This document shows, piece after piece, positions 1 to 64,000 of a DNA stretch of 64,000 bases. The stretch covers positions 974,480-1,038,479 of the forward strand of contig BGKB01000021.1 of the NCBI GenBank assembly GCA_003116975.1, read 5' to 3'. This DNA comes from Aurantiochytrium sp. KH105 (lineage: Eukaryota > Sar > Bigyra > Thraustochytrida > Thraustochytriidae). Numbering within the stretch: position 1 is the first letter of the stretch; the number at the start of each line of letters is the position of its first letter. A model generated the notes under the pieces. That model was not told the origin of the DNA. It worked only from the letters and a program-made list of their open reading frames with translations, and did not search any database. A program made the translations under genes and the position numbers.

Positions 1-1
1 A

Positions 2-439
2 TTCTACTCGCATGTCCTTGCTCTTCCGTGGTTCGTTATCGTCCGTGGCCAAGACATCAGCTCTCACATTGATATCTGGGCCGCATCCCCGACGCTGGCA
101 GACGAAATCCCTGCTCTCGCTGCGACGCTTCCTGCTGCGTTGCAACAGATTCCCGTTCTTTGGGTTCTTCTTCTCGGCAACGTGCTTTCGCAACTCGTTT
201 GCATTTCCTTCGTTTACCGTCTGACCGCTGTTTCCTCAACGCTCACGTGCACGATGACGATCACCTTTCGCAAGTTCCTTAGCATCATCTTCAGCGTCGT
301 CTACTTTCAAAATCCCTTTTCGGCAAAACACTGGCTTGGAACCTGCCTCGTTTTTGCTGGTGTGGGTCTTTACAGTGGCATGTTCTCCTCTAAAGCGCAA
401 GAGGAACCTTCTGCCTCGGGGACCAAAAAAACAAACTGA
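2..439 (+). CDS. UDP-sugar transporter, SLC35B4/UAA family, C-terminal part (5'-truncated by window edge)
   Basis: An open frame runs in from the window edge and encodes about 145 residues ending at a TGA. The segment reads FYSHVLALPWF, then a lumenal loop, then two membrane helices around LWVLLLGNVLSQL and WLGTCLVFAGVGLYSGM. Between them lies the family block TITFRKFLSIIFSVVYFQNPF, close to the conserved RKF...SIFYFQNPF region of SLC35B4/Yea4 transporters, which move UDP-xylose or UDP-GlcNAc into the ER/Golgi lumen. The C-terminus carries a short KKTN tail; a Lys-rich cytosolic tail could be an ER-retrieval signal, but this is inference. The start and most helices lie outside the window. It converges on the giant gene, whose stop is 590 bp away. 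The substrate cannot be assigned from this fragment. Confidence 0.85.
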   Translation, partial: FYSHVLALPWFVIVRGQDISSHIDIWAASPTLADEIPALAATLPAALQQIPVLWVLLLGNVLSQLVCISFVYRLTAVSSTLTCTMTITFRKFLSIIFSVVYFQNPFSAKHWLGTCLVFAGVGLYSGMFSSKAQEEPSASGTKKTN

Positions 440-1031
440 CACTTTTCCCATATCAATTTATTTTACCTCGACGACTGGCCAGCTGCACCGCAAGGGAGAT
501 TTGATCTCTTTGTTCTGGCTGTTTATTCGAAAAGTTACTCTGTAGAATAGAGTCGAGTCAAGTTGAGTCGAATTGAGACGAGTCGAGTCAAGCCAAGTCG
601 AGTCAAGCCAAGCCGAGTCGAGTCAAGCCGAGTCGAGTCAGCTGTTCATTTCGTGTTTTCGGCGCACAACAAAGTATTACGTCGAGCAAGAAAGAATGCG
701 TATACAATGATTTGATTTGAAGAAAGCACCAAGCATCATCTCCTCATGAGTGTGTGCGAAAGTTTCATTGCAATTCATATAGGTCTAAAGGGCGAAACTG
801 AGACACACCTAGGGGTCGTTATTCCTAGTGCGTTCATCTTTTGCTTATAAAGTTGATGGATGATGCATCGGCATGGGCGGTTCTGATTTGGTGTCGAACA
901 GCTTTTTCGCCTGGCATACTTGCTCTCTTGTCAGCTCGACGGCCTTGGGATTTTTTTCTTTGGTGATTCGCAGCGGCATTTCGCAAAGGAAAAATATCTT
1001 CATTCGCTGCAGACACCTAGGACTGCATTGT
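440..1031. other. Convergent intergenic region / 3' UTRs
   Basis: This stretch lies between the stop codons of the transporter gene and the giant gene. It should hold both 3' UTRs. Apart from the pentamer repeat at 549-641, I see no gene and no structure. Confidence 0.6.
549..641. repeat. GAGTC-type pentamer repeat
   Basis: About 90 bp are made almost entirely of GAGTC, GAGTCAAG and GAGTCAAGCC variants. The array is degenerate and lies in the 3' flank between two convergent genes. Confidence 0.8.
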
Positions 1032-4000
1032 CTAATTTGTTCCCGACATGGGAATGGCCCGGAAATCATTGGTGCAGAGCCACTTGTCAAAGGCAAACTC
1101 GTAAAATGGACCTTTGGGTGGGTTATGGCCATCCGTGCCCACGATGATGTTCATCGAGGTAACGCTCCAAAGCGATCCAGGGCGACCTGCCGTCCCTGTA
1201 TCCTCCCAAACCAGTTGCGGGGTAGCATCCGAGGTATTGACCCAATTACGAGGCGCGCATCGCACCGCGTCCAGCGGTGGCGGGCTCGACGTGGTCGTGC
1301 ACACATGCCCAAGCGACACAAAGTCGCGCGAGGGCGGCACGCCTTCCCAAACAAAGAGGGGCTTGGACCCTTGCGTTTTGCTCCACACTAAATGAAAGCG
1401 CGACGGATGCGGAAGAACCTTGGACACGATCGCACGATGCCTCTTCTTGCCCGACAGACCCATGACGCCCTTGTCCGTCACTTCGAGAACGAAGCGGTCA
1501 ATCGTCTTGCCAGTGACCTTGTCCTTGGTCTTGTGCGGATCCACGTATCCTCGCGTCGCAAAGTGCCCAAGACAAATGAGCTCCTTGGTCTTGCCCAGCT
1601 TGGAATACCAGGCGAGCTCGATGTCAGGACGCCAGACCGAGGCGCCCCAGACGACCGTTTTCAGGCTGCGCGTGGTCCAAAGCTTGACAAAGGCCGCGTG
1701 GCGCACGAGGGCAAAGTTGATGTCCCGCAAAACGCTCACTTCGACGGGGCCCTCCTTTTCTGTGCGGAACTTGTCGTCCACCTCGCTCAGCTCTGCAATC
1801 TGCTTGCGCGGGATGACGATACGCTGAAAGATCTCGTCCGCTTGTGTTTCTTGCCCAGCACCGACGCCACTGCCGGCCCCACCCGTCACGGTCGCGTCGC
1901 GAAGCAGACCAAAGGGGTCGTCGCTTTCCGAGATGACCCCGTTCGAGCCCGCCTGCTGTTTGCTGCTCGCCATGATGGCGTTCGCTTGCGCCGCCACGGC
2001 GTCTGCGTCGGCCGTGTCACCCCCCACGAGCGGGTCAGCGTCGCCTAGCTCTGGATCCATGAGCGCTTCCTTGAATTCAACAAAATTGACATAGCCCGTC
2101 GTTCCAGGACTCATCTCGCGCACAAAGTCCTGGACCTGGGCCGCGGTGAGGTGCAGGCCCAGCCAGGACAGCGCCGAGTACATTTCGGTGCAACCAATTT
2201 GCCCATTTCCGTCCGAGTCAAAAGCGCGAAAAGCGTCCAACAAGTACAGATTGCGCGACAAAAGAAGTTCACGAATTCTCGCAATCGTCGCCTTGTAGTG
2301 CAAAAGATGATATTGGTCAGGCGTGGTAAAGAGCTTGGCCACGGGCGTGTACGCCACCTGGAGCTGCTTGCGACGGCGGCAGCTGCGCACTTCGTTGAAC
2401 CACTTTTCGCGCTGTTTGCACGTGTTGTCCTGAATGGCTTGCAAGAGAGCACTCAATTCCCGGTCCTGGAACCACATCTCCGAGTTGATGAAGCGCCAGC
2501 ACTGCGCGGCCGTCAACGTTTGGTACCTTCGGCTCGGCTTGAACATGGCCGACTCGTCAAGAGAGACGAGGGACTCTGCGCCAGAGCCCTCTCGCGCGCT
2601 TCCCCGCAAGAGACGGAGAGCCACTGCCGCATTCGAATGCTCCACAAAGCTCTTGTGCACCGCCCCTTGCACCGATATCGTTGTCTTGGCGTGCATAATG
2701 CGCCGCAGCGTTTCTGCTTCGGCAAGTGAGACGGCAACAAAAAAGCGTCCGCTCTCTACCTGCTCGGCTGTACGACTGCGGACGAGATCCTTGATATCTG
2801 CAAAGGTGATGCGCCGCTCGAGTTCGTCCTGGCCAGCGAGCGCAGGATCCGCGCGATCTTTGCCCTTGCGCCGCTTCACGACCACGTCCACAATATCGTG
2901 CAGCTCCCGCGTACTCTGCAGTTCGACACCCATCGTTAGCAGAACCTCGCGAAGCTGCTGTGGAGAAATGTAACCCTTGCCACCATCGAAAAGCTTAAAG
3001 GTGTTCCGCAACGTTTCCTCTTGTTCGGGCGTCAGCGCACGAGCCCGCGATTGCGCCTGCCCACTGCCGACGCCACCCGAATCAGAAAGATTCAGAATGC
3101 TCGCCATGCCACCTCCCATGCCGCCGCCGCTGCCTCCACTGCCATCTTGGCCCTCGCCACCAGCGTCTGCCTCGTCGACGCCCAGTCGGAGCAACGTTGT
3201 ATCGGGAATCCAGTCCAGCACAATAATCACATTCTTCAGCCGACGATGCGTGCTGAGCGACCACTGCTGCTTGTAGTAGTTGCTCGACACGTAGAGGTAG
3301 TCTGGAAAGTGAATCGGCGTTGCCTTGAAGCGTGACGAGGCATAAACTGCAAATTCTGAAGCGGAGAAAAATCCTTGCAGCTCGGGCGCGGGCTGCAACG
3401 CCAAAGTACCCACATCCCAGGGTTTGAGGAACTCGTCCTTGCTGTAGCGTTTCTTGGTAAACACCTCGGGCTCCTGTTCCTTCTCTTGTTCCTGTTCCTG
3501 TTCCTGTTCCTGCTCTTGCTCCTGTTCTTGCTCTTGTTCTTGCTCTTGAACCTGTTCGCGATCAAAGGCTGCGTCCTGTCCCTGAAGCACCTCTTCCTCC
3601 TCCAGCACTTCTTGCTGAATCTCCGCTTCGACCTCTTCGGCAGTCTTGTGCCACTTTTCTGCCTTCGATGGCGTGCGAGCGTCAATGTTGGCCACCATGC
3701 GCTGAATCTCCGATACCTGCGTAATGTCGTTGGGACCGGTCAAAAAGTGTTCGTGGGTCTGAATCAGGCTCGCAATTTTGTCAGCCAGCGGGCGCGGCTT
3801 CGGCACCACGTTGGCGACGCTGTAGTCGACACGCTCTCGAAAGACCTCGACAGACTCTGCAAGCGCCAAACGCTCGTGTCCGTCTGGCGTAAATCGCGTC
3901 TTGACGTGACGCGAGTATCGTCCGCCCTGCAGCTCGAATCGTGTTTGGCCGTCTGCAAAGTCCTGAATGAGCGTCTTGAAGGCCTGTTTCCGCCACACAT

Positions 4001-7000
4001 TGCGCACATTTTGCTCGCACAAGAGATTGAACTGCAGTCGCTCCGAGTGCATGGAATTGATGACCAGCCAGGCGCATACAGCTCGCAAGAGACCAGCTTC
4101 GCTTCGGGTTTCGTTCGCTTTAGCTTCGTTGATGGCAGCGTTGACTGCCTCGAGCTCGGGCGTCCCCGTCATGGCACCCTTGCTCGCCTTGGCAAGTTCC
4201 GCTTCCATCAAATGCAAAACTTCCGGAATGATGACCAGATGGATCGTTTGGCCCTTGCCAATACCGCGCATACGAAAGGCACCCTGCGCGTAGTCGCGAA
4301 ACGTCATGTCCTTTCCAAGCGTTAAAACAGCCTTGGCACCCAGACTCTGCTTGATATCCATACCCGTTGTGTGAATCTGATCGTAAAAGGAGAAACGTTT
4401 ATGTTTGGCAAGCCCACATTGCTCGAGCTCCATCACACGCCATCCGTGACGCAGCAAGATCATTTTGCGGTCAGACTCGTCGAGAAAGACTACACCCTCG
4501 TGATCCGGCAAGCCAGCGCGCAGTAGGTACGCAGCCACTTCGAGATTCGACATGCCCGTAATCAGGGCACCCGTGTCCAAGAGCGCGTGATACGTCGGCT
4601 GCGCCGCTGCGACGAGGTCCAAAACGCCCAAGACGGTCCAGTTCAGGCTCAGCTTCTCGTACGTAACCACTTGTGGTGCCGTCAGCAAGTGCATCATCTT
4701 GCCATCGGACCCTGCCTCGTAGTGGCAGCGCCCTAGCTCCACGGGCAAGAGATCAGACGGCGTTCCCGAAAAGCCGAATCGCTGATTGTACAAGAGTTCG
4801 CCACCGAGGGCCTGCCCGCACGCAGACAGCTTCAGACCTTGGTGTCGGCAGGTTTGTGGGAAAACATACTCGTTCAAATAATGCTCGACCACGTGCGGAA
4901 GTCGCCAGAGCAATCTGTACAGCACGCGAACCTGCTCAATGTCTCGCATGTCGACAAGTTGCAGCGGCCAAATATCCTGAAATACCTCCTCGTCGCTACG
5001 CGTGCCGCCCAGGTACGCAGCGCGACGCACAACGTCCTTGAGACGCGCACGTGCAGCTTCGTCCTCGGCATTAGCGCGAGCTAGTTCTTCTTCGGCGCCT
5101 GCCCATCCATCCATCATGAGAAGGTCCAGGTCATCCTCCTCATCAGCATCGTCACCATCACCAGCCTTGGACTCGAGCTGCTCCTTTGTCAGCTCTCCAC
5201 GGACACGTCCGCCCGCGAGCCGAACCCAGCGAGAGTACAACTTGCACGCTTCGCGCTTGCGGTACGGGCCCGTTTCCGTCTCCACGCGCGCGCGCAGGCC
5301 TTCGAGGACCGTCTGAAAGTCCGTAAAGCGCAGACCTTCGTATCGATATGCCAGAATAGCGAGCCCAATTACTACATCTGGATGCGCGAACTCAGAAGCT
5401 CGACTTGGGACGTCCTTGCCCACAAAGGGAACGGCGAGGAGACGCCGCGACTCGGGCATGTTTGGATCGAGAACGAGAGCGCGACGCAGATCGCGCGGTG
5501 TCAAGAGACCAAAGTGTACGCGGTTGATCTTGCTCAAGGCGTGCGGGAGAAACGAACGAATCCAGTCGTGCCCAAGATTCACCATCTTCATTTGGTCGTC
5601 GGTGAGGCAGCGGTTGATCTTCTCCGTCACGCTTTGGCGTGCGCCCACCGACCCCTTGAGAAGATACTCGAGAAGCTCGTTGTTGCTCACGCCGACAATC
5701 TTGTGCTCCGAAAGCCAAATGAGCATCCACTGCGCAACAAGCGGTTTGATGGCTTGGTTGTAGTACTGTTTGGAAACCAGAATAAGATGCGGGGTGCGCT
5801 GTAGATGTTTGCGCTCGCATCCGTGGTCGATGGCTTCGCGAAGTTTGTTCAGAATCACGCGCGCCTCGCGGCTGTTCTCGAATCGGACAGTCATGCGACG
5901 CTCGGTTGCAAAGAGAATCGCATCGAGAAGGTGAAAAGGAATGCGCCAGCGTAATCCAGTGACGGCCCCGGTTGGTGTACGCGTAAAGTCGAGCGGCTCC
6001 TTTTGGCCCATGGGCCAGTTCAGCTCGCTCTTGAGGGGATGCAAAATGAGATCCACCTCGTCGAGGATGAGCGAGCCGTTGCGAAAGAGGGAGAGGATGC
6101 GTACGCACGTCTGCGCCTGCACAATGAGCTTTTGCAACATCAGCTGGTTCATCTCCTGCTGGCGGTCGCCACGAATCGTGGTAGTAATGCGCCGCCCTAA
6201 CACGCCAAAAAAGGACATTTCGCTCGTGTCTTTGTTGTCCGCGATGGCCGCCTTGAGCGTGAGAATGGCGTTCACCGTCTCAACAAACTTGAGCGTGAAC
6301 GACTTGATGGCCGTTGGCGTCGAAATCACCACACCCCGAGCAGCCTTGGCCTTGAGCAGTTTTTGGTACAAGGTCTTTGACGGAGGCTTGAAGCGATCAT
6401 ATGTAAAAGTGTAGACTTGTTTCTGGATCACGGCCGAGAAGCACGAACGCATGACCGAGCAAGAAAATTGAAAGAGCGCACGGGGCACCACCTGCATGAC
6501 GAGAGGCGAGACGCTGTCGCTGCCAAGAAGAAGCGCGAGGATCGGGGCCACCACCGTCGTCTTTCCGGCACCCATGAGCATTTGATGACAACGCGAGTCG
6601 CCCGCGCGTAGGGCTACCTTAAACTGTTCCACGAGCTCCACCTGCGACTTGCGCAAGAGAATATCCTGCATGAACTCAAAGACGAGCAGACGAGGATCGT
6701 AGCGCAGCCGCATCGACGTCTTGCCATCTGCGCTCCGCCTCTCTTCCATGGTCACGTATTGCCGCTTGCAGGCAAGATGACTGGCGAGCTCGGATGCAGT
6801 CAGCTGCACCTCGAGTTTGAGATTTTCAATGCTCTCGCCGACCTCTGCAGAGTCGAAAGCAGCACTCGAGCCGCAGATCTCGCGCATTTGCCCAAGAATG
6901 CGCAAGATACCCGAGGCGCTCGCAATGCACCTAGCGAGTTGGCCTGCCCGGTTGGTGGCAAGCATGACGGCCGCCAAGAGATCCTCCAGGGATCGAAGAT

Positions 7001-10000
7001 CCTGGTCCGAGAGGAATGGATTAAGGCGTTTCACTTCGGCAAAGCCATCCGAGGCAAGAGTCATTCCAATCAACAGCGAGAGCCACAGAGTTGCCTCCTG
7101 GCCGTGCTCGCGCGCAAACAGCGCACCAATCTTGCGCCGGTGCTCGAGCTCAACTTCCTCTGAAGCTCGAGCGGGAGGCGGATCCGGACTTATTTGATTG
7201 GCGAGGCGGAGAACGGCCTCGATACCTCGCGAGGTGAATTCGTTGTCTCGTCGAAGCTGCGTGTGCAGGGCGTTCAGAATTTCGTGGACGGCCACCTCAG
7301 CGCCTTGGAGTGCCCCGGTGCTCTCCACGCACCGATCGATATCAGCTGGCGCGAGACCCTTGATCTGCAGACCTTGCACTTTACTTTCTGTTTCGCCGTA
7401 ATACCTCACGTCCTCTCGAAGACGCGCGAGCATATTCTGGGCCACGTGCGCCCGAGCGTTGGGATGACTGTCCACCGAGAATGGCAGACCATCTTGCGAA
7501 AGATCATCCATGGCGCGCAGGCCACCTTCCACAGTGTCCACCTCGTCAATGTACCCAGGAATGACCGAATGCACGGGAGCCGTAGCAAAGGCGCGAAGTT
7601 CCTCCTCGCTGAGCGTGACGCCATCGACAGAGACGGGCCGAAGCTCGCGTTGCTCGCACGCGTGGTCGCGCACGCGCGGGGCAACAAGCATGCGGTCAGC
7701 CGTAGGTCCCGTGCCAAAGAGCTCGCGCGGGGATGGACTCGGAACGACAATGCCCACTTCGAAAAGAGAGCGCGGAATGCGGCCAGGGATCACCAGACGG
7801 TCTTTGTGACGCGACACGACATCTCTGAACTCCGTGAGGAGACGCTGCAGGACATTTTGACCACGAAAGATCGTGGAAAGCTTGAACTTGCGCGCGTCCT
7901 CAAACTTTGGCACGGCACGCGCCAAAAAGCGATTTTCGGCGAGAATGCGCAAAATCGAGTTGAGCACGTCGCGACCTTTCGTGTCCCGGGCAGGCATAAG
8001 ACGAAGCAGAATTGCAGCCCAATTGAATGGCGAGTCTCCGGGAAGCACCTTAAGCGGGGCAGACTCGGTCATGAGCTCGTACAGAAAGAGGAAACCGAGA
8101 CTGTCCTTGCCGCCGTGCAGGCGCATGCGCCCTGGCCGAGACCACTTTGACAGACGCTTGACTGCCGCCACGCCACTAAGGTCTTCGTCCTTGGGTCGCG
8201 TGTAGGAGAGCGCGGTCATTTTCTTGATGGCCGAGTCGGATGCTTCAATGCTAGTCAAATCGCACACCGCGTCAAAGTGGTACATTGTGGGAGCCTCGGG
8301 ACTCAGCACTTGCACTGAGAATGGTGCGTCGGGGTCCGACTGATATTGCGCTTCCAGTTTGTGCAGGTAGTTGATGCGATTGACGAGAATATGTGTTGGG
8401 TCTTGACGAAACGCATCACGTCGGCTCGGCGCCTTGCCTGCACCTTCAACGAGGTCGCCGTCGCCGTCTTCCGTGTCCTCGTCTTCGGTGGCCGTACCTT
8501 CGCCCTCACCAGCCTCTCCTTCGGCCGCGCCGCTTCCTTTGGCGGCCTTGGCCTTGGCACTCGCGCTTCGAGGCGGCGCCTGGGCTGTTGCCGCAGCCGT
8601 AGCTTCCGAGGCCATGACGAGATCCTCGGCGTCTTTTTCCTCGTCATCGTCGGCACCGGAAGACTGGAGTTCAAGCAAGAGCATCTCTTCCTCGCGCGTT
8701 AGGCGACACGCGCCGCTCACGTGAGGCAGCCTGTTCAGATACGCGACAAGCTCTTCGGTGATCTTCCAAGGGATGAGCTGGGCCATTTCCGTGCCAGCGG
8801 TGACGAGAATGAGCTTGAGGCGACACGCAATGGCGTCGGTGCGCATGTCGCCCTTTTGCACGCGTACAATTTGCTTGACGAGTTGCGATTCTTCGGGGGT
8901 CAGCCTCGTATCCGCGACGCAAAAGTCCGTCAGGCGGAAAGCCAGATCGAACTCGCCGGAAATCAGGTGCAACAGCATCAGGTACAGCGCTGATGAAAGC
9001 GTCCGCGTGAACAGAAAAGAACGCGATGAGTGCACAGGGTACAAGTAGTGCATGGAAGTACGCGAGCGAGGATCCTGCAGCCCGCGGACCCAGGAAACGT
9101 CGCTACGGTCCAGCACAAGCTCGACGCCGTGAAAGCCACCTTGTCCGCGATGCAGCTTGCGCGTCGGCTTGGCAGCCGCGGGCAACAGGAGATGCAGCGT
9201 TCTGTCACCGGCCCTTTGCAAAATGACGCCGTGCGGAATTCCCCGCAAGAGATCTTGGGCCATCTTGCTCTTGCGAACCGCATTACTGACATAGAGACCC
9301 GCGTGGTCATTGCAGTAGAGACGAACCTCCGTCTTTCCATTGACGACGTGTTCCTCTGTGGAAAATGTGAGACCGAGTCGGGGAAGCTCGACCACATCGA
9401 TTCGCTTGGAAATTGTCTCGCCGTCCGCGGTCGCCCTCGACCACGCCAAAATGTGCGTCAAATTGTCGAGACGCAAAAGGATTTCGCAAAGGTCTTTGAG
9501 AGGACCGCTCTCCGAAGCGCAAACTTGCAAAAGATCCACTAATACCATGGTCTGTCCGTCAGGGTCGACCTTGTCTTCAATGCCGATTCCCATGAGCCCC
9601 TCCTCTTCAGGATTCACGTCGCTGTCGTCGATCTCGTTTTGATCCCCTTCTAGATGCCCAGCAGCGCCTGCAATGGCGGTGGAATCTTCGGCAGTCTCGT
9701 CCTTTGATTCTTCCTGGAGCTCATTGACGCCCTCATCCTCGCGCTCTTTGTCGGCGCTAGACTTCTTTGTCACTTGCTTTCTACGGCCAGGAAAATCGTT
9801 ATCATCGCTGAGCAAAAGCGGAACGCGCATGACGAGAGCGCGCATCGGAGGAGATTCGAAACCAGCCATGCCGTCGACTTGCGGACCAGCACCACCCGTT
9901 CCTGTGGCGCCGCGGAAAGTGCGCGAGAGAAAGTCATACCCGGAGCGAGCCGAGGACTTGACAGTTGACGTCATGCTGCCCTTGGACTCGCCTGCGCGAA

Positions 10001-13000
10001 GCACTACACGAATCTGCGTTCGATCCTTGGCGGACCCAGCCTTGGTACGCACGGCCTTTTGGTAGCCATAGAGTATTCTGTCGGTAGGATTGTGCCAGAA
10101 CATGTACTCTTCGATGAGTGCCTGCGGAAGCAAACCGTACAAGAGACGCTCGGGAACAAAAATCTGGTGACCCATTGTTGCAGTGAGGCTGCGCGTGATG
10201 ACCAGGGACGCCATGGGAATGTTGGGACGCATCAAAAAAGGCAAAGCACCCATGACCCCATCACCTGACTTTGACAGCTGCTGCAAGCAGCGGCCTGCGT
10301 CGGATGAGTAAATCAACGAGGTGTAGTAGAAGCGTCCGTGCTCAACGACGTCGTACACGTGAAGCAACCGAGGCATCACGTGTCTAAAGACGACGATCTC
10401 TTTGAGAAAAACGAGACCAGATCCCTCTTTGACTACTGCGCAGAGCCGCACACGTTCGCCTTCGCCGACGATGCCATCGTCGCCATCATCGTCCAGATAC
10501 AAATCAAGCGAAGTCGATCCGCCCGAGGCCCCAGAGTTGGCGGCCTGCATTAGAGGCGTAAGGACATCAATCACCCAGCGCTCGTACGAATGAAGCTGCG
10601 CCGGGTAGACGCGAGCAAAGGGGGACCGGGGCGTTCGACCATCAGGAAGCCAGAGCTGCAGATCATGACGGCGTCCGACGAGACGGATCCACGACCGATT
10701 CGAGGTGTTCTTCACTTCGGCGCTGTGAAGACCGCGGTCCGCCATCGTTTCTCCAAACACGCTCACAAAGTCTGCAAACTCGCACATTTCCTCGTCAACA
10801 GGCTCGACGCGGTGCTTCTTCAGCGTGAACTCGCCAAGCTGCACATTGATCTCGGTGTCTACCTTTTGCGAGGATGCTGCGCGCAAATATTGCTCTAGAC
10901 TTGTGGCCGTTTCCTCGATGTGACCGTCGCCACCATTTTCCTGCTTCTCCCCGTCTTGCTGTTTCGTGAGATGTCTGTCGCGAGCCTCGCCAGCCAAGCG
11001 CTCCGTGTCAATGGTGAAGCGACCAAGACAGTTCTTTGTTGTGAGCGACTTCCAGCTGCGCAAAACCATGGAACCCGGGTGATCGCCTTCGCGAAGTCTT
11101 TTCCTTCCTCCGCCAATGACCGCGTCGTGCTCGTTGATGAGTACAGATACGGTGTACTCCATAATTTCGTTCGTCGCACCTTCGTGTTCCAAGAGCCAGC
11201 TCAGCAGACCAACGCGATGGCGTTGAAAGACGTTCATGAGCTCGAGCTCATCGAGACCGAGACGAGGGGCAGCACGGCTCATAGCGGAACGTTTTGTCTC
11301 CTCAACCTCATCGGCGAGGCCGCCAGAGACCATGTCGCCATACTTGAGAATGCGTGGCTCGGCCGCGATACGGTACGATGCTGTCAAGAAGACTTGCGAG
11401 CACAAGAGCGTCTTGGCGGCAAGACCCGCGATGGTTTTGATGTGCGCCACGTCGGCGCGCGTGGCGTAATCCTTTGATGCGTTGGGAAAAGTAGACTCTT
11501 GCTTTTTTGTTGAAGCGTCTTGCGTGCCATCAACGGTGGGAAAGGGCCCAAGGCCGCCATCACCACTAGTACTGGCACTACCGCCCGTGGCCGTGGCATC
11601 GGAAGGCGAGTTGGGCGTGTCGGACGTGGGCGATGACAAAAAGTCAAAGCCGGAGGAGTGATTGAACTGCTTGAGCACGCTCTTTGTCTCCTGTGCGCTG
11701 AGAGCCTCTTGGTCATCGCCGTTCCAGCTCGTCTCCTTAAAAAGGTAGGCCATGTGGGCATGCAAGGTGCACATGAGCCGAATGTCGCCTTCGTTAGTGG
11801 AACGCCGCAGCCACGACGCAAGCATGGGAAGGATGCGACCCAACAAAAGCAGACGCCAGTGCGAGATCACCTGAGCAAGCTGCTCAGCAAGGTCCTTGGG
11901 TACCTCAATGCCTCGAATGTATGACCCGGCCAAGGCTTCGGTGATGGCAAGACCGCCACTGCCCTCGTGCCATGACGAGAACTGGACGAGGCATTGCATG
12001 TAAGCATAGACACGAACTGCGAGGCGCACGGTGAACAGCGCGGCAGGCGAGGAGGACGTGGAGTATCGGCCTGTATCGACTTCGAGCACGTTGCTAATCA
12101 TCGTCTCAATGGGAGAAACAACGCCCTGATGCGCGTACCGTAGTTCATTAAAGAGAAGACCAAGAGGTGTTGCTTGGACCTTTTGCTTGTCCTCGCAGGG
12201 AACCTTTTGGACCCGTGCACTCGCATCATCGCCTGGCGGCTGCCACTCACCGGGCTCGAAGACGGCGCACTCGACCATTTCCATGAGCTCTTCACTAGCG
12301 AGGGCGAGAGTATGCTCCTGGTTGCTGAAAAATTGCAAAATCAGAGGAATACGTAGGTACGGAGCCGTCAGGTACTGGATGAGGAGCTCCGCGTTGCTGG
12401 CCGTAATGCGGCCACCGAAATCAGGAAGATCTCGAACGTGCAAAACATCATCCTCGGTCTCGACGGGCGTTCCGGCGAGGAAGGAGGGATTTGCCATGGA
12501 GGGAGGCGCACGAGGTTCCTGCTTAAAGAAGATGGTCTTGATGCGCCTATAGATCGACTTGAACCAGGGCTTCTTTTCGTCCTCGTTCTCTGGCCACTCG
12601 CACTTGAGTTGTGTGCCTCCAAAGGCTGTGACCATGAATTTTGCAGAGGGCGGGCGCTGAAGAATGAGCTTTTCGATCAGCGGCTCGGCATCCTCAACCA
12701 CGGCCACCTGCTGGCTTTGTTGCGAGGCATCGCCGTTTACCGCAGGATCGTCGAGACCTTCGAGATCCTTGTGCAGCTTGTTGACATCATCGTTCGCGGC
12801 CTGATTGGCGTCGGCCTTAGTGGCGGGGGGCTTTGTCTTTTTCGCCTTGGGCGGTTTTGTGTAGACGGCCGTCCAGCAGAGCTTGGCGTCGCAGGGCATC
12901 CACGCCTTGATGGGCGGAAGCGAGTCGCTCGTGGGCGCCATGAGAATCTTGAGAATGTACACAATATCGCGAAAGTAGCCGAGTTCCGGAAAGTCTGTGA

Positions 13001-14468
13001 GGATTTCGCGACGCTCGCCGGTGAGGTACTGGGCAGCCAAAAGCTGGCGCTCGTGACCCTCCTTGGCGCTCTCTTGAGCAAGCGGCTGCGCCAGACCGTA
13101 CTGCACTCCAGGGCGCGGATAGCCGTTTTGAAGACAAAGCTGGTCGACGAAGAGCTCTTCGGCGGGGCCGCACAGCATGGAGCGTTCCCAAGAAAAGAGA
13201 ATGTGGTCCCGATCGAGCAGCCCCATTTGCTCGATAAAGTAGTCCAGAACTTGCGTCCGCACGAGCGTAAGCGCCGGGTCGGGAAGAAGAAACATTGCAG
13301 ACTCGGCGGCGAACTGTCGCATTTCCACGCCAAACGGTTTGACGGGACCATCTGCGGTTCCACTGTAATGTTGTGCAAGGAGGGAAGGGATGTCACAGGC
13401 CTCTTTGCGCATGACTGCATCCGCAACGGTGGCAACGCACGCCATGGTGAGAATTCGCGCTGCGTCAAAAGAACGCGTCACGTGAAGCGAAAGTGCAGCG
13501 GTTCCAAAGTGCTCCGCGACGGAGCAGAGTAGACGCAAGAGGTCGGTTTGCGTCTCGTAGCGCATTTCGCGGTTGGCTGCTGCCCAAAAGCACTGGTCAT
13601 TGCGTCGTGGGTGCGACAAAGGAAGCGGAAGCGGGATGACCCTCGTGAAGAGATGCTGCACGAGCGCGACGCGAAGGCAATACGAGTTCTTGACGAGATC
13701 ACTCTGGTATGCGAGCAGCGTGCAGATGTTGCAGCAATGACGGAGCGCATTGGCGACGTCATTAAAGGACGTCACGCGGTCCGGAACAAGCGTGAGCTGC
13801 ACCGGACGATAGATGGGAGCCTTTGCCGAGCTTCCCGCTAAGCCCTCGATAGCCTTTTGTTGGGCGAATCTCCCAAAAAAGACAAACTCCGTTGCCCCAG
13901 GGTTGATGGCGCTCGAGGCGAGCTGCAACTCTGGTGGGAGCTGTGCAGGTCGTGGCTGTATCTTTTCAATAATGCTAGAGATTCCGTTGATAGTCCGCTT
14001 CATTTCAAAGAGCTGCGAGACACTGACGCCGCCTTTACGCACGCCGAGGCGGGCTTGCTTGGCTGCGGCATGGGCGAGTTGCTTGCACGAGGTCTCGACC
14101 ATTTGGCGACCCTCTACGCCTAGCGCGTAGCGTGCGGTCACTGAAAGATCAGCCTGGATCATTTTGGTGAGTGTCCAGCGCAAAAGGAGGCCAAGATTCT
14201 TGGCTTCTTGTGACGACATGCCCAAGAGACGGAGGCCGCAGTGAATGGCCTCCATGAGGCAACGCATCAGAGAGACGTCGCCGCCGCGAGGAACGGTACG
14301 GAAAACGACCTCCTTTTCAAGCTGGCTCGAGAGGCCCATGGCGTCTCCCAGCGCGCCTTCGTGACCTTGTGGACCCGCCAACGATGGGCCCTGATCTCCA
14401 CATGGGCCAAGGTCTCCACGGGGACCTTGGCGTCTTTGTTGGTTTTGCTGGTTTTGCTGCTGATAGTA

Positions 14469-14528
<60 letters not shown>

Positions 14529-16742
14529 TTGTTGTTGTTGATAGTATTGCTGTTGCGATGGCTGCTGTTGCTGCTGATACTGCTGCTGCTGGTACGGTTG
14601 TTGCTGCTGATAAGGTTGTTGCTGCTGGTACGGTTGTTGCTGCTGGTACTGAGCATAGTGCATTCCTTGCTGCTGCTGCTGGTGGTGCTGCTGCTGCTGG
14701 GGCTGCTGCGGCTGTTGGTATTGCTGCGCTCCTGGGCCCTGGTATGCGTACGCCTGTTGCCTTGGTGCCATTTGCTGAGAAGATGTTCGGGTAGGCTGTG
14801 GCATGCCTGGGCCGCTCAGTGAAGCAATAGAATGACCTGCGTGTTGGATTTGTGGAGTGCCGGACGGCATATCCGGGAAAGTGCCCGCGCTTTTCACAAA
14901 ATCAAAGCCTGAAGGCACAGAGGCAGTGGACGCCGGCGCCGCAGTCGAAGATGCAGCAGAGGACGTCGAGGAAGATGAAGACGATACCGAAGAAGACATG
15001 GAGGCACTTGATGTGCTCGGACCCAGCATTGCCCACGGGTCATCTGGTTCTTGCTTTGGGGCAGGCTGCGACGCAGGCAGGGCCTGCATGGGAGTCGGCA
15101 TCAGTGGAGATGCCACAGGCATGGGCTGCAGCACGGCAGAGCCCATGGAAGAAGACGAAGACGTTGACGACTGCCGTGGGACATGAGGCGCCGGTTTAAG
15201 GGCGGGAGACTGCGTTGAGGAAGGTGTGGCTTTGCGAGGCGGACGCAAAGCCGGGGCTGCCGATGACACTGACGACGAAGTCGATGGGGCACGCTGTGAG
15301 CGTTCAGGGAGCTTGTTGAAGCTATCAAGGCCAGCAAACATGCTGTTGGATGAACTCGAAGGCGCCGGGGTAGGTGCAAGCGTAGTCGTGGATGCTCCGG
15401 AGGACACCGTCTCGGAAGGTCCAAAAAAGGCATCAAGGTCGTTTTCGTATTTTGAAGAAGGGGCAGCAGCAGCAGCAGCAATAGGTTTTGAAGATGCGGA
15501 AGAGGAAGACGTTGATCTCGAGGCAGCAGAGGCTGGGGGCGCGAGAGGGCGCACAGGCTGCTGATGTTGCTGTCGCTGCTGCTTTTGAGAAGGAACAGAA
15601 GGTTTTGAAGCTTTGGTTTGTGATGAAGGAGGCTTCAGCGTCGGTGGCTTTGGCGCACTTTGCGAAGGCTTGGACGAGGCAAAGGTGCCAAAGTCAGCGA
15701 AGTCGTCCTCAGGATTTCGGCCCCCGGTCGACGAAGCAGAGAATGCGGAAGTCCCGAAAGGATCGTCATCATTGTGATGACTCGTGGAGTGTGCAGCCGG
15801 CTGCGACGGTTTGGGCGGCTGTGACTTTGGCGCCGCCGAGAAGAAGTCGGCAAAATCGTCTTCCGCAGATGAAAATGATGGACCTGTTGCAGCAGGTGCT
15901 GCAGCAGTCGACTGTGCCGCAGACTCGAACGGGTTTTGCGAGGCGGAGGGCACAGGAACCGGTACCGGAAGAGGTGCGGCAGGCTGTGCGGCCGCCTCTG
16001 CGCCCCGCTGTCGTTCGTCAAGGATACCGTTCGCGTAGAGCGGCTTTGAATTAAGATAGGGCAAAATGACCTCGTAGATGAATGCGGGCCCATTGCTGGC
16101 AGCAGGAAAGGCCAGCGGTTTGAAGAGCATGAACCAAAAGGAGCTGTCACAAAGCCGATAGAGCGGGATATTATTGAAAACGTATGAGAGAGCCCTCTTG
16201 ACCTTTGGCGGGGAAGTCTCTGCGCGCGCGTAGTGGTACTCGAGTCCCTCGCCTGTGTTGCAGATGGCGAACGTGAATGTGTTTTCTCTTCGTAAGAGAA
16301 CATAGAGAAGAGCATGTCCATCCTTTTCTGTAGTGCGCCATCCGCCAGGGGAAAAGAGGACCTCACCGACGCGAAGCGAGTTGACTTTCATGACAAAGGC
16401 ATTGAGAAAGTCGAGAAACTGGGCGCTGCGTTTGACGTCCTCGGTGTCGTTTTTGAATTGCGAGAGGGGCAGACGAGCCCCGATTTGTGCGCACTCGGAA
16501 ATAGCGGTCTGCAAGAGAGCCACAGCACGAAGATGTCGCGAGCTGCCTTCTAACATTTTTTCGCTGAGGAGTCTACTGAGCGCCGCGCCCAAAAGCTGGA
16601 TGGACCCTGCCATGCAGTGGAAGGAGCTCGAGGGCGCCTCCCGTTGGCGTACTTCTGCATTGATGAAAGGGTCGGCAAAGATATCAGGCAGCGCAAAGTG
16701 CTCCCAAATAGGTTTGTCGCCAAAAACATAAGGAGTCGTCAT
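1032..16742 (-). CDS. Giant DUF3638/DUF3645-type P-loop ATPase with polyQ, EF-hands and C-terminal Vps62-like domain
   Basis: A single uninterrupted frame of 5236 codons, from ATG (MTTPYVFGDK) to TAG. Residues about 1-235 are globular. Residues about 240-810 are Ser/Pro/Ala/Gln-rich with a pure polyglutamine run near 734-757. A Glu/Asp/Gly-rich segment lies near 2707-2767. Near 3390 is QMLMGAGKTTVV, the Walker A signature of DUF3638, followed near 3560 by LILDEVDLILHPLKSELNWP, a Walker B/DExD-like motif. Near 4117-4165 a helicase-C-like block reads TTGMDIKQSLGAKAVLTLGK then AFRMRGIGKGQ, resembling SF2 motif VI. A Gln-Glu dipeptide repeat (4399-4425) precedes EF-hands near 4560-4640 (FKLFDGGKGYISPQQLRE; GGKGY is a poor calcium loop) and 4820-4900 (FRAFDSDGNGQIGCTE, a canonical DxDxNG loop). 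Residues about 5010-5225 resemble the Vps62 domain of VPS13-type proteins (VVWGASVWRPDIELAWYSKL, FVSLGHVCTT). It is a probable cytosolic ATPase that may act on membranes. No biochemical role is established for DUF3638, and I infer none. Confidence 0.85.
14470..14540. repeat. CTG/CAG trinucleotide run encoding polyglutamine
   Basis: About 23 near-perfect CTG units on the + strand (CAG on the coding strand) lie inside the giant gene, extended by TTG (CAA) codons. They encode the longest Gln run of a broader Gln-rich block that also has QQPY-type repeats. Confidence 0.9.
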
Positions 16743-17369
16743 CCTCGCCCTTTTTTTTCTTTCTTTTTGACGAGGTGGTCCACGGCGCGAGCGCGAGCGA
16801 GAGAGGCAACGAGGGCTCGGCGCAGGCGTGGCTGTCAGAAATCTACTCGTCTAGACGTCCAAGAGAAAGAGCGGGAGCGAGAGAAGGAAGGTCAGGACTC
16901 GCAGAACCCTGACGTTTGCGCAGGCACGGTTTTAGAGTGCGTAGGCCGTCGCCGGCTCGCCCCGCCCGTCGGGCGTTGGCGACTCGTCTCCTCGCTCCTT
17001 TCCTGCGTCGGCTTTCGCGTCCTCTCCGCGAGCAGGCACGCGCGTGCGGGGCGCCGCGGCCAGCCGGGCGCGCAGAGGTTCCGCGAGCGCAGAGCCGTCT
17101 CCTCCGGGTCCGCCGCGCCGCTCGCCCTCGAGCGGCGCCAGGATGGCATTTGAACGATGATTCAATCCGGGGCGATACCGTGCACGATACGGTGCGTGGG
17201 CCTCGTAGGATATGATGCAAGCCGGGGATGCCGCATCGTGCACGGTACCGAGGCGCCTCGGACGATCACGGATGAGCAGACGAAGCAGTGAAGACGAGGA
17301 CGGGGATGCGGATGAAGACGAGGGCAGCTTGTAGGATTGGCGTGCAGCAGAACCGAAGCGAGCTGGTTG
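16743..17369. promoter_or_regulatory. Divergent promoter region of the giant gene and NAXD
   Basis: This 627-bp stretch separates the start codons of two divergently transcribed genes, so it must hold both 5' flanks. It is GC-rich with no evident TATA box. A 13-bp inverted repeat (TACCGTGCACGAT at 17176-17188; ATCGTGCACGGTA at 17235-17247) lies nearer NAXD. Each arm contains the palindrome CGTGCACG. Confidence 0.5.
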
Positions 17370-17432
17370 ATGCGGACGCTGCGAGTGGTGACGGCGTGGC
17401 TTGCGTTGGTGGTGGCCGCGGGCGTGGCCACT

Positions 17433-17474
<42 letters not shown>

Positions 17475-18536
17475 GCAGTGGACGACTCGCGCTGTGACAG
17501 GCAAAACGGTGTCGCGTCGAGCATGGCCCAAGGAGTGAGCGTCATGGAGGCTGCCCGGAGACTCGTCCCGAAGCTAACCAAGACGATGCACAAGGGCCAG
17601 GCCGGGAGGATTGCGATTGTGGGTGGCTCGTTCGAGTACACGGGAGCACCGTACTACGCGTCGATGTCGTCGCTCAAGGTTGGCGCCGATCTTGCATTTG
17701 TTCTCTGCGAGGAAAGCGCGGCGGTGCCCATCAAGTCATACACGCCAGAGGTCATTGTCCTGCCGACCATGAGCGAGGCGAACATCGACCGGGCCGTTGA
17801 TCTCTTGCCACGGGTCCATGTGCTCGTCATTGGTCCCGGACTCGGACGCGACGAGACGACGCTCAAGCTCACGACCAAGCTTATCCGCGAGGCCATGGGA
17901 AAGGACGTGCCACTCGTACTCGATGGGGATGCGCTCTTCTTACTGACACAGCAGCCCGATCTCGTCAAGGGCTATGCGCGCGCCCTGCTGACACCCAATG
18001 TGGTAGAGTTTTCTCGTTTGGAGCGTGCGCTTTTCGAGGACGCTGAGGACGTGCCAGTGCCCGACCTGAGCAAGGTGGCCAAAAGTGTGGACAACGAATT
18101 TGGGGCGTGGATGGACATTAACGACGCCGACGAAGCGAGCCCGCTGCGACGTGCCGTGCGTCTGGCGCGCGCGATGGGCAACGTGACAGTAATGCAAAAG
18201 GGTGAGGTCGACATCATCACTGATGGCAGGCGTGCGGCGGTGAGCACTGCGCAGGGCTCGAACCGACGTTGTGGAGGACAGGGCGACGTGCTTGCGGGAA
18301 GCAGTGGTGTGTTTCTGCATTGGGCTCTAAATGGTGCCGGCGACGGTCAGGCGGAGGCTCCGGGCCCCGAGGGGACCATCTCAGCGGCTTTTGCGGCAAG
18401 TGTGCTCACGCGGACAGCGAACCGTCTCGCCTTTCAAGATCATCATCGAAGCACCACCACGCCTGACATTATTGAACATTTAGGCAGTGCTTTCCACACC
18501 CTCTTTGAGTCAGACGGCGGCAATTCGAGTCTCTGA
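17370..18536 (+). CDS. NAXD: ATP-dependent (S)-NAD(P)H-hydrate dehydratase (EC 4.2.1.93)
   Basis: A 388-residue member of the ribokinase-like YjeF-C/CARKD family. It uses ATP to dehydrate damaged (S)-NADHX and (S)-NADPHX back to NADH and NADPH. Visible motifs in order are GRIAIVGGSFEYTGAPYYA, VLVIGPGLGRDE, LVLDGDALFLL, LTPNVVEFSRLE, QKGEVDIITDG and RRCGGQGDVLAGSSGVFLHW. The Asp of GGQGD is the expected catalytic base, and this last block closely matches animal NAXD. The frame is open a little further upstream, but the first ATG gives MRTLRVVTAWLALVVAAGVA, a hydrophobic, Arg-containing leader followed by a CAG-encoded Ala tract, so a secretory or organellar signal is likely. A second in-frame ATG (Met52, at 17523, MAQGVSVMEAARRL) just before the catalytic domain could give a cytosolic form. 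I saw no epimerase partner (NAXE) in the window. Confidence 0.93.
17434..17466. repeat. CAG trinucleotide repeat encoding polyalanine
   Basis: About eleven CAG units in the GCA frame encode an Ala run directly after the hydrophobic leader of NAXD. Confidence 0.85.
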
Positions 18537-18982
18537 GTCGTGATTTTCAACATTTTTTCTTTTTACAATTCACTTTTCACAAGGGAGCGTCGGCGGTCGG
18601 ATCGGGTGCAATGACCTTTGCTTGGCACTTTGGCGTCATCAATTCGACGAAGGTTTGAGGCCGGAATGGAATCGATTGTCACAATGTAGATTCAATTTCT
18701 CTTTCGAATTGAATTTGTTACAATTGGGGTCATCCATGGCTGACTTTACGTGAAGGATGCATCGATCGCTTATTAGGCTTCATTGAACTTGTTTCGCGTC
18801 TGTCTGTAACAAATTCGTTTCTCGCATACCAAGCCGTTTGTCGCAGGCCAACCCAAAGAGGGAAACAAAGCACGATTTAGAAGTAAAGTCATGGACCGGA
18901 TGACGTTGGCGATGTAGCGATGATGATGATGATGATACCAACATGAATCACAACGACTGGAAAAGGGACAAGGCGATCGATC
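18537..18982. other. Convergent intergenic region
   Basis: AT-richer sequence between the NAXD stop and the stop of the small CSN9-like gene. A short GAT microsatellite lies near 18917-18937. I see no gene here. Confidence 0.5.
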
Positions 18983-19241
18983 TTATGATGATTCCTGGGT
19001 GACCTTGGGGTAATCCAGGTCAAAGTCTGTGGCGGAGAAGTTGTCGAAGAAATCCTTATCCTGGATGCGCACATTGGGGTCCAGCGACATGGGGTCATCT
19101 CCGCCCTTGCTCATGCTGGGCAAGATATCTTCGGACGAACCACCTGGATAATTTTCCATAATAAAATACGAATCGATTTTTCTCGTGAGAAGAGCGCTCG
19201 CGCAAGCATCACATGAGAACCGACTTACCGATGCCCAGCAT
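18983..19241 (-). CDS. Candidate COP9 signalosome subunit 9 (CSN9/CSNAP), two exons
   Basis: Reading the minus strand, exon 1 is 19241-19229 (ATG CTG GGC ATC G) and is followed by a consensus donor GTAAGT. The acceptor TATCCAG ends at 19144 and exon 2 is 19143-18983, ending in TAA. The intron is 85 nt and the joined frame is exactly 174 nt. The product has 57 residues, begins MLGIGGSSEDILPSM and ends with an acidic, Phe-rich tail, IQDKDFFDNFSATDFDLDYP. Length and tail resemble CSN9/CSNAP (57 residues in human; FFNDFEDLF-type acidic tail), which binds the COP9 signalosome, the cullin deneddylase. The family is short and weakly conserved, so the name rests on tail composition, length and clean splice sites. 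Further upstream exons cannot be excluded. Confidence 0.55.
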
Positions 19242-19785
19242 GGGCCGCCGCGAGCGCGGCGCCCTTCGTACGCGCTGCGTGTGACCTTTTGTCGAAGCAC
19301 TTGGACCTTGCGTGCCCCTGGTCATGGTGCTCTCGGTACGGAAAGACGGCCTCCTTTCTAACTAACTCCGCTGTCTGCTGCGTCCCGTTCCTACCGTCTT
19401 TTCTCTCTCTCTTTCTCTTTCTATAACTCGCTCGCTCGCTCGCTCTCGCGCTCTCGCGCCGGCGCCTGTGTTCTAGCGCGCGTGAAAAGAGCCGCGTGTG
19501 ACGTGGCGATTGACCAATTGTCTCGAGCGATCTTTTTCCTCTCTTTCGACCGTTTGAGAAACAAGCAAAAATGTAAGACCGATCGTTCAACTTCAAGGTG
19601 TTTGCAAATGCACAGAAGATCTGCCTCGAGAGATTGAAAAGAAGCAAATGCCTGCGCAGAGCAAGCGCGTACTGATCTCGGCTTGAAGCTCGAAGTCAAG
19701 TCGGACAAAGTGAGGTAGGCCTATTCACAACATTTGTGGTTAAAAAGATAATAAAAAAGGCGATGCCGGAGACGAGCCTGAGCGC
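19242..19785. other. Intergenic region upstream of the CSN9-like gene
   Basis: This region lies between two minus-strand genes and probably holds the 5' flank of the CSN9-like gene. A CT-rich stretch with TCTCTCTTTCTC and CGCT repeats runs from about 19396 to 19450. No coding signal is convincing. Confidence 0.45.
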
Positions 19786-20494
19786 TTACAGCTTGCTTGG
19801 GGCGGCATCTTGCGCCGTTTTCGGAGCGTGATTAATGTCGACGTCAGGCGTAAAAGGACGCGGGGTCTGCGCCGTGAGCTCGAGGTACTCGCCATCAGGT
19901 CCGGTGAAGTAAAAGGATTCCCATGTGGTATTTTCATCGCGGGACGCCGCGTAACCGGTCTCTGTTTCATCGGTGTGGTACAGCATGGGGCTCACAAATC
20001 CCACAGCGAGAGCGGCAATCCGTTTTCGGTACTCGCGGAGACGATCAGCATCGACGTTCCACGCGACGTGGTTCACAGAGCCATGGGCTGTGGAGAAGTT
20101 ACCCGAGGCCAAGTTGGAGAGATCGATGGTAGTCAGACCCGGCTGGCCCTTGGGCGCATTGGGAAACCAAAAGTATGCGACCGAAGCGCCGTTGCCGCCA
20201 TCGAGAAAAAAGTGCTGGCCACCATCAGGAAGTGCAATGGTCTTGGTGAGCCGCAAACCCAGTCCCTCGGACCAGAACCAGATGGTGCGCGCCATGTCGG
20301 ACGAAACCCAAGCCACATGCTACGACGCGCTCACGCTAAAGGTCAGAAATATGAATGGGTCATGTGAAGGAGATCCTCGTGCAACTTACATTGATCCCGT
20401 TGACCGCGATAGCATCGCTTCGCTCCTTGCCGAAGCGCTCGCGGAGTTGTTCCACCGAGAGCGCTTTCACCTCTTCGTAGCTAAGTGGGGCCAT
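19786..20494 (-). CDS. VOC-superfamily (glyoxalase/extradiol dioxygenase fold) protein, two exons
   Basis: Exon 1 is 20494-20390 (MAPLSYEEVKALSVEQLRER ... AVNGIN), followed by the donor GTAAGT. A 70-nt intron ends in TAG at 20320, and exon 2 is 20319-19786, ending in TAA. The junction restores the VOC opening strand NGIN|HVAWVSSDMARTIWFW, which strongly supports the splice. The product has 212 residues with two paired beta-alpha-beta-beta-beta halves. Possible metal ligands are His36 (HVAW), His119 (SVNHVAWNV) and Glu182 (DGEYLEL), the H-x-H-x-E pattern of metal-dependent VOC enzymes. TGPDGEYLELT closes the fold. It probably catalyses a metal-dependent lyase, isomerase or dioxygenase reaction on a small molecule; the substrate cannot be read from the sequence. 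Its start lies 390 bp from the start of the divergent coiled-coil gene. Confidence 0.88.
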
Positions 20495-20884
20495 CTCCAC
20501 AAGGCCCGACTCTCACTCTCACTCAACGCGAATCCGCTCGACTCGACGCTACTGCACCAGAGCAGATCGGGCCACGTGCGAGCGCGCGTGCGTGCGTGCG
20601 CGCGGGTGGGCGGGCGGGCGGGCGGGCTGGTGTCTCGGGGCGGCCGTCGAGATTGCGTTCTGTATCCGCCGGCTACGTCCGCGCTGCGGTCCTTGTCCTC
20701 GATGTGCACGCGATCTGACGAGATCTTCTGACAGTGAGTAAGTCCGTCACATAAACCCTCAATAGCCGTTATGAGAATTGGGGTTGCGCAGCACCATTGT
20801 GAGACCTGAGACGGAGCCACATCGCATCCACATCGCATCGCATCGCATCGCATCGCATCGCAAGGCGCGCGCGCGCAGCGGAGC
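20495..20884. promoter_or_regulatory. Divergent promoter region of the VOC and coiled-coil genes
   Basis: A 390-bp stretch between two divergent start codons. It contains a GGGCGGGCGGGC-type run near 20608-20632 and about nine tandem CATCG/CATCC pentamers at 20818-20866, close to the coiled-coil start. No TATA box is evident. Confidence 0.5.
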
Positions 20885-21481
20885 ATGGAGGCGGAGGTAG
20901 CACGATTGCGTGAGGAACTGAGCGCGACGCGCGTTTCTGCGACGCAGGCTGCGCGTGAGAGTGCCGCGGTGGTGGAGTCCTTGCAACGACGACTCGAGGC
21001 GCAAAAGGACGACGACAAATCGCGCGCGGCGGCCGCTGAAGAGAAGACCAAGGCGAGGAGCGAGGCGGATGCAGTGCAAGAGGAGCGCCTGCGCAGCGCT
21101 AATGACCGCATGCTGGCTCTTGACCGTCGATTTCGGGAACTGTGGCGCGACATGAAGGCCGAGAATGGCCGCGTGCGCGAGGAGGCTGAGACGTATCGTG
21201 CGACCCTCGAGGAAGAGCGCAAAGTGCGCGCAGCTGCAGAGGAACGAGCGCGAAAGGCGGAGCGACGCGTAATCGTGCTCATGAAAGAGAATTTAGCGTT
21301 GCAAGCGCACGTGAAACAAGTACAGGAGAAAATGTCCCTGATGCGTACCATTGCCAAGATACGCGATGAGACTGACGATGTGTCAGAAGTACTCGGCTTT
21401 GACGGCTTAGTACGGAAAATCGGTCACGTCGCAGAGGAGGTGGAGCGTCAGGTGAGCTTTGCGCAGAACCCGACGCGTTGA
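20885..21481 (+). CDS. Coiled-coil protein of unknown function
   Basis: A 198-residue product from ATG (MEAEVARLREELSATR) to TGA. Almost all of it is predicted coiled coil. Heptad-like Leu/Ala/Val spacing with dense Glu, Arg and Lys runs from residue 1 to about 160 (RLREELSATR, EEERKVRAAAEERARKAERR). The last 40 residues are less charged (VSEVLGFDGLVRKIGHVAEE) and may form a short helical cap. There is no signal peptide, membrane helix or catalytic motif. It is likely a cytosolic scaffold or dimerising protein; I do not recognise the family. It shares its 5' flank with the VOC gene and converges on the TPR gene. Confidence 0.7.
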   Translation: MEAEVARLREELSATRVSATQAARESAAVVESLQRRLEAQKDDDKSRAAAAEEKTKARSEADAVQEERLRSANDRMLALDRRFRELWRDMKAENGRVREEAETYRATLEEERKVRAAAEERARKAERRVIVLMKENLALQAHVKQVQEKMSLMRTIAKIRDETDDVSEVLGFDGLVRKIGHVAEEVERQVSFAQNPTR

Positions 21482-21783
21482 ACTTTACAAAAGAGTCCGG
21501 TGTAAAACATGATTCATTCAAATTCTGTCAGGTGGAGAAAAGGACGAAAAAAAAAGTACACAGTTTGAAAAGCTTCGTCGCACGACAATACGACCACTGC
21601 CCGACGGCCCGATGCGTCAAGGGAAAGCGCTTGCCAATACGATGCAAGACTGCAGTCACAGGACCATTCTGTTTCGGACCCCGATGAACAGTTTTTTGTG
21701 TGTGTTTTGGTCGAGCCCCATGTGAGCCTTGCGTGGTCTTGAGGCTGCGAATGCTATAATTGCTGCCATAGATTGCCGTTGTC
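21482..21783. other. Convergent intergenic region
   Basis: About 300 bp between the stops of the coiled-coil gene and the TPR gene. I see no gene and no notable structure. Confidence 0.5.
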
Positions 21784-23331
21784 TTACTCTTCTTCGAGGC
21801 CGTGGTCATGGTCTGCAATACCCCCAAGTCTTGCGATTGCCCGTGCGCGCCAAGCACTAGCGCCCGGCTGGTGCGGGTTGAGAGCCAAACTTTTCTGAAG
21901 GCTTTCGGCCGAGAGATCAAAAGTTCCGCAATGAAAAGCGCAAACGCCAATATTGTACAAGGTAGCTGCATGCTCGCCAGCGAGGGCATTCGAGGCCTGA
22001 AATGCGTCGAGCGCGGACGCGTAGCGACGAAGGCCCATGAGAACTCGACCGAGGTGAAAGGCCACGTCTTTGGTCGTTTGGGGCGACGTACCGGCAAGAG
22101 TATATGGAGCCACAAAACATCGTGCTCGCACGGCTGCGACATCTTGGATGAGATCCTGGGCTTGACGCGGCGTGGCGAAGGGCGTTTGTCCCACGATGAA
22201 ATTACGAAGCCGGAAAAAAACATGCGGGTCGTGATTGGCAAGTCGTAAAATGGCGAGCAGGGCCGACAGTTCGGTATCGCCATTGGCGCAGTTGCGTGCA
22301 ACAGAGCGCTCGAGCGCGATGTAGGCGTCGACGTCGAGGCGCGGGGCAGAATCAAGCCACTGCACGGCAAGCTGCGCGGTGAGTGGACGACAGCCTGGGC
22401 GAGAGGATATTGCGATGCAGGTGGACACAGTCGTGGCGCAGTGCGGAGTCGTGAAGACTGCACCATGCCAGCGGCTCTGCGCGATACGGTGCAGAGCATG
22501 GAAATTGAGGCCTGGCGCTGGCGCGCGCCTGCCGCGTTGTTGGTCAAGATTGACGACACCACGATCGCAGATGATGCCTACTATTTTGTCGGTACAAACC
22601 TCGCGAAGTCGACCGAGTGTGGCGATTGCGGCGACTGGCACCGAAAAGGCAGCATTTTGCGCAAAGAATTCTGCACCGTAGTCGTCGAGGAGCCACTGGA
22701 GGTCGTCGCGACCCCCCGGATTGGAACCAGGCAGAAGAGATGCACCAGGAGCAATTTCACAAAAGCGCCATGCGCCTTCGATGTCGACATCCCGTGCCCC
22801 GAGCTGGAGGTCGCCATCCGTGACGCGGAAAGCATTCGTTCGAAGAGCACTAGCTGCGTGAACGAGGATGGGCATGATAGGGCCGCGCCAAGGTCTGTGT
22901 CCATTGACGCGGCGTTTGCATCGCTCGAGGACAATGTTGACGTCGCGGTCGGCGCAAAGGGCGTCAAAGTCCACCACCGAGAAGTCGACGAGACCCTGAC
23001 GCGCGAGCGCTTGTAGAGCTGCGTGGTCCTGGAGAGCCTGCAGAGCACGACGCGTCGTTGCGCCAAGGACGTAAAGAAAGGGTGGACTGGCAGGGTCGGG
23101 CCAGAGGCTGCGCAGACGCAGGAGCTCGGTGACGACGAGGAAAGAGAGACGGCCTCGGTGAACGTCGGCGACTTCTAGCACAAGAACCGGTCCCAGCGCG
23201 TCCCCCGCTGCAGCTGCGTCTGCGCCGTCCTCGGCCGCGGCGAGCACGAGGCGCGCGATCTGTGCAGCCACAAGAGCTAGGCACGCGGCCGCCACGCCCT
23301 CACGCGGCGCGGGGCGTGGCGCGCCGTCCAT
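21784..23331 (-). CDS. TPR protein with a degenerate methyltransferase-like N-terminal region
   Basis: A 515-residue product starting at MDGAPRPAPREGVAAACLAL. The frame is open for 86 more codons upstream, but those are Lys-rich and low in quality, and this ATG begins the ordered sequence. Residues about 40-200 resemble a Rossmann-type region of putative SAM-dependent methyltransferases that carry C-terminal TPRs (VLVLEVADVHRGRLSFLV, then PFLYVLGATTRRALQAL and QGLVDFSVVDFDALC). The Gly-rich SAM loop usual at motif I is not visible. The C-terminal part has at least two TPR-like helix pairs (AFHLGRVLMGLRRYASALDA; YNIGVCAFHCGTFDLSAESL, then QKSLALNPHQPGA). There is no signal peptide or membrane segment. 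It is best called a TPR protein; methyltransferase activity is doubtful. Confidence 0.7.
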   Translation of the reverse strand: MDGAPRPAPREGVAAACLALVAAQIARLVLAAAEDGADAAAAGDALGPVLVLEVADVHRGRLSFLVVTELLRLRSLWPDPASPPFLYVLGATTRRALQALQDHAALQALARQGLVDFSVVDFDALCADRDVNIVLERCKRRVNGHRPWRGPIMPILVHAASALRTNAFRVTDGDLQLGARDVDIEGAWRFCEIAPGASLLPGSNPGGRDDLQWLLDDYGAEFFAQNAAFSVPVAAIATLGRLREVCTDKIVGIICDRGVVNLDQQRGRRAPAPGLNFHALHRIAQSRWHGAVFTTPHCATTVSTCIAISSRPGCRPLTAQLAVQWLDSAPRLDVDAYIALERSVARNCANGDTELSALLAILRLANHDPHVFFRLRNFIVGQTPFATPRQAQDLIQDVAAVRARCFVAPYTLAGTSPQTTKDVAFHLGRVLMGLRRYASALDAFQASNALAGEHAATLYNIGVCAFHCGTFDLSAESLQKSLALNPHQPGASAWRARAIARLGGIADHDHGLEEE

Positions 23332-23740
23332 CTTCTTTTTCTTGAAGTATTGAAGGACGACCAAAAGGTCTCGTGCACGAATTGATTGAATGTCCGTGAC
23401 GAGTTTTTTCTTTTTTGGCCCACTACACAAGCGCAGAGAAGAGCAGAGTCCAAGAGCAGAGTCGCTTGGTTGACGATGGGGACGATTCATTCGGCATTCA
23501 CTGTCTCGTGGCCAGATTCCGGTGACAAGAAGTTTTCGGTGAGAAGAGCGGAAACTTTCTGATACATTGTAAACAAACGTCGCAGACAATCAATCACTCA
23601 CTGGAGACACTGATGCTTTGGACGACTTGCGCAGAATACGCCTAGCTAGGCCAGGACCACCAAGCGAGTTAAGTGGGTTGTAATTTGAAGATGAAACAAA
23701 AAAGAGGTAGAATACGTTTTTGGGTTTGTTTTTTTGGAGC
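23332..23740. other. Intergenic region upstream of the TPR gene
   Basis: About 410 bp between two minus-strand genes, expected to hold the TPR gene's 5' flank and the 3' end of the RCC1-like gene. It contains short A and T runs. An open frame continues through part of it but lacks protein-like character. Confidence 0.5.
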
Positions 23741-25339
23741 CTAGGTAGAAAAGAGAATGCCATATCCGACGCGATTGGGCACGACCATTTCGACAGAGCC
23801 AGATGGATAGGTGCCGTCATAAGCACCTCCGTAGGCCTCTGCGCCCCATTGAGCAATGCCGCTCTTGAGTACAGCCAGAAAGGACCAGTCGTTGGAGTAA
23901 ATTTCCTGGACATTCCGGTAAAGAAGAGCCTGGTCCGAGAGCTCTCGAAGCTCGGCCACGGTGACAGTGGTGTTCCGCTGATAGAGAGTCTGACTCGTCG
24001 CTGCGATCACCTCGTTTTCTCCATCGCAATTCGTCTTTCTGTACAAGGTACAGCGCTGGGTCACGTCGTTTGTGTCCCAGTTAAAGCTGAAGTATCGGCA
24101 ATTGTAACCTCGGGCGCAGCGACGAGCGCACGTCTGAAGAGTGTTGTCGACAGTCTGGCCAATGTTGTTTTTGCATCGAGAATTTGACTCCTCGTTAAAG
24201 TACTGAAGAAAAGTTCCTTCCACGGATTCGATGGAGCCACCATACTGCTCATTGCCCCACGTCAAGACAGCGCCGTCGCTTTTCAAGGCCGCGAATGCAA
24301 AGGCCGTGCTGTAAATGGCCTCGACCCCGGTATCTACACCCTTGAGGTAGGAGTCACCGCCATAGAGCGGGTCTCCCCAGGTCTTGACGCTGCCGTCAGC
24401 CTTGAGTGCGGCAAAGGCGAATCGGTTTGAGGTAATGGAGGTGACGCCAGCGCGAACAACGTCGGCAACGGAGCGAAGGTTGCCTCCCGAAACGCTGTCG
24501 CCCCAGGCGACCGCGGTACCACTATCGGTAACTGCTGCAAAGGCATCAAAGGTGCTGGAGATGGAGACAACGTCGACGAGCTCGGACTGGACCCCAGAGC
24601 TGTCGCCGCCGCGGGCCGAGTTACCCCATGTGACCACGGATCCGTCGTCCTTGATGGCCGCAAAGGCGCCGCCCTCGGCTGCAACGATGGACGTCACGCC
24701 GCTGGTCAGATCTGATGCCACGTTGCTGGAGTCGCCACCCCAGTCTTCGTGTCCCCAGGTGACAACGGAGCCATCAGCACGGAGAACGGCAAATGCGCGG
24801 CGCGTCGATACAACGTCTGTGACCTCTTGCGACATGTCGAGGTCGTCGGGGATGCTGGCTCCAAAGTAGTCGTCACCCCAGGCGACGAGGCCTCCGCCGG
24901 ACTTGACGGCGACAAATACCCAGTCGTTGTTGTAGACGGCCTCAACATCGACGAGATCGTCAGCAACGGCGCTCGAATCGCCGCCGCTCCAAGAGTACGT
25001 GGACGGCCAGGTGACGACGGAGCCGTCGTCTTTGATGGCGCAAAAGGCCATGCGATTGCCCACGAGGTCCGTGACGCCGCTGGTGATCTGTGACCGGACG
25101 GAGGAGACGGAGCCGCCGGCATCGCTGTCGCCGCGGGCCGTCACGGCACCAGCGTCGGTGAGCATGGCAAAGGCGCCGTCCGTGGCGACGAGCTTGGTCA
25201 CGTCCTCATAGTAAGTCGGCGTTGTTGGGTCGCTGAGCTCGCCGCCAAAGGTCACGAGCTGTACAAAGTCCGCTTCTGCGACGCGAGCGAGGGACGCGAT
25301 GCTCACGAGCACCGCGAGCGCCGCGCAGCGGGCCGACAT
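23741..25339 (-). CDS. Secreted RCC1-like beta-propeller protein with PAN/Apple-like domain
   Basis: A 532-residue product starting at MSARCAALAVLVSIASLARV, a signal peptide ending near VAEA|DF. The longer frame starts only at a GTG. Residues about 40-370 hold six to eight repeats of roughly 50 residues of the form AFAALKADGSVxTWGxxxxGGDS, the RCC1/BLIP-II type of blade. Residues about 385-460 form a Cys-rich PAN/Apple-like domain (CKNNIGQTVDNTLQTCARRC, then YNCRYFSFNWDT and CTLYRKTNC). Another RCC1-like blade follows (NDWSFLAVLKSGIAQWGAEA). There is no membrane helix, so it is probably extracellular and binds protein or glycan. PAN-like domains recur in both G8 genes of this window. The usual nuclear GEF role of RCC1 does not apply to a secreted protein. 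No enzymatic motif is visible. Confidence 0.85.
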   Translation of the reverse strand: MSARCAALAVLVSIASLARVAEADFVQLVTFGGELSDPTTPTYYEDVTKLVATDGAFAMLTDAGAVTARGDSDAGGSVSSVRSQITSGVTDLVGNRMAFCAIKDDGSVVTWPSTYSWSGGDSSAVADDLVDVEAVYNNDWVFVAVKSGGGLVAWGDDYFGASIPDDLDMSQEVTDVVSTRRAFAVLRADGSVVTWGHEDWGGDSSNVASDLTSGVTSIVAAEGGAFAAIKDDGSVVTWGNSARGGDSSGVQSELVDVVSISSTFDAFAAVTDSGTAVAWGDSVSGGNLRSVADVVRAGVTSITSNRFAFAALKADGSVKTWGDPLYGGDSYLKGVDTGVEAIYSTAFAFAALKSDGAVLTWGNEQYGGSIESVEGTFLQYFNEESNSRCKNNIGQTVDNTLQTCARRCARGYNCRYFSFNWDTNDVTQRCTLYRKTNCDGENEVIAATSQTLYQRNTTVTVAELRELSDQALLYRNVQEIYSNDWSFLAVLKSGIAQWGAEAYGGAYDGTYPSGSVEMVVPNRVGYGILFST

Positions 25340-25727
25340 CCTCTCTCGAGCGATACGCACGCACGCACGGACGGAGGACACGCGCCCTCTTCGGCTCGCC
25401 TGGGCTCGACTTGACTCGCCTCGGTTCGCCTCGCGAGCTCGGGATCCTCCTGCCTGATGCCGCGCGCCGATGCAAGCTGGTCGGACCCCAGCAGCAGCGT
25501 CGCGCCGCTCCGCTCCGCTCCAGCCGCGTCGGGCGAGGCCGCGCCGAGCTGCTGCCGCCGCCGCCGCCGCCGCTCGCTCCTCTGCTGCCGCCGGCCAATC
25601 CAGTTTTGGGGGTCACGCACGGCGCACCAGAGAGGACCTCCATCGCGCCCCTTTCGAAAGACAGCCACGAGGCCAGAGAAGAGAAAGCAAGGCGGGAAAC
25701 AAAGAAGAACAGCCAGCAAAAGAAAGA

Positions 25728-25905
25728 ACTTGAAAGAAAGAAAGAAAGAAAGAAAGCTTGAAAGAAAGCAAGAAAGAAAGAAAGCTTGAAAGAAAGCAAG
25801 AAAGAAAGAAAGCAAGAAAGCTTGAAAGAAAGCTTGAAAGAAAGAAAGAAAGAAAGCTTGAAAGAAAGAAAGCTTGAAAGAAAGAAAGAAAGAAAGAAAG
25901 CTTGA

Positions 25906-25960
<55 letters not shown>
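25728..25960. repeat. Polypurine GAAA microsatellite with embedded AAGCTTG units
   Basis: About 230 bp of AAAG repeats on the + strand are interrupted at intervals by GCTTG or GCAAG. Seven AAGCTT hexamers occur in about 150 bp. The strand is almost purely purine. Confidence 0.95.
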
Positions 25961-26210
25961 GGCAAATGGAACGAAGCGCGGCCGCAAGGGCGCGGGCGCG
26001 CTTTGTCCACTTGCGCCGCGCCGATAGCCGACTTGCAGCGGGCGCCCGCAAGAGCAGCTCGGCACACCATCATGGACGGACGCATCATGGAGGCACGTGC
26101 GCGAAGCGACCGACTCCACGGTGCCGCCAGGGCCGCGCCGGAGAGGCCCGCGGCGAGGAGCGGCGCGCCGCCCGCCGCTGCAGCTGCACGCGGGGCGCGC
26201 GAGGCGAGCG

Positions 26211-26270
26211 CCGAGCTGAGTCGGGCCGAGCCGAGCTCAGCTCAGCTCAACTCAGCTCAGCTGAGCTGAT
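26211..26270. repeat. GAGCT/CAGCT pentamer repeat with self-complementarity
   Basis: Overlapping GAGCTCAGCT units form a short, palindrome-rich tract in the divergent intergenic region. Confidence 0.8.
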
Positions 26271-27009
26271 CCGAACCGGGCCGCGTCGCGCGACGCAGAG
26301 CGACGGAGAGAGGGACTCGGAGGACGGCCGCCATCACGCGCCGCAGATTACGAAAGATGGAGGATAGGGAGAGGATATTCTGGGAGAGAGGGTGGGAACC
26401 GACCGTCCGGGACGTGTGCGATGTCCCCCACCCTCCGTTAGGTTAGCAGTAGGCCGGGGGGCAGTCTAGCATGTGCGTGCACGTCTGCGAACAAGAATGG
26501 ACGGACGCGAAGGTGTGTGCTGCATGGTGACCACTGTTGGCTCTTCTTCAACGGATAGAGTCCTCATTCGTAGGGGTGGGGGAAAGGGCTGGGAGAGAGG
26601 GCCGCGGCGGGGAGGAGGCAAGAAAGACTTAGCTTGGAGGGAGGCTCTTGATCACATTTTCCGGCAAGGATCGCATCGAAAGGTCCGTTCGAAGGCTTGC
26701 CTGCAGTGCATGTCGAGCGCTTCTTTGGCTGCGCGGTCGACAGCCACCTAGAAAAGCCCTTTACCGCAGCTAGGCCTACGAACTCCACCCGTCAGGATAT
26801 GTCCTAGATTTGTATGATCAAACGTTACAAAAGGTGACGAAGCGGTTGGTCACTTCGAGCTCTCTCTTGCAGGCAGCTCAGCTCACTTCTTACGAGCATA
26901 TCCGTGTGTCCGTTTCGTGGCAATTCATGGCACATCAGAACAACGCTGCTTCGGGAGATGAGGGGTTCCAACGTTGCTCTCGGCCCAGACAACAAAGCTT
27001 TATTGAGAT

Positions 27010-28197
27010 ATGCGGAGGGGGTTGACGCGCTACGAGGCCGTAGCGTGCGACCCCAGCACGGCCTACGCTTGCCTTGGCCCCGGGGAGTGCGTCCCGAGCG
27101 GGTATTGCCAATGTGACAGCAATTGGGCTGTGGCAGGCGCCCAGCTTGCAGAAGGCCGACCAGCATGCAATGTAAATGAAAGCTTCATCTTGGCAGTACG
27201 TGGCTGCTACGTGATCTTGGCCATCATCGCCTTTCTCCTCTTTGTGTTTAGTTTTCAGGAGGCGTTGCGCAAACGCAAAGGCGGGGGATTGCTAGCCTTG
27301 CTTACCAAGTCGCTGCCCATTCTCACGATGCACGGGCTGTCGGCAACTATTATCACACTCTGGTTTAGTCGAGACGACGAGGGCCACCTTCACAATTACA
27401 TGGTTCACAAGCCGGTCACGGCGATTTCAGACTGGGGTCTGGCGCTGGCGCTTGTGAGCGAGACCGTCTTTTTGACGTCATTTCGTCGCCGCGTGCTCAT
27501 CATAGTGAGTGCTCAGGGCATCACGCGAGCGAGCGTCCCGGGAAAGGCGCTTGGTTCGCAGCGAGGGCTGATCGTAACCGCCTCGTGTATTATGGGCGTC
27601 TTCTCGATGCCGCTCATCGGACTCAGTTTGGGGAATCAGCGTGTCATTCGAGCTGGATTTTGTTGCATGGCAATCGTGGACACTTACCTTGCAAGCTCGA
27701 CGGTGCGCATCATGTCGCACCTTGCCATCCGTTTGCGCTCGGCCGTGAGCTCGGCTCCATCAGGCGCAAGGTCAACGCAAAAGCTACGACAAATGCTCTG
27801 GCGATGTTATCTACTCCGCGCTGTGGACGGCTGTGTGCAAATTTTTACGACCTTGTGCCATCTTTCGCTGGGCCTCTTTTTCGAGACCCTGTTTCCCTTT
27901 TCGGAATATATTGCGGTCACGGTGCTCACCTTGGGCCTCGTGGACGCCATCGTGCACAGCGCGCTCAGCGTGCTGCGCAAGAAGAACAAGCAGCGGCGGT
28001 TCTCCAGCGGCGCGGCCTCGAAGCGCCGTCGTGTCACGCCCTCCGCGACCGCGGCCTCGGGGCTCTCCACCGTCGCCGCCTCGGCCTCGGGCGCGGCGCT
28101 GGACCTCGCCTGCGACGCCCCCGGGGACTCCCCGCCTGCGTCCCGGAGCGCCCTGCACGATGGTTGCGCAAGCGTCGCAAACGTGGCCCCGAGCTGA
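27010..28197 (+). CDS. Seven-helix membrane protein with short Cys-rich N-terminal domain
   Basis: A 395-residue product from ATG to TGA. Residues about 13-53 form a compact Cys-rich, EGF-like segment (CDPSTAYACLGPGECVPSGY, then CQCDSNW). Seven hydrophobic segments follow: VRGCYVILAIIAFLLFVF, SLPILTMHGLSATIITLWF, WGLALALVSETVFLT, LIVTASCIMGVFSMPLIGL, AGFCCMAIVDTYLA, FTTLCHLSLGLFFETLF and AVTVLTLGLVDAIVHSAL. The tail of about 90 residues is Ser/Ala-rich with basic KKNKQRRF and KRRR clusters. The topology is receptor-like, with the Cys-rich part outside. No known GPCR motif such as DRY is visible and I do not recognise the family. A stop lies two codons upstream of the ATG and no signal peptide precedes the Cys-rich part, so a 5' exon may be missing. 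TAG|CGTGCGACC at about 27045 is a possible acceptor. Confidence 0.65.
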   Translation: MRRGLTRYEAVACDPSTAYACLGPGECVPSGYCQCDSNWAVAGAQLAEGRPACNVNESFILAVRGCYVILAIIAFLLFVFSFQEALRKRKGGGLLALLTKSLPILTMHGLSATIITLWFSRDDEGHLHNYMVHKPVTAISDWGLALALVSETVFLTSFRRRVLIIVSAQGITRASVPGKALGSQRGLIVTASCIMGVFSMPLIGLSLGNQRVIRAGFCCMAIVDTYLASSTVRIMSHLAIRLRSAVSSAPSGARSTQKLRQMLWRCYLLRAVDGCVQIFTTLCHLSLGLFFETLFPFSEYIAVTVLTLGLVDAIVHSALSVLRKKNKQRRFSSGAASKRRRVTPSATAASGLSTVAASASGAALDLACDAPGDSPPASRSALHDGCASVANVAPS

Positions 28198-28611
28198 CTC
28201 TCGGGAAGCGACGGCGTCGCCAACAGGCACGGCTGCGGCCTGGCGCTGGGAGCGGCACGGCGCGGCCTGGCCTGGCCTGGCCTGGCGTGGCGTGGCATGG
28301 GAGCGCAGATGACCGCCGCGCGGCCGGCGAGGCGAGGCCCCACCTCTCGCGAGCGCTTGCAGGCAGCAGCAGGCAAGGGAGAGGAAGTCTTGAGACAGAT
28401 GGAGACCGGGAAGAACATCTGCGGTTTGTGACACGCGCAAGCGGGCACGCAAAAAGCTGCCGCTGAGCAAATCTTACGACCCATCGTCAGCTGCCACTCG
28501 GAGCTTGCTGGTTTTGCAGCAAACGCGCAACGTGCTTGGCGTTGGTTGAGGCAGCAGAACACAGCTTGGAGAGACAGGCAGACGAGCAGGTAGGCAAGAA
28601 GCGAACGCAAG
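28198..28611. other. Intergenic region between the 7TM and sulfotransferase genes
   Basis: About 410 bp with a TGGCC/TGGCG tandem stretch near 28262-28300. It probably contains the 7TM 3' UTR and the sulfotransferase 5' flank. No gene seen. Confidence 0.5.
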
Positions 28612-29571
28612 ATGGACCACGCGGAGAGCGCAGACCACCAGCGCACCTGGCTCGAGGACTTCCGCGGAAGCAACCTCTACCTCACGTTTCGTGTAGCGTT
28701 CGGGTTGAACCTGGACGAAGGCGCGGAACGCGTAGAGGACCTGCAAATTCTGAGCGGGGCGCTGGCCAAGTCCGGAAGCAAGTCCATCAAGTCGGCGCTC
28801 GAGACGCTCGGATTTCGTGTGTATCATGGAGAGGACTGCGCCAGCGAGGACCATGTAATTGCGGCCCGCGCGCTCGAAGGCCAAGAAGGTGCGCTAGAGA
28901 CCTGGATGGCCAAGGTGAAGGCCCAGGGGTACAACGCTACAGTGGACGTTCCCATGGCTTTCTTTTTTGAAGAGCTTATGGAGTTGTACCCGGAAGCCAA
29001 GGTTCTCCTCGTTGTGCGCGAAAACACCACGTCTTGGGCCGAAAGTTTCGCTGCTCAGTCCAGAGCCTTTAGTTCCATCACGGGCTACCCCTTCAACTGG
29101 CTCATTCCGACTTGGGAGGACTTTACAGGACCTTTTTCGCAAGGTCTCCAGGACAATTTGGATTGTCAATTCGGCGAAGTTTGGTGGAACTCGACGTATT
29201 TTCCCTGGATTCGTACGGTCTGGGACTATGAGATTGACACGGCGCGATGTGCACAAGGAATCGATGCGTACGTACACAATGTGCGTACCATCGTACCCCA
29301 GGAGCGTCTCATTGAGATGAGCGTCACGGATGGGTGGAAGCCTTTGTGCGAAGGTTTGGGCGTCCCGGAGCCTGATGTGCCCTTCCCACGCCTCAACTCG
29401 AGGTCCGAGATTGTCATTGGCAAGACGATCATCCGTTCCATTGCCGTGGCTTGGCCATTTCTGGCGTTGCTCAACATTTTCATTGTTTTTGGTCTCCTCC
29501 GCTTTTGTGTGAGCACGCTGTGCGGCCGTCGCTCGAGCAAGGGTCTCGACACGAAGAAGAAGCTTGCTTGA
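28612..29571 (+). CDS. Sulfotransferase family protein (Sulfotransfer_4-like) with C-terminal membrane anchor
   Basis: A 319-residue product from ATG (MDHAESADHQRTWLEDF) to TGA. The fold is that of P-loop sulfotransferases, which move sulfate from PAPS to an acceptor. SGSKSIKSALETLGFRVYHG occupies the PAPS 5'-phosphosulfate site, although the usual TGTTS-type loop is changed to GSKSIKS. DVPMAFFFEELMELYPEAKV leads into LLVVRENTTSWAESFAAQSR, the 3'-phosphate-binding region with Arg and Ser. DGWKPLCEGLGVPEPDVPFP and then RLNS are diagnostic of the Sulfotransfer_4 family. A hydrophobic segment near residues 274-298 (VAWPFLALLNIFIVFGLLRF) precedes a basic tail, suggesting a tail-anchored enzyme, perhaps at the Golgi. 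The acceptor is unknown; sulfated polysaccharide would fit a marine protist, but that is inference. Confidence 0.85.
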   Translation: MDHAESADHQRTWLEDFRGSNLYLTFRVAFGLNLDEGAERVEDLQILSGALAKSGSKSIKSALETLGFRVYHGEDCASEDHVIAARALEGQEGALETWMAKVKAQGYNATVDVPMAFFFEELMELYPEAKVLLVVRENTTSWAESFAAQSRAFSSITGYPFNWLIPTWEDFTGPFSQGLQDNLDCQFGEVWWNSTYFPWIRTVWDYEIDTARCAQGIDAYVHNVRTIVPQERLIEMSVTDGWKPLCEGLGVPEPDVPFPRLNSRSEIVIGKTIIRSIAVAWPFLALLNIFIVFGLLRFCVSTLCGRRSSKGLDTKKKLA

Positions 29572-30138
29572 GAGGTCTTTGCTTCCTTTTCTGTTTTTCT
29601 CTCTCTCGACCGTACGAGATTTTCGGCGAAACCATTTCCCCAACGCGGCGTCAAACACGCGAGACATTACATTATAGAATAATAAAAAATACCACATGGC
29701 CAAATGATTCCTATGATAGCCCTCGCACCCCTGTACGAATTTGTAGGGAAATTCTCTCTCCCGGTGGAAGTGTCGTGGCCGGGCTTATGCCAATTCTTTG
29801 CAGGGACAGCCGACCCGTTCGCCTCTGCGAATGGAGCCGAGGCGTTGGCTGCGTTGGCAGCGCTAGTCGTGGCAATGGCTGTGTTCGATGTAGGGGAATT
29901 CTTTCGGTGGAAGTGTCGTTGGTTTTTTGCGAAGTTGGTCGCCACAAAGGCAAACTGTCGAGCGCTAAAATGGCACATCCAAATCACCCGAGCGCAACGC
30001 AATTTGTTGGTTCCTCACTGTATATCGGTCTACTTCGGCCTAGGTTTCCCTTTTCCTCGGTCATTCTGACAAGACTTCAAACTTTGACACAACAATTCAT
30101 TTTGGATTTATTTTCTAAAAGCGTGCTACCCTGGCTAA

Positions 30139-30165
30139 ATTTCGTCCCGTTTTTCGGGACGAAAT
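30139..30165. repeat. Perfect hairpin palindrome
   Basis: Arms ATTTCGTCCCG and CGGGACGAAAT are exact reverse complements around a TTTTT loop. Confidence 0.9.
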
Positions 30166-30199
30166 CATCGGCGAAATAGTTTTGCCGAAACGGGGTGTA

Positions 30200-30721
30200 G
30201 TCTCGGCCCGAAAAACGGGACGAAATATCTAAAAATCAGAAAAGTCATTGAAAGAAATACCCCAGATCAAATTTAAATCTCGCGCGTTGGCATGGTTATT
30301 CCCACGATACCCCTCCGTCGCCATGCAAGTTTTCGGGGAGATTCATCCGGTAGACATGATCAAGCATGATCTGCAAAGTGGGTACTTGTTGGCATTGTAG
30401 CGGGAGCCTAACCACCGCTCTTCGTTGATAGCTGCGACGGCTGCATAGCCTTACCTTGGCGTCGCGTTGCGACGCGCAACGACGAGATCACCCAGCAGAC
30501 GTGCCGCAGCTGTTCTCCCATCATCCTTCTTCGCGCTGTGGTCGGCAGCGCAAGTTCGTCCACGCCATGACGCACGCCTTTGAAGATGGTGACGTGCGAG
30601 CGCCGCAGCAATAAATTCTCCGAGCGCAACGCAATTCTTAAATTTACTACACGAAACTCCAGTAAGAGGGTCTTAGTCATATTAGCCTTAATTAATTTCG
30701 TCCCGTTTTTCGGGACGAGAC
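30200..30721. mobile_element. Candidate non-autonomous element with 27-bp terminal inverted repeats
   Basis: The left end begins GTCTCGGCCCGAAAAACGGG (30200-30226). The right end (30695-30721) is its reverse complement with one mismatch in 27. The interior is about 470 bp with no credible frame, which fits a MITE-like element. Each end is itself a hairpin. I could not identify a convincing target-site duplication, so mobility is inferred from the termini alone. Confidence 0.4.
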
Positions 30722-31026
30722 CTATTCTGACCAAATAGACCACTTTATACTCGCAGCCGCCAAGTCAGTCTTTCATCTAAATCTCAATCAAAAACACTTT
30801 TCAGAATCTCAAACTTTAGTATAGTAATCTAGACATGGAAACCTAGCTTTGCGCTCAATTTCATAACACGCGGTGTAGATCTGATCATGCCCAGACGGAT
30901 AACGTGAGCAGAGATTTCGTCCCAATTTCGTCCCGTTTTATGTGGCTAGCCAGGATCGTGCAAATGATATTTCGTTCGATTTTGCGTGCGACCAATTATG
31001 CTCAATTGCGGAGCGCTTTCTATTTC

Positions 31027-34000
31027 TTAGAGATCAGTGCAGCTGCGCGGCCCGGAAATGGACTTTTTATCAGCACTCGTGCCGCCATCGAGATCAGAGA
31101 GGAGCGCGCATGTTTTCTTGTTGGACCCCTTGGCCGTGTAATTCCAGTGCGTGCACGTTTCGGCGTCACGACAAGCGGTTTGACAAGCTTGCCAGTTCTT
31201 GACGTTTGCAATCTGATCAAGCACCGTTCCTTGCGCTGCGGTCTTTTTGTTCTGACAGAATTGATGCACCGGATCGGCGGTCGACAATGTGAGAACGCCT
31301 GCAGTCCATCCGTTCTTGCGAATAACCTCGTGGTCCTGTCCACGAAGCAACATGCACTTTTTGCGCTTCGCAAAGTGATTAAAGTTGCCACACTCAGCGT
31401 CCTCGAAGCAAGCCTGCTGGCATGCCTCGGTGGTGGTAATCTTCGACTGAACCTTGATCTTGGTCTGCTTGGTGGGCTTAATGTAAAGACTTTCGCCAGT
31501 CGTCACGCTGAGGCCCGGGACGCAGCGGTCAAAGGCGGCGGCGTAGCTCCCCATCCCAAAGCCGTAGTCTTCGCAGATGGCCGAAGCGTCATAAGCAGAC
31601 TTTGCGCAGTAAGCAGAGTTGGTCGAGTTGAGCTTGCAGCCTGAAACACGGAGCTCGAGCTGGCCATGCCACATGATTGGAGGAATGCGGACGTCAGAGC
31701 GCTCAAAGTACGAGGTGCCGAGATTCCCGTAAGCCGGGGGCGACGTGAAATCGAGAGGACTCATTCTTTGCTGGATGAAGCGGAAGTAAAGGAGGCCACG
31801 GTTGGTGTCGAAGAAGTACGTGTCGCCGTTGCTTGCAAGCACCTCGGCAATGGAGTTGACGGATGTGAATTCGTGGTCACAGTACTGGTTCCAGACGGGG
31901 TTGCACCAGTAGGCCGCAACGTAGTGCAAGCTGATGGTGACTCCGCTGGGGTACGGGATGGCGATAAGGACAACGTCGTCTTCATCAATTTGGGCACCCT
32001 TGAAATCAATGCTCACTGGGCTTCCACTGTCAAAGAGGAAGAGCCAACCAAGTCCATTGGAAGGACCAGTAATGACAGGATTCCCCTTGATGGGGAGACC
32101 GACTTGGTCGGCAGCGTCCGGATCTTGGTATCCGAGATGGACGACGGAGCCAACTCGCGGACACTCGATTTGATCTCCGTTACCGCAAATCGTGTTGGCA
32201 TCGAATTTCGCGTCGAGTGCCTCGTCAAAGGCAATGGTGAAGCTTGAAATGCCACGACGATTGTCGTTGTCCTTGGAGACGTGATCGCAGAGGTACCAGA
32301 TGTCTTGGGTCGTACAGTCGTCGTCGGTGCGCCACCACTCGATACCCCCTCGCGCGGCACCAACGATCTTGGGTCCATCGGCCTCAGAGCCGAGAACAGT
32401 CCCGTCAGCGTCAAGCCAGTTGGCCAAGTAGCCGCTCACAGAAAGATAGTCTGAGACCGAAGGACGAATGAGCATGGAGGTGTCGACATTTTCATATTTG
32501 ACATTGCGTGTGGCCTGGAGAAACCCGGGCGCGTAGCGGTCCGAGTGCGTGAGGAAGCGCCAGACGGGACTGCCAGATGCGGCGTCGCCGCAATTGCGAA
32601 AAGTGATGCCGTCGATGATGTGGCGTTGGTGCGTGTCGTACCACTCAAAGCCCATATGGTATTGCGACCAACGTTTCTCGTACCAGCTTGTCCCTGGAAG
32701 TTCGGGGGTGAAGGAGTTGGAGCGACAGACAGTGAGCATGTTGTGCACGTAGTGGTAGCCCAAGATGGCAATGGCGCGTGTAACGTCATGCGCCTCGAGT
32801 CCATCGATGGTGCTGCGCGCGCCCCAATTGTTGAGCCCGTAGTTGGCGAGAAAGATCTTGGTGTTGGTGAAGACGAGATCGCACTCGGTGTATCGGCCCC
32901 AAGGGCTCGAATTAGTAGGGTCTGTGAGACACATTGTGCTTCTTCCGGACACTTCGCGACCGGGGTTGTAGAAGAGATCATCGGAGCTGTCGTCGACATG
33001 TTCGAGCTTGCCTCCTACGTAGATGCAGCCGCCCATGACCCACCAGATACCAGTGCCGTGACAGGTGTTACCGTCAAATTCGATGAAAGGGCGCTCTTCA
33101 GGGGTCATGCCCGGGTCGAATTCGAGGTCGCGATAGAACATGATGGCCTTGGGCATTTTCACAATGGCAAATCCCGCGTAACCTCCAGAAGCGGCGTTGC
33201 CAATGTACGAGTTGTATGCATTGGTAATGTAGATACCGCTGGCCGTGGTGTCGGCGGGCTGGGTGAGCATATCCGAGCTGTACACGTTGTCCATGAACTG
33301 CGCACCAGAGGTCCGAGGATATTCCATAAAGTGCACGTGACTGGCCAGGTTGTAGGCTAGCGTGTTCTTTTCTTCGACGCCATCTTCGCCACTGTAAAAG
33401 CAGTGCCCGATGGCGTCATAGGCGACGTTGTCCTGAAGAAGGGTGTTATTGGTGCCGTGAATGGTGGCACAGCGGTAGAATGTATGGTGCATACTCGAGT
33501 GTTTGAGGTACGAGCGAACACCACCTTCACCGATCAAGTGCACGTGCCACGGATAGCGCGCGAGCACATTGGTCTGACCCATGCGGTAAAGCTCGACGCC
33601 CTCGAAACGAGTCGTGGCATTCGGGCCCATGGCAATCGTGTGCCCGCCATAGCCCGTCAGCCACTTGTGCTCGCACGGATACGTGCCGTAGCCGCTGCTT
33701 TCGCAAATGTCATCTTCCGTATCGGTGGGCTCGGATGTCTCGTCGCCTTGAATGACAATGTTGCGCGAAAGTAGACCCACCTCGCCCTGGTACTCGGGAC
33801 CGCCATAGTGCGTGTATGCGAGGGCCTCGGTGAGCGTGATGCGCGAAAATTCGCCTTTAACGTGCACGTTTGCAATCTCGCGCACCTCGTTGCGATGCCA
33901 GTCGCGAGAGTCCTTGATTTCTGTTCCCGTGAGCACGAGGCGTTGGCCAGCACGCCAATTCACACGATGCTGAAGGTAAATTTGCGTGTCTCCTGCTGCG

Positions 34001-34647
34001 GCCGTGGCGGCCAGACGTGTCCAGGTCGGATGAAAAATGCTGCCGTGAATGTCGAGGGTGCCCGTGCCAACCGCGGCGATGCCCTTGTACCAGGCTGGGG
34101 CGGGGAGGCTGTCGGGGCGATCGCCGTGCAAAGTGATGACAATGTCGCTGTGCAGACGGCAGGATTCAGAGCCGAGGGTGAGCTTGCCCTCGACCTGCAT
34201 GCCGGTGGTGTTGAAGAAGATGTCTTCGTCCGCAAAGATGAGCTCTGAAGATGCTGGGATGGTGATCTTGCCATAGACGGTATCTGCGGAAACGGAGCAA
34301 CCGCCAAGAAGGACGCGCGTGTCTTCGGGGAGCACGACATCTTCGCCGTCGCCAGGGACGACACCCGAGGTCCAGGTTGCGGCGTCTTCCCAGGCGAGAA
34401 GGCCTGACTGGTCGTATGGGCAGTCAACTTGGTCGTCGAAGCCATCGGGAGGGGTATTGGGCGTATAGCGGAGCGTCACGACCTCGGTGGCGGTGGCCAT
34501 GCTGACGAGGCCGGATGTGGTGAAACCGCCATCGGCTGGGTACGCGGGTGGCGAGATGGTCGAGGTAGCAGGACATGCACCCTGTACGCCCTGGCCGGCC
34601 GAGATCAAGGCTAGTACTGCCACGGCGGTGATCTGGGGAAGGCGCAT
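31027..34647 (-). CDS. Secreted G8-domain/parallel-beta-helix protein with two PAN-like domains (CEMIP/TMEM2-like), paralogue 1
   Basis: A 1206-residue product. I chose the ATG at 34647 because it begins a signal peptide (MRLPQITAVAVLALISAGQG); an ATG 23 codons upstream would put basic residues before it. The G8 domain spans about 81-190 (LLAWEDAATWTSGVVPGDGE, then VVLPEDTRVLL and KITIPASSELIF). A long right-handed beta-helix region follows with CEMIP/TMEM2 hallmarks: RYPWHVHLIGEGG, SSMHHTFYRCATIHGTNNTL, then YDAIGHCFYSGEDGVEEKNT. Two PAN/Apple-like Cys modules end the protein (CQQACFEDAECGNFNHF, CMLLRG; and CQTACRDAETCTHWNY, CALLSDL). CEMIP and TMEM2 act on hyaluronan in animals; here glycan binding or cleavage outside the cell is inference. 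The first ~380 codons are nearly identical to paralogue 2, the rest much less so. No membrane anchor is visible. Confidence 0.88.
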   Translation of the reverse strand: MRLPQITAVAVLALISAGQGVQGACPATSTISPPAYPADGGFTTSGLVSMATATEVVTLRYTPNTPPDGFDDQVDCPYDQSGLLAWEDAATWTSGVVPGDGEDVVLPEDTRVLLGGCSVSADTVYGKITIPASSELIFADEDIFFNTTGMQVEGKLTLGSESCRLHSDIVITLHGDRPDSLPAPAWYKGIAAVGTGTLDIHGSIFHPTWTRLAATAAAGDTQIYLQHRVNWRAGQRLVLTGTEIKDSRDWHRNEVREIANVHVKGEFSRITLTEALAYTHYGGPEYQGEVGLLSRNIVIQGDETSEPTDTEDDICESSGYGTYPCEHKWLTGYGGHTIAMGPNATTRFEGVELYRMGQTNVLARYPWHVHLIGEGGVRSYLKHSSMHHTFYRCATIHGTNNTLLQDNVAYDAIGHCFYSGEDGVEEKNTLAYNLASHVHFMEYPRTSGAQFMDNVYSSDMLTQPADTTASGIYITNAYNSYIGNAASGGYAGFAIVKMPKAIMFYRDLEFDPGMTPEERPFIEFDGNTCHGTGIWWVMGGCIYVGGKLEHVDDSSDDLFYNPGREVSGRSTMCLTDPTNSSPWGRYTECDLVFTNTKIFLANYGLNNWGARSTIDGLEAHDVTRAIAILGYHYVHNMLTVCRSNSFTPELPGTSWYEKRWSQYHMGFEWYDTHQRHIIDGITFRNCGDAASGSPVWRFLTHSDRYAPGFLQATRNVKYENVDTSMLIRPSVSDYLSVSGYLANWLDADGTVLGSEADGPKIVGAARGGIEWWRTDDDCTTQDIWYLCDHVSKDNDNRRGISSFTIAFDEALDAKFDANTICGNGDQIECPRVGSVVHLGYQDPDAADQVGLPIKGNPVITGPSNGLGWLFLFDSGSPVSIDFKGAQIDEDDVVLIAIPYPSGVTISLHYVAAYWCNPVWNQYCDHEFTSVNSIAEVLASNGDTYFFDTNRGLLYFRFIQQRMSPLDFTSPPAYGNLGTSYFERSDVRIPPIMWHGQLELRVSGCKLNSTNSAYCAKSAYDASAICEDYGFGMGSYAAAFDRCVPGLSVTTGESLYIKPTKQTKIKVQSKITTTEACQQACFEDAECGNFNHFAKRKKCMLLRGQDHEVIRKNGWTAGVLTLSTADPVHQFCQNKKTAAQGTVLDQIANVKNWQACQTACRDAETCTHWNYTAKGSNKKTCALLSDLDGGTSADKKSISGPRSCTDL

Positions 34648-35529
34648 TGCCTTTATTCTCTTTATCGTTTGGTTGGGTTGGTGGCGTTTCGTGTTTGCTT
34701 GAAGGCGGCGTGGCATACCTGCCAGAACGACACCAGTGTGCCGGGAGCCGGAGCGGCGGCCCTCCAGAGCGAGGAGCGCTCACTTTCTTTTCCCCATCTC
34801 TTGCGACAGCGGGGTCGCTCGCTAGGAGCTTGGCGCGAAAGAGGGAAGGAAGGCGAGAAAAGCCAACCTGCGGTTGTCCGACGGCCGGTCCCGATGCTCG
34901 AAGTTGGGACACGGCGCGAATGCACGGCGCTGGCCATAACGGAAATTGTAGCGGAGCTGGCTAGGAGCTGGTTAGGGGATGGCTAGGCGGACATTGCAGA
35001 AAAAAGTACACACCCTCTTTTTTTCTTTTTTTTCCAACGCGAGACTTTTTGAAAAACTGCGAGACTCTTTTTTTTGTTTTCCCCACTTTGATTGACAACG
35101 AGCAAATGACTGATCTTTTCAAGGGTTGGGCTGGGACATAAGGCGGCGTGAGTGATGGTAAAAGAAGAAAAACGATTTCGATGCGAAAGATCTCGTAGGC
35201 GAAGCACGCGGGCAAGGTGTCCGGTTGAGTAAAAGCACACTGTGACACTGGCAACTTGAAGGGAATCGGTGTGGACGTGACAAGAATTTTGGCTCTCCTT
35301 TCCTGAGTGCGTTGTCCGCCGCATGGAAGGTTCATAGTCCTGCTTGGCGACGTGACGTTTGGGCGTTCGAAAAAGGTAGGAGCCTTCAAGATCCGTCTTT
35401 CATGATGTCATGCCGATGAAAGCGCACATGTCTCATGTGCAGCGTCGCAGAGGGTGTTGCGGCAAGAGGCCATGTCAAGTGTAGCTACTTCGCTCGTTGG
35501 TTCAAAGAGAACAAGCAGGCCGAGAGACG
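34648..35529. other. 5' flank of G8 paralogue 1 and spacer
   Basis: About 880 bp with poly-T stretches near 35020-35075. It is expected to hold the promoter of the G8 gene. I see no gene in it. Confidence 0.5.
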
Positions 35530-36480
35530 TGTGTGTGAGCTCGAGGTTGACATGAGCATACGTAAGCCTACAGGTTCAGAGGCTTGTGTACTTGAGATGG
35601 AAGAGAACCTGTCGCGCGAGGCCAAGATAAGCATATTTTCAAGCCCATAGGCCTAAAACCCTGTGCCGGAGATGGTGGCGCGAGGCTCAGAGAAACATCC
35701 GTTTTGGCCCCGTATTCTTGACGCCCTGTGCTCGAGATGGAAGAGAAGCTGTCGCGCGAGGCCAAGACCAGCAGGCTTGAGCCCGTACGTCCAGAGACTT
35801 GTGTGCTCGAAATTAACATGAGCTTACGTAAGCCTTAAGGTTCAAAGACTTGTGCTTGAGATGAAAGAGAACCTGTCGCGCGAGGCTAAGATAAGCATAC
35901 TTTCAAGCCCATAAGCCTAAAAACTCGTGCCTGAGATGGTGGCGCGAGGCCCAGAGAAACATCCTTTTTCCCCCTGTATTCTTGACGACCTGTGCTCGAG
36001 ATGGAAGAGAAGCTGTCGCGCGAGGCCAAGACTAGCAGGCTTGAGCCCATACGTCCAGAGACTTGTGTGCTCGAAATTAACATGAGCATACGTAAGCCTT
36101 AAGGTTCAAAGACTTGTGCTTGAGATGGAAGAGAACCTGTCGCGCGAGGCCAAGATAAGCATACTTTCAAGCCCATAGGCCTAAAAGCCTGTGCCGGAGA
36201 TGGTGGCGCGAGGCCCAGAGAAGCATCCTTTTTTGCCCTGTATTCTTGAAGACCTGTGCTCGAGATGGAGGAGACCCTGTCGCGCGAGGTTAAGGCAAGC
36301 ATGCTTGAGCCCGTAGGTTCAAAGACTTATGCTTGAGATAAAAGAGTCCGTTTGACGCGAAGTCATGATACGCATACCAAAGCCCATAAGCCTTGAGACC
36401 TGTGCAAGAAGTTCTGGATCGAAAGAAAAAGTACAAGGCAAGAGCCTCGCTCATAGGCTTAGAGACCTGTCCTTGCATTG
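35530..36480. repeat. Higher-order tandem repeat, 264-bp period
   Basis: The block CCTGTCGCGCGAGGC-AAGATAAGCAT recurs at 35608, 35872 and 36136, exactly 264 bp apart. Each 264-bp unit contains four related subrepeats starting at GAGATG or GAAATT (for example 35594, 35669, 35734, 35809), with lengths 75, 65, 75 and 49 bp. After three units the array decays up to about 36480. Because 264 is divisible by three, similar open frames repeat on both strands, but stops interrupt them, so I read it as non-coding. Confidence 0.88.
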
Positions 36481-37226
36481 AAAGGAGTCATTGAACGAAA
36501 GAGAAGGGCAGCGGCAAAAGCCTCGGTCAAAGGGTGATGATCTGCAAAGGCGTTCCGGGTTCCTTGTACATGTAGAGAAGCAGAGGCTGGCGGTATTGTG
36601 CGCAGCTAGAAAAGGATTGCAGACGGCTCAGTACATCTCTGATGCGTCAATGGAATCGACAAACAGCGTGTGTTATGCTCACCGCGTTCTTTTTGACGTG
36701 AGCTTTGCGCTGAGGCCATCACCAAGAGAGAAGGGAAAGGTGAGACGATCATGGCAGTACGCTGGATTCGTTATCATGGTGCGCTTGTTATTGCTGCCCT
36801 TGATGAACATGTCGCGCATGATATGTGAGCCAGCAATTGCATTGTTTTCCTGATCATGTTGCTGAAGAAGTGCTTGCTGCGTTGTCGAGGTTCTTACCGT
36901 GGGCGGTGATGTTGCGACCACTCCATCATATTGAACTTGGCTGATGGCGTGCTTCGCGGGCCTTGAAAACGTTGCCCATTCCGCTTCCCCCTTGGCGAGA
37001 GACCACTTGAAACGTCAAACGAGGCCCGCGATAGCGATTTTCTGTGCGCCATTGGTTTCAGCTCGCGTTCAGTCTTAGCTCTTTGTTCATTGCAGTACAC
37101 TTGTGGCTGAAACAGGCCTCTTCGCAATTACCAGCTCTGTAAGGAAGCAAAAACACACAGGCGACGTTCTCGCTTGATCGCAGAGGCAGCTTCGCGGTCG
37201 ATCGGTCGATCGACTGCTTGATCAGC

Positions 37227-37252
37227 CGGTCGGTCGGTCGGTCGGTCGGTCG
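37227..37252. repeat. CGGT tetranucleotide repeat
   Basis: About six perfect CGGT units. Confidence 0.85.
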
Positions 37253-37814
37253 CGAGATGAGATCGCTGGATCCGATCATGACGCGGCTGCGCTCGTGGCC
37301 GCACCGAGCAGTGGTTAGCGGATCGGCGGGTGGGCCGAGCGGCACGAGCCAATCCACCAGTCTCAATCCTGCTGTGCTGGCTGGCGGTGGATTTCATGCA
37401 CCCATAATTGTGACGTAGCTATAGGCTGCACTGGCAGGCGCCGCCGCGAATGCGGACTGGTCTTGGAAGCGCGCAAATTCTTCTTTCGCGCGCAGTCCTC
37501 GCCAAGCTCGTTCGTTACAATTACTTTGTCCATTTACATTAGACACGTTCCGTAACTCCGGGCACCGTCGCAGTGCGCGCGCGTGCTGGCTGGCCACTTC
37601 CTTCCTTCCTTGCTTCCTCCCTGCCTCCCTTGCCACCCAATCTCCCGCGAACCGGCACAGCCGATGCCGGCCAGGTCCTCGTCTCGAAATGAACTGCGCG
37701 GGGCGAGCAGGAAGCGCCGCGCCGGAATCCGCACCCGACTGCCTGCCCGGTCGAAACCGGGCTCGCAGTCGACGCCGCCTTCGAGCTCTTGGCAGCCCTG
37801 GCAGCGCTGTGAAT

Positions 37815-37840
37815 GAACGAACGAACGAACGAACGAACGA

Positions 37841-37868
<28 letters not shown>
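37815..37868. repeat. GAAC tetranucleotide repeat
   Basis: About thirteen perfect GAAC units. Confidence 0.95.
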
Positions 37869-37873
<5 letters not shown>

Positions 37874-38019
37874 TGACTGTCTGGTGGTTGCTGGCTTGGC
37901 TTTGCTTGCTTGGTCTGGTGGGTCTGCACTGCTCTGCTTTGCTCTGTTCTGCACCGCCACGATCTTCGAAGGCAGGCGACGCCGTCGTTGGCGCCGTCGC
38001 GATCGTCGTTATGGCCGGC

Positions 38020-38064
38020 CGGCCGGCCGACCAGCCAGCCAGCGAGCGAGCGAGCGAGCGAGCG
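38020..38064. repeat. GGCC / GCCA / GCGA tetranucleotide block
   Basis: Successive short runs of CCGG, CCAG and GCGA units, the last about six copies. Confidence 0.75.
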
Positions 38065-39490
38065 GGCGAGCGCCGATCCCCTCCCGCGAGGCTTGGGCTC
38101 TCTCGCGGTCGCGCTGTTTGGGCTCTCTCGCCGCGCGGGTCGGTCGGCCGAGTCCGCCACCGGCCAGGCCGCCGGCCTGCGAACGGACCGCCGGGTATGT
38201 GCGTTTGTACGCCCTGTGTCAGCCTCTCGCGCCCCGCGAACCTCGCTCGGGCGAGCGCGCGAGCGTCAGCCGGCTGCGTCGATGCGGATCGCGCTGCGGC
38301 CGCGTCCGTCCCTGCCCGCGCGCTCGACGGATCGATGGAATCGAGGGATGGAGGGATGGATGGATGGTCGCAGCCGGTCTCCAAGTCCGAACCGTAGCGC
38401 GAGGGAAACGAGACTCAGGAAACACGGACGAGGGAGAGAAGAAAAGAAAGAGGATCGCGAAGCGCGCACGCACGCACTGCAGCGGCGGCGAGCCCGCACT
38501 GCGGGGGCCGCAAGTTCCAGGTCTCCCTCCCAGAGAATCCGCGGGAGATCTGGAATCCGCTGCGGCCGCGCTGCTGCTGCCAGGCTGCTGATGCTTGAGC
38601 TTGTTGCGGGCATCGATTCGAGCCGTGCCTCGCGTCTCGTCTCGTGTCGCGGCGACCTCTCTCTCGTCTCGTCTCGTCTCGCCTCGCCTCGCGGCGACCT
38701 TTCCCGCTCCTCGCGGGTCGTGCCGATCCGGCGGCCGCCGCGCCGCGAGAGATGTCGCGCCAAGCACTAACGAACTGTAAGAGTGCTTTCCAAGGTATAG
38801 AGTAAAGGAGAGAGCAGGGACGCACGCCGCGCGGGGATCTGTCTAGCTCGCGGCGGCGGGTCGGCCAACAGGCGGCGACGGCATCTTGCGAGCGGACTCG
38901 GGACGAGGCGGGGCGGGATATCGACCGCAGGCGCGAGCCGAAGCAGCCTCTGCCCTGCTCCGGTCCGCAATGCTCTGCTCTCTGCCGCCTGTGCTGCGCG
39001 AAGCCCGGGCTTGGCCTGCCTGCTGCCTGTGGCCGCTCGCCCTCCCTACTGGTACGAGCCGGCATGCGTCCATCGCGCGAAGACCCGCGAATTATTCCCG
39101 CGCCGCGCCGCCTTCGTGCGTGCGTACGAGCGTGCGTGCGACGAGGCGCGCGCGATATGGTCCCGCCGCGCGGGCGGGCGGCGCAGATGGGCGGGCTGGC
39201 CAGCGGAGAGCTGCCTGGCCGCTCGCTCAGGACGCGCGCCCTGGCGACGGCGGCGGCGGAGGAGGAGGAGGAGGAGAGGGCGCGCACGTGCGCCCGCGAA
39301 CTTTTCAGGGAGGGAGTGTTTCTTCGTCCACGTTATCGTGTCGATCGCGCGTGGCTGATTCGTTCGCTGGCAATAGGGCACTTGGCGCGCGGCGGCGCAC
39401 AGTCAAACTCTGCGCGGCTACTATGCGGAATCGGCGCGCGTGGCGGCCGGTACTTTGTTGGCGGCCCAAGTGTGCTCCCGGCTGCGGCTG

Positions 39491-39541
39491 CTTTCTTCCT
39501 TTCTTTCTTTCTTTCCTTCTTTCTTTCCTTTCTTTCTTTCT
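39491..39541. repeat. CTTT-rich microsatellite
   Basis: Pyrimidine tract of CTTT units with occasional CCTT. Confidence 0.85.
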
Positions 39542-39940
39542 CCCTCCCGCTCCCTCTCTGTGGCTGGCTGGCGGGCTGCTTGTGCAGCCTGGCGGTTTGC
39601 TCGTGTTGCCGCGGCGGTTTGTCTGATTTACGCGAGGGTTTGCGCAAGTGTCTACCGCTCGCAGCGTCTTCTCCCTGCGCCTCTTCTCGAGTTCCCACCT
39701 CGCGGTGTGCCGCGGCCTCGTCGCACGCACGCACGGGCCTCCCGGCCGCGGCCCGGGGTCGTGCCACGGTCGGCGGCGGCGCCCATGACGCGGGCGTGCG
39801 AGCGAGAGGCGCAGCGCGATCCTCGACCGCGCGGCGACATCCTGGACCCGCGCGCCGGCGAGCGAGCATGCGCGCGTGGCAGCCCAGCGAGGCGGGGCGC
39901 CGAGGCGAGCTGGCCGAGAGCGAGCATGCGCGGGCAGCTG

Positions 39941-39972
<32 letters not shown>

Positions 39973-39980
39973 CAAGCAAG
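39941..39980. repeat. CAGG tetranucleotide repeat
   Basis: About eight CAGG units followed by CAAG and GAAT units. Confidence 0.85.
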
Positions 39981-41516
39981 GAATGAATGAATGCGACAAA
40001 GAAAGAAAGAATGAATGAAAGGAAGAAAGAGGAAGCCGGGGGGCCGCGAATTCTCAGTGTTGAGTGCTGCTGCTGCTTGCGTAGAGGGGGAGGGAGGGCG
40101 GGGAGTGGGGGGACGGGGGGAGTGTGGGAGGGAGGTCAGCTGCTACGCTACTCGCCACAGCCACTGTCGCGTGCTCTTTCATTCTTTGTTTCATTCTTTC
40201 GTCGTTCCTCGCTCGCTGGCTGTGGCCGAGCAAGTGGGCGACATCGAGCGGCGTCTTCGCTCCGGCCGGCGGCTCTGCAGGCTCTGCAGGCTCTGCAGGC
40301 TGTGCTGGCGGACGGCGGTTGGGCTGCTGCGAGCCCACCCTGGCGGATGGCTGGCCGCAGCCGCCGCTGCGAGGTGGGAGAGAGAGCGAGCGAGCGACCA
40401 GCGAGCGACGGCGAGAAGTCTCCATCCATCCGTTCGGTTCACCCATCCACCATCATTCCGGCTTTCGAAATAGGGGGCAAGAAGAAGGCCCAGACTGACT
40501 ACCACCATGGCCAGTGCGGGGGACGCTTGTGGAAGCGCGGAAGAGAGGGCGGCGCCCCCCTACTCGGCCCCCACTGCAGTCTGGCCCGGCTGCGGGGCCC
40601 TGGCAGCTTGGCCCCGCGAAGCGCGCGCGCTCAGGCCTGCTGAGCTGCGCCGCTGAGCCCGGCTGGCTGTTTGGTACCGCTGTGCTTTCCTTTCTTTGCT
40701 TACAGTCGAAGTAGAGCTCGTTGCATTTGCCATTGCTGCTGGCTCTGCAGGTGCTGTTGACTGGCGCTGCTGGCGCTGGTGCTGCCCGCGGCCGGGTCAG
40801 GTCCGGGCCTGGTCTGGGAGCGCGACGCGTGCGGTGGAAGGAACTTGAATGGGAGAAAAACAAAGGCTCGACCGGCCAGTGGCAAGTGCGCTGCGTTGAG
40901 TTCACTTTTTCCGGAAAAGGTCGTTCATTTCAAACTCTCCTCGTCCTGACAGAGAGTGTCAAGATAAAAAATGCCTGCTGCCTGCAACCATGGCAATAGT
41001 TGGCTATTGGTTGCATTTTCTACAGCCAGCTCTCCTGTCCCTTTTTCTTCCTTGGCTGCTTTCCTTCCTGCTGCTACGATTCGCGGGTCCGCGGTCTGGG
41101 CCAAACCAGCCTGGTCTGCTTTGCTGCGGCCTGCTGCTGCTACCCGCCTCTGCTTGCCTCCATCACCGACCTGGCATGGTCGGGCCGAGCGCGCTGTGGT
41201 GCCGCGCCCTTTTCACCACCGCCGCCTCGCGCGACGGAGCGATCGACCCCGCGGCCAGGCGGGCTGGCCTGCCGCCAATCGGCCCGCCGAGACCCAGCTG
41301 CTACGCCGCAAAGCGACGCTCTGCAGCACGATGCGCTGCACTTCATGTCAATGCAGCTCATGTCAGTGCAGCGGGTAAGCAGCGCGGCCTGTTCGCGGCG
41401 GCCGCGCCCGATTCCGACGCGCGAGTCGCCATAGACTGCAAGCGCTTCGGCCTCGCCTCGGATTCACAGATCCGCCCGGCCGGTCGACGAAAAGGCGGGC
41501 GGGCACCTATGCCATG

Positions 41517-41648
<132 letters not shown>

Positions 41649-42259
41649 CGTTCGCAAGTTAGCAGAGCAGAGCAGAGCAGAGCAGGCGGCCCGCCGACCG
41701 GCCGCGTGTCCCGGCGTCCCGGCGGGTCGGCCTCTCGCCGCGCGCCGTGCCGAGTCACGCGCGGCGGCGGCGAGGCGAGCCGAGGCGAGCCGAGCCGAGC
41801 CAAGCCGGGCCAGGCCAGGCCGAGCCGAGGCACGCAAGGCGCTCCCGCCGCGGCTTCACGAGCGAACTGACGACAAACCGCGAACAATGAGCGAGAACTG
41901 GTCCGCTCCGGACGGCGGCGGGAAATTGGATCCGGCGCGTTGTGCACCGGCCAGCCGCGGCTGGCTGGCTGGCGACCACAGCTCGGCCGCGGGAAGAAGA
42001 AGAAGCGCCTCGCGGAAGAGGCTGCTTGTCGCGAGTGGCAAAGGCGAGAAAGGCGAGGCCGCGAGCGGTGACGAGAGGGAGGAAGCAGGAGCCGGACACG
42101 TGGGGAGGCGAGGCCGGCGCGGCGGCGGCAGCAGCAGAACCGAAACGAGCCAAGCAAAATCGAAACCAAAGCAAAACCGAAACCAAAGCAAAGCCAAGCC
42201 AAGCAAAGCAAAGCAAAGCAAGGCAAGGCAAGGCAAGGCAAGCAAACAAGCAAGCAAGG

Positions 42260-43378
42260 ATGCTCCAGACCTCGTTCAACACCATGACTTCGGCCAACGA
42301 GTCGTCCAACGTCGAGAACGGCCACGGCCACGGCGTCGCGCCCCAGCAGGACTCGCCCTCGGCCCGCTCCGATGTGCAGAACATGCTCGCGTCGCTCGGC
42401 GTCAAGGAGCCCCGCGACATCACCCTCCTCAGCGAGGACGACCTCCGCGGCGCCGGCATGAACCTCGTCGATGCCCGCCGCGTGCTCAAGGAGGCCCGCG
42501 AGAACGTCGACATGGAGTCGCAGCGCTCGGCCGAGCCCCCCACCCAGCTCAAGCTCAGCGCCGGCCAGCAGGCCATGGTTGACCTCAACAACACCGCTCT
42601 CATCCGCGCCGACCGCAACCCCGTCCAGATGATGCTCTCGGCCATCCTCGCCGGTATCATGCTTTCCTGGGGTGGCGCCCTCTACGTCGTCCTCGCCGCA
42701 GGCACCAAGGCCTTCTGGGCCGAGGCGCCGGGTCTCCACTCGCTCATCTCTGCCGCCGTTTTCCCCATGGGTCTTACCGGCATTCTGCTCACCGGCAGTG
42801 ATCTCCTCACCTCCAACATGATGTACGGCACCATGCCCTTTGCCACCATGGACCCGCGCCGCGAGAACATGCGCAAGTTCCTCTCCTCGTGCAAGCTCCT
42901 CTCCATCAGCTTTGTCGGCAACTTCCTCTCCTGCGCGCTCATGGCCGCCTACATTAGCCCCATGGTTGTCACCTCGGAAGCCGCAACCAACTTTGTCGTC
43001 GCCGTCGCCGAGAAGAAGGTCGCTGGTGGCCTCGGTATTCGCTTTGCCCGCGCCATCGCTGCCAACTGGCTCGTCAACATTGCCGTGTTCCAGGCTGCCT
43101 GCGTCAAGTCCGCCCATGGCAAGATGATTGTTCTTTGGTTGCCCATTACCGCTTTCGTTGCCTGCGGTTTTGAGCACAGTGTCGCCAACATGTTCCTCGT
43201 CCCCCTCGGCATGTACAACGGCGCCGACGTTTCCGTTGGTGACTTCCTTGGCAAGAACCTCTTCCTCGTCATCTTCGGCAACGCCATTGGCGCTGGCATC
43301 GGTGTTGGCTGGCTCCACTGGTATGCCATGGTGCCGACCAACTACTGGGTGCTCACTGGCCACAAGCGCAACAACTAA
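42260..43378 (+). CDS. Formate/nitrite transporter (FNT) family channel with SAM-like N-terminal domain
   Basis: A 372-residue product starting MLQTSFNTMTSANESSN; the frame is open 106 codons further 5', but that part is Lys/Ala-rich and encoded by the AAGC repeats. Residues about 39-85 (DVQNMLASLGVKEPRDITLL then SEDDLRGAGM) look like a sterile-alpha-motif helical domain. Residues about 115-365 form the six-helix FNT fold, a pentameric channel for formate, nitrite, lactate or hydrosulfide. Signature segments are GILLTGSDLLTSNMMYGTM, ARAIAANWLVNIAVFQAAC and ITAFVACGFEHSVANMFLVP, including the pore His of GFEHS near residue 306. Third positions are strongly C-biased, more so than in neighbouring genes, which suggests high expression. 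Substrate is not deducible; import or export of a small monocarboxylate or nitrite across the plasma membrane is likely. Confidence 0.93.
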   Translation: MLQTSFNTMTSANESSNVENGHGHGVAPQQDSPSARSDVQNMLASLGVKEPRDITLLSEDDLRGAGMNLVDARRVLKEARENVDMESQRSAEPPTQLKLSAGQQAMVDLNNTALIRADRNPVQMMLSAILAGIMLSWGGALYVVLAAGTKAFWAEAPGLHSLISAAVFPMGLTGILLTGSDLLTSNMMYGTMPFATMDPRRENMRKFLSSCKLLSISFVGNFLSCALMAAYISPMVVTSEAATNFVVAVAEKKVAGGLGIRFARAIAANWLVNIAVFQAACVKSAHGKMIVLWLPITAFVACGFEHSVANMFLVPLGMYNGADVSVGDFLGKNLFLVIFGNAIGAGIGVGWLHWYAMVPTNYWVLTGHKRNN

Positions 43379-43702
43379 ATGTACTCGACGACGACAAAAG
43401 GCGTCAAATCGTCTCTTCCATCCCCGCTGTAACGTCACATTTCATTCATGCATTCGCTGCCCTAACTTATTTCTTCCTCTTCTCCCTCGCCACCCCGCAC
43501 TGCGATGGCGCCTACTTTGAGCTATTTTTTTCTCTTTATTCCTCGTCTTCTCCCTTTTTTCGTTTCTCTTCCTGCTGCGCGCTGCCCATGTATACGTCTG
43601 CCGGCCTGCCTGCCTCGACGGATCCAAAGTTTGCTCTCAAGTATCATCAGTCACAGTCAGTTATTTAGAGATCGTTTGGTGCGGCCTGCTTGGCCCTCCA
43701 AA
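43379..43702. other. Convergent intergenic region
   Basis: About 320 bp between the FNT stop and the stop of G8 paralogue 2, rich in T and C. No gene seen. Confidence 0.5.
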
Positions 43703-46700
43703 TTACAATGGTTTGCACTCGCGGGGACCCGACGTCGCGCCGCTCAGAGGAGATGAACTCGCAAAGGCCGACAGCAACGTGCATGAGCCCTCTTGCAAGA
43801 CGTAATGGACACATGCCGCATCGTTCAAGCACTGCCGCTGACAGTAGCGATAATTCCAACGGGTCGAAAAGCTTCGCAACAGCGTGCCCGTCGCGGTCGT
43901 ATCGTGGTGTCGGCAGAACGAAGTTACGGGTTCATCGCCTGGGCAATCAAAGAAGCCAGAAGTCCACGCATCCTTGTACAGGAGCTCGTGCGTATCCTTT
44001 CGCAAAAGGTTGCAACGTCTCTTCTCTCCCTTGTAATTGTACGCCTGGCATGCCTCGTGCTTTCGGCACTCGTCCTGGCATGCCGTCACCGAATCCACCT
44101 CCCACACGGTCACCAATACGGTCTTACTCGTCGGTCCAATGTATCTGCCCTCCATGGTCGACACTGTGCATGCTTCTGAGTCCGCGCTCGTTGGCGCCAA
44201 TGTCGTTGGCGTCTGCGTCGGTGTCTGCGTTGGAGCCAATGTCGTTGGTGTCTGCGTCGGTGTCTGGGTGGGCGCCAACGTCGTTGGCATCTGCGTCGGT
44301 GTCTGCGTCGGAGCCAATGTCGTTGGCGTCTGCGTCAGTGTCTGCGTCGGAGCCAATGTCGTCGGCGTCTGCGTTGGTGTCTGCGTCAGAGCCAATGTCG
44401 TCGGCGTCTGCGTTGGTGTCTGCGTCGGAGCCAATGTCGTTGGCGTCTGCGTCGGTGTCTGCGTCGGAGCCAATGTCGTTGGTGCACTTGTTGGGTTGAA
44501 CGTTGGCAGCACCACTGCAGAGGAAGGAACACATGTGTCGTAGGCAATCTGCGTGCTGCCCGCCGGATATCCAAATTCCGAGCAGATATCCGTGTCATCA
44601 TATTCCGACTTTTCACAAAAGTTCTCGTTCGTTGCATTAAGCGTGCACCCGCTGGCCTCGATCACAATTCCTCCGCCAGAGACGGTACCGGGGATTCTCG
44701 TCATGTTGTCATGCTCAAAGTAAGAAAGACCAAGATTACCATAGCCAGGAGCTTGGGAAAAGTCGAGGGCATCCCGTTTCTGAGGCGTGAAGCGGACAAA
44801 AAAGAGCCCGCGACTCGCGCTAAAGTAATACTGATCGCCAACGCCGTCGAGCATCTCGCGTAGTGACGTCGCCTTGGTGAATACGTGCTCGCAGGTATTG
44901 TACTTGGGCTTGCACCAAGACACTGCCTCGTACGTGACGCGAAATGTCGTTCCGGCGGGATATGGCATGACAATGATGACGGTGTCGTCCTCGTCAATCT
45001 GAGGCTTGGAAAACTTGGCGCTCACTGGCGAACCAGCGTCAAAGAGGAGAAGCCAGCCCAGTCCGTTGGTAGGACCTGTCACTACGGCGTTGCCGCGGAT
45101 GGGAAGACCCACCTCTGCAGGATCGCCTGCTTGTCCGAGGTGCATGGCCGAGCCAATGCGAGGGCAAGGCGTTGAGCCAACATTCATGCAAATGTTGTTG
45201 GCTGCGAACTGAGCCTGCACTTCCGGATCCACCACGGCCGTAAAGCTTCCTACGCCCCGTCGTTGACCCGATGCGGGTGCCAGTCGGTCGCAATTGTACC
45301 ACATGCCCTCTTGCGTGCAATTGTCGTCGAGGCGCCACCACTCGACGCCATCACGCGCAGCGCCAATGAGCTTGGGTCCACTCGAGCCGTCCTCGACACC
45401 GCCGAAAGCAGTGCCGTCGTCATCCACCCAGTTGGCCAAAGCACCGCTCACCGAAAGGAGACTCTGAGACGAGGGCATCACCAGGGCCTCGCGGTCTACA
45501 TTCTCGTACTTGACGCGTCGTGAGCTCTGCATCAGACCTGGCACATATCTGTCCGAGTGTGTGAGAAAGCGCCACACGGGGTAGTTCTTTTTGGCATTTC
45601 CGCAATTACGAAAGGTGATGCCGTCAATCAGATGTGCCTGCAGCGTGTCGTACCACTCGAAACCCACGTGCTTTCCTAGGTGCCAGAGCTTTTCGTAGTA
45701 GTGCGAGCTCGGTTTCTCTGGTACAAAGCCCGACGAAGTACGGCACTCGGTCAGCATGTTGTGCACATAGTGCGAGCCAATGATGGCTGCGGCGCGCATG
45801 GTGTCATGCGCCTCAAAGGCATCGATGCTTCCTCGAGCGCCCCAGTTGTTGATTCCAATGTTGCTCAGGAAAATTTTAGTATTGTTCATGACCAGAGGGC
45901 ATTTGACGAGCGAGCCGTCTGCTGTGGTGCACTTTGTGTCGCGGCCTGAGACGATGCGGCCCGGATTGTACGAGAGCGCGCTCGAATCTGCGCTCGGGTG
46001 CCACAACTGACCACCAACGTAAATGCACGACTGAAAAACCCACCACGACGACCCTACGGAGTGGCAGCTGTTGCCCTCAAAAGCAAGAAAGGGAAGCGAG
46101 TGAGGCACGTCACGACCTGAGCGCGTCTGCGCGTCGCGAAACACCATGATGGGCTTGGGCAGTCGCACCACCGCAAAACCCGCGTAACCTCCCGAAGCGG
46201 CGTTGCCAATGTACGAGTTGTATGCATTGGTAATGTAAAAGGGTGACGCGGTGGTGTCCGCAGGCTGGGTGAGATTTTCGTAGCTCGAAATGGCCGACAT
46301 CTTTTGTGCGTAGGCCGTTCGCGGGTACTCCATGAAATGCACATGGCTACCTAGATTGAACGCGACCGTATTGTTCTCTTCAACGCCGTCCTCGCCACTG
46401 TAAAAGCAGTGCCCGATGGCATCGTAGGCGACGTTGTCCTGTACAAGCGTGTTGTGCGTTCCATGGATGGTGGCGCAGCGGTAGAATGTATGGTGCATGC
46501 TCGAGTGTTTGAGGTACGAGCGAAAGCCACCCTCGCCAATCACATGCACGTGCCACGGATAGCGCGCGAGCACATTAGTCTGACCCATGCGGTAAAGCTC
46601 GACGCCCTCGAAACGAGTCGTGGCATTCGGGCCCATGGCAATCGTGTGCCCGCCATAGCCCGTCAGCCACTTGTGCTCGCACGGGTACGTGCCGAACTTG

Positions 46701-47653
46701 TCGTGCTCGCACACATCGTTGTCCGTATCCGTGGGCTCGGACGTCTCGTCGCCTTGAATGACAATGTTGCGCGAAAGAAGACCCACCTCGCCCTGATACT
46801 CGGGGCCGCCATAGTGCGTGTATGCAAGAGCCTCGGTGAGCGTGATGCGCGAAAATTCGCCATTTACCTGCACGTCTGCAATCTTGCGCACCTCGTTGCG
46901 ATGCCAGTCGCGAGAGTCCTTGATTTCTGTTCCCGTGAGTACGAGGCGTTGGCCAGCACGCCAATTCACACGATGCTGAAGGTAAATTTGCGTGTCTCCT
47001 GCCGCGGCCGTGGCGGCCAGTCGTGTCCAGGTCGGATGAAAAATGCTGCCGTGAATGTCGAGGGTGCCCGTGCCAACCGCGGCGATGCCCTTGTACCAGG
47101 CTGGGGCGGGGAGGCTGTCGGGGCGATCGCCGTGCAAAGTGATGACAATGTCGCTGTGCAGACGGCAGGATTCAGAGCCGAGGGTGAGCTTGCCCTCGAC
47201 CTGCATGCCGGTGGTGTTGAAGAAGATGTCTTCGTCCGCAAAGATGAGCTCTGAAGATGCTGGGATGGTGATCTTGCCATGGACGGTATCTGCGGAAACG
47301 GAGCAACCGCCAAGAAGGACGCGCGTGTCTTCGGGGAGCACGACATCTTCGCCGTCGCCAGGGACGACACCCGAGGTCCAGGTTGCGGCGTCTTCCCAGG
47401 CGAGAAGGCCTGACTGGTCGTATGGGCAGTCAACTTGGTCGTCGAAGCCATCGGGAGGGGTATTGGGCGTGTATTGAAGAGTCACGACCTCGGTGGCGGC
47501 GGCCATGCTGATGAGGCCGGATGTGGTGAAACCGCCATCGGCTGGGTACGCGGGTGGCGTGGTGGTCGACGTGACAGAGCACGCTTGGCCTTGCACATCC
47601 TGGCCGAGCAAAGTTATACATGCTAGAGAAAGCAAAGCGCTGTGGTGTTTCAT
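43703..47653 (-). CDS. Secreted G8-domain/parallel-beta-helix protein with Thr/Pro linker and two PAN-like domains, paralogue 2
   Basis: A 1316-residue product starting MKHHSALLSLACITLLGQDV, a signal peptide. The open frame extends 228 codons upstream, but that part does not look like protein. The order is G8 (LLAWEDAATWTSGVVPGDGE), beta-helix with RYPWHVHVIGEGG and SSMHHTFYRCATIHGTHNTL, a Thr/Pro linker near residues 1056-1154, and two PAN/Apple-like modules (CQDECRKHEACQAYNYKG, CNLLRKD; CQRQCLNDAACVHY, CTLLSAF). The linker consists of about 7.5 copies of the 13-mer PTTLAPTQTPTQT, is probably O-glycosylated, and is absent from paralogue 1. The Cys residues and beta-helix motifs are shared by the paralogues. 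It is likely extracellular, with an inferred role in glycan binding or processing. The two genes lie on the same strand with the FNT gene and the repeat region between them. Confidence 0.88.
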   Translation of the reverse strand: MKHHSALLSLACITLLGQDVQGQACSVTSTTTPPAYPADGGFTTSGLISMAAATEVVTLQYTPNTPPDGFDDQVDCPYDQSGLLAWEDAATWTSGVVPGDGEDVVLPEDTRVLLGGCSVSADTVHGKITIPASSELIFADEDIFFNTTGMQVEGKLTLGSESCRLHSDIVITLHGDRPDSLPAPAWYKGIAAVGTGTLDIHGSIFHPTWTRLAATAAAGDTQIYLQHRVNWRAGQRLVLTGTEIKDSRDWHRNEVRKIADVQVNGEFSRITLTEALAYTHYGGPEYQGEVGLLSRNIVIQGDETSEPTDTDNDVCEHDKFGTYPCEHKWLTGYGGHTIAMGPNATTRFEGVELYRMGQTNVLARYPWHVHVIGEGGFRSYLKHSSMHHTFYRCATIHGTHNTLVQDNVAYDAIGHCFYSGEDGVEENNTVAFNLGSHVHFMEYPRTAYAQKMSAISSYENLTQPADTTASPFYITNAYNSYIGNAASGGYAGFAVVRLPKPIMVFRDAQTRSGRDVPHSLPFLAFEGNSCHSVGSSWWVFQSCIYVGGQLWHPSADSSALSYNPGRIVSGRDTKCTTADGSLVKCPLVMNNTKIFLSNIGINNWGARGSIDAFEAHDTMRAAAIIGSHYVHNMLTECRTSSGFVPEKPSSHYYEKLWHLGKHVGFEWYDTLQAHLIDGITFRNCGNAKKNYPVWRFLTHSDRYVPGLMQSSRRVKYENVDREALVMPSSQSLLSVSGALANWVDDDGTAFGGVEDGSSGPKLIGAARDGVEWWRLDDNCTQEGMWYNCDRLAPASGQRRGVGSFTAVVDPEVQAQFAANNICMNVGSTPCPRIGSAMHLGQAGDPAEVGLPIRGNAVVTGPTNGLGWLLLFDAGSPVSAKFSKPQIDEDDTVIIVMPYPAGTTFRVTYEAVSWCKPKYNTCEHVFTKATSLREMLDGVGDQYYFSASRGLFFVRFTPQKRDALDFSQAPGYGNLGLSYFEHDNMTRIPGTVSGGGIVIEASGCTLNATNENFCEKSEYDDTDICSEFGYPAGSTQIAYDTCVPSSAVVLPTFNPTSAPTTLAPTQTPTQTPTTLAPTQTPTQTPTTLALTQTPTQTPTTLAPTQTLTQTPTTLAPTQTPTQMPTTLAPTQTPTQTPTTLAPTQTPTQTPTTLAPTSADSEACTVSTMEGRYIGPTSKTVLVTVWEVDSVTACQDECRKHEACQAYNYKGEKRRCNLLRKDTHELLYKDAWTSGFFDCPGDEPVTSFCRHHDTTATGTLLRSFSTRWNYRYCQRQCLNDAACVHYVLQEGSCTLLSAFASSSPLSGATSGPRECKPL
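44190..44487. repeat. 39-bp coding minisatellite (Thr/Pro linker)
   Basis: About 7.5 tandem copies of a 39-bp unit containing GCCAATGTCGTTGGCGTCTG on the + strand. They encode PTTLAPTQTPTQT, with single-residue variants (L for P, M for T) in some copies. Confidence 0.92.
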
Positions 47654-49650
47654 GATTTTTTTGTTCAGGTTTCGAAATTGTTGAGATCGAGAGTTCAGGT
47701 TTTGCTTGCCAGCTCGCTTGCTCACTTGCCTGCGTGCTTTGGCGTAGCAGACAATTATCTTTCGGCCCTGTACGGAAGCGAGCGGCCTCCGCGCGCAAAG
47801 CACAGCAAGGCCGAGCAGAGCAGGCTCATTGTGGCGCAGAGCCTGAAGAGCGCTCGGGACAAAAGAAACGCCATTAATTTGTTTGCGAGGTGCGGCGAAC
47901 AGCTGGCGCGGACGTGTATATCGCCTCGCCAGGACTCTACGCCGGCTCCCGCGCCGTCGCGCGCCCCGACACCCAAAGACGGACAGATACAAGAGAAAAA
48001 AAAATTGAAGAAAAAAAGATATGTAGTACAAGGACGTCCCTCTCCGCCCGCCATTGCCACAGCCAGCAGCAGGCCGCAGCGCCGGCTCAACGGATAGCCT
48101 GACGTGCATGCACTCTTCACGCATGTACACGCAGCAGTCCCTGTGGGAGCGCCGCGGACCCGCCACATGGCTGGCATGGCTGAAGGCAGCTAGAGCCAGC
48201 TGGAGCTGGAGCTGGCTGCTACAGGTCGTAGAGGGCAGCTGCAGGTCGCTGTCGCGCGCCATGGAGAGGCACGAATAATTGCTCGATCGAGGTACCGTGT
48301 CCGCGCTTTGGTCACAGCTTGTGGTCCGAAGTAACATGACGTGCCAGTGGAGCGCACTCTCTCTTCACTCCTCGACGCATGCGAGACGCGAGGTCGCCGT
48401 GCACGATTCTACGAGCTTACGCCGGAGCCTGGCCTGCGCGAGACCGCCGGCGACGAGACCTCGAGATCGCTGCTGCACAGCCTGAGGGCGAGAACCTCGA
48501 GAACTGCCACGGGCAGCAGTGCACGCGCGAGGCTTACCGCACGTCCGCGCAAGCCCGGCCAGGCGGCGGCCAACACCCCAAGGCGGCCCGCCACGCCACG
48601 CCACACCACGCCACGCCACGCCGCCCGCCGCCATCGCCCACGCCATCGTCCACGCCCAGCAGCAATTTGCGTTGCGCAGAATGCGTTGCGCAGCCGGAGC
48701 AACGGAGCTTCGTTTTACAGCGACTTTTGAGAAAGAGGAAAAACCGGCGCGCATAGGGGGCACGTACACTTTCGGCTGTTCGCGTGCAGCGCACTGGAGC
48801 GTTTGTAAAAATAAAAGGAAGGTGAATCCTTGGCCTGAGAGTACGCGCGTGCGTTGCATGGAGCGCGGCTGCAAATGTAAATGGTCGTCCTCTTTTTCTC
48901 ACTCTACATTACTTCCGACGTGTTCAACGCCGTACGAAGCGGGAAGCCAGGGTATATATGCACGCTCGAGGGCAGCTTGATAACAGGAGTCATGGCTTCC
49001 CGCAAAAGCTGTTCAAATTTGACAGGAGCAGGCTTGAGAATCAAAGGGGCAGGCAGATACGCGAACTCTATTCAACGAAGATTTTTTACCTTTGCCGTAA
49101 TCTGCAGTACATTCGCTCATTCGCAGCATAAGGTTCTTCCGGTCTTACTTTCGATTGTTTCACTACCACTACCCCCATCCGAACTTTCTCTCAGCTCCAG
49201 CTTCAATACGTTTTCTTTTTCTTTCTTTTTCTTAAACGGAAGCCCTCATTGTCGTGTGGAATCCTGCAGAGATCATCCAAAAACCGAAGCGCTCGGTGTA
49301 TGCGCCACAATCTGCATGTGACTTAGGCCTATCAAGTATTCTAGGCCAAGCTCAGCGCCTCCCCCATCGATAAGATCGTGCTCAAGCAAAAAAAGAAAAA
49401 AAAGAAAAACATTCAACACCGGGACCTCGCGTGCAGTCCCCTATCACACTACTAACCCGACCCTACGTGACTTTTCTGCTCAGTGCGAATGAGATGAGGA
49501 GTTGCCCACGTGGTATGATCGAATGTACTCGACATGAGGAATCTGGTTCATATATAGAATTGTGGAAGTATTTGCTGGTTGTATGGAGCGCGAAATCTGA
49601 GCAGATGCAAAGCCCTCCACAAGTTTTTGAGAAAAAACTTGCCCTCTACG
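47654..49650. other. Intergenic region, 5' flank of G8 paralogue 2
   Basis: About 2 kb. Near 48595-48640 there is a CCACG/CCACA repeat and near 48190-48220 an AGCTGG repeat. Short open frames exist on both strands (for example 48881-49321 +), but none has a recognisable motif. It probably carries the promoter of the G8 gene and the 3' UTR of the FG-GAP gene. Confidence 0.45.
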
Positions 49651-52600
49651 TCACGTTTTGGTGATGGGGCCGGCCTTGAGTGAGAGGACATCGCTATCGA
49701 CGTGTGATGCATCGTCAACGGCGTCCTCTGCTTCTTCTTCTTCTTCTTCTTGCTGCCGGACGAAGCTATGAGCGTTGAGAGTACGACTTGACGAAGGTGC
49801 CTGCTGCTGTACATTGGGACTGTTGGGCGGCGCTACCGGGATATAATCACACTCGCTCAGCTCGAGGTCCAACTCGTCTTCGCTCAGCTCTAGATCCCAG
49901 GAGGGCAGCTTTTCGGTTTCTGGGTCTTGGGATGAACCCTTGGCGTCTTCAGCAAAAGAGGACGAATGACCCGTCCCCGTCACGCTCACAAAAGCACCAC
50001 GATATCCACCCCAAAGCGCCAAACCGACAAAAGCGACGAGCTCAATGGAGCAGATCCAGACCACCACAGAAGCTGTTTCTGACGCGATGCTTACTTTCGT
50101 CAGCGAGTTCACACCAAGTGCCAGGACGACCAACAGCGTCTGCGAGACAATCTCAAACACCTCATCGTCCTCGCGTGTATACGGTTTGGCGTAAAGGAGA
50201 ACGCAAAGATAGAGAACGCTGGAGGCAATGAGATAATTTGATGCCAAACGAAAACTCGCCAAGAGCATGAGCAGGAAACCCGAAGTTAGCATTAGGCGCC
50301 GAATCAGCTCGATGCAGGCGTACCAGCCATGGCCTGGCTTGTATCTGTGCTGCACGACTTGTGCTGCCACGACAAGCATTCCGCGCACACCCTGCTCGGG
50401 TGTTCGCGAGCCCTTGAAGGTACGTTGAAATGATATGCCGGAGGCCAAGAGCGCCACTACCCCAACTGGGTACACACAGATCATGACACCCGCGTACATA
50501 CGCATCACCTTGCTTAGGTCATCGTCGAAATCGATTGCAGGGTCCTGTTGAAGTATGCGGTATGGCGACAGGTCAGGATTGCCGGCTGCGTCCTGCTCGT
50601 AATGCGTGATGGAGTCGTACACGAAGACGGACAGAATGGTCGCCGAAACTCCAGGATAAATAAGCACAATGATCTCCGTGAAGACGTTGATGGCGAGATC
50701 GCGGGAGACGGTAGCGTCGGGGGGAGCCATCAATCGGCACAGCATGACAGCACCCACAAGCACCATGGCAAGCAGCAACGGCCATAGTGTGATCACAATG
50801 ACCGTCACGTATTGGTTGATGTGTACAGCGCATCCTAGGGAGAAAAGATTGAGAAGAGCTCCAAACTTGCCATTGAGGAAAACCTCGACCGCCGACCCGT
50901 TTGAGCCGATGATACCGACAATCGAGCCAACCCCAAGGACAATTTGCGCAAATTTGAGTAAGATGAGAGCTTTCCCTTGCGCTGATGACATGTAGCGTTG
51001 CAGACGAGATCCGGACTCGTTAGGGAGGGCTCGCATCGTCATACACATCTTGATCACATGTGTGACGCAGCTGCAATGGTTTGCTGGCAGTGAACATCGC
51101 GAGGCGGTCCTTTGGCGCATGAGTGGTCCAGCGACAACAAAACCCGCTGGCGCAACTGTCAATATAAGCATGATCACCGCCCAGACTGCTGCCTTGGACG
51201 TGTCCCCACTTCGACGAGCAGGTGTGCACTCTTCGCAGCGAAAAGATCCATTGAGCGCAAAACCATTGATACAACTTGCGCACATTGTCCCGGTGTGGTG
51301 AGGCGAACAGTACAGGTCAGACGTAGAAGGTTCAGAGGCTAATTTTCGCGTGTCCGGGGAGCCCGCTGGCTCGCAAAAGGCAGCCTTGGGGCACGCGCGA
51401 ACGTCGAGGCTTGTGTTTGCGATACGCCAAAATTCTGGCTTAATGAGCAGCGTCTGAACCGTGAGACCTTCACGGCTGCAGTCAGCGCCTAGACTGAGCT
51501 TTTCTAAACTACTGCAGGCGATCGCAGCGGTTGCGTTCTCGCTGACAACGGCGCCGGGCCCTGCCAAGCAATCGCTCAGCCAAATCGTTCCTGTTGATGC
51601 CGTCAAAGGGCGGTCCTCAGGGCATGGGAAGCATGTGACTTCCGTGACATCTGAACGATAGCGACCTTGATCGCAAGGATTGCATATTTGCGTTTCCATA
51701 TCACGTTCAGTACCAAGTGCGCATTGTTCTGGCTCACATTCGGACTGGCCTGCGAAAAAGGTGTAATTACCTGGTGGACATGTGTCGCAGGCGTGGAGAC
51801 CGCTCGAAGGCTTGTATTCGCCAATTGCGCAGGGCTCGCACAAATCTGTGTCTGCATTGTACCCAGCTCCTGGAGGGCAGGTGCACTCAAAAGAATTTGA
51901 CATGACGAACGAAGACAGGCACACGCAATCCTCTATGGTTGGATACAAAGGGAAAATGTATGCGTCTGGCGCCAATCTGGTCGTAGATCGATCCGGACAG
52001 ATGTTCTCGCAGAGCTGACCGTAGCGTCCAGGAGCGCACTGTTCGCAGGCATTACCTTGGTATTGGGTCGAGCAAAGACAGATTCCAGGATTGAGCTGCG
52101 GACTGGATAAGCCTTGAATGTAAGCTGCGAAGTTTGCAACCTGGGCAATGTCCTTCTGACTCCCCGTCACGCATTGACCCCTACCTCCTGCGCAGTGAGA
52201 TGCACATTCACGGGCAACGTCGACGAGTGGCACGTACTTTGTTTTATTGGACCTTTGATGCAACGTCTGCACGACGAAATCGGTATCGCCGTCCTCATCA
52301 AAGTCAGCTGCAAAAAGGCCAGTCAAAGAGTAGCTCCTGCGGTATAATTCAGAGACAGAAAGCACCTCGCCAGCGTTTATAAACGTTGAGCCATCTGTGT
52401 TCTCGAAGATGTGCACAATCCATGATGAAATCACCACTGCATCCTCGTCGCCATCTCCGTCGAGGTCCGCGAAAGCGCAAGCTTGTAAGTTAGGGGGCCA
52501 ATCCAGGGCGAGACTTGCCAGCTCAAAAGCCCCGAAAGAGCCGTTTGCTTCGGTATTTTGGACAAATCCGCGTGGTGGGCAATCTTCAATTTTAAAAAGT

Positions 52601-54465
52601 GCGTGGAGCTTATTTGGAACAGGTCGTACGAATATGACCTCCTGAACGTCTTTCTCATCGCGTAAAACGTTATGAAGATATCCGCTGTCTGAAACTGTCT
52701 TGCACATCTCTTCAAATTCTTCAAGATCTGAAAATGGGTCGTCATCATCTTCAACCTGCTCAAAAAGGCCGTCTCGATTCTCTAGCACACGCGCCAGCGA
52801 AGCACCTTTTTCGGCAGGGATGCCATAGATGATCATGTCCAGGTCGCCATCTGGGTCTTTGTCGAGGTCCACGAAAGCCACTGCCTTGACTTCTTGAAGA
52901 CTCTCTGATATTTCGAAAGTTGTTGCTGGTGCTTTCGAAGAGGGAGGAGTCTTGGTAATATGGACCCACCCACGGTTTCCATCATTGCGAATGTAATCGA
53001 TCGCACCATGCGTCAGGTTGAGCATACTCACGCAAAGCACGCCCATGTCCCCATCGTTGTCAAAGTCAGCAAAATTCCTAAAGTCACTTGAATCGCAATT
53101 TTCGAGTCCCATGGGCTGAAGGTATTCGCTTTCATCACTAAGAACATAAGAAGCTTTGTCCTCGGTGAGACGGCGAAAGTACCACGTGTCTCTATTACTT
53201 CGAACAAAAATGTCATCAGTGCCTGTCTCAAGAAGATCGGTAGCTATGAAGGATGTAGCACAAGGCGCATTTGTACAAGCCAAGAAATTGGATACCCAAA
53301 AGTCTCTGTTTGGCGTACCATACGGGGTGAATGCGGGCCAGCTGGCATTTCCTGCGTTTCGTAGAGCGTCAATTCCATTCTCATGTAGAAACAACAGGTC
53401 CATGAGGTCATCCCCATCAAGGTCGTTCAACGCAATGTCGAGAGCGTACAAATCTGTTTGAAAGATGAATCCTTGTATCCAGCTTGGTTTTTGGCTGGTT
53501 CCTATATTCGGCCAAAACTGGAGCTCGCCCGAGGCAAGCAAAACGACTAAATCTTTCCGTCCGTCGCCGGTCAGATCGAACACCTGAGCACGCACAATCT
53601 CGTCAATACCCGTTGAGTTTGCCTTGACTCCAAGACCACGGAGAATGATGTCTGCCATTTTCTGGTCATAGAGGAAGAGAGGCTGATAGTAATCAAATGC
53701 CTCCGATGAATCAAAATTGAAAACGCGCAATACGTTTGTGGATCCAACTGAGCAGGGCATGATCCAGTCTGCGACTCCGTCGCCATCCACGTCTGTAACA
53801 AAGTGCTTATCTGCGCAATGGGCGACCTCTTCATCATTAACATACTGTACTTGCACGGACCGTTTATACGCGCCGAACGATGCATTTAGTACATACTGGC
53901 GAACTTGCGCATAGTCGTCTGCATGAAGATCGACCTGAAAGACTTCATTCGGGCTAGTACCCATTGTCAGCTCCCCCCAGAATTCGAAGTTTGAATATAT
54001 GCCTCCGTATCCATTACCATTCCTGCGAAGCGCCTTATACCGCAATTCATCGAGCATGTCGGTTTCCGTCTCGGCAAAATGTATTCCACCTTGCAAACGG
54101 CACGCGCCCTGCGCGCTGCCGCTCACGTGGCCGTCATAACAGTCGCCGCAAGGCAGCATGCCGTTACCGTTCTTGCGGTGGAGCGCGGCGCAGTCGGGCG
54201 CAGGGCTCGCGCACTCGTTCTCCGCGGTGCACGTCCAGTCTTTGCTCACGGGCTCAAACACGGTGCCGTCTTTTTCGTGGCAGCGGTCCAGGAGCGGCGC
54301 ATCGTCTTGGCCGCAGTCCGGGTCGCGCTCGCCGCAGCCGCAGTCGCAGCCGTCTCCGCTCCCGCGCCGCGCCTCGTCGCAGGTCCACGTCGCCGCCGAG
54401 CGCGCGGCGAGCAGCGCGGCGAGCAGCGCGGGCGCGAGCACGCGCAGGCTCGCGCGCGTCCGCAT
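49651..54465 (-). CDS. Large surface protein: FG-GAP/VCBS propeller, EGF and GCC2/GCC3-like Cys region, about nine TM helices
   Basis: A 1604-residue product starting MRTRASLRVLAPALLAALLA, a signal peptide. The frame is open for 353 codons further 5' but that part is Arg/Pro/Ala-rich. Residues 28-120 are Cys-rich. Residues about 215-730 hold at least seven FG-GAP-like calcium loops (DVDGDGVADW, DLTGDGRKDL, DLDGDDLMDL, DFDNDGDMGV, DLDGDGDEDA, DFDEDGDTDF), indicating an integrin-type propeller. An EGF-like part (CLCSTQYQGNACEQCAPGRY) and Cys-rich ephrin-receptor-like repeats (CDTCPPGNYTFFAGQSEC, CNPCDQGRYRSDVTEVTC) run to about 950. From about 1092 to 1480 lie eight or nine hydrophobic helices, including WYACIELIRRLMLTSGFLLM and ASSVLYLCVLLYAKPYTRED, the C-terminal membrane module seen in large TRP-like or receptor-like proteins of protists. 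The cytosolic tail is acidic (LELSEDELDLELSECDY, poly-Glu). Adhesion or sensing is inferred. Confidence 0.85.
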   Translation of the reverse strand: MRTRASLRVLAPALLAALLAARSAATWTCDEARRGSGDGCDCGCGERDPDCGQDDAPLLDRCHEKDGTVFEPVSKDWTCTAENECASPAPDCAALHRKNGNGMLPCGDCYDGHVSGSAQGACRLQGGIHFAETETDMLDELRYKALRRNGNGYGGIYSNFEFWGELTMGTSPNEVFQVDLHADDYAQVRQYVLNASFGAYKRSVQVQYVNDEEVAHCADKHFVTDVDGDGVADWIMPCSVGSTNVLRVFNFDSSEAFDYYQPLFLYDQKMADIILRGLGVKANSTGIDEIVRAQVFDLTGDGRKDLVVLLASGELQFWPNIGTSQKPSWIQGFIFQTDLYALDIALNDLDGDDLMDLLFLHENGIDALRNAGNASWPAFTPYGTPNRDFWVSNFLACTNAPCATSFIATDLLETGTDDIFVRSNRDTWYFRRLTEDKASYVLSDESEYLQPMGLENCDSSDFRNFADFDNDGDMGVLCVSMLNLTHGAIDYIRNDGNRGWVHITKTPPSSKAPATTFEISESLQEVKAVAFVDLDKDPDGDLDMIIYGIPAEKGASLARVLENRDGLFEQVEDDDDPFSDLEEFEEMCKTVSDSGYLHNVLRDEKDVQEVIFVRPVPNKLHALFKIEDCPPRGFVQNTEANGSFGAFELASLALDWPPNLQACAFADLDGDGDEDAVVISSWIVHIFENTDGSTFINAGEVLSVSELYRRSYSLTGLFAADFDEDGDTDFVVQTLHQRSNKTKYVPLVDVARECASHCAGGRGQCVTGSQKDIAQVANFAAYIQGLSSPQLNPGICLCSTQYQGNACEQCAPGRYGQLCENICPDRSTTRLAPDAYIFPLYPTIEDCVCLSSFVMSNSFECTCPPGAGYNADTDLCEPCAIGEYKPSSGLHACDTCPPGNYTFFAGQSECEPEQCALGTERDMETQICNPCDQGRYRSDVTEVTCFPCPEDRPLTASTGTIWLSDCLAGPGAVVSENATAAIACSSLEKLSLGADCSREGLTVQTLLIKPEFWRIANTSLDVRACPKAAFCEPAGSPDTRKLASEPSTSDLYCSPHHTGTMCASCINGFALNGSFRCEECTPARRSGDTSKAAVWAVIMLILTVAPAGFVVAGPLMRQRTASRCSLPANHCSCVTHVIKMCMTMRALPNESGSRLQRYMSSAQGKALILLKFAQIVLGVGSIVGIIGSNGSAVEVFLNGKFGALLNLFSLGCAVHINQYVTVIVITLWPLLLAMVLVGAVMLCRLMAPPDATVSRDLAINVFTEIIVLIYPGVSATILSVFVYDSITHYEQDAAGNPDLSPYRILQQDPAIDFDDDLSKVMRMYAGVMICVYPVGVVALLASGISFQRTFKGSRTPEQGVRGMLVVAAQVVQHRYKPGHGWYACIELIRRLMLTSGFLLMLLASFRLASNYLIASSVLYLCVLLYAKPYTREDDEVFEIVSQTLLVVLALGVNSLTKVSIASETASVVVWICSIELVAFVGLALWGGYRGAFVSVTGTGHSSSFAEDAKGSSQDPETEKLPSWDLELSEDELDLELSECDYIPVAPPNSPNVQQQAPSSSRTLNAHSFVRQQEEEEEEAEDAVDDASHVDSDVLSLKAGPITKT

Positions 54466-55109
54466 TCTCCTCGCGCGAAGCGTAGCCGTCCCTGACGATG
54501 CGCGGGCTTGCGCGTTGCACGTCTGCCTGCCTTCTTTGCTGCCTCGCCTCGGCGGCCGGCGGGAGAACCCAGCCAGGCGGCGGGAGAACCCCGGGCGGCG
54601 GGAGAACGCAACTTGCAAAGCGGGAGAAGAGCTCGCGGGAAGCGCTGGGAGAACCAGAGCCCTCGTCCCCGACCGCCGCGCCGCGAGGCCCCGCCACGAG
54701 GCCCCGCCGCGAGCGCGGAGAGGGGCGCGAGCGCGCGCGGCGGAGGGAGGCGCGGCCGCCGCGTCCGGCGAGCAGCGCGGCGCTGGAAGCGGAGGCGAGG
54801 GCGAGCGGCAGCGGAGGAGCGGGCGGTTCAGGCGCGGAGGCGGACGAAGAGGAAGGACGAAGAGATGCGCGAGCGGGTGACCCGGCCGGACGGAGGAGGG
54901 CACCTGCAGCTGGCTGCAGCTGCGGGCACTGCAGCGCGGCATGCAGAAGCGGGAGCGGCCTGCAGGAGCGGGAGCGGCGGCAGCGCGGCGAGGCGGGGAA
55001 AGCGCAGAGCTGCCGCGGGGAGGCGACGGCCGTGGAGGTCTGTCTGCCTCGGCCGGAGGCCCCGGGGCCGGCGCTGGCTGGACGGACCGGCCGAGTCTCG
55101 GCCTCTCCG

Positions 55110-55812
55110 CCGCAGCGCCCAGGCAGCGCGCGGGCCAGGCGGATGGCGCTGAGAGCTCGATGTGCTCAGGCGGGCGCGCGCTCGTGGCAGGTCTCGCCAC
55201 AGCGCTTTGGCGTCTGGAGTGGTTTGGACATGGATGGATGAGAACGACGACTGCAGGAGCGGGTGCCGGCGGCGGGAGCGAGAGAGCCAGGAGAGAAGCG
55301 GGGAGGCTGAGTATGGTGAGCGAGTCAGAACGACCGTTTTGCGCTGCCCGACGATTCGGCCTCGTGTACATTCGGCCTCGTGTACATTCGACCTCGTGTG
55401 CATTCGACCTCGTGTGCACTGGCAAGCAAGGCAATGTAAAGATCTCTGCAACGTCCAAGGCCCTGCCGACCGCTTGTGATCGAGAAAACCTTGAACAGCG
55501 CAGCGCAATAAGTGTGCTTATCACGAGGATGGTTGTGCGCGTGGCGGCCGAGCATCAAGTTCACAGTCTTTTTTACAAAGTGTTGGCTGCACGGAGTCCA
55601 CGCGGCTGCTGGCACCAATCTTTTTCGTGATGCTGTCGAAGACGACAACGCGAGGCATCGACCTTCGGGCTCATGCAGCCACGATCGCTGGCGCCAAAAT
55701 ATAAACATAGACGCCATATCGTCGAGTCGAAGCTTGCTCCAGGGCATCAAGCGCGCGAAAAAAGAAACGGCGATGGAAATGACCTCGTCCAGCGAGGCGG
55801 GCTGTGTTGCTG
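55110..55812 (+). repeat. Dispersed repeat family A, copy 1
   Basis: Starts with GCGCCCAGGCAGCGCGCGGG and aligns in order, with substitutions and gaps, to 61905-62575. Shared segments include CGCGCGCTCGTG-CAGGTCTCGCC, GAGAGAAGCG-GGCT-AGTATGGTGA, GTTGCTGGCGCC-like and AATGACCTC. The two copies are direct repeats and clearly diverged. Confidence 0.65.
55354..55417. repeat. 16-bp tandem repeat, four copies
   Basis: Four units of ATTCGGCCTCGTGTAC; copies 3 and 4 have ATTCGACC and copies 3-4 end in GTGTGC. Confidence 0.95.
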
Positions 55813-56052
55813 TTTTTTCCGGACGCGAGTGAAGGGTTCCAGACATCAAGAGCACGCGAGAAAATCTCCTCTCTCTTCATAGTGGGTGAATATTGATTTT
55901 TGTTTCCGCGTTTTGCGGCTCAAGATAACAGATAAATCTGCTCAAACGTCTCTTTCTGCAAAGATGTACACGTGCGTTGCAGATGCTGCGTGCGCGTGGG
56001 TGATTACAGAGAGTCAAAGTTGGCCCCTCAGGCACGGTACACATTAATCTAG

Positions 56053-59000
56053 CTAAAGGCTCAGGGTCTCCGATTCGAGTCCTTCAACATGCAAGATGTG
56101 TACCAATCCACTGAGGTCGCTGAGAACGTAAACGTTTCCCTGACGGACTGTGCTACTGATCGGGTGGTCCGTCGTGAAGCCAATGCCAAAGCCAAGCCTC
56201 ACATGCGTTTCGTTCTGAACATTCACCAGAGTGCATATGCCAGAAGAAGTCAATACCTCTGTCTCCTCATCGGCGCCAAGTTCCTCACCCGTTCGAGCAT
56301 TCCAGAAGCGAGTGGTCCTATCGAGTGACCATGACAAGACCGTATCGTCCTCGATCGCAACACTCGTGACCCAATCAGAGTGCCCCTCCAACACGTGCTG
56401 CTCCTCGCCCGTCGTAGCGCTCCAGATGCGCACCGTGCCGTCTCTTGACCCTGAAACAATTGTATCACCTTCAATCGCCACGCTCAAGACCGGACCAGAG
56501 TGGCCCTCCAGCACGTGCTGCTCCTCGCCCGACGTAGCGTCCCAGATGCGCACTGTGCAATCACCAGACCCTGACACAATTGTGTCGCCCTCAATCGCTA
56601 CGCTCCTGACCCAGTCAGAGTGACCCTTCAGCACCTGCTGCTCCTCGCCCGACGAAGCGTCCCAAATGCGGACCGTGTGGTCATCGGACGCCGACGCAAT
56701 TGCGCCGCCTTCAATTGCCACACTATGGATCGCACGAGTGTGCCCCTCCAAGACATGCTGCTGCTCGCCCGATGTAACGTTCCAGATTCGCACTGTACGA
56801 TCTTCGGACCCTGACGCGACAGTGTCGCCCTCTATCGCTACGCTTCTGACCCAATCAGAGTGCCCCTTCAACACGTGCTGCTCCTCGCCCGATGTAGCGT
56901 CCCAGATGCGCACCGTTTTATCCTCGGACCCAGACACAACCACGTCGCCCTCAATCGCCACGCTATAGGTGCGAAGTGAGTGCCCCTCCAATACGTGCTG
57001 TTTTTCGCCCAGCGTTGCGTTCCAGATGCGCACCGTATCGTCACCGGACCCAGACACAACCAAGTCGCCCTGAATCGCCACGCTTGAGACCGCTTCAGAG
57101 TGCCCCTTCAACACGTGCTGCTCCTCGCCCGACGTCGCGTTCCAGATACGCACCGTCCCGTCATAGGAGCCAGAAACGACTGTTTCGCCCTCAATCGCCA
57201 CGCTCCAGACAATACCGGAGTGCCCCTTCAACACGTGCTGCTCCTCGCCCAAAGTCGCGTTCCAGATGCGCACCGTCCCGTCATAGGACCCAGAAACGAC
57301 TGTATCGCCCGCAATTGCCACGCTCCAAACCACACCCGAGTGTCCCTTCAACACATGCTGCTCCTCGCCCGACGTAGTGTCCCAGATGCGCACCGTACCG
57401 TCTCTTGACCCTAAAGCGATTGTTTCGCCTTCAATCGCCACGCTCAAGATCCCACGAAAGTGCCCCTTTAACACGTGCTGCTCCTCGCCCGACGTGGCGT
57501 TCCAGACGCGTACCGTGTTGTCTAAAGACCCTGATACAATGGTGTCGCCATTGATCGCCACACAATTGACTCGATGAGAGTGCCCCTGCAGCACGTGCTG
57601 CTGCTCGCCCGTCGTAGCGTTCCAAATGCGCACCGTCTTGTCATCGGATCCTGACACTATCCGATCTCCATCAACCGCCACGCTATATACCAAATCAGAG
57701 TGGCCCTTCAACACGTGCTGTTCCTCGCCCGACGTCGCATTCCAGACGCGCACCGTGCCGTCCCCGGACCCTGAAACAACCGTGTCATCCTTCATCGCCA
57801 CGCTAGTAACCAGACCAGAGTGCCCCTTTAACACGTGAAGCAAGGGGTCACGGGGGTGAGCAAGGGTGACGCGAGAAGGCTCCAGCCATGGCTGATCAGG
57901 TGCTTGCAGACTACGTGCCAAGGGATCTTTCGAGTCGTGACCAAGACGCGCCAGAACTTGCGACGCAAGTTCGTCGGGGTCGTAGCTGAGGGCATGCACT
58001 GCTTTGCTCAGGAAACGGGGCGTATCACTTTCGGGCGCAAAGTAGATGCCGAGTTCGACGCAGTCGCGAATGAGGTTTCCGATTGAGGCATGCCTTTGCA
58101 CTTCATCGTTACCGACAGAGATGGCGCTCTGTACCCATGCAAAGTCATTCAGGAGCTCGAAAGCCTCAGCGTGCTCGCCGCTCTTGACGAGGTGAAAGAC
58201 GGCGTGACGGAGCGAGAAAACGTCGTCCCGCGAGCTGCTGCAGTAGTCGGCTAAGGCAATATGGCCATCGTCAATGTCCACGCCAAGATCTCCGCTCAGG
58301 TCGTCATCCAGCAGCCAGTCTGCCATTCGCTTGTGGATGAGCGCCACGCGATCATCGCCGCTCTGGTACAAGAGATTACGCGCGTTGCCAATGATCGTTT
58401 GGGTCTTCTTCTTGGTTTTGCCAAAAATCACGGTGAGTTGCTCGACGCTCAGCGGCTCGCGTGCCGCCACGATAGGAGTCAGTAGGGACTGATAGGCATC
58501 GTCACCGCCCATCTTGTCGCGCAGGCGCTCAAAATACTCCTCGAACATGCCGCCAAGCCCGTTGGGAATGGCGTCTTTGTGGGAGATGTCTTGCGCGGTC
58601 AGTAATCCACCTCGCTTCACCTCGTGCATCCGGTTCAGGGTCTCAGGAAGGAAGCTCGCCCAGAGAAAGAGACCTTCGGATCGTTCGGAAAGAATCTTGG
58701 CGCAGGAAGCAACGTCTTTCTGTTCCACGATATCTTTCATGTCGCGGAGTAGATTTTTGATATGAAGCTCGATGTCGCGAAAGTTCTCTCTGTCCGTGAG
58801 CTCCAGCACTTTGGAATTAAGGCTGTTGTTGGTGACGCCGCGTTGAATCTCGCCTTCGGGACGTGTGCTCACGACCAAGCTGAGCCATGAGGGCATCACA
58901 TCCTTCCACGTGCGAACAATATCCCGCAAAACAGCGTCGCTCTTGCTACACTCGTCGAGAGCGTCGAGCACAACCACTTGTCGCATCTGGTTGGAGTCGA

Positions 59001-60564
59001 GCCTGTTCAAAGGATCAACGAGAATGGTCTGGAACACGTCGACCAGAGGCTTGTCGCGGACATCGCTAAGGCTCACAGAATCAAGCTCATTGACAAAGCC
59101 GGGTACGCTCTGACAGAGCTGCCATGCAATGCTGACAAGAGCCTCTTTCGGTGCAGCAGTCGTGACTTGATCATGACGAAAGAAATGGTACGCGGCCACC
59201 AAGATGGGCTGGCGCTCTTTTTTGCTACGACGCCACAGGCTACGTATACGCGACGACTTTCGGCGCGGCTCGACGCTTCCAACGGCCTTGATCTTTTCGA
59301 CATCTTCGTCAGTTTTAAGAGCGCCTCCACGGTGGCAAAGCTCGGCCATGATGACGCTTTTGCCAACGCCGCCGTCGCCTACGAGAATAAAGGCGGCACT
59401 CTGGTTCTTGTTGTACCAGTCGCAAAACTCGTCGATGATCCAGCTCCGCGTGCCGGAGGTAAAGTTCACCGCCTTACCCTTGGCCCAAGCCTCTGAGTTG
59501 CAGGGGTTCAAGCGAGAGTTGATGTCGCGCGTCAAGGCCGTGACATCAAATGAAGCCTTGGGCGTCTCAATGCGCAAGGAAATGGCATCAGCGAGGCGGT
59601 CGATCGCCTCAACTGATAAGGTGATCAGGTCCACGGGAACCTGGCGCGATAGTCCGCGCTTGAAGCGCCCGATCCATTTCGTCGAAGCCTTCATCATATC
59701 CGGTTCCAGAGCAGCAACCACAATACGATCGAAGCGTTTGCTACCAGCATACTGGAACTCCTTGAGGCAGTTATCGGCGTAGTTACCGCTGTTGATCTTG
59801 TCCATGTACCTTTTGGTTGCGAGAATGAGGAAGACCTTTGATGTTTCGATGCCCATTGCCATACTCTCGTCAGTGCTTGTTGACATCTCATTGTCATCGA
59901 GCCACGCTTCGAGACCTCTGTCACGCAGTTCCCGAGCGATCACAATAGCCTTTTCGTGAGCACTCCATTCATGAGAAACGAAGAAGTGAAAGTCCTTGCT
60001 GTTCAGTGTTGGTGAAGCACGAGCTCGGGCGGCAAAGACTTGGGCCATGATCGCATGAATGTCAGCCCTGATGGGATCGCAGAAATCGACGTAGAGAAGA
60101 TTGGGCATGTACCATGCTATCGCGCCTTTCCAGTCCTTTTGTTCATACATTGTATCGTCGATGAGGATGGGTATAAGCGCGTTCGGGAGGACTCTCGCCG
60201 CTGCTTCAACGAGCTTCCAGTTGCTTTGGAGTGCCGAGCCCACGAGAAGTAGAGCGACCTCGGCATTTTTGGCCTCCTTTTCTGCCTCAGCAGCTTGTCT
60301 TGCGGTGTGTACAGGCACGCTGAGGCGAGGCTGGATCGCTTCAACAAGCTGCTCGGCCACGGTCTCGTCCGCGGGATCGTGTACAACGAGAACAGCAATG
60401 TCGTTCAGTACCTCAGGGTCCTCAGGAAGCGCCTCCGCCTGGTTCATCGTGACAGCCTGCCGCTCTGCCTCCGCCTGCGTGGCTTCGTCCCCCTCAACCT
60501 CAGGGTACGCTCCGCCGACGTGACCTTTGTTGAAGCGCGCAATCAAGTCCTGCACCCTTCCCAT
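56053..60564 (-). CDS. TIR-TIR-NACHT-WD40 NLR-like STAND protein
   Basis: A 1503-residue product from ATG (MGRVQDLIARFNKGHVGG) to TAG. Residues about 55-165 are a degenerate TIR-like fold (IAVLVVHDPADETVAEQLVE). Residues about 190-300 are a clearer TIR domain (DFHFFVSHEWSAHEKAIVIA, then WLDDNEM and NCLKEFQYAG); the Glu of NCLKEF lies where NAD-cleaving TIRs keep their catalytic Glu. A NACHT-type NTPase follows with Walker A ILVGDGGVGKS near 398 and Walker B VVVLDALDEC near 530. LFLWASFL and a helical region run to about 900. Residues about 907-1430 are thirteen WD40 repeats of exactly 40 residues (consensus HVLKGHSxxVxSVAIEGDTV then VSGSxDxTVRIWNATSGEEQ), with a degenerate last blade. There is no signal peptide or TM helix. 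STAND proteins of this plan sense a ligand through the repeats, oligomerise by the NTPase and signal by the N-terminal domain; an immune or self/non-self role is inference. Confidence 0.92.
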   Translation of the reverse strand: MGRVQDLIARFNKGHVGGAYPEVEGDEATQAEAERQAVTMNQAEALPEDPEVLNDIAVLVVHDPADETVAEQLVEAIQPRLSVPVHTARQAAEAEKEAKNAEVALLLVGSALQSNWKLVEAAARVLPNALIPILIDDTMYEQKDWKGAIAWYMPNLLYVDFCDPIRADIHAIMAQVFAARARASPTLNSKDFHFFVSHEWSAHEKAIVIARELRDRGLEAWLDDNEMSTSTDESMAMGIETSKVFLILATKRYMDKINSGNYADNCLKEFQYAGSKRFDRIVVAALEPDMMKASTKWIGRFKRGLSRQVPVDLITLSVEAIDRLADAISLRIETPKASFDVTALTRDINSRLNPCNSEAWAKGKAVNFTSGTRSWIIDEFCDWYNKNQSAAFILVGDGGVGKSVIMAELCHRGGALKTDEDVEKIKAVGSVEPRRKSSRIRSLWRRSKKERQPILVAAYHFFRHDQVTTAAPKEALVSIAWQLCQSVPGFVNELDSVSLSDVRDKPLVDVFQTILVDPLNRLDSNQMRQVVVLDALDECSKSDAVLRDIVRTWKDVMPSWLSLVVSTRPEGEIQRGVTNNSLNSKVLELTDRENFRDIELHIKNLLRDMKDIVEQKDVASCAKILSERSEGLFLWASFLPETLNRMHEVKRGGLLTAQDISHKDAIPNGLGGMFEEYFERLRDKMGGDDAYQSLLTPIVAAREPLSVEQLTVIFGKTKKKTQTIIGNARNLLYQSGDDRVALIHKRMADWLLDDDLSGDLGVDIDDGHIALADYCSSSRDDVFSLRHAVFHLVKSGEHAEAFELLNDFAWVQSAISVGNDEVQRHASIGNLIRDCVELGIYFAPESDTPRFLSKAVHALSYDPDELASQVLARLGHDSKDPLARSLQAPDQPWLEPSRVTLAHPRDPLLHVLKGHSGLVTSVAMKDDTVVSGSGDGTVRVWNATSGEEQHVLKGHSDLVYSVAVDGDRIVSGSDDKTVRIWNATTGEQQHVLQGHSHRVNCVAINGDTIVSGSLDNTVRVWNATSGEEQHVLKGHFRGILSVAIEGETIALGSRDGTVRIWDTTSGEEQHVLKGHSGVVWSVAIAGDTVVSGSYDGTVRIWNATLGEEQHVLKGHSGIVWSVAIEGETVVSGSYDGTVRIWNATSGEEQHVLKGHSEAVSSVAIQGDLVVSGSGDDTVRIWNATLGEKQHVLEGHSLRTYSVAIEGDVVVSGSEDKTVRIWDATSGEEQHVLKGHSDWVRSVAIEGDTVASGSEDRTVRIWNVTSGEQQHVLEGHTRAIHSVAIEGGAIASASDDHTVRIWDASSGEEQQVLKGHSDWVRSVAIEGDTIVSGSGDCTVRIWDATSGEEQHVLEGHSGPVLSVAIEGDTIVSGSRDGTVRIWSATTGEEQHVLEGHSDWVTSVAIEDDTVLSWSLDRTTRFWNARTGEELGADEETEVLTSSGICTLVNVQNETHVRLGFGIGFTTDHPISSTVRQGNVYVLSDLSGLVHILHVEGLESETLSL
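56275..57840 (-). repeat. Thirteen 120-bp coding tandem repeats (WD40)
   Basis: The units keep exact 120-bp register and are very similar at DNA level; on the + strand the block CACGTGCTGCTCCTCGCCCG recurs in most units. Sequence differences cluster in a few codons per unit. Confidence 0.95.
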
Positions 60565-61373
60565 GCTCTGTCTCCCGGAGACAGGGCCGGCTCAGGCCTC
60601 GCGCGGCCCTCTTTGTTCGTTCGACCGCGCTCCCTTCTCGCGCGCGGCTGCCCCCTCCCGAGCGCCGTTCTCCCTGCCTCTGCGGCTGCGCGTCCTCGAG
60701 CTCGCTCGCTCGCTCTCCGCCCTGTCGGCGAACTGGTTTTGCTGTGCTGCACGCGCGCTGCACCTACCGCCCGCGGCCGGTGCAAATTGACAGTAAAATG
60801 TTGTACAATACCCCTAATAACTGCGTTCCGTGTGAATCTTGATCGGTTCGAAGGGGGCAACGAGAAACTATGTGCCGCGCGTGCTGCGCCTTTTTTTTGA
60901 AGGCTGGCGGTGGCGGCCGTTCTCCAGCGCGCGACGAGATTGTGTAGGTAGTTTGCCGCGTGTCCAGCCTGCACACGCCGGCCTCCCTCTTCGTTCCCTC
61001 CGATCGCCAGGGCTGCACACGCGAGGCTCTCTCCGCGCTGGAATGCGCCGCGCTGGTCGCAGTCGGTCGGGTGCGGCCGTCGTGCGTGCACCGGAAGAAG
61101 AAGTGAGGGGAAAGGGGGAGGGGAAAGGGGAAGGAAATAGGCGGCACGCGCCCAATGTCGCCGCAGCCGCCGCTGCTGCTGCTGCTGGTGGCTGTGGCTG
61201 GTGGTCAAGGGCGCAAGGAGGAGACGCGCTGGCCCTGATGGTTGCCGAGGTGATGATGCCCGGGGACGAACAGGGGCAAGTTGCGTGGCCACCGAGGAAA
61301 TACGGCGGGATCATCATCTTCTTCTTCTTCCTCTTGGCGAGTCTTGCTTGGTCGCTTGTTATCAAGAAACAAG
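60565..61373. other. 5' flank of the TIR-NACHT-WD40 gene
   Basis: About 800 bp of GC-rich sequence with GAGGGGAAAGGG purine stretches near 61105-61140 and a CTG/CTT microsatellite near 61170-61335. A short frame ending at 61378 could encode a 46-residue peptide with a hydrophobic segment, but it is driven by the CTT repeat. It probably holds the promoter of the NLR-like gene. Confidence 0.45.
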
Positions 61374-61671
61374 TATGACGCCACCACGACGATGGAACTC
61401 CATGGATAAGATGAAGTCAACCTCTAACCCATGAGGAGCCTCGTCTAGCTCTCACAGCGGCTAGTATATCAAGAGAGAAAAGCTAGCAAGGCTACAGCAG
61501 TGGACATCGCCTAGCTAGTAAAGCCTGACAAAGTCACGTCACCAGCTATTCAAGAATCAGCCCTAACGCCGATGCAAAGCAACACCCCATTGTGACCAGA
61601 CCCGAAACATCTGTAGCGGATCCAGACGAGTAAACTAGAACCCATTTTACAGTCCAATACTCAATAGCAAG
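61374..61671 (+). repeat. Dispersed repeat family B, copy 1
   Basis: Begins ATGACGCCACCACGA and aligns in order with 63621-63935. Shared blocks include GT-CAACCT-T--CCCATG, GTGAACATC/GTGGACATCGCCTAGC, GATGCAAAGC/GAGGCAAAGC and TTACAGTCCA. Confidence 0.7.
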
Positions 61672-61904
61672 GTTAGTTTTTGAGCAGTGGCAAGCATTCA
61701 GCCTTGATCCTTTTATTCACTGTCAGCCCAAAAGACCTGGCCGGACTGCCTCATAAGCCCCGCGTCTGACTTGGGCATCGGTAGCTAGCTTGCCGCGCTG
61801 CGAGCTCGTTGATGTGGGTGCCAAAATCTGCATTCGGCGAAGACAACGGTTCGTTGTCGCAGCCGCAGACAGACCACGAAGACCGGCGTCGCGGAGACGC
61901 CAGG

Positions 61905-62575
61905 GGTGCGCCCAGGCAGCGCGCGGGCCCGGCAGCGGCGGATGGCATTGTGAGTCCGATGTGCGTAGGCGGACGCGCGCTCGTGACAGGTCTCGCCGCA
62001 GCGACTTGGAGATGGCTGAGCCGACCAAGATGAGGACGATGAGGACGCGGTGGCGCGAAGGCGACATCTACGGGTACCGGCGACGTGAGCAAGAGAACAA
62101 GGAGAGAAGCGAGGGGGCTAAGTATGGTGAGCTGCAGTGGAGGCGTGCGCGTCGCAAAGACCGTCTTGCGCGGTCCGACGACTCAGCCTCTTTTGCAGCA
62201 ATGAGGAAGGCGAAGAAAAGGCCGCCGAAGCGTCCTTGGCCTTGGCGAGCGCTTGTGATCGAAGAAGAATCGAACGTCGCAGCGTGCATGTGCTGTGCAC
62301 GAGGTTGCTTCTACGCGTGGTGGTCTTGCACCAAGCCTACAGTCAAATGGGCTGCAGCAAAGTTGGTTGTTTAAGAGTCGCGGTTGCTGGCGCCGATCGC
62401 TTTGTCAATATTATCGATGATGGTATCGTTGGGCATCGATCCCCCTATTCATGCGATCACAATTGCTTGCTTCAAAGCTTAGTTGTAGGCGCCATATTGT
62501 CAAAACCGTAGCTTGCTTCTGGGCCTCAGGCACGCGAAAAACTCGACCGTCAAAATGACCTCATTCGGCGCCGCG
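61905..62575 (+). repeat. Dispersed repeat family A, copy 2
   Basis: Direct, diverged copy of 55110-55812, starting with the same GCGCCCAGGCAGCGCGCGGG. It lies on the 5' side of the NLR-like gene while copy 1 lies on its 3' side. Confidence 0.65.
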
Positions 62576-63620
62576 ATGGCCTTTACGGCGGCAAAGCCGC
62601 TGCTGTTTCGCGTGGCAAGCAAGACGTCAAAAGGCAACAACATTACGCAAGGATGCTTGGCTGGCGCTCTGTGGTGGGATAGCGTGTCGTTGACAACGGC
62701 TCATGGCTGATGAACTTGGACACCAAGCGCACGAGGCGTTCTGCGGCTGGCGTCGTGTACGCTACACTTGATCGCCTATAGTCTTGATCTTTCCATCGAG
62801 GCGTTCCTCAGCTGAGCAGTCCAGGCGAAACTCTTCAGCGTCTCTCTGCAGGGCCGACATACGAGCTTGCGTGTACAGCGGAAATCGTCGATGTCGGGCA
62901 CGGCTACTGCCAGCCTTGCCAAAAGCTTGAACTTTCTTGGCCTGAACATGTATGTGCCTCTGGCACGCTGAATCTAACGCTTCATGTCGACCTTGCTGTT
63001 TCAGATGCGACATCCTTGACCATCCTGGCGACCATCTCGTTCAGCAAGTAAAGCGTCTAGTCCATGGTTGATGATGGATGCTCAGTGGCCCGAGCAAGTG
63101 GTCTTCGTTTTACCACCAGAATGCTATGAAGCGGAAGTCGGCCTCTTTTAAGATTCGGAATCGCGCTCGGAGATCGTTGCCGCACGTGCAAGAAAAGTCC
63201 GCAGATGTGCTAAATGAACACTGTCGTTAACAAAGAGCTAGCGGACGACGAAGGAGGCGGGGGAACTTTTGTGTGATCAAGGTCCTTTTCCGTCGCTCCT
63301 CGCAATGGCTGCCAGTTGCGGAGAAGGTATTACCTGAAGAGACGGTGTCAGCCTTGCTCGCTCAATTTCCGCGGTGGCGCCTCGAGCTCTAGAAGCTTCC
63401 TCACTCACCGTCACATTCACTTGCTGTAGAAAGTTTACGGAAACGCGCGCAGTTCCGTTCTCGCTGCTCGCAGAGCGCGCGTCCGCGGCTACAGGCGACA
63501 ATCGGACCGGCCGCCTCGTGTGCTACTCCGCTGCGCATGCGGCTGCCCGTACGGGCCGGGCCAACGCGTGTTTGCAGTTGGCAGACAATGGGGTGGGTCC
63601 CCCATTATCGAGGATAAAGA
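62576..63620. other. Gene-poor spacer between repeats
   Basis: About 1 kb. The only frame with mixed composition is 63013-62762 (-), 83 residues (MSHLKQQGRHEALDSACQRH at its start), with no recognised motif. I do not annotate it as a gene. Confidence 0.4.
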
Positions 63621-63935
63621 ATGACGCCACCACGATTGGACGGCATGGACCAGACGACGTCAACCTTTCGCCCATGGGAAGTCTCATCTAAAGCCTCCTG
63701 CTACAGTCAGTGTACTTGGTGAGGGCAAACTGCAAAGTCACGGCAGTGAACATCTCCTAGCCGGGAAGTATGACAAAGTCCCTTGCTCCCCACAATCTCC
63801 TCTGTACATCACTTATCCAAGTCTCGGACCTGGCGCCGAGGCAAAGCGAGTCCCATCACGACCGGATCCGAATTGTCCGTAGGTAACCAGCGTTAAACAG
63901 AATCCATCTTACAGTCCATTTTCTCAATAGGTATT
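63621..63935 (+). repeat. Dispersed repeat family B, copy 2
   Basis: Direct, diverged copy of 61374-61671; homology fades near TTCTCAATAG shortly before the window end. It may continue beyond the window in another form. Confidence 0.7.
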
Positions 63936-64000
63936 GGGCCCTAATACTCTGGAGAAACCGACTAAGAGCTACACAAGACCCCGCAAGTAAAAACAATAAA

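Follow-up and report, generated by a model that had tools for sequence, protein, structure and literature searches.

A candidate TIR-NACHT-WD40 receptor family of thraustochytrids diversified at the WD40 positions known from fungal HNWD proteins

This study describes a gene of the thraustochytrid Aurantiochytrium sp. KH105 together with its relatives, which, judging from their sequences, probably form a TIR-NACHT-WD40 receptor family that is under diversifying selection and works like the HNWD proteins of Podospora anserina, with TIR as the effector. The preliminary description of this DNA had proposed that the gene may be an analogous innate-immune or allorecognition receptor. For the family this proposal stood, since the same positions are diversified, unit backbones are exchanged, amino-acid changes are in excess at these positions, and a TIR domain with a conserved Glu takes the place of HET; for the gene itself it stood only in part. 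As the HET domain is absent, the family is not a member of HNWD.

Architecture of the gene and extent of the family

The window, namely the whole stretch of 64,000 nucleotides that was analysed, reaches the end of contig C21 in an assembly of 76 Mb and 367 contigs. The gene lies at 56053..60564 on the reverse strand, as do all of its parts given below, and is an uninterrupted, intronless open reading frame of 1503 amino acids, with an allele of equal length at C68:7486-11997. Its N-terminal domain (about residues 55-180; 60025..60402) is kept in paralogs, has no accepted Pfam family of its own, and is possibly a second, degenerate TIR-like fold. The TIR domain follows at residues 191-345 (59530..59994), with a Pfam TIR_2 score of 58.7 bits against a cut-off of 28. 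TIR_2 was the sole accepted Pfam family in residues 1-345, where two stretches pass separately (the best at 194-288), and no HET domain was among the Pfam families listed for these residues. The NACHT/NPHP3_N NTPase (about residues 380-580; 58825..59427) carries the Walker A motif GDGGVGKS and the Walker B motif VVVLDALDEC; NPHP3_N reached 70.4 bits, above its cut-off, and NACHT (PF05729) 20.6 bits, below its cut-off of 26.7. A TANC1-type winged helix recognised by Pfam (residues 692-785; 58210..58491) is followed by 13 WD40 units of 40 residues each (residues 909-1428; 56281..57840), every one with hypervariable columns 9, 10, 12, 26, and 28, and by a C-terminal tail (residues 1429-1503; 56056..56280), which is in frame in 26 of the 29 arrays examined and is a probable divergent closing blade.

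The Walker A and B residues that were checked were invariant in all 28 rows of the family alignment, and the TIR glutamate E269 (within NCLKEF) was Glu in 27 rows and Asp in one. The Asp was seen in L033, of the C88 haplotype, and the C59 haplotype has Glu. E269 aligns, in a weak match (E 0.27), with the Glu of WVHKE in the nematode NAD+ hydrolase tir-1, which we take to be the catalytic residue; the family resembles TIR NADases such as tir-1 in its TIR effector and in a Glu at the aligned place. With TIR, a STAND-type NTPase, and a repeat sensor in one chain, the window gene fits a TIR-NLR in the broad sense. Plant TIR-NLRs share the TIR effector and the P-loop switch and differ in the sensor repeats and the NTPase families. 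A PADLOC search returned weak matches alone, the best being Avs1b at 1.4e-07.

The TIR-NACHT part matched 56 stretches in its own genome, representing about 50 places with both haplotypes taken together, a lower bound because 51 of the 239 first-look candidates were scored. The WD40 part matched at least 119 stretches (71 of 566 candidates scored). A 39-base stretch of the unit backbone occurred 241 times with up to two mismatches, and the same pattern read backwards did not occur. The unit set comprised 30 arrays with 278 units, 234 of which scored at least 75 bits; the 44 units below this value were excluded, most of them being length variants or degenerate last blades. Paralogs with an in-frame tail (26 arrays) have 6 to 14 blades. 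Mean internal identity was at least 0.85 in six of the 29 arrays with three or more units, 85% being the criterion for high internal conservation of WD40 arrays (PMC4986451), and was 0.69 in the window gene.

The closest named proteins are those of Hondaea fermentalgiana (Stramenopiles, Thraustochytrida). Residues 1-870 of the window gene share 98.2% identity with P0002 of that species, and the N parts of P0005 and P0006 are each 99.0% identical to those of KH105 genes C59 and C27:538400, respectively. On these identities, the genome probably comes from a strain of Hondaea fermentalgiana or from a near relative. Outside this species, P0011 and P0012 (35-42% identity) retain the full architecture at high score, with about 8000 candidates scored per search; the five and four units recognised in them are 0.41 and 0.39 alike, so internal conservation is not high. 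The Pfam list of the distant P0076 (26%) contains TIR_2, NPHP3_N, HTH_TANC1, and WD40. In the parts of the literature accessible to us, papers on thraustochytrids and NACHT concerned fatty acids and fish feed alone, and no immune title was among the matches listed for Hondaea; a search combining thraustochytrids, NACHT, and WD40 found none.

Thirteen of the 24 family places on contigs of at least 100 kb have a contig end at most 25 kb away, where 3.2 would be expected, in a count that covered 30 of the approximately 50 places and contains some haplotype pairs. Members near contig ends were seen on C21, C68, C138, C232, C59, C88, C19, C17, C27, and others. A subtelomeric location is not claimed, because an exact run of four TTAGGG occurs nowhere in the assembly and the family itself may break assemblies. 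The window has 11 open reading frames of at least 380 amino acids, the gene included, and Pfam searches of six neighbouring ones found no immune-type domain. G8, CEMIP beta-helix, and PAN domains occur in two large, related genes at 31027-34716 and 43703-48337 (both reverse strand), which are 80% alike in part and have further partial copies elsewhere in the genome (67-90%). Tandem arrays were also seen at 35534-36328 (a 264-base unit, three copies) and 44189-44482 (a 39-base unit, 7.5 copies). Opposite the WD40 array, the forward-strand open frames 56976-57377 and 56231-56623 were rejected as genes; the 120-base period probably gives rise to them. Other NACHT genes with long open frames were found at C59:194619-198155 and C88:194103-197639 (L001, L002) and on C145 and C67 (L003, L004); all four pass the Pfam NACHT cut-off, which the window gene misses.

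Variable columns of the WD40 unit

With QHVLKGHS taken as columns 1-8 of the unit, the units of the window gene start at residues 909, 949, and so on to 1389, and every spacing is exactly 40. The thirteen repeats of exactly 40 residues named in the preliminary description were therefore correct in both coordinates and unit length, and the variable residues listed there agree with the translation in each unit. The same columns lead the entropy ranking, namely column 12 with 2.93 bits, column 10 with 2.87, column 26 with 2.57, column 28 with 2.50, and column 9 with 2.32, the sixth being column 17 with 1.85 bits. Mean pairwise identity of the units was 0.69 over all columns; the five columns alone gave 0.11 and the remaining 35 gave 0.77. 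To call these repeats nearly identical was thus an overstatement for the window gene, at 69%, although it is true of paralogs such as C61, C155, and C24.

Across 28 other arrays, which exclude the window gene and its allele, variability in the 208 units was again highest at the same five columns (2.25-3.68 bits of entropy, against 1.47 for the next column). Not all of these arrays are independent, since C59 and C88, at least, are a haplotype pair. By simple arithmetic, the chance of five given columns out of 40 coinciding is 1 in 658,008, a figure that, for homologous arrays, describes the coincidence of columns and not the independence of genes. Among 33 units of the published subfamily proteins P0001, P0003, and P0010, columns 36, 5, 17, and 8 were also in the top eight, and column 9 was not.

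The HNWD unit has 42 residues, a length that fits the published numbering, and the thraustochytrid unit is two residues shorter. The length of 40 residues was found in 169 of the 189 parsed units. In eight units, the contact loop at column 26 was longer by 5-6 residues, with the form GSG(G/E)... and variation of its own, and one unit had a 5-residue insert near column 12; the other 11, of lengths other than 40, 45, or 46, were left uninterpreted. The units with 5-6 additional residues at this D-1 contact site were seen in arrays L043, L025, L050, L048, and L020, and each has at least one aromatic residue between the usual backbone flanks. No description of long D-1 loops was found in the accessible parts of the HNWD literature (PMC1805685, PMC12222747).

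In the HNWD genes of Podospora, codons 7, 9, 25, and 27, which flank the conserved codons 8 and 26, are under positive selection (PMC1805685), and in a later numbering the positions of high dN/dS are 10, 11, 12, 14, 30, 32, and 39 (PMC12222747). In the thraustochytrid unit, columns 10 and 12 flank V11, and columns 26 and 28 flank D27. Matched by hand from the motif and not by alignment with Podospora sequences, columns 9, 10, 12, 26, and 28 correspond to HNWD positions 11, 12, 14, 30, and 32 of PMC12222747, and four of the five to codons 7, 9, 25, and 27 of PMC1805685. Columns 10, 12, and 26 are, in addition, the WD40 top-face contact sites R1-2, R1, and D-1 (PMC3419727). As far as the accessible parts of the two HNWD papers go, the claim that the same positions are diversified as in HNWD holds at the level of the family.

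Exchange and selection in active and frozen members

Among the 234 units, 203 different sets of the five residues were counted. No difference in 105 backbone nucleotides was present in 249 unit pairs between genes, which fall in 68 gene pairs involving 19 of the 30 genes, and the hypervariable codons differed between units of identical backbone in these gene pairs. The TIR-NACHT identity of the 68 pairs was 79.0-99.1% (median 88.1), the maximum being the window allele pair. In frozen members, for example the window gene (pS 0.49), synonymous sites of the backbone are free to vary, so the identity of backbones elsewhere indicates recent homogenisation and not a constraint on the DNA. The exchange is partial and has not erased gene ancestry, since nearest-unit backbone divergence tracks TIR-NACHT divergence (Spearman 0.70 over 435 gene pairs; means of 5.9% and 16.0%). 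A core set of 89 distinct units with at most three backbone differences from the consensus was obtained after removal of four duplicate 120-mers from 93, and its 209 backbone-identical pairs, within and between genes, differed on average at 7.7 of 15 hypervariable nucleotides. The concerted evolution of repeats that the preliminary description cites for HNWD thus has a partial parallel in the family, where backbone-identical units connect 68 gene pairs, but not in the window gene, the array of which is not homogenised.

Two states can be distinguished in the family. In active arrays (C61, C155, C24, C40, C34, and others) the frames are uniform; in frozen arrays the frames have diverged and the specificities are stable. 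Within-array backbone distance in active arrays such as C61, C155, and C24 was 0.005-0.023. The window gene is a frozen member, with a distance of 0.210 within its array and 0.200 to other arrays (allele included). Its C68 allele, a true haplotig, matches it in the number (13) and order of units, so the shuffling of repeat number and order that the parallel with HNWD had led the preliminary description to expect was not found between the two haplotypes. The two copies differ by three amino-acid-changing and three silent differences in the 65 hypervariable codons, and by 11 and 13, respectively, in the 455 other codons.

Other comparisons gave varied results. C59, C88, and P0005 of Hondaea fermentalgiana have identical hypervariable residues in five intact units; in the degenerate sixth unit, C59 and C88 differ at three of five hypervariable residues, and both have six blades. 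Three further pairs may be alleles, orthologs, or close paralogs. Between C27:538400 and C297 (TIR-NACHT 93.0%), 19 of 180 hypervariable nucleotides and 110 of 1260 others differ, approximately the same rate; between C185 and C19 (94.7%), the counts are 47 of 150 hypervariable nucleotides versus 59 of 1050 others. P0004 and the closest KH105 gene, C72:5773 (N part 94%), differ at seven of ten hypervariable residues in the two units compared. The likeness of C59, C88, and P0005 and the backbone-level rate between C27:538400 and C297 indicate that not every member diversifies fast.

The dN/dS comparison between repeats that had been proposed beforehand revealed an excess of amino-acid changes at the five columns. 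Among one-nucleotide codon differences in the 89 core units, the ratio of nonsynonymous to synonymous differences, scaled to the opportunities for each, was 2.43 at the five columns (bootstrap 1.57-3.83) and 0.35 elsewhere (0.25-0.52); at the five columns it exceeded 1 in 300 of 300 bootstraps over genes and was 1.34-4.55 for single columns. The Nei-Gojobori estimate over all 208 other units was a pN/pS of 1.23 at the five columns versus 0.36 elsewhere, and within the window gene 1.24 versus 0.24. Third-position C/T differences, which are always silent, were 3.2 times as frequent at the five columns as in the backbone (1.2-7.1), and the variability of first and second positions was 27.8 times that of the backbone (22-36). 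This disparity indicates that selection explains most of the excess, and it leaves room for a moderate local rise in mutation rate, or for older variants, at the five codons. No proof of selection was drawn from the raw totals of 834 nonsynonymous and 23 synonymous codon differences, since a predominance of nonsynonymous differences would be expected of fully random codons too. Linkage between hypervariable nucleotides was strong within codons (mean z 6.3), low between codons up to 12 nt apart (1.0), and absent at 40-59 nt (-0.1), a pattern expected from recurrent change and recombination.

Putative function and alternative explanations

The gene product would be an intracellular NLR-type receptor, one of a large thraustochytrid family. 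Its propeller faces may bind a ligand, probably proteinaceous, that is variable and of non-self or modified-self origin; such binding would free the NACHT domain and let the receptor oligomerise, and the clustered TIR domains would then cleave NAD+, leading to a defence response or cell death. Point mutation, together with diversifying selection, would generate new specificities at the five codons, and units would spread within and between genes through gene conversion or unequal crossing-over, which would also keep the frame uniform.

Several known systems are comparable. Like HNWD of Podospora anserina (HET-E, HET-D, HET-R), the family combines NACHT with a WD40 array diversified at the same positions, exchanges units within and between genes, and carries beyond the array a divergent region, possibly the closing part of the propeller, cryptic blades being seen in HET-E models (PMC12222747). 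It occupies about 50 places, with both haplotypes assembled, versus 10 genes of HNWD (PMC1805685). Unlike HNWD, it belongs to Stramenopiles and not fungi, has TIR for HET, a 40-residue unit, and length variants of the D-1 loop, and has no known phenotype. The best PDB sequence match was 2ymu, presumably a cyanobacterial protein, and the repetitive WD40 proteins of cyanobacteria (2ymu, WRAP) likewise have near-identical blades. They differ in being prokaryotic, and WRAP has TIR and propeller on separate chains, its gene being coupled to a STAND gene with TIR (PMC9218822). Multicellular bacteria have NACHT proteins with hypervariable sensors diversified by DGRs (PMC10907252); these rely on reverse-transcriptase mutagenesis of lectin domains, whereas the pattern seen in the thraustochytrid codons was not one of random scrambling.

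Among the alternatives, allorecognition, in which the receptors would detect polymorphic proteins of conspecific individuals on cell or nuclear fusion in the way that HET-E and HET-D detect HET-C, appears unlikely. The sharing of diversified positions with HNWD speaks for this reading, as does the difference between P0004 and C72:5773 at seven of ten hypervariable residues. However, frozen members are nearly alike between strains: P0005 equals C59 in five units, and a single residue in the listed sets separates P0006 from C27:538400. Thraustochytrids were also without mention among the literature matches listed, in a search not specific to their fusion incompatibility. A process aimed at the five codons, either DGR-like or a micro-conversion from cassettes, in place of selection alone is distinctly unlikely. 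Random mutagenesis would scramble third positions, but third bases are column-specific (column 26 is never C in 89 units). At columns 10 and 26, the same amino acid is encoded by the same codon more often than under independent drawing of codon positions (0 of 300 simulations in both cases), an excess that was not significant at columns 9, 12, and 28 (68, 27, and 18 of 300). The mean of 7.7 differing hypervariable nucleotides between backbone-identical core pairs would suit such a process, and so would the absence of linkage between codons 40-59 nt apart and the weak linkage of neighbouring hypervariable codons (columns 9-10 and 26-28 exceeded all but 4 and 1 of 500 permutations). Always-synonymous differences are somewhat raised at the five columns, and third positions of neighbouring codons slightly so (0.069 versus 0.031), but the synonymous rise of 3.2 is far below the nonsynonymous one of 27.8. 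Moreover, the 100 backbone-core matches listed of the 241 lie on family contigs, with no separate template among them.

Surface residues of WD40 proteins vary in general, which was counted in favour of ordinary WD40 scaffold proteins whose exposed loop residues are under relaxed constraint, a reading to which we give a slim chance. Variation at hotspot sites is also seen in highly repetitive WD40 proteins from prokaryotes and lower eukaryotes (PMC5587647), and the all-units estimate of 1.23 is just slightly above 1; nevertheless, relaxation agrees poorly with a five-column ratio above 1 in every core-set bootstrap, with the TIR-NACHT architecture, and with the size of the family. An assembly or polishing artefact of long repeats deserves next to no credence. 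The partial published proteins P0002, P0004, P0007, P0008, P0009, and P0083 do stop short of the array or within it, and their contigs measure 2.2-4.4 kb, but the differences preserve the frame, hit the same columns across many genes, and occur in the separately published P0004, P0006, and P0007, apparently from a second strain. Diversifying selection on a TIR-NACHT-WD40 receptor family thus remains the probable explanation.

This family provides a system for testing the source of receptor diversity, whether selection, conversion, or targeted mutation. It is very unlikely, but conceivable, that the few hundred near-identical blades, most with their own five-contact set and a minority with longer loops, are subject to a dedicated recombination or editing process that reassorts blades or codons between genes in vegetative growth. 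If so, clonal lines would differ in specificity, amounting to an adaptive-like receptor system in a protist. The residue-level solution of HNWD recurs in a stramenopile with another effector, which suggests that it was reached repeatedly or is much older than thought. If our reading is correct, a unicellular marine eukaryote has a large candidate immune repertoire, in a family whose published proteins often break off at the arrays.
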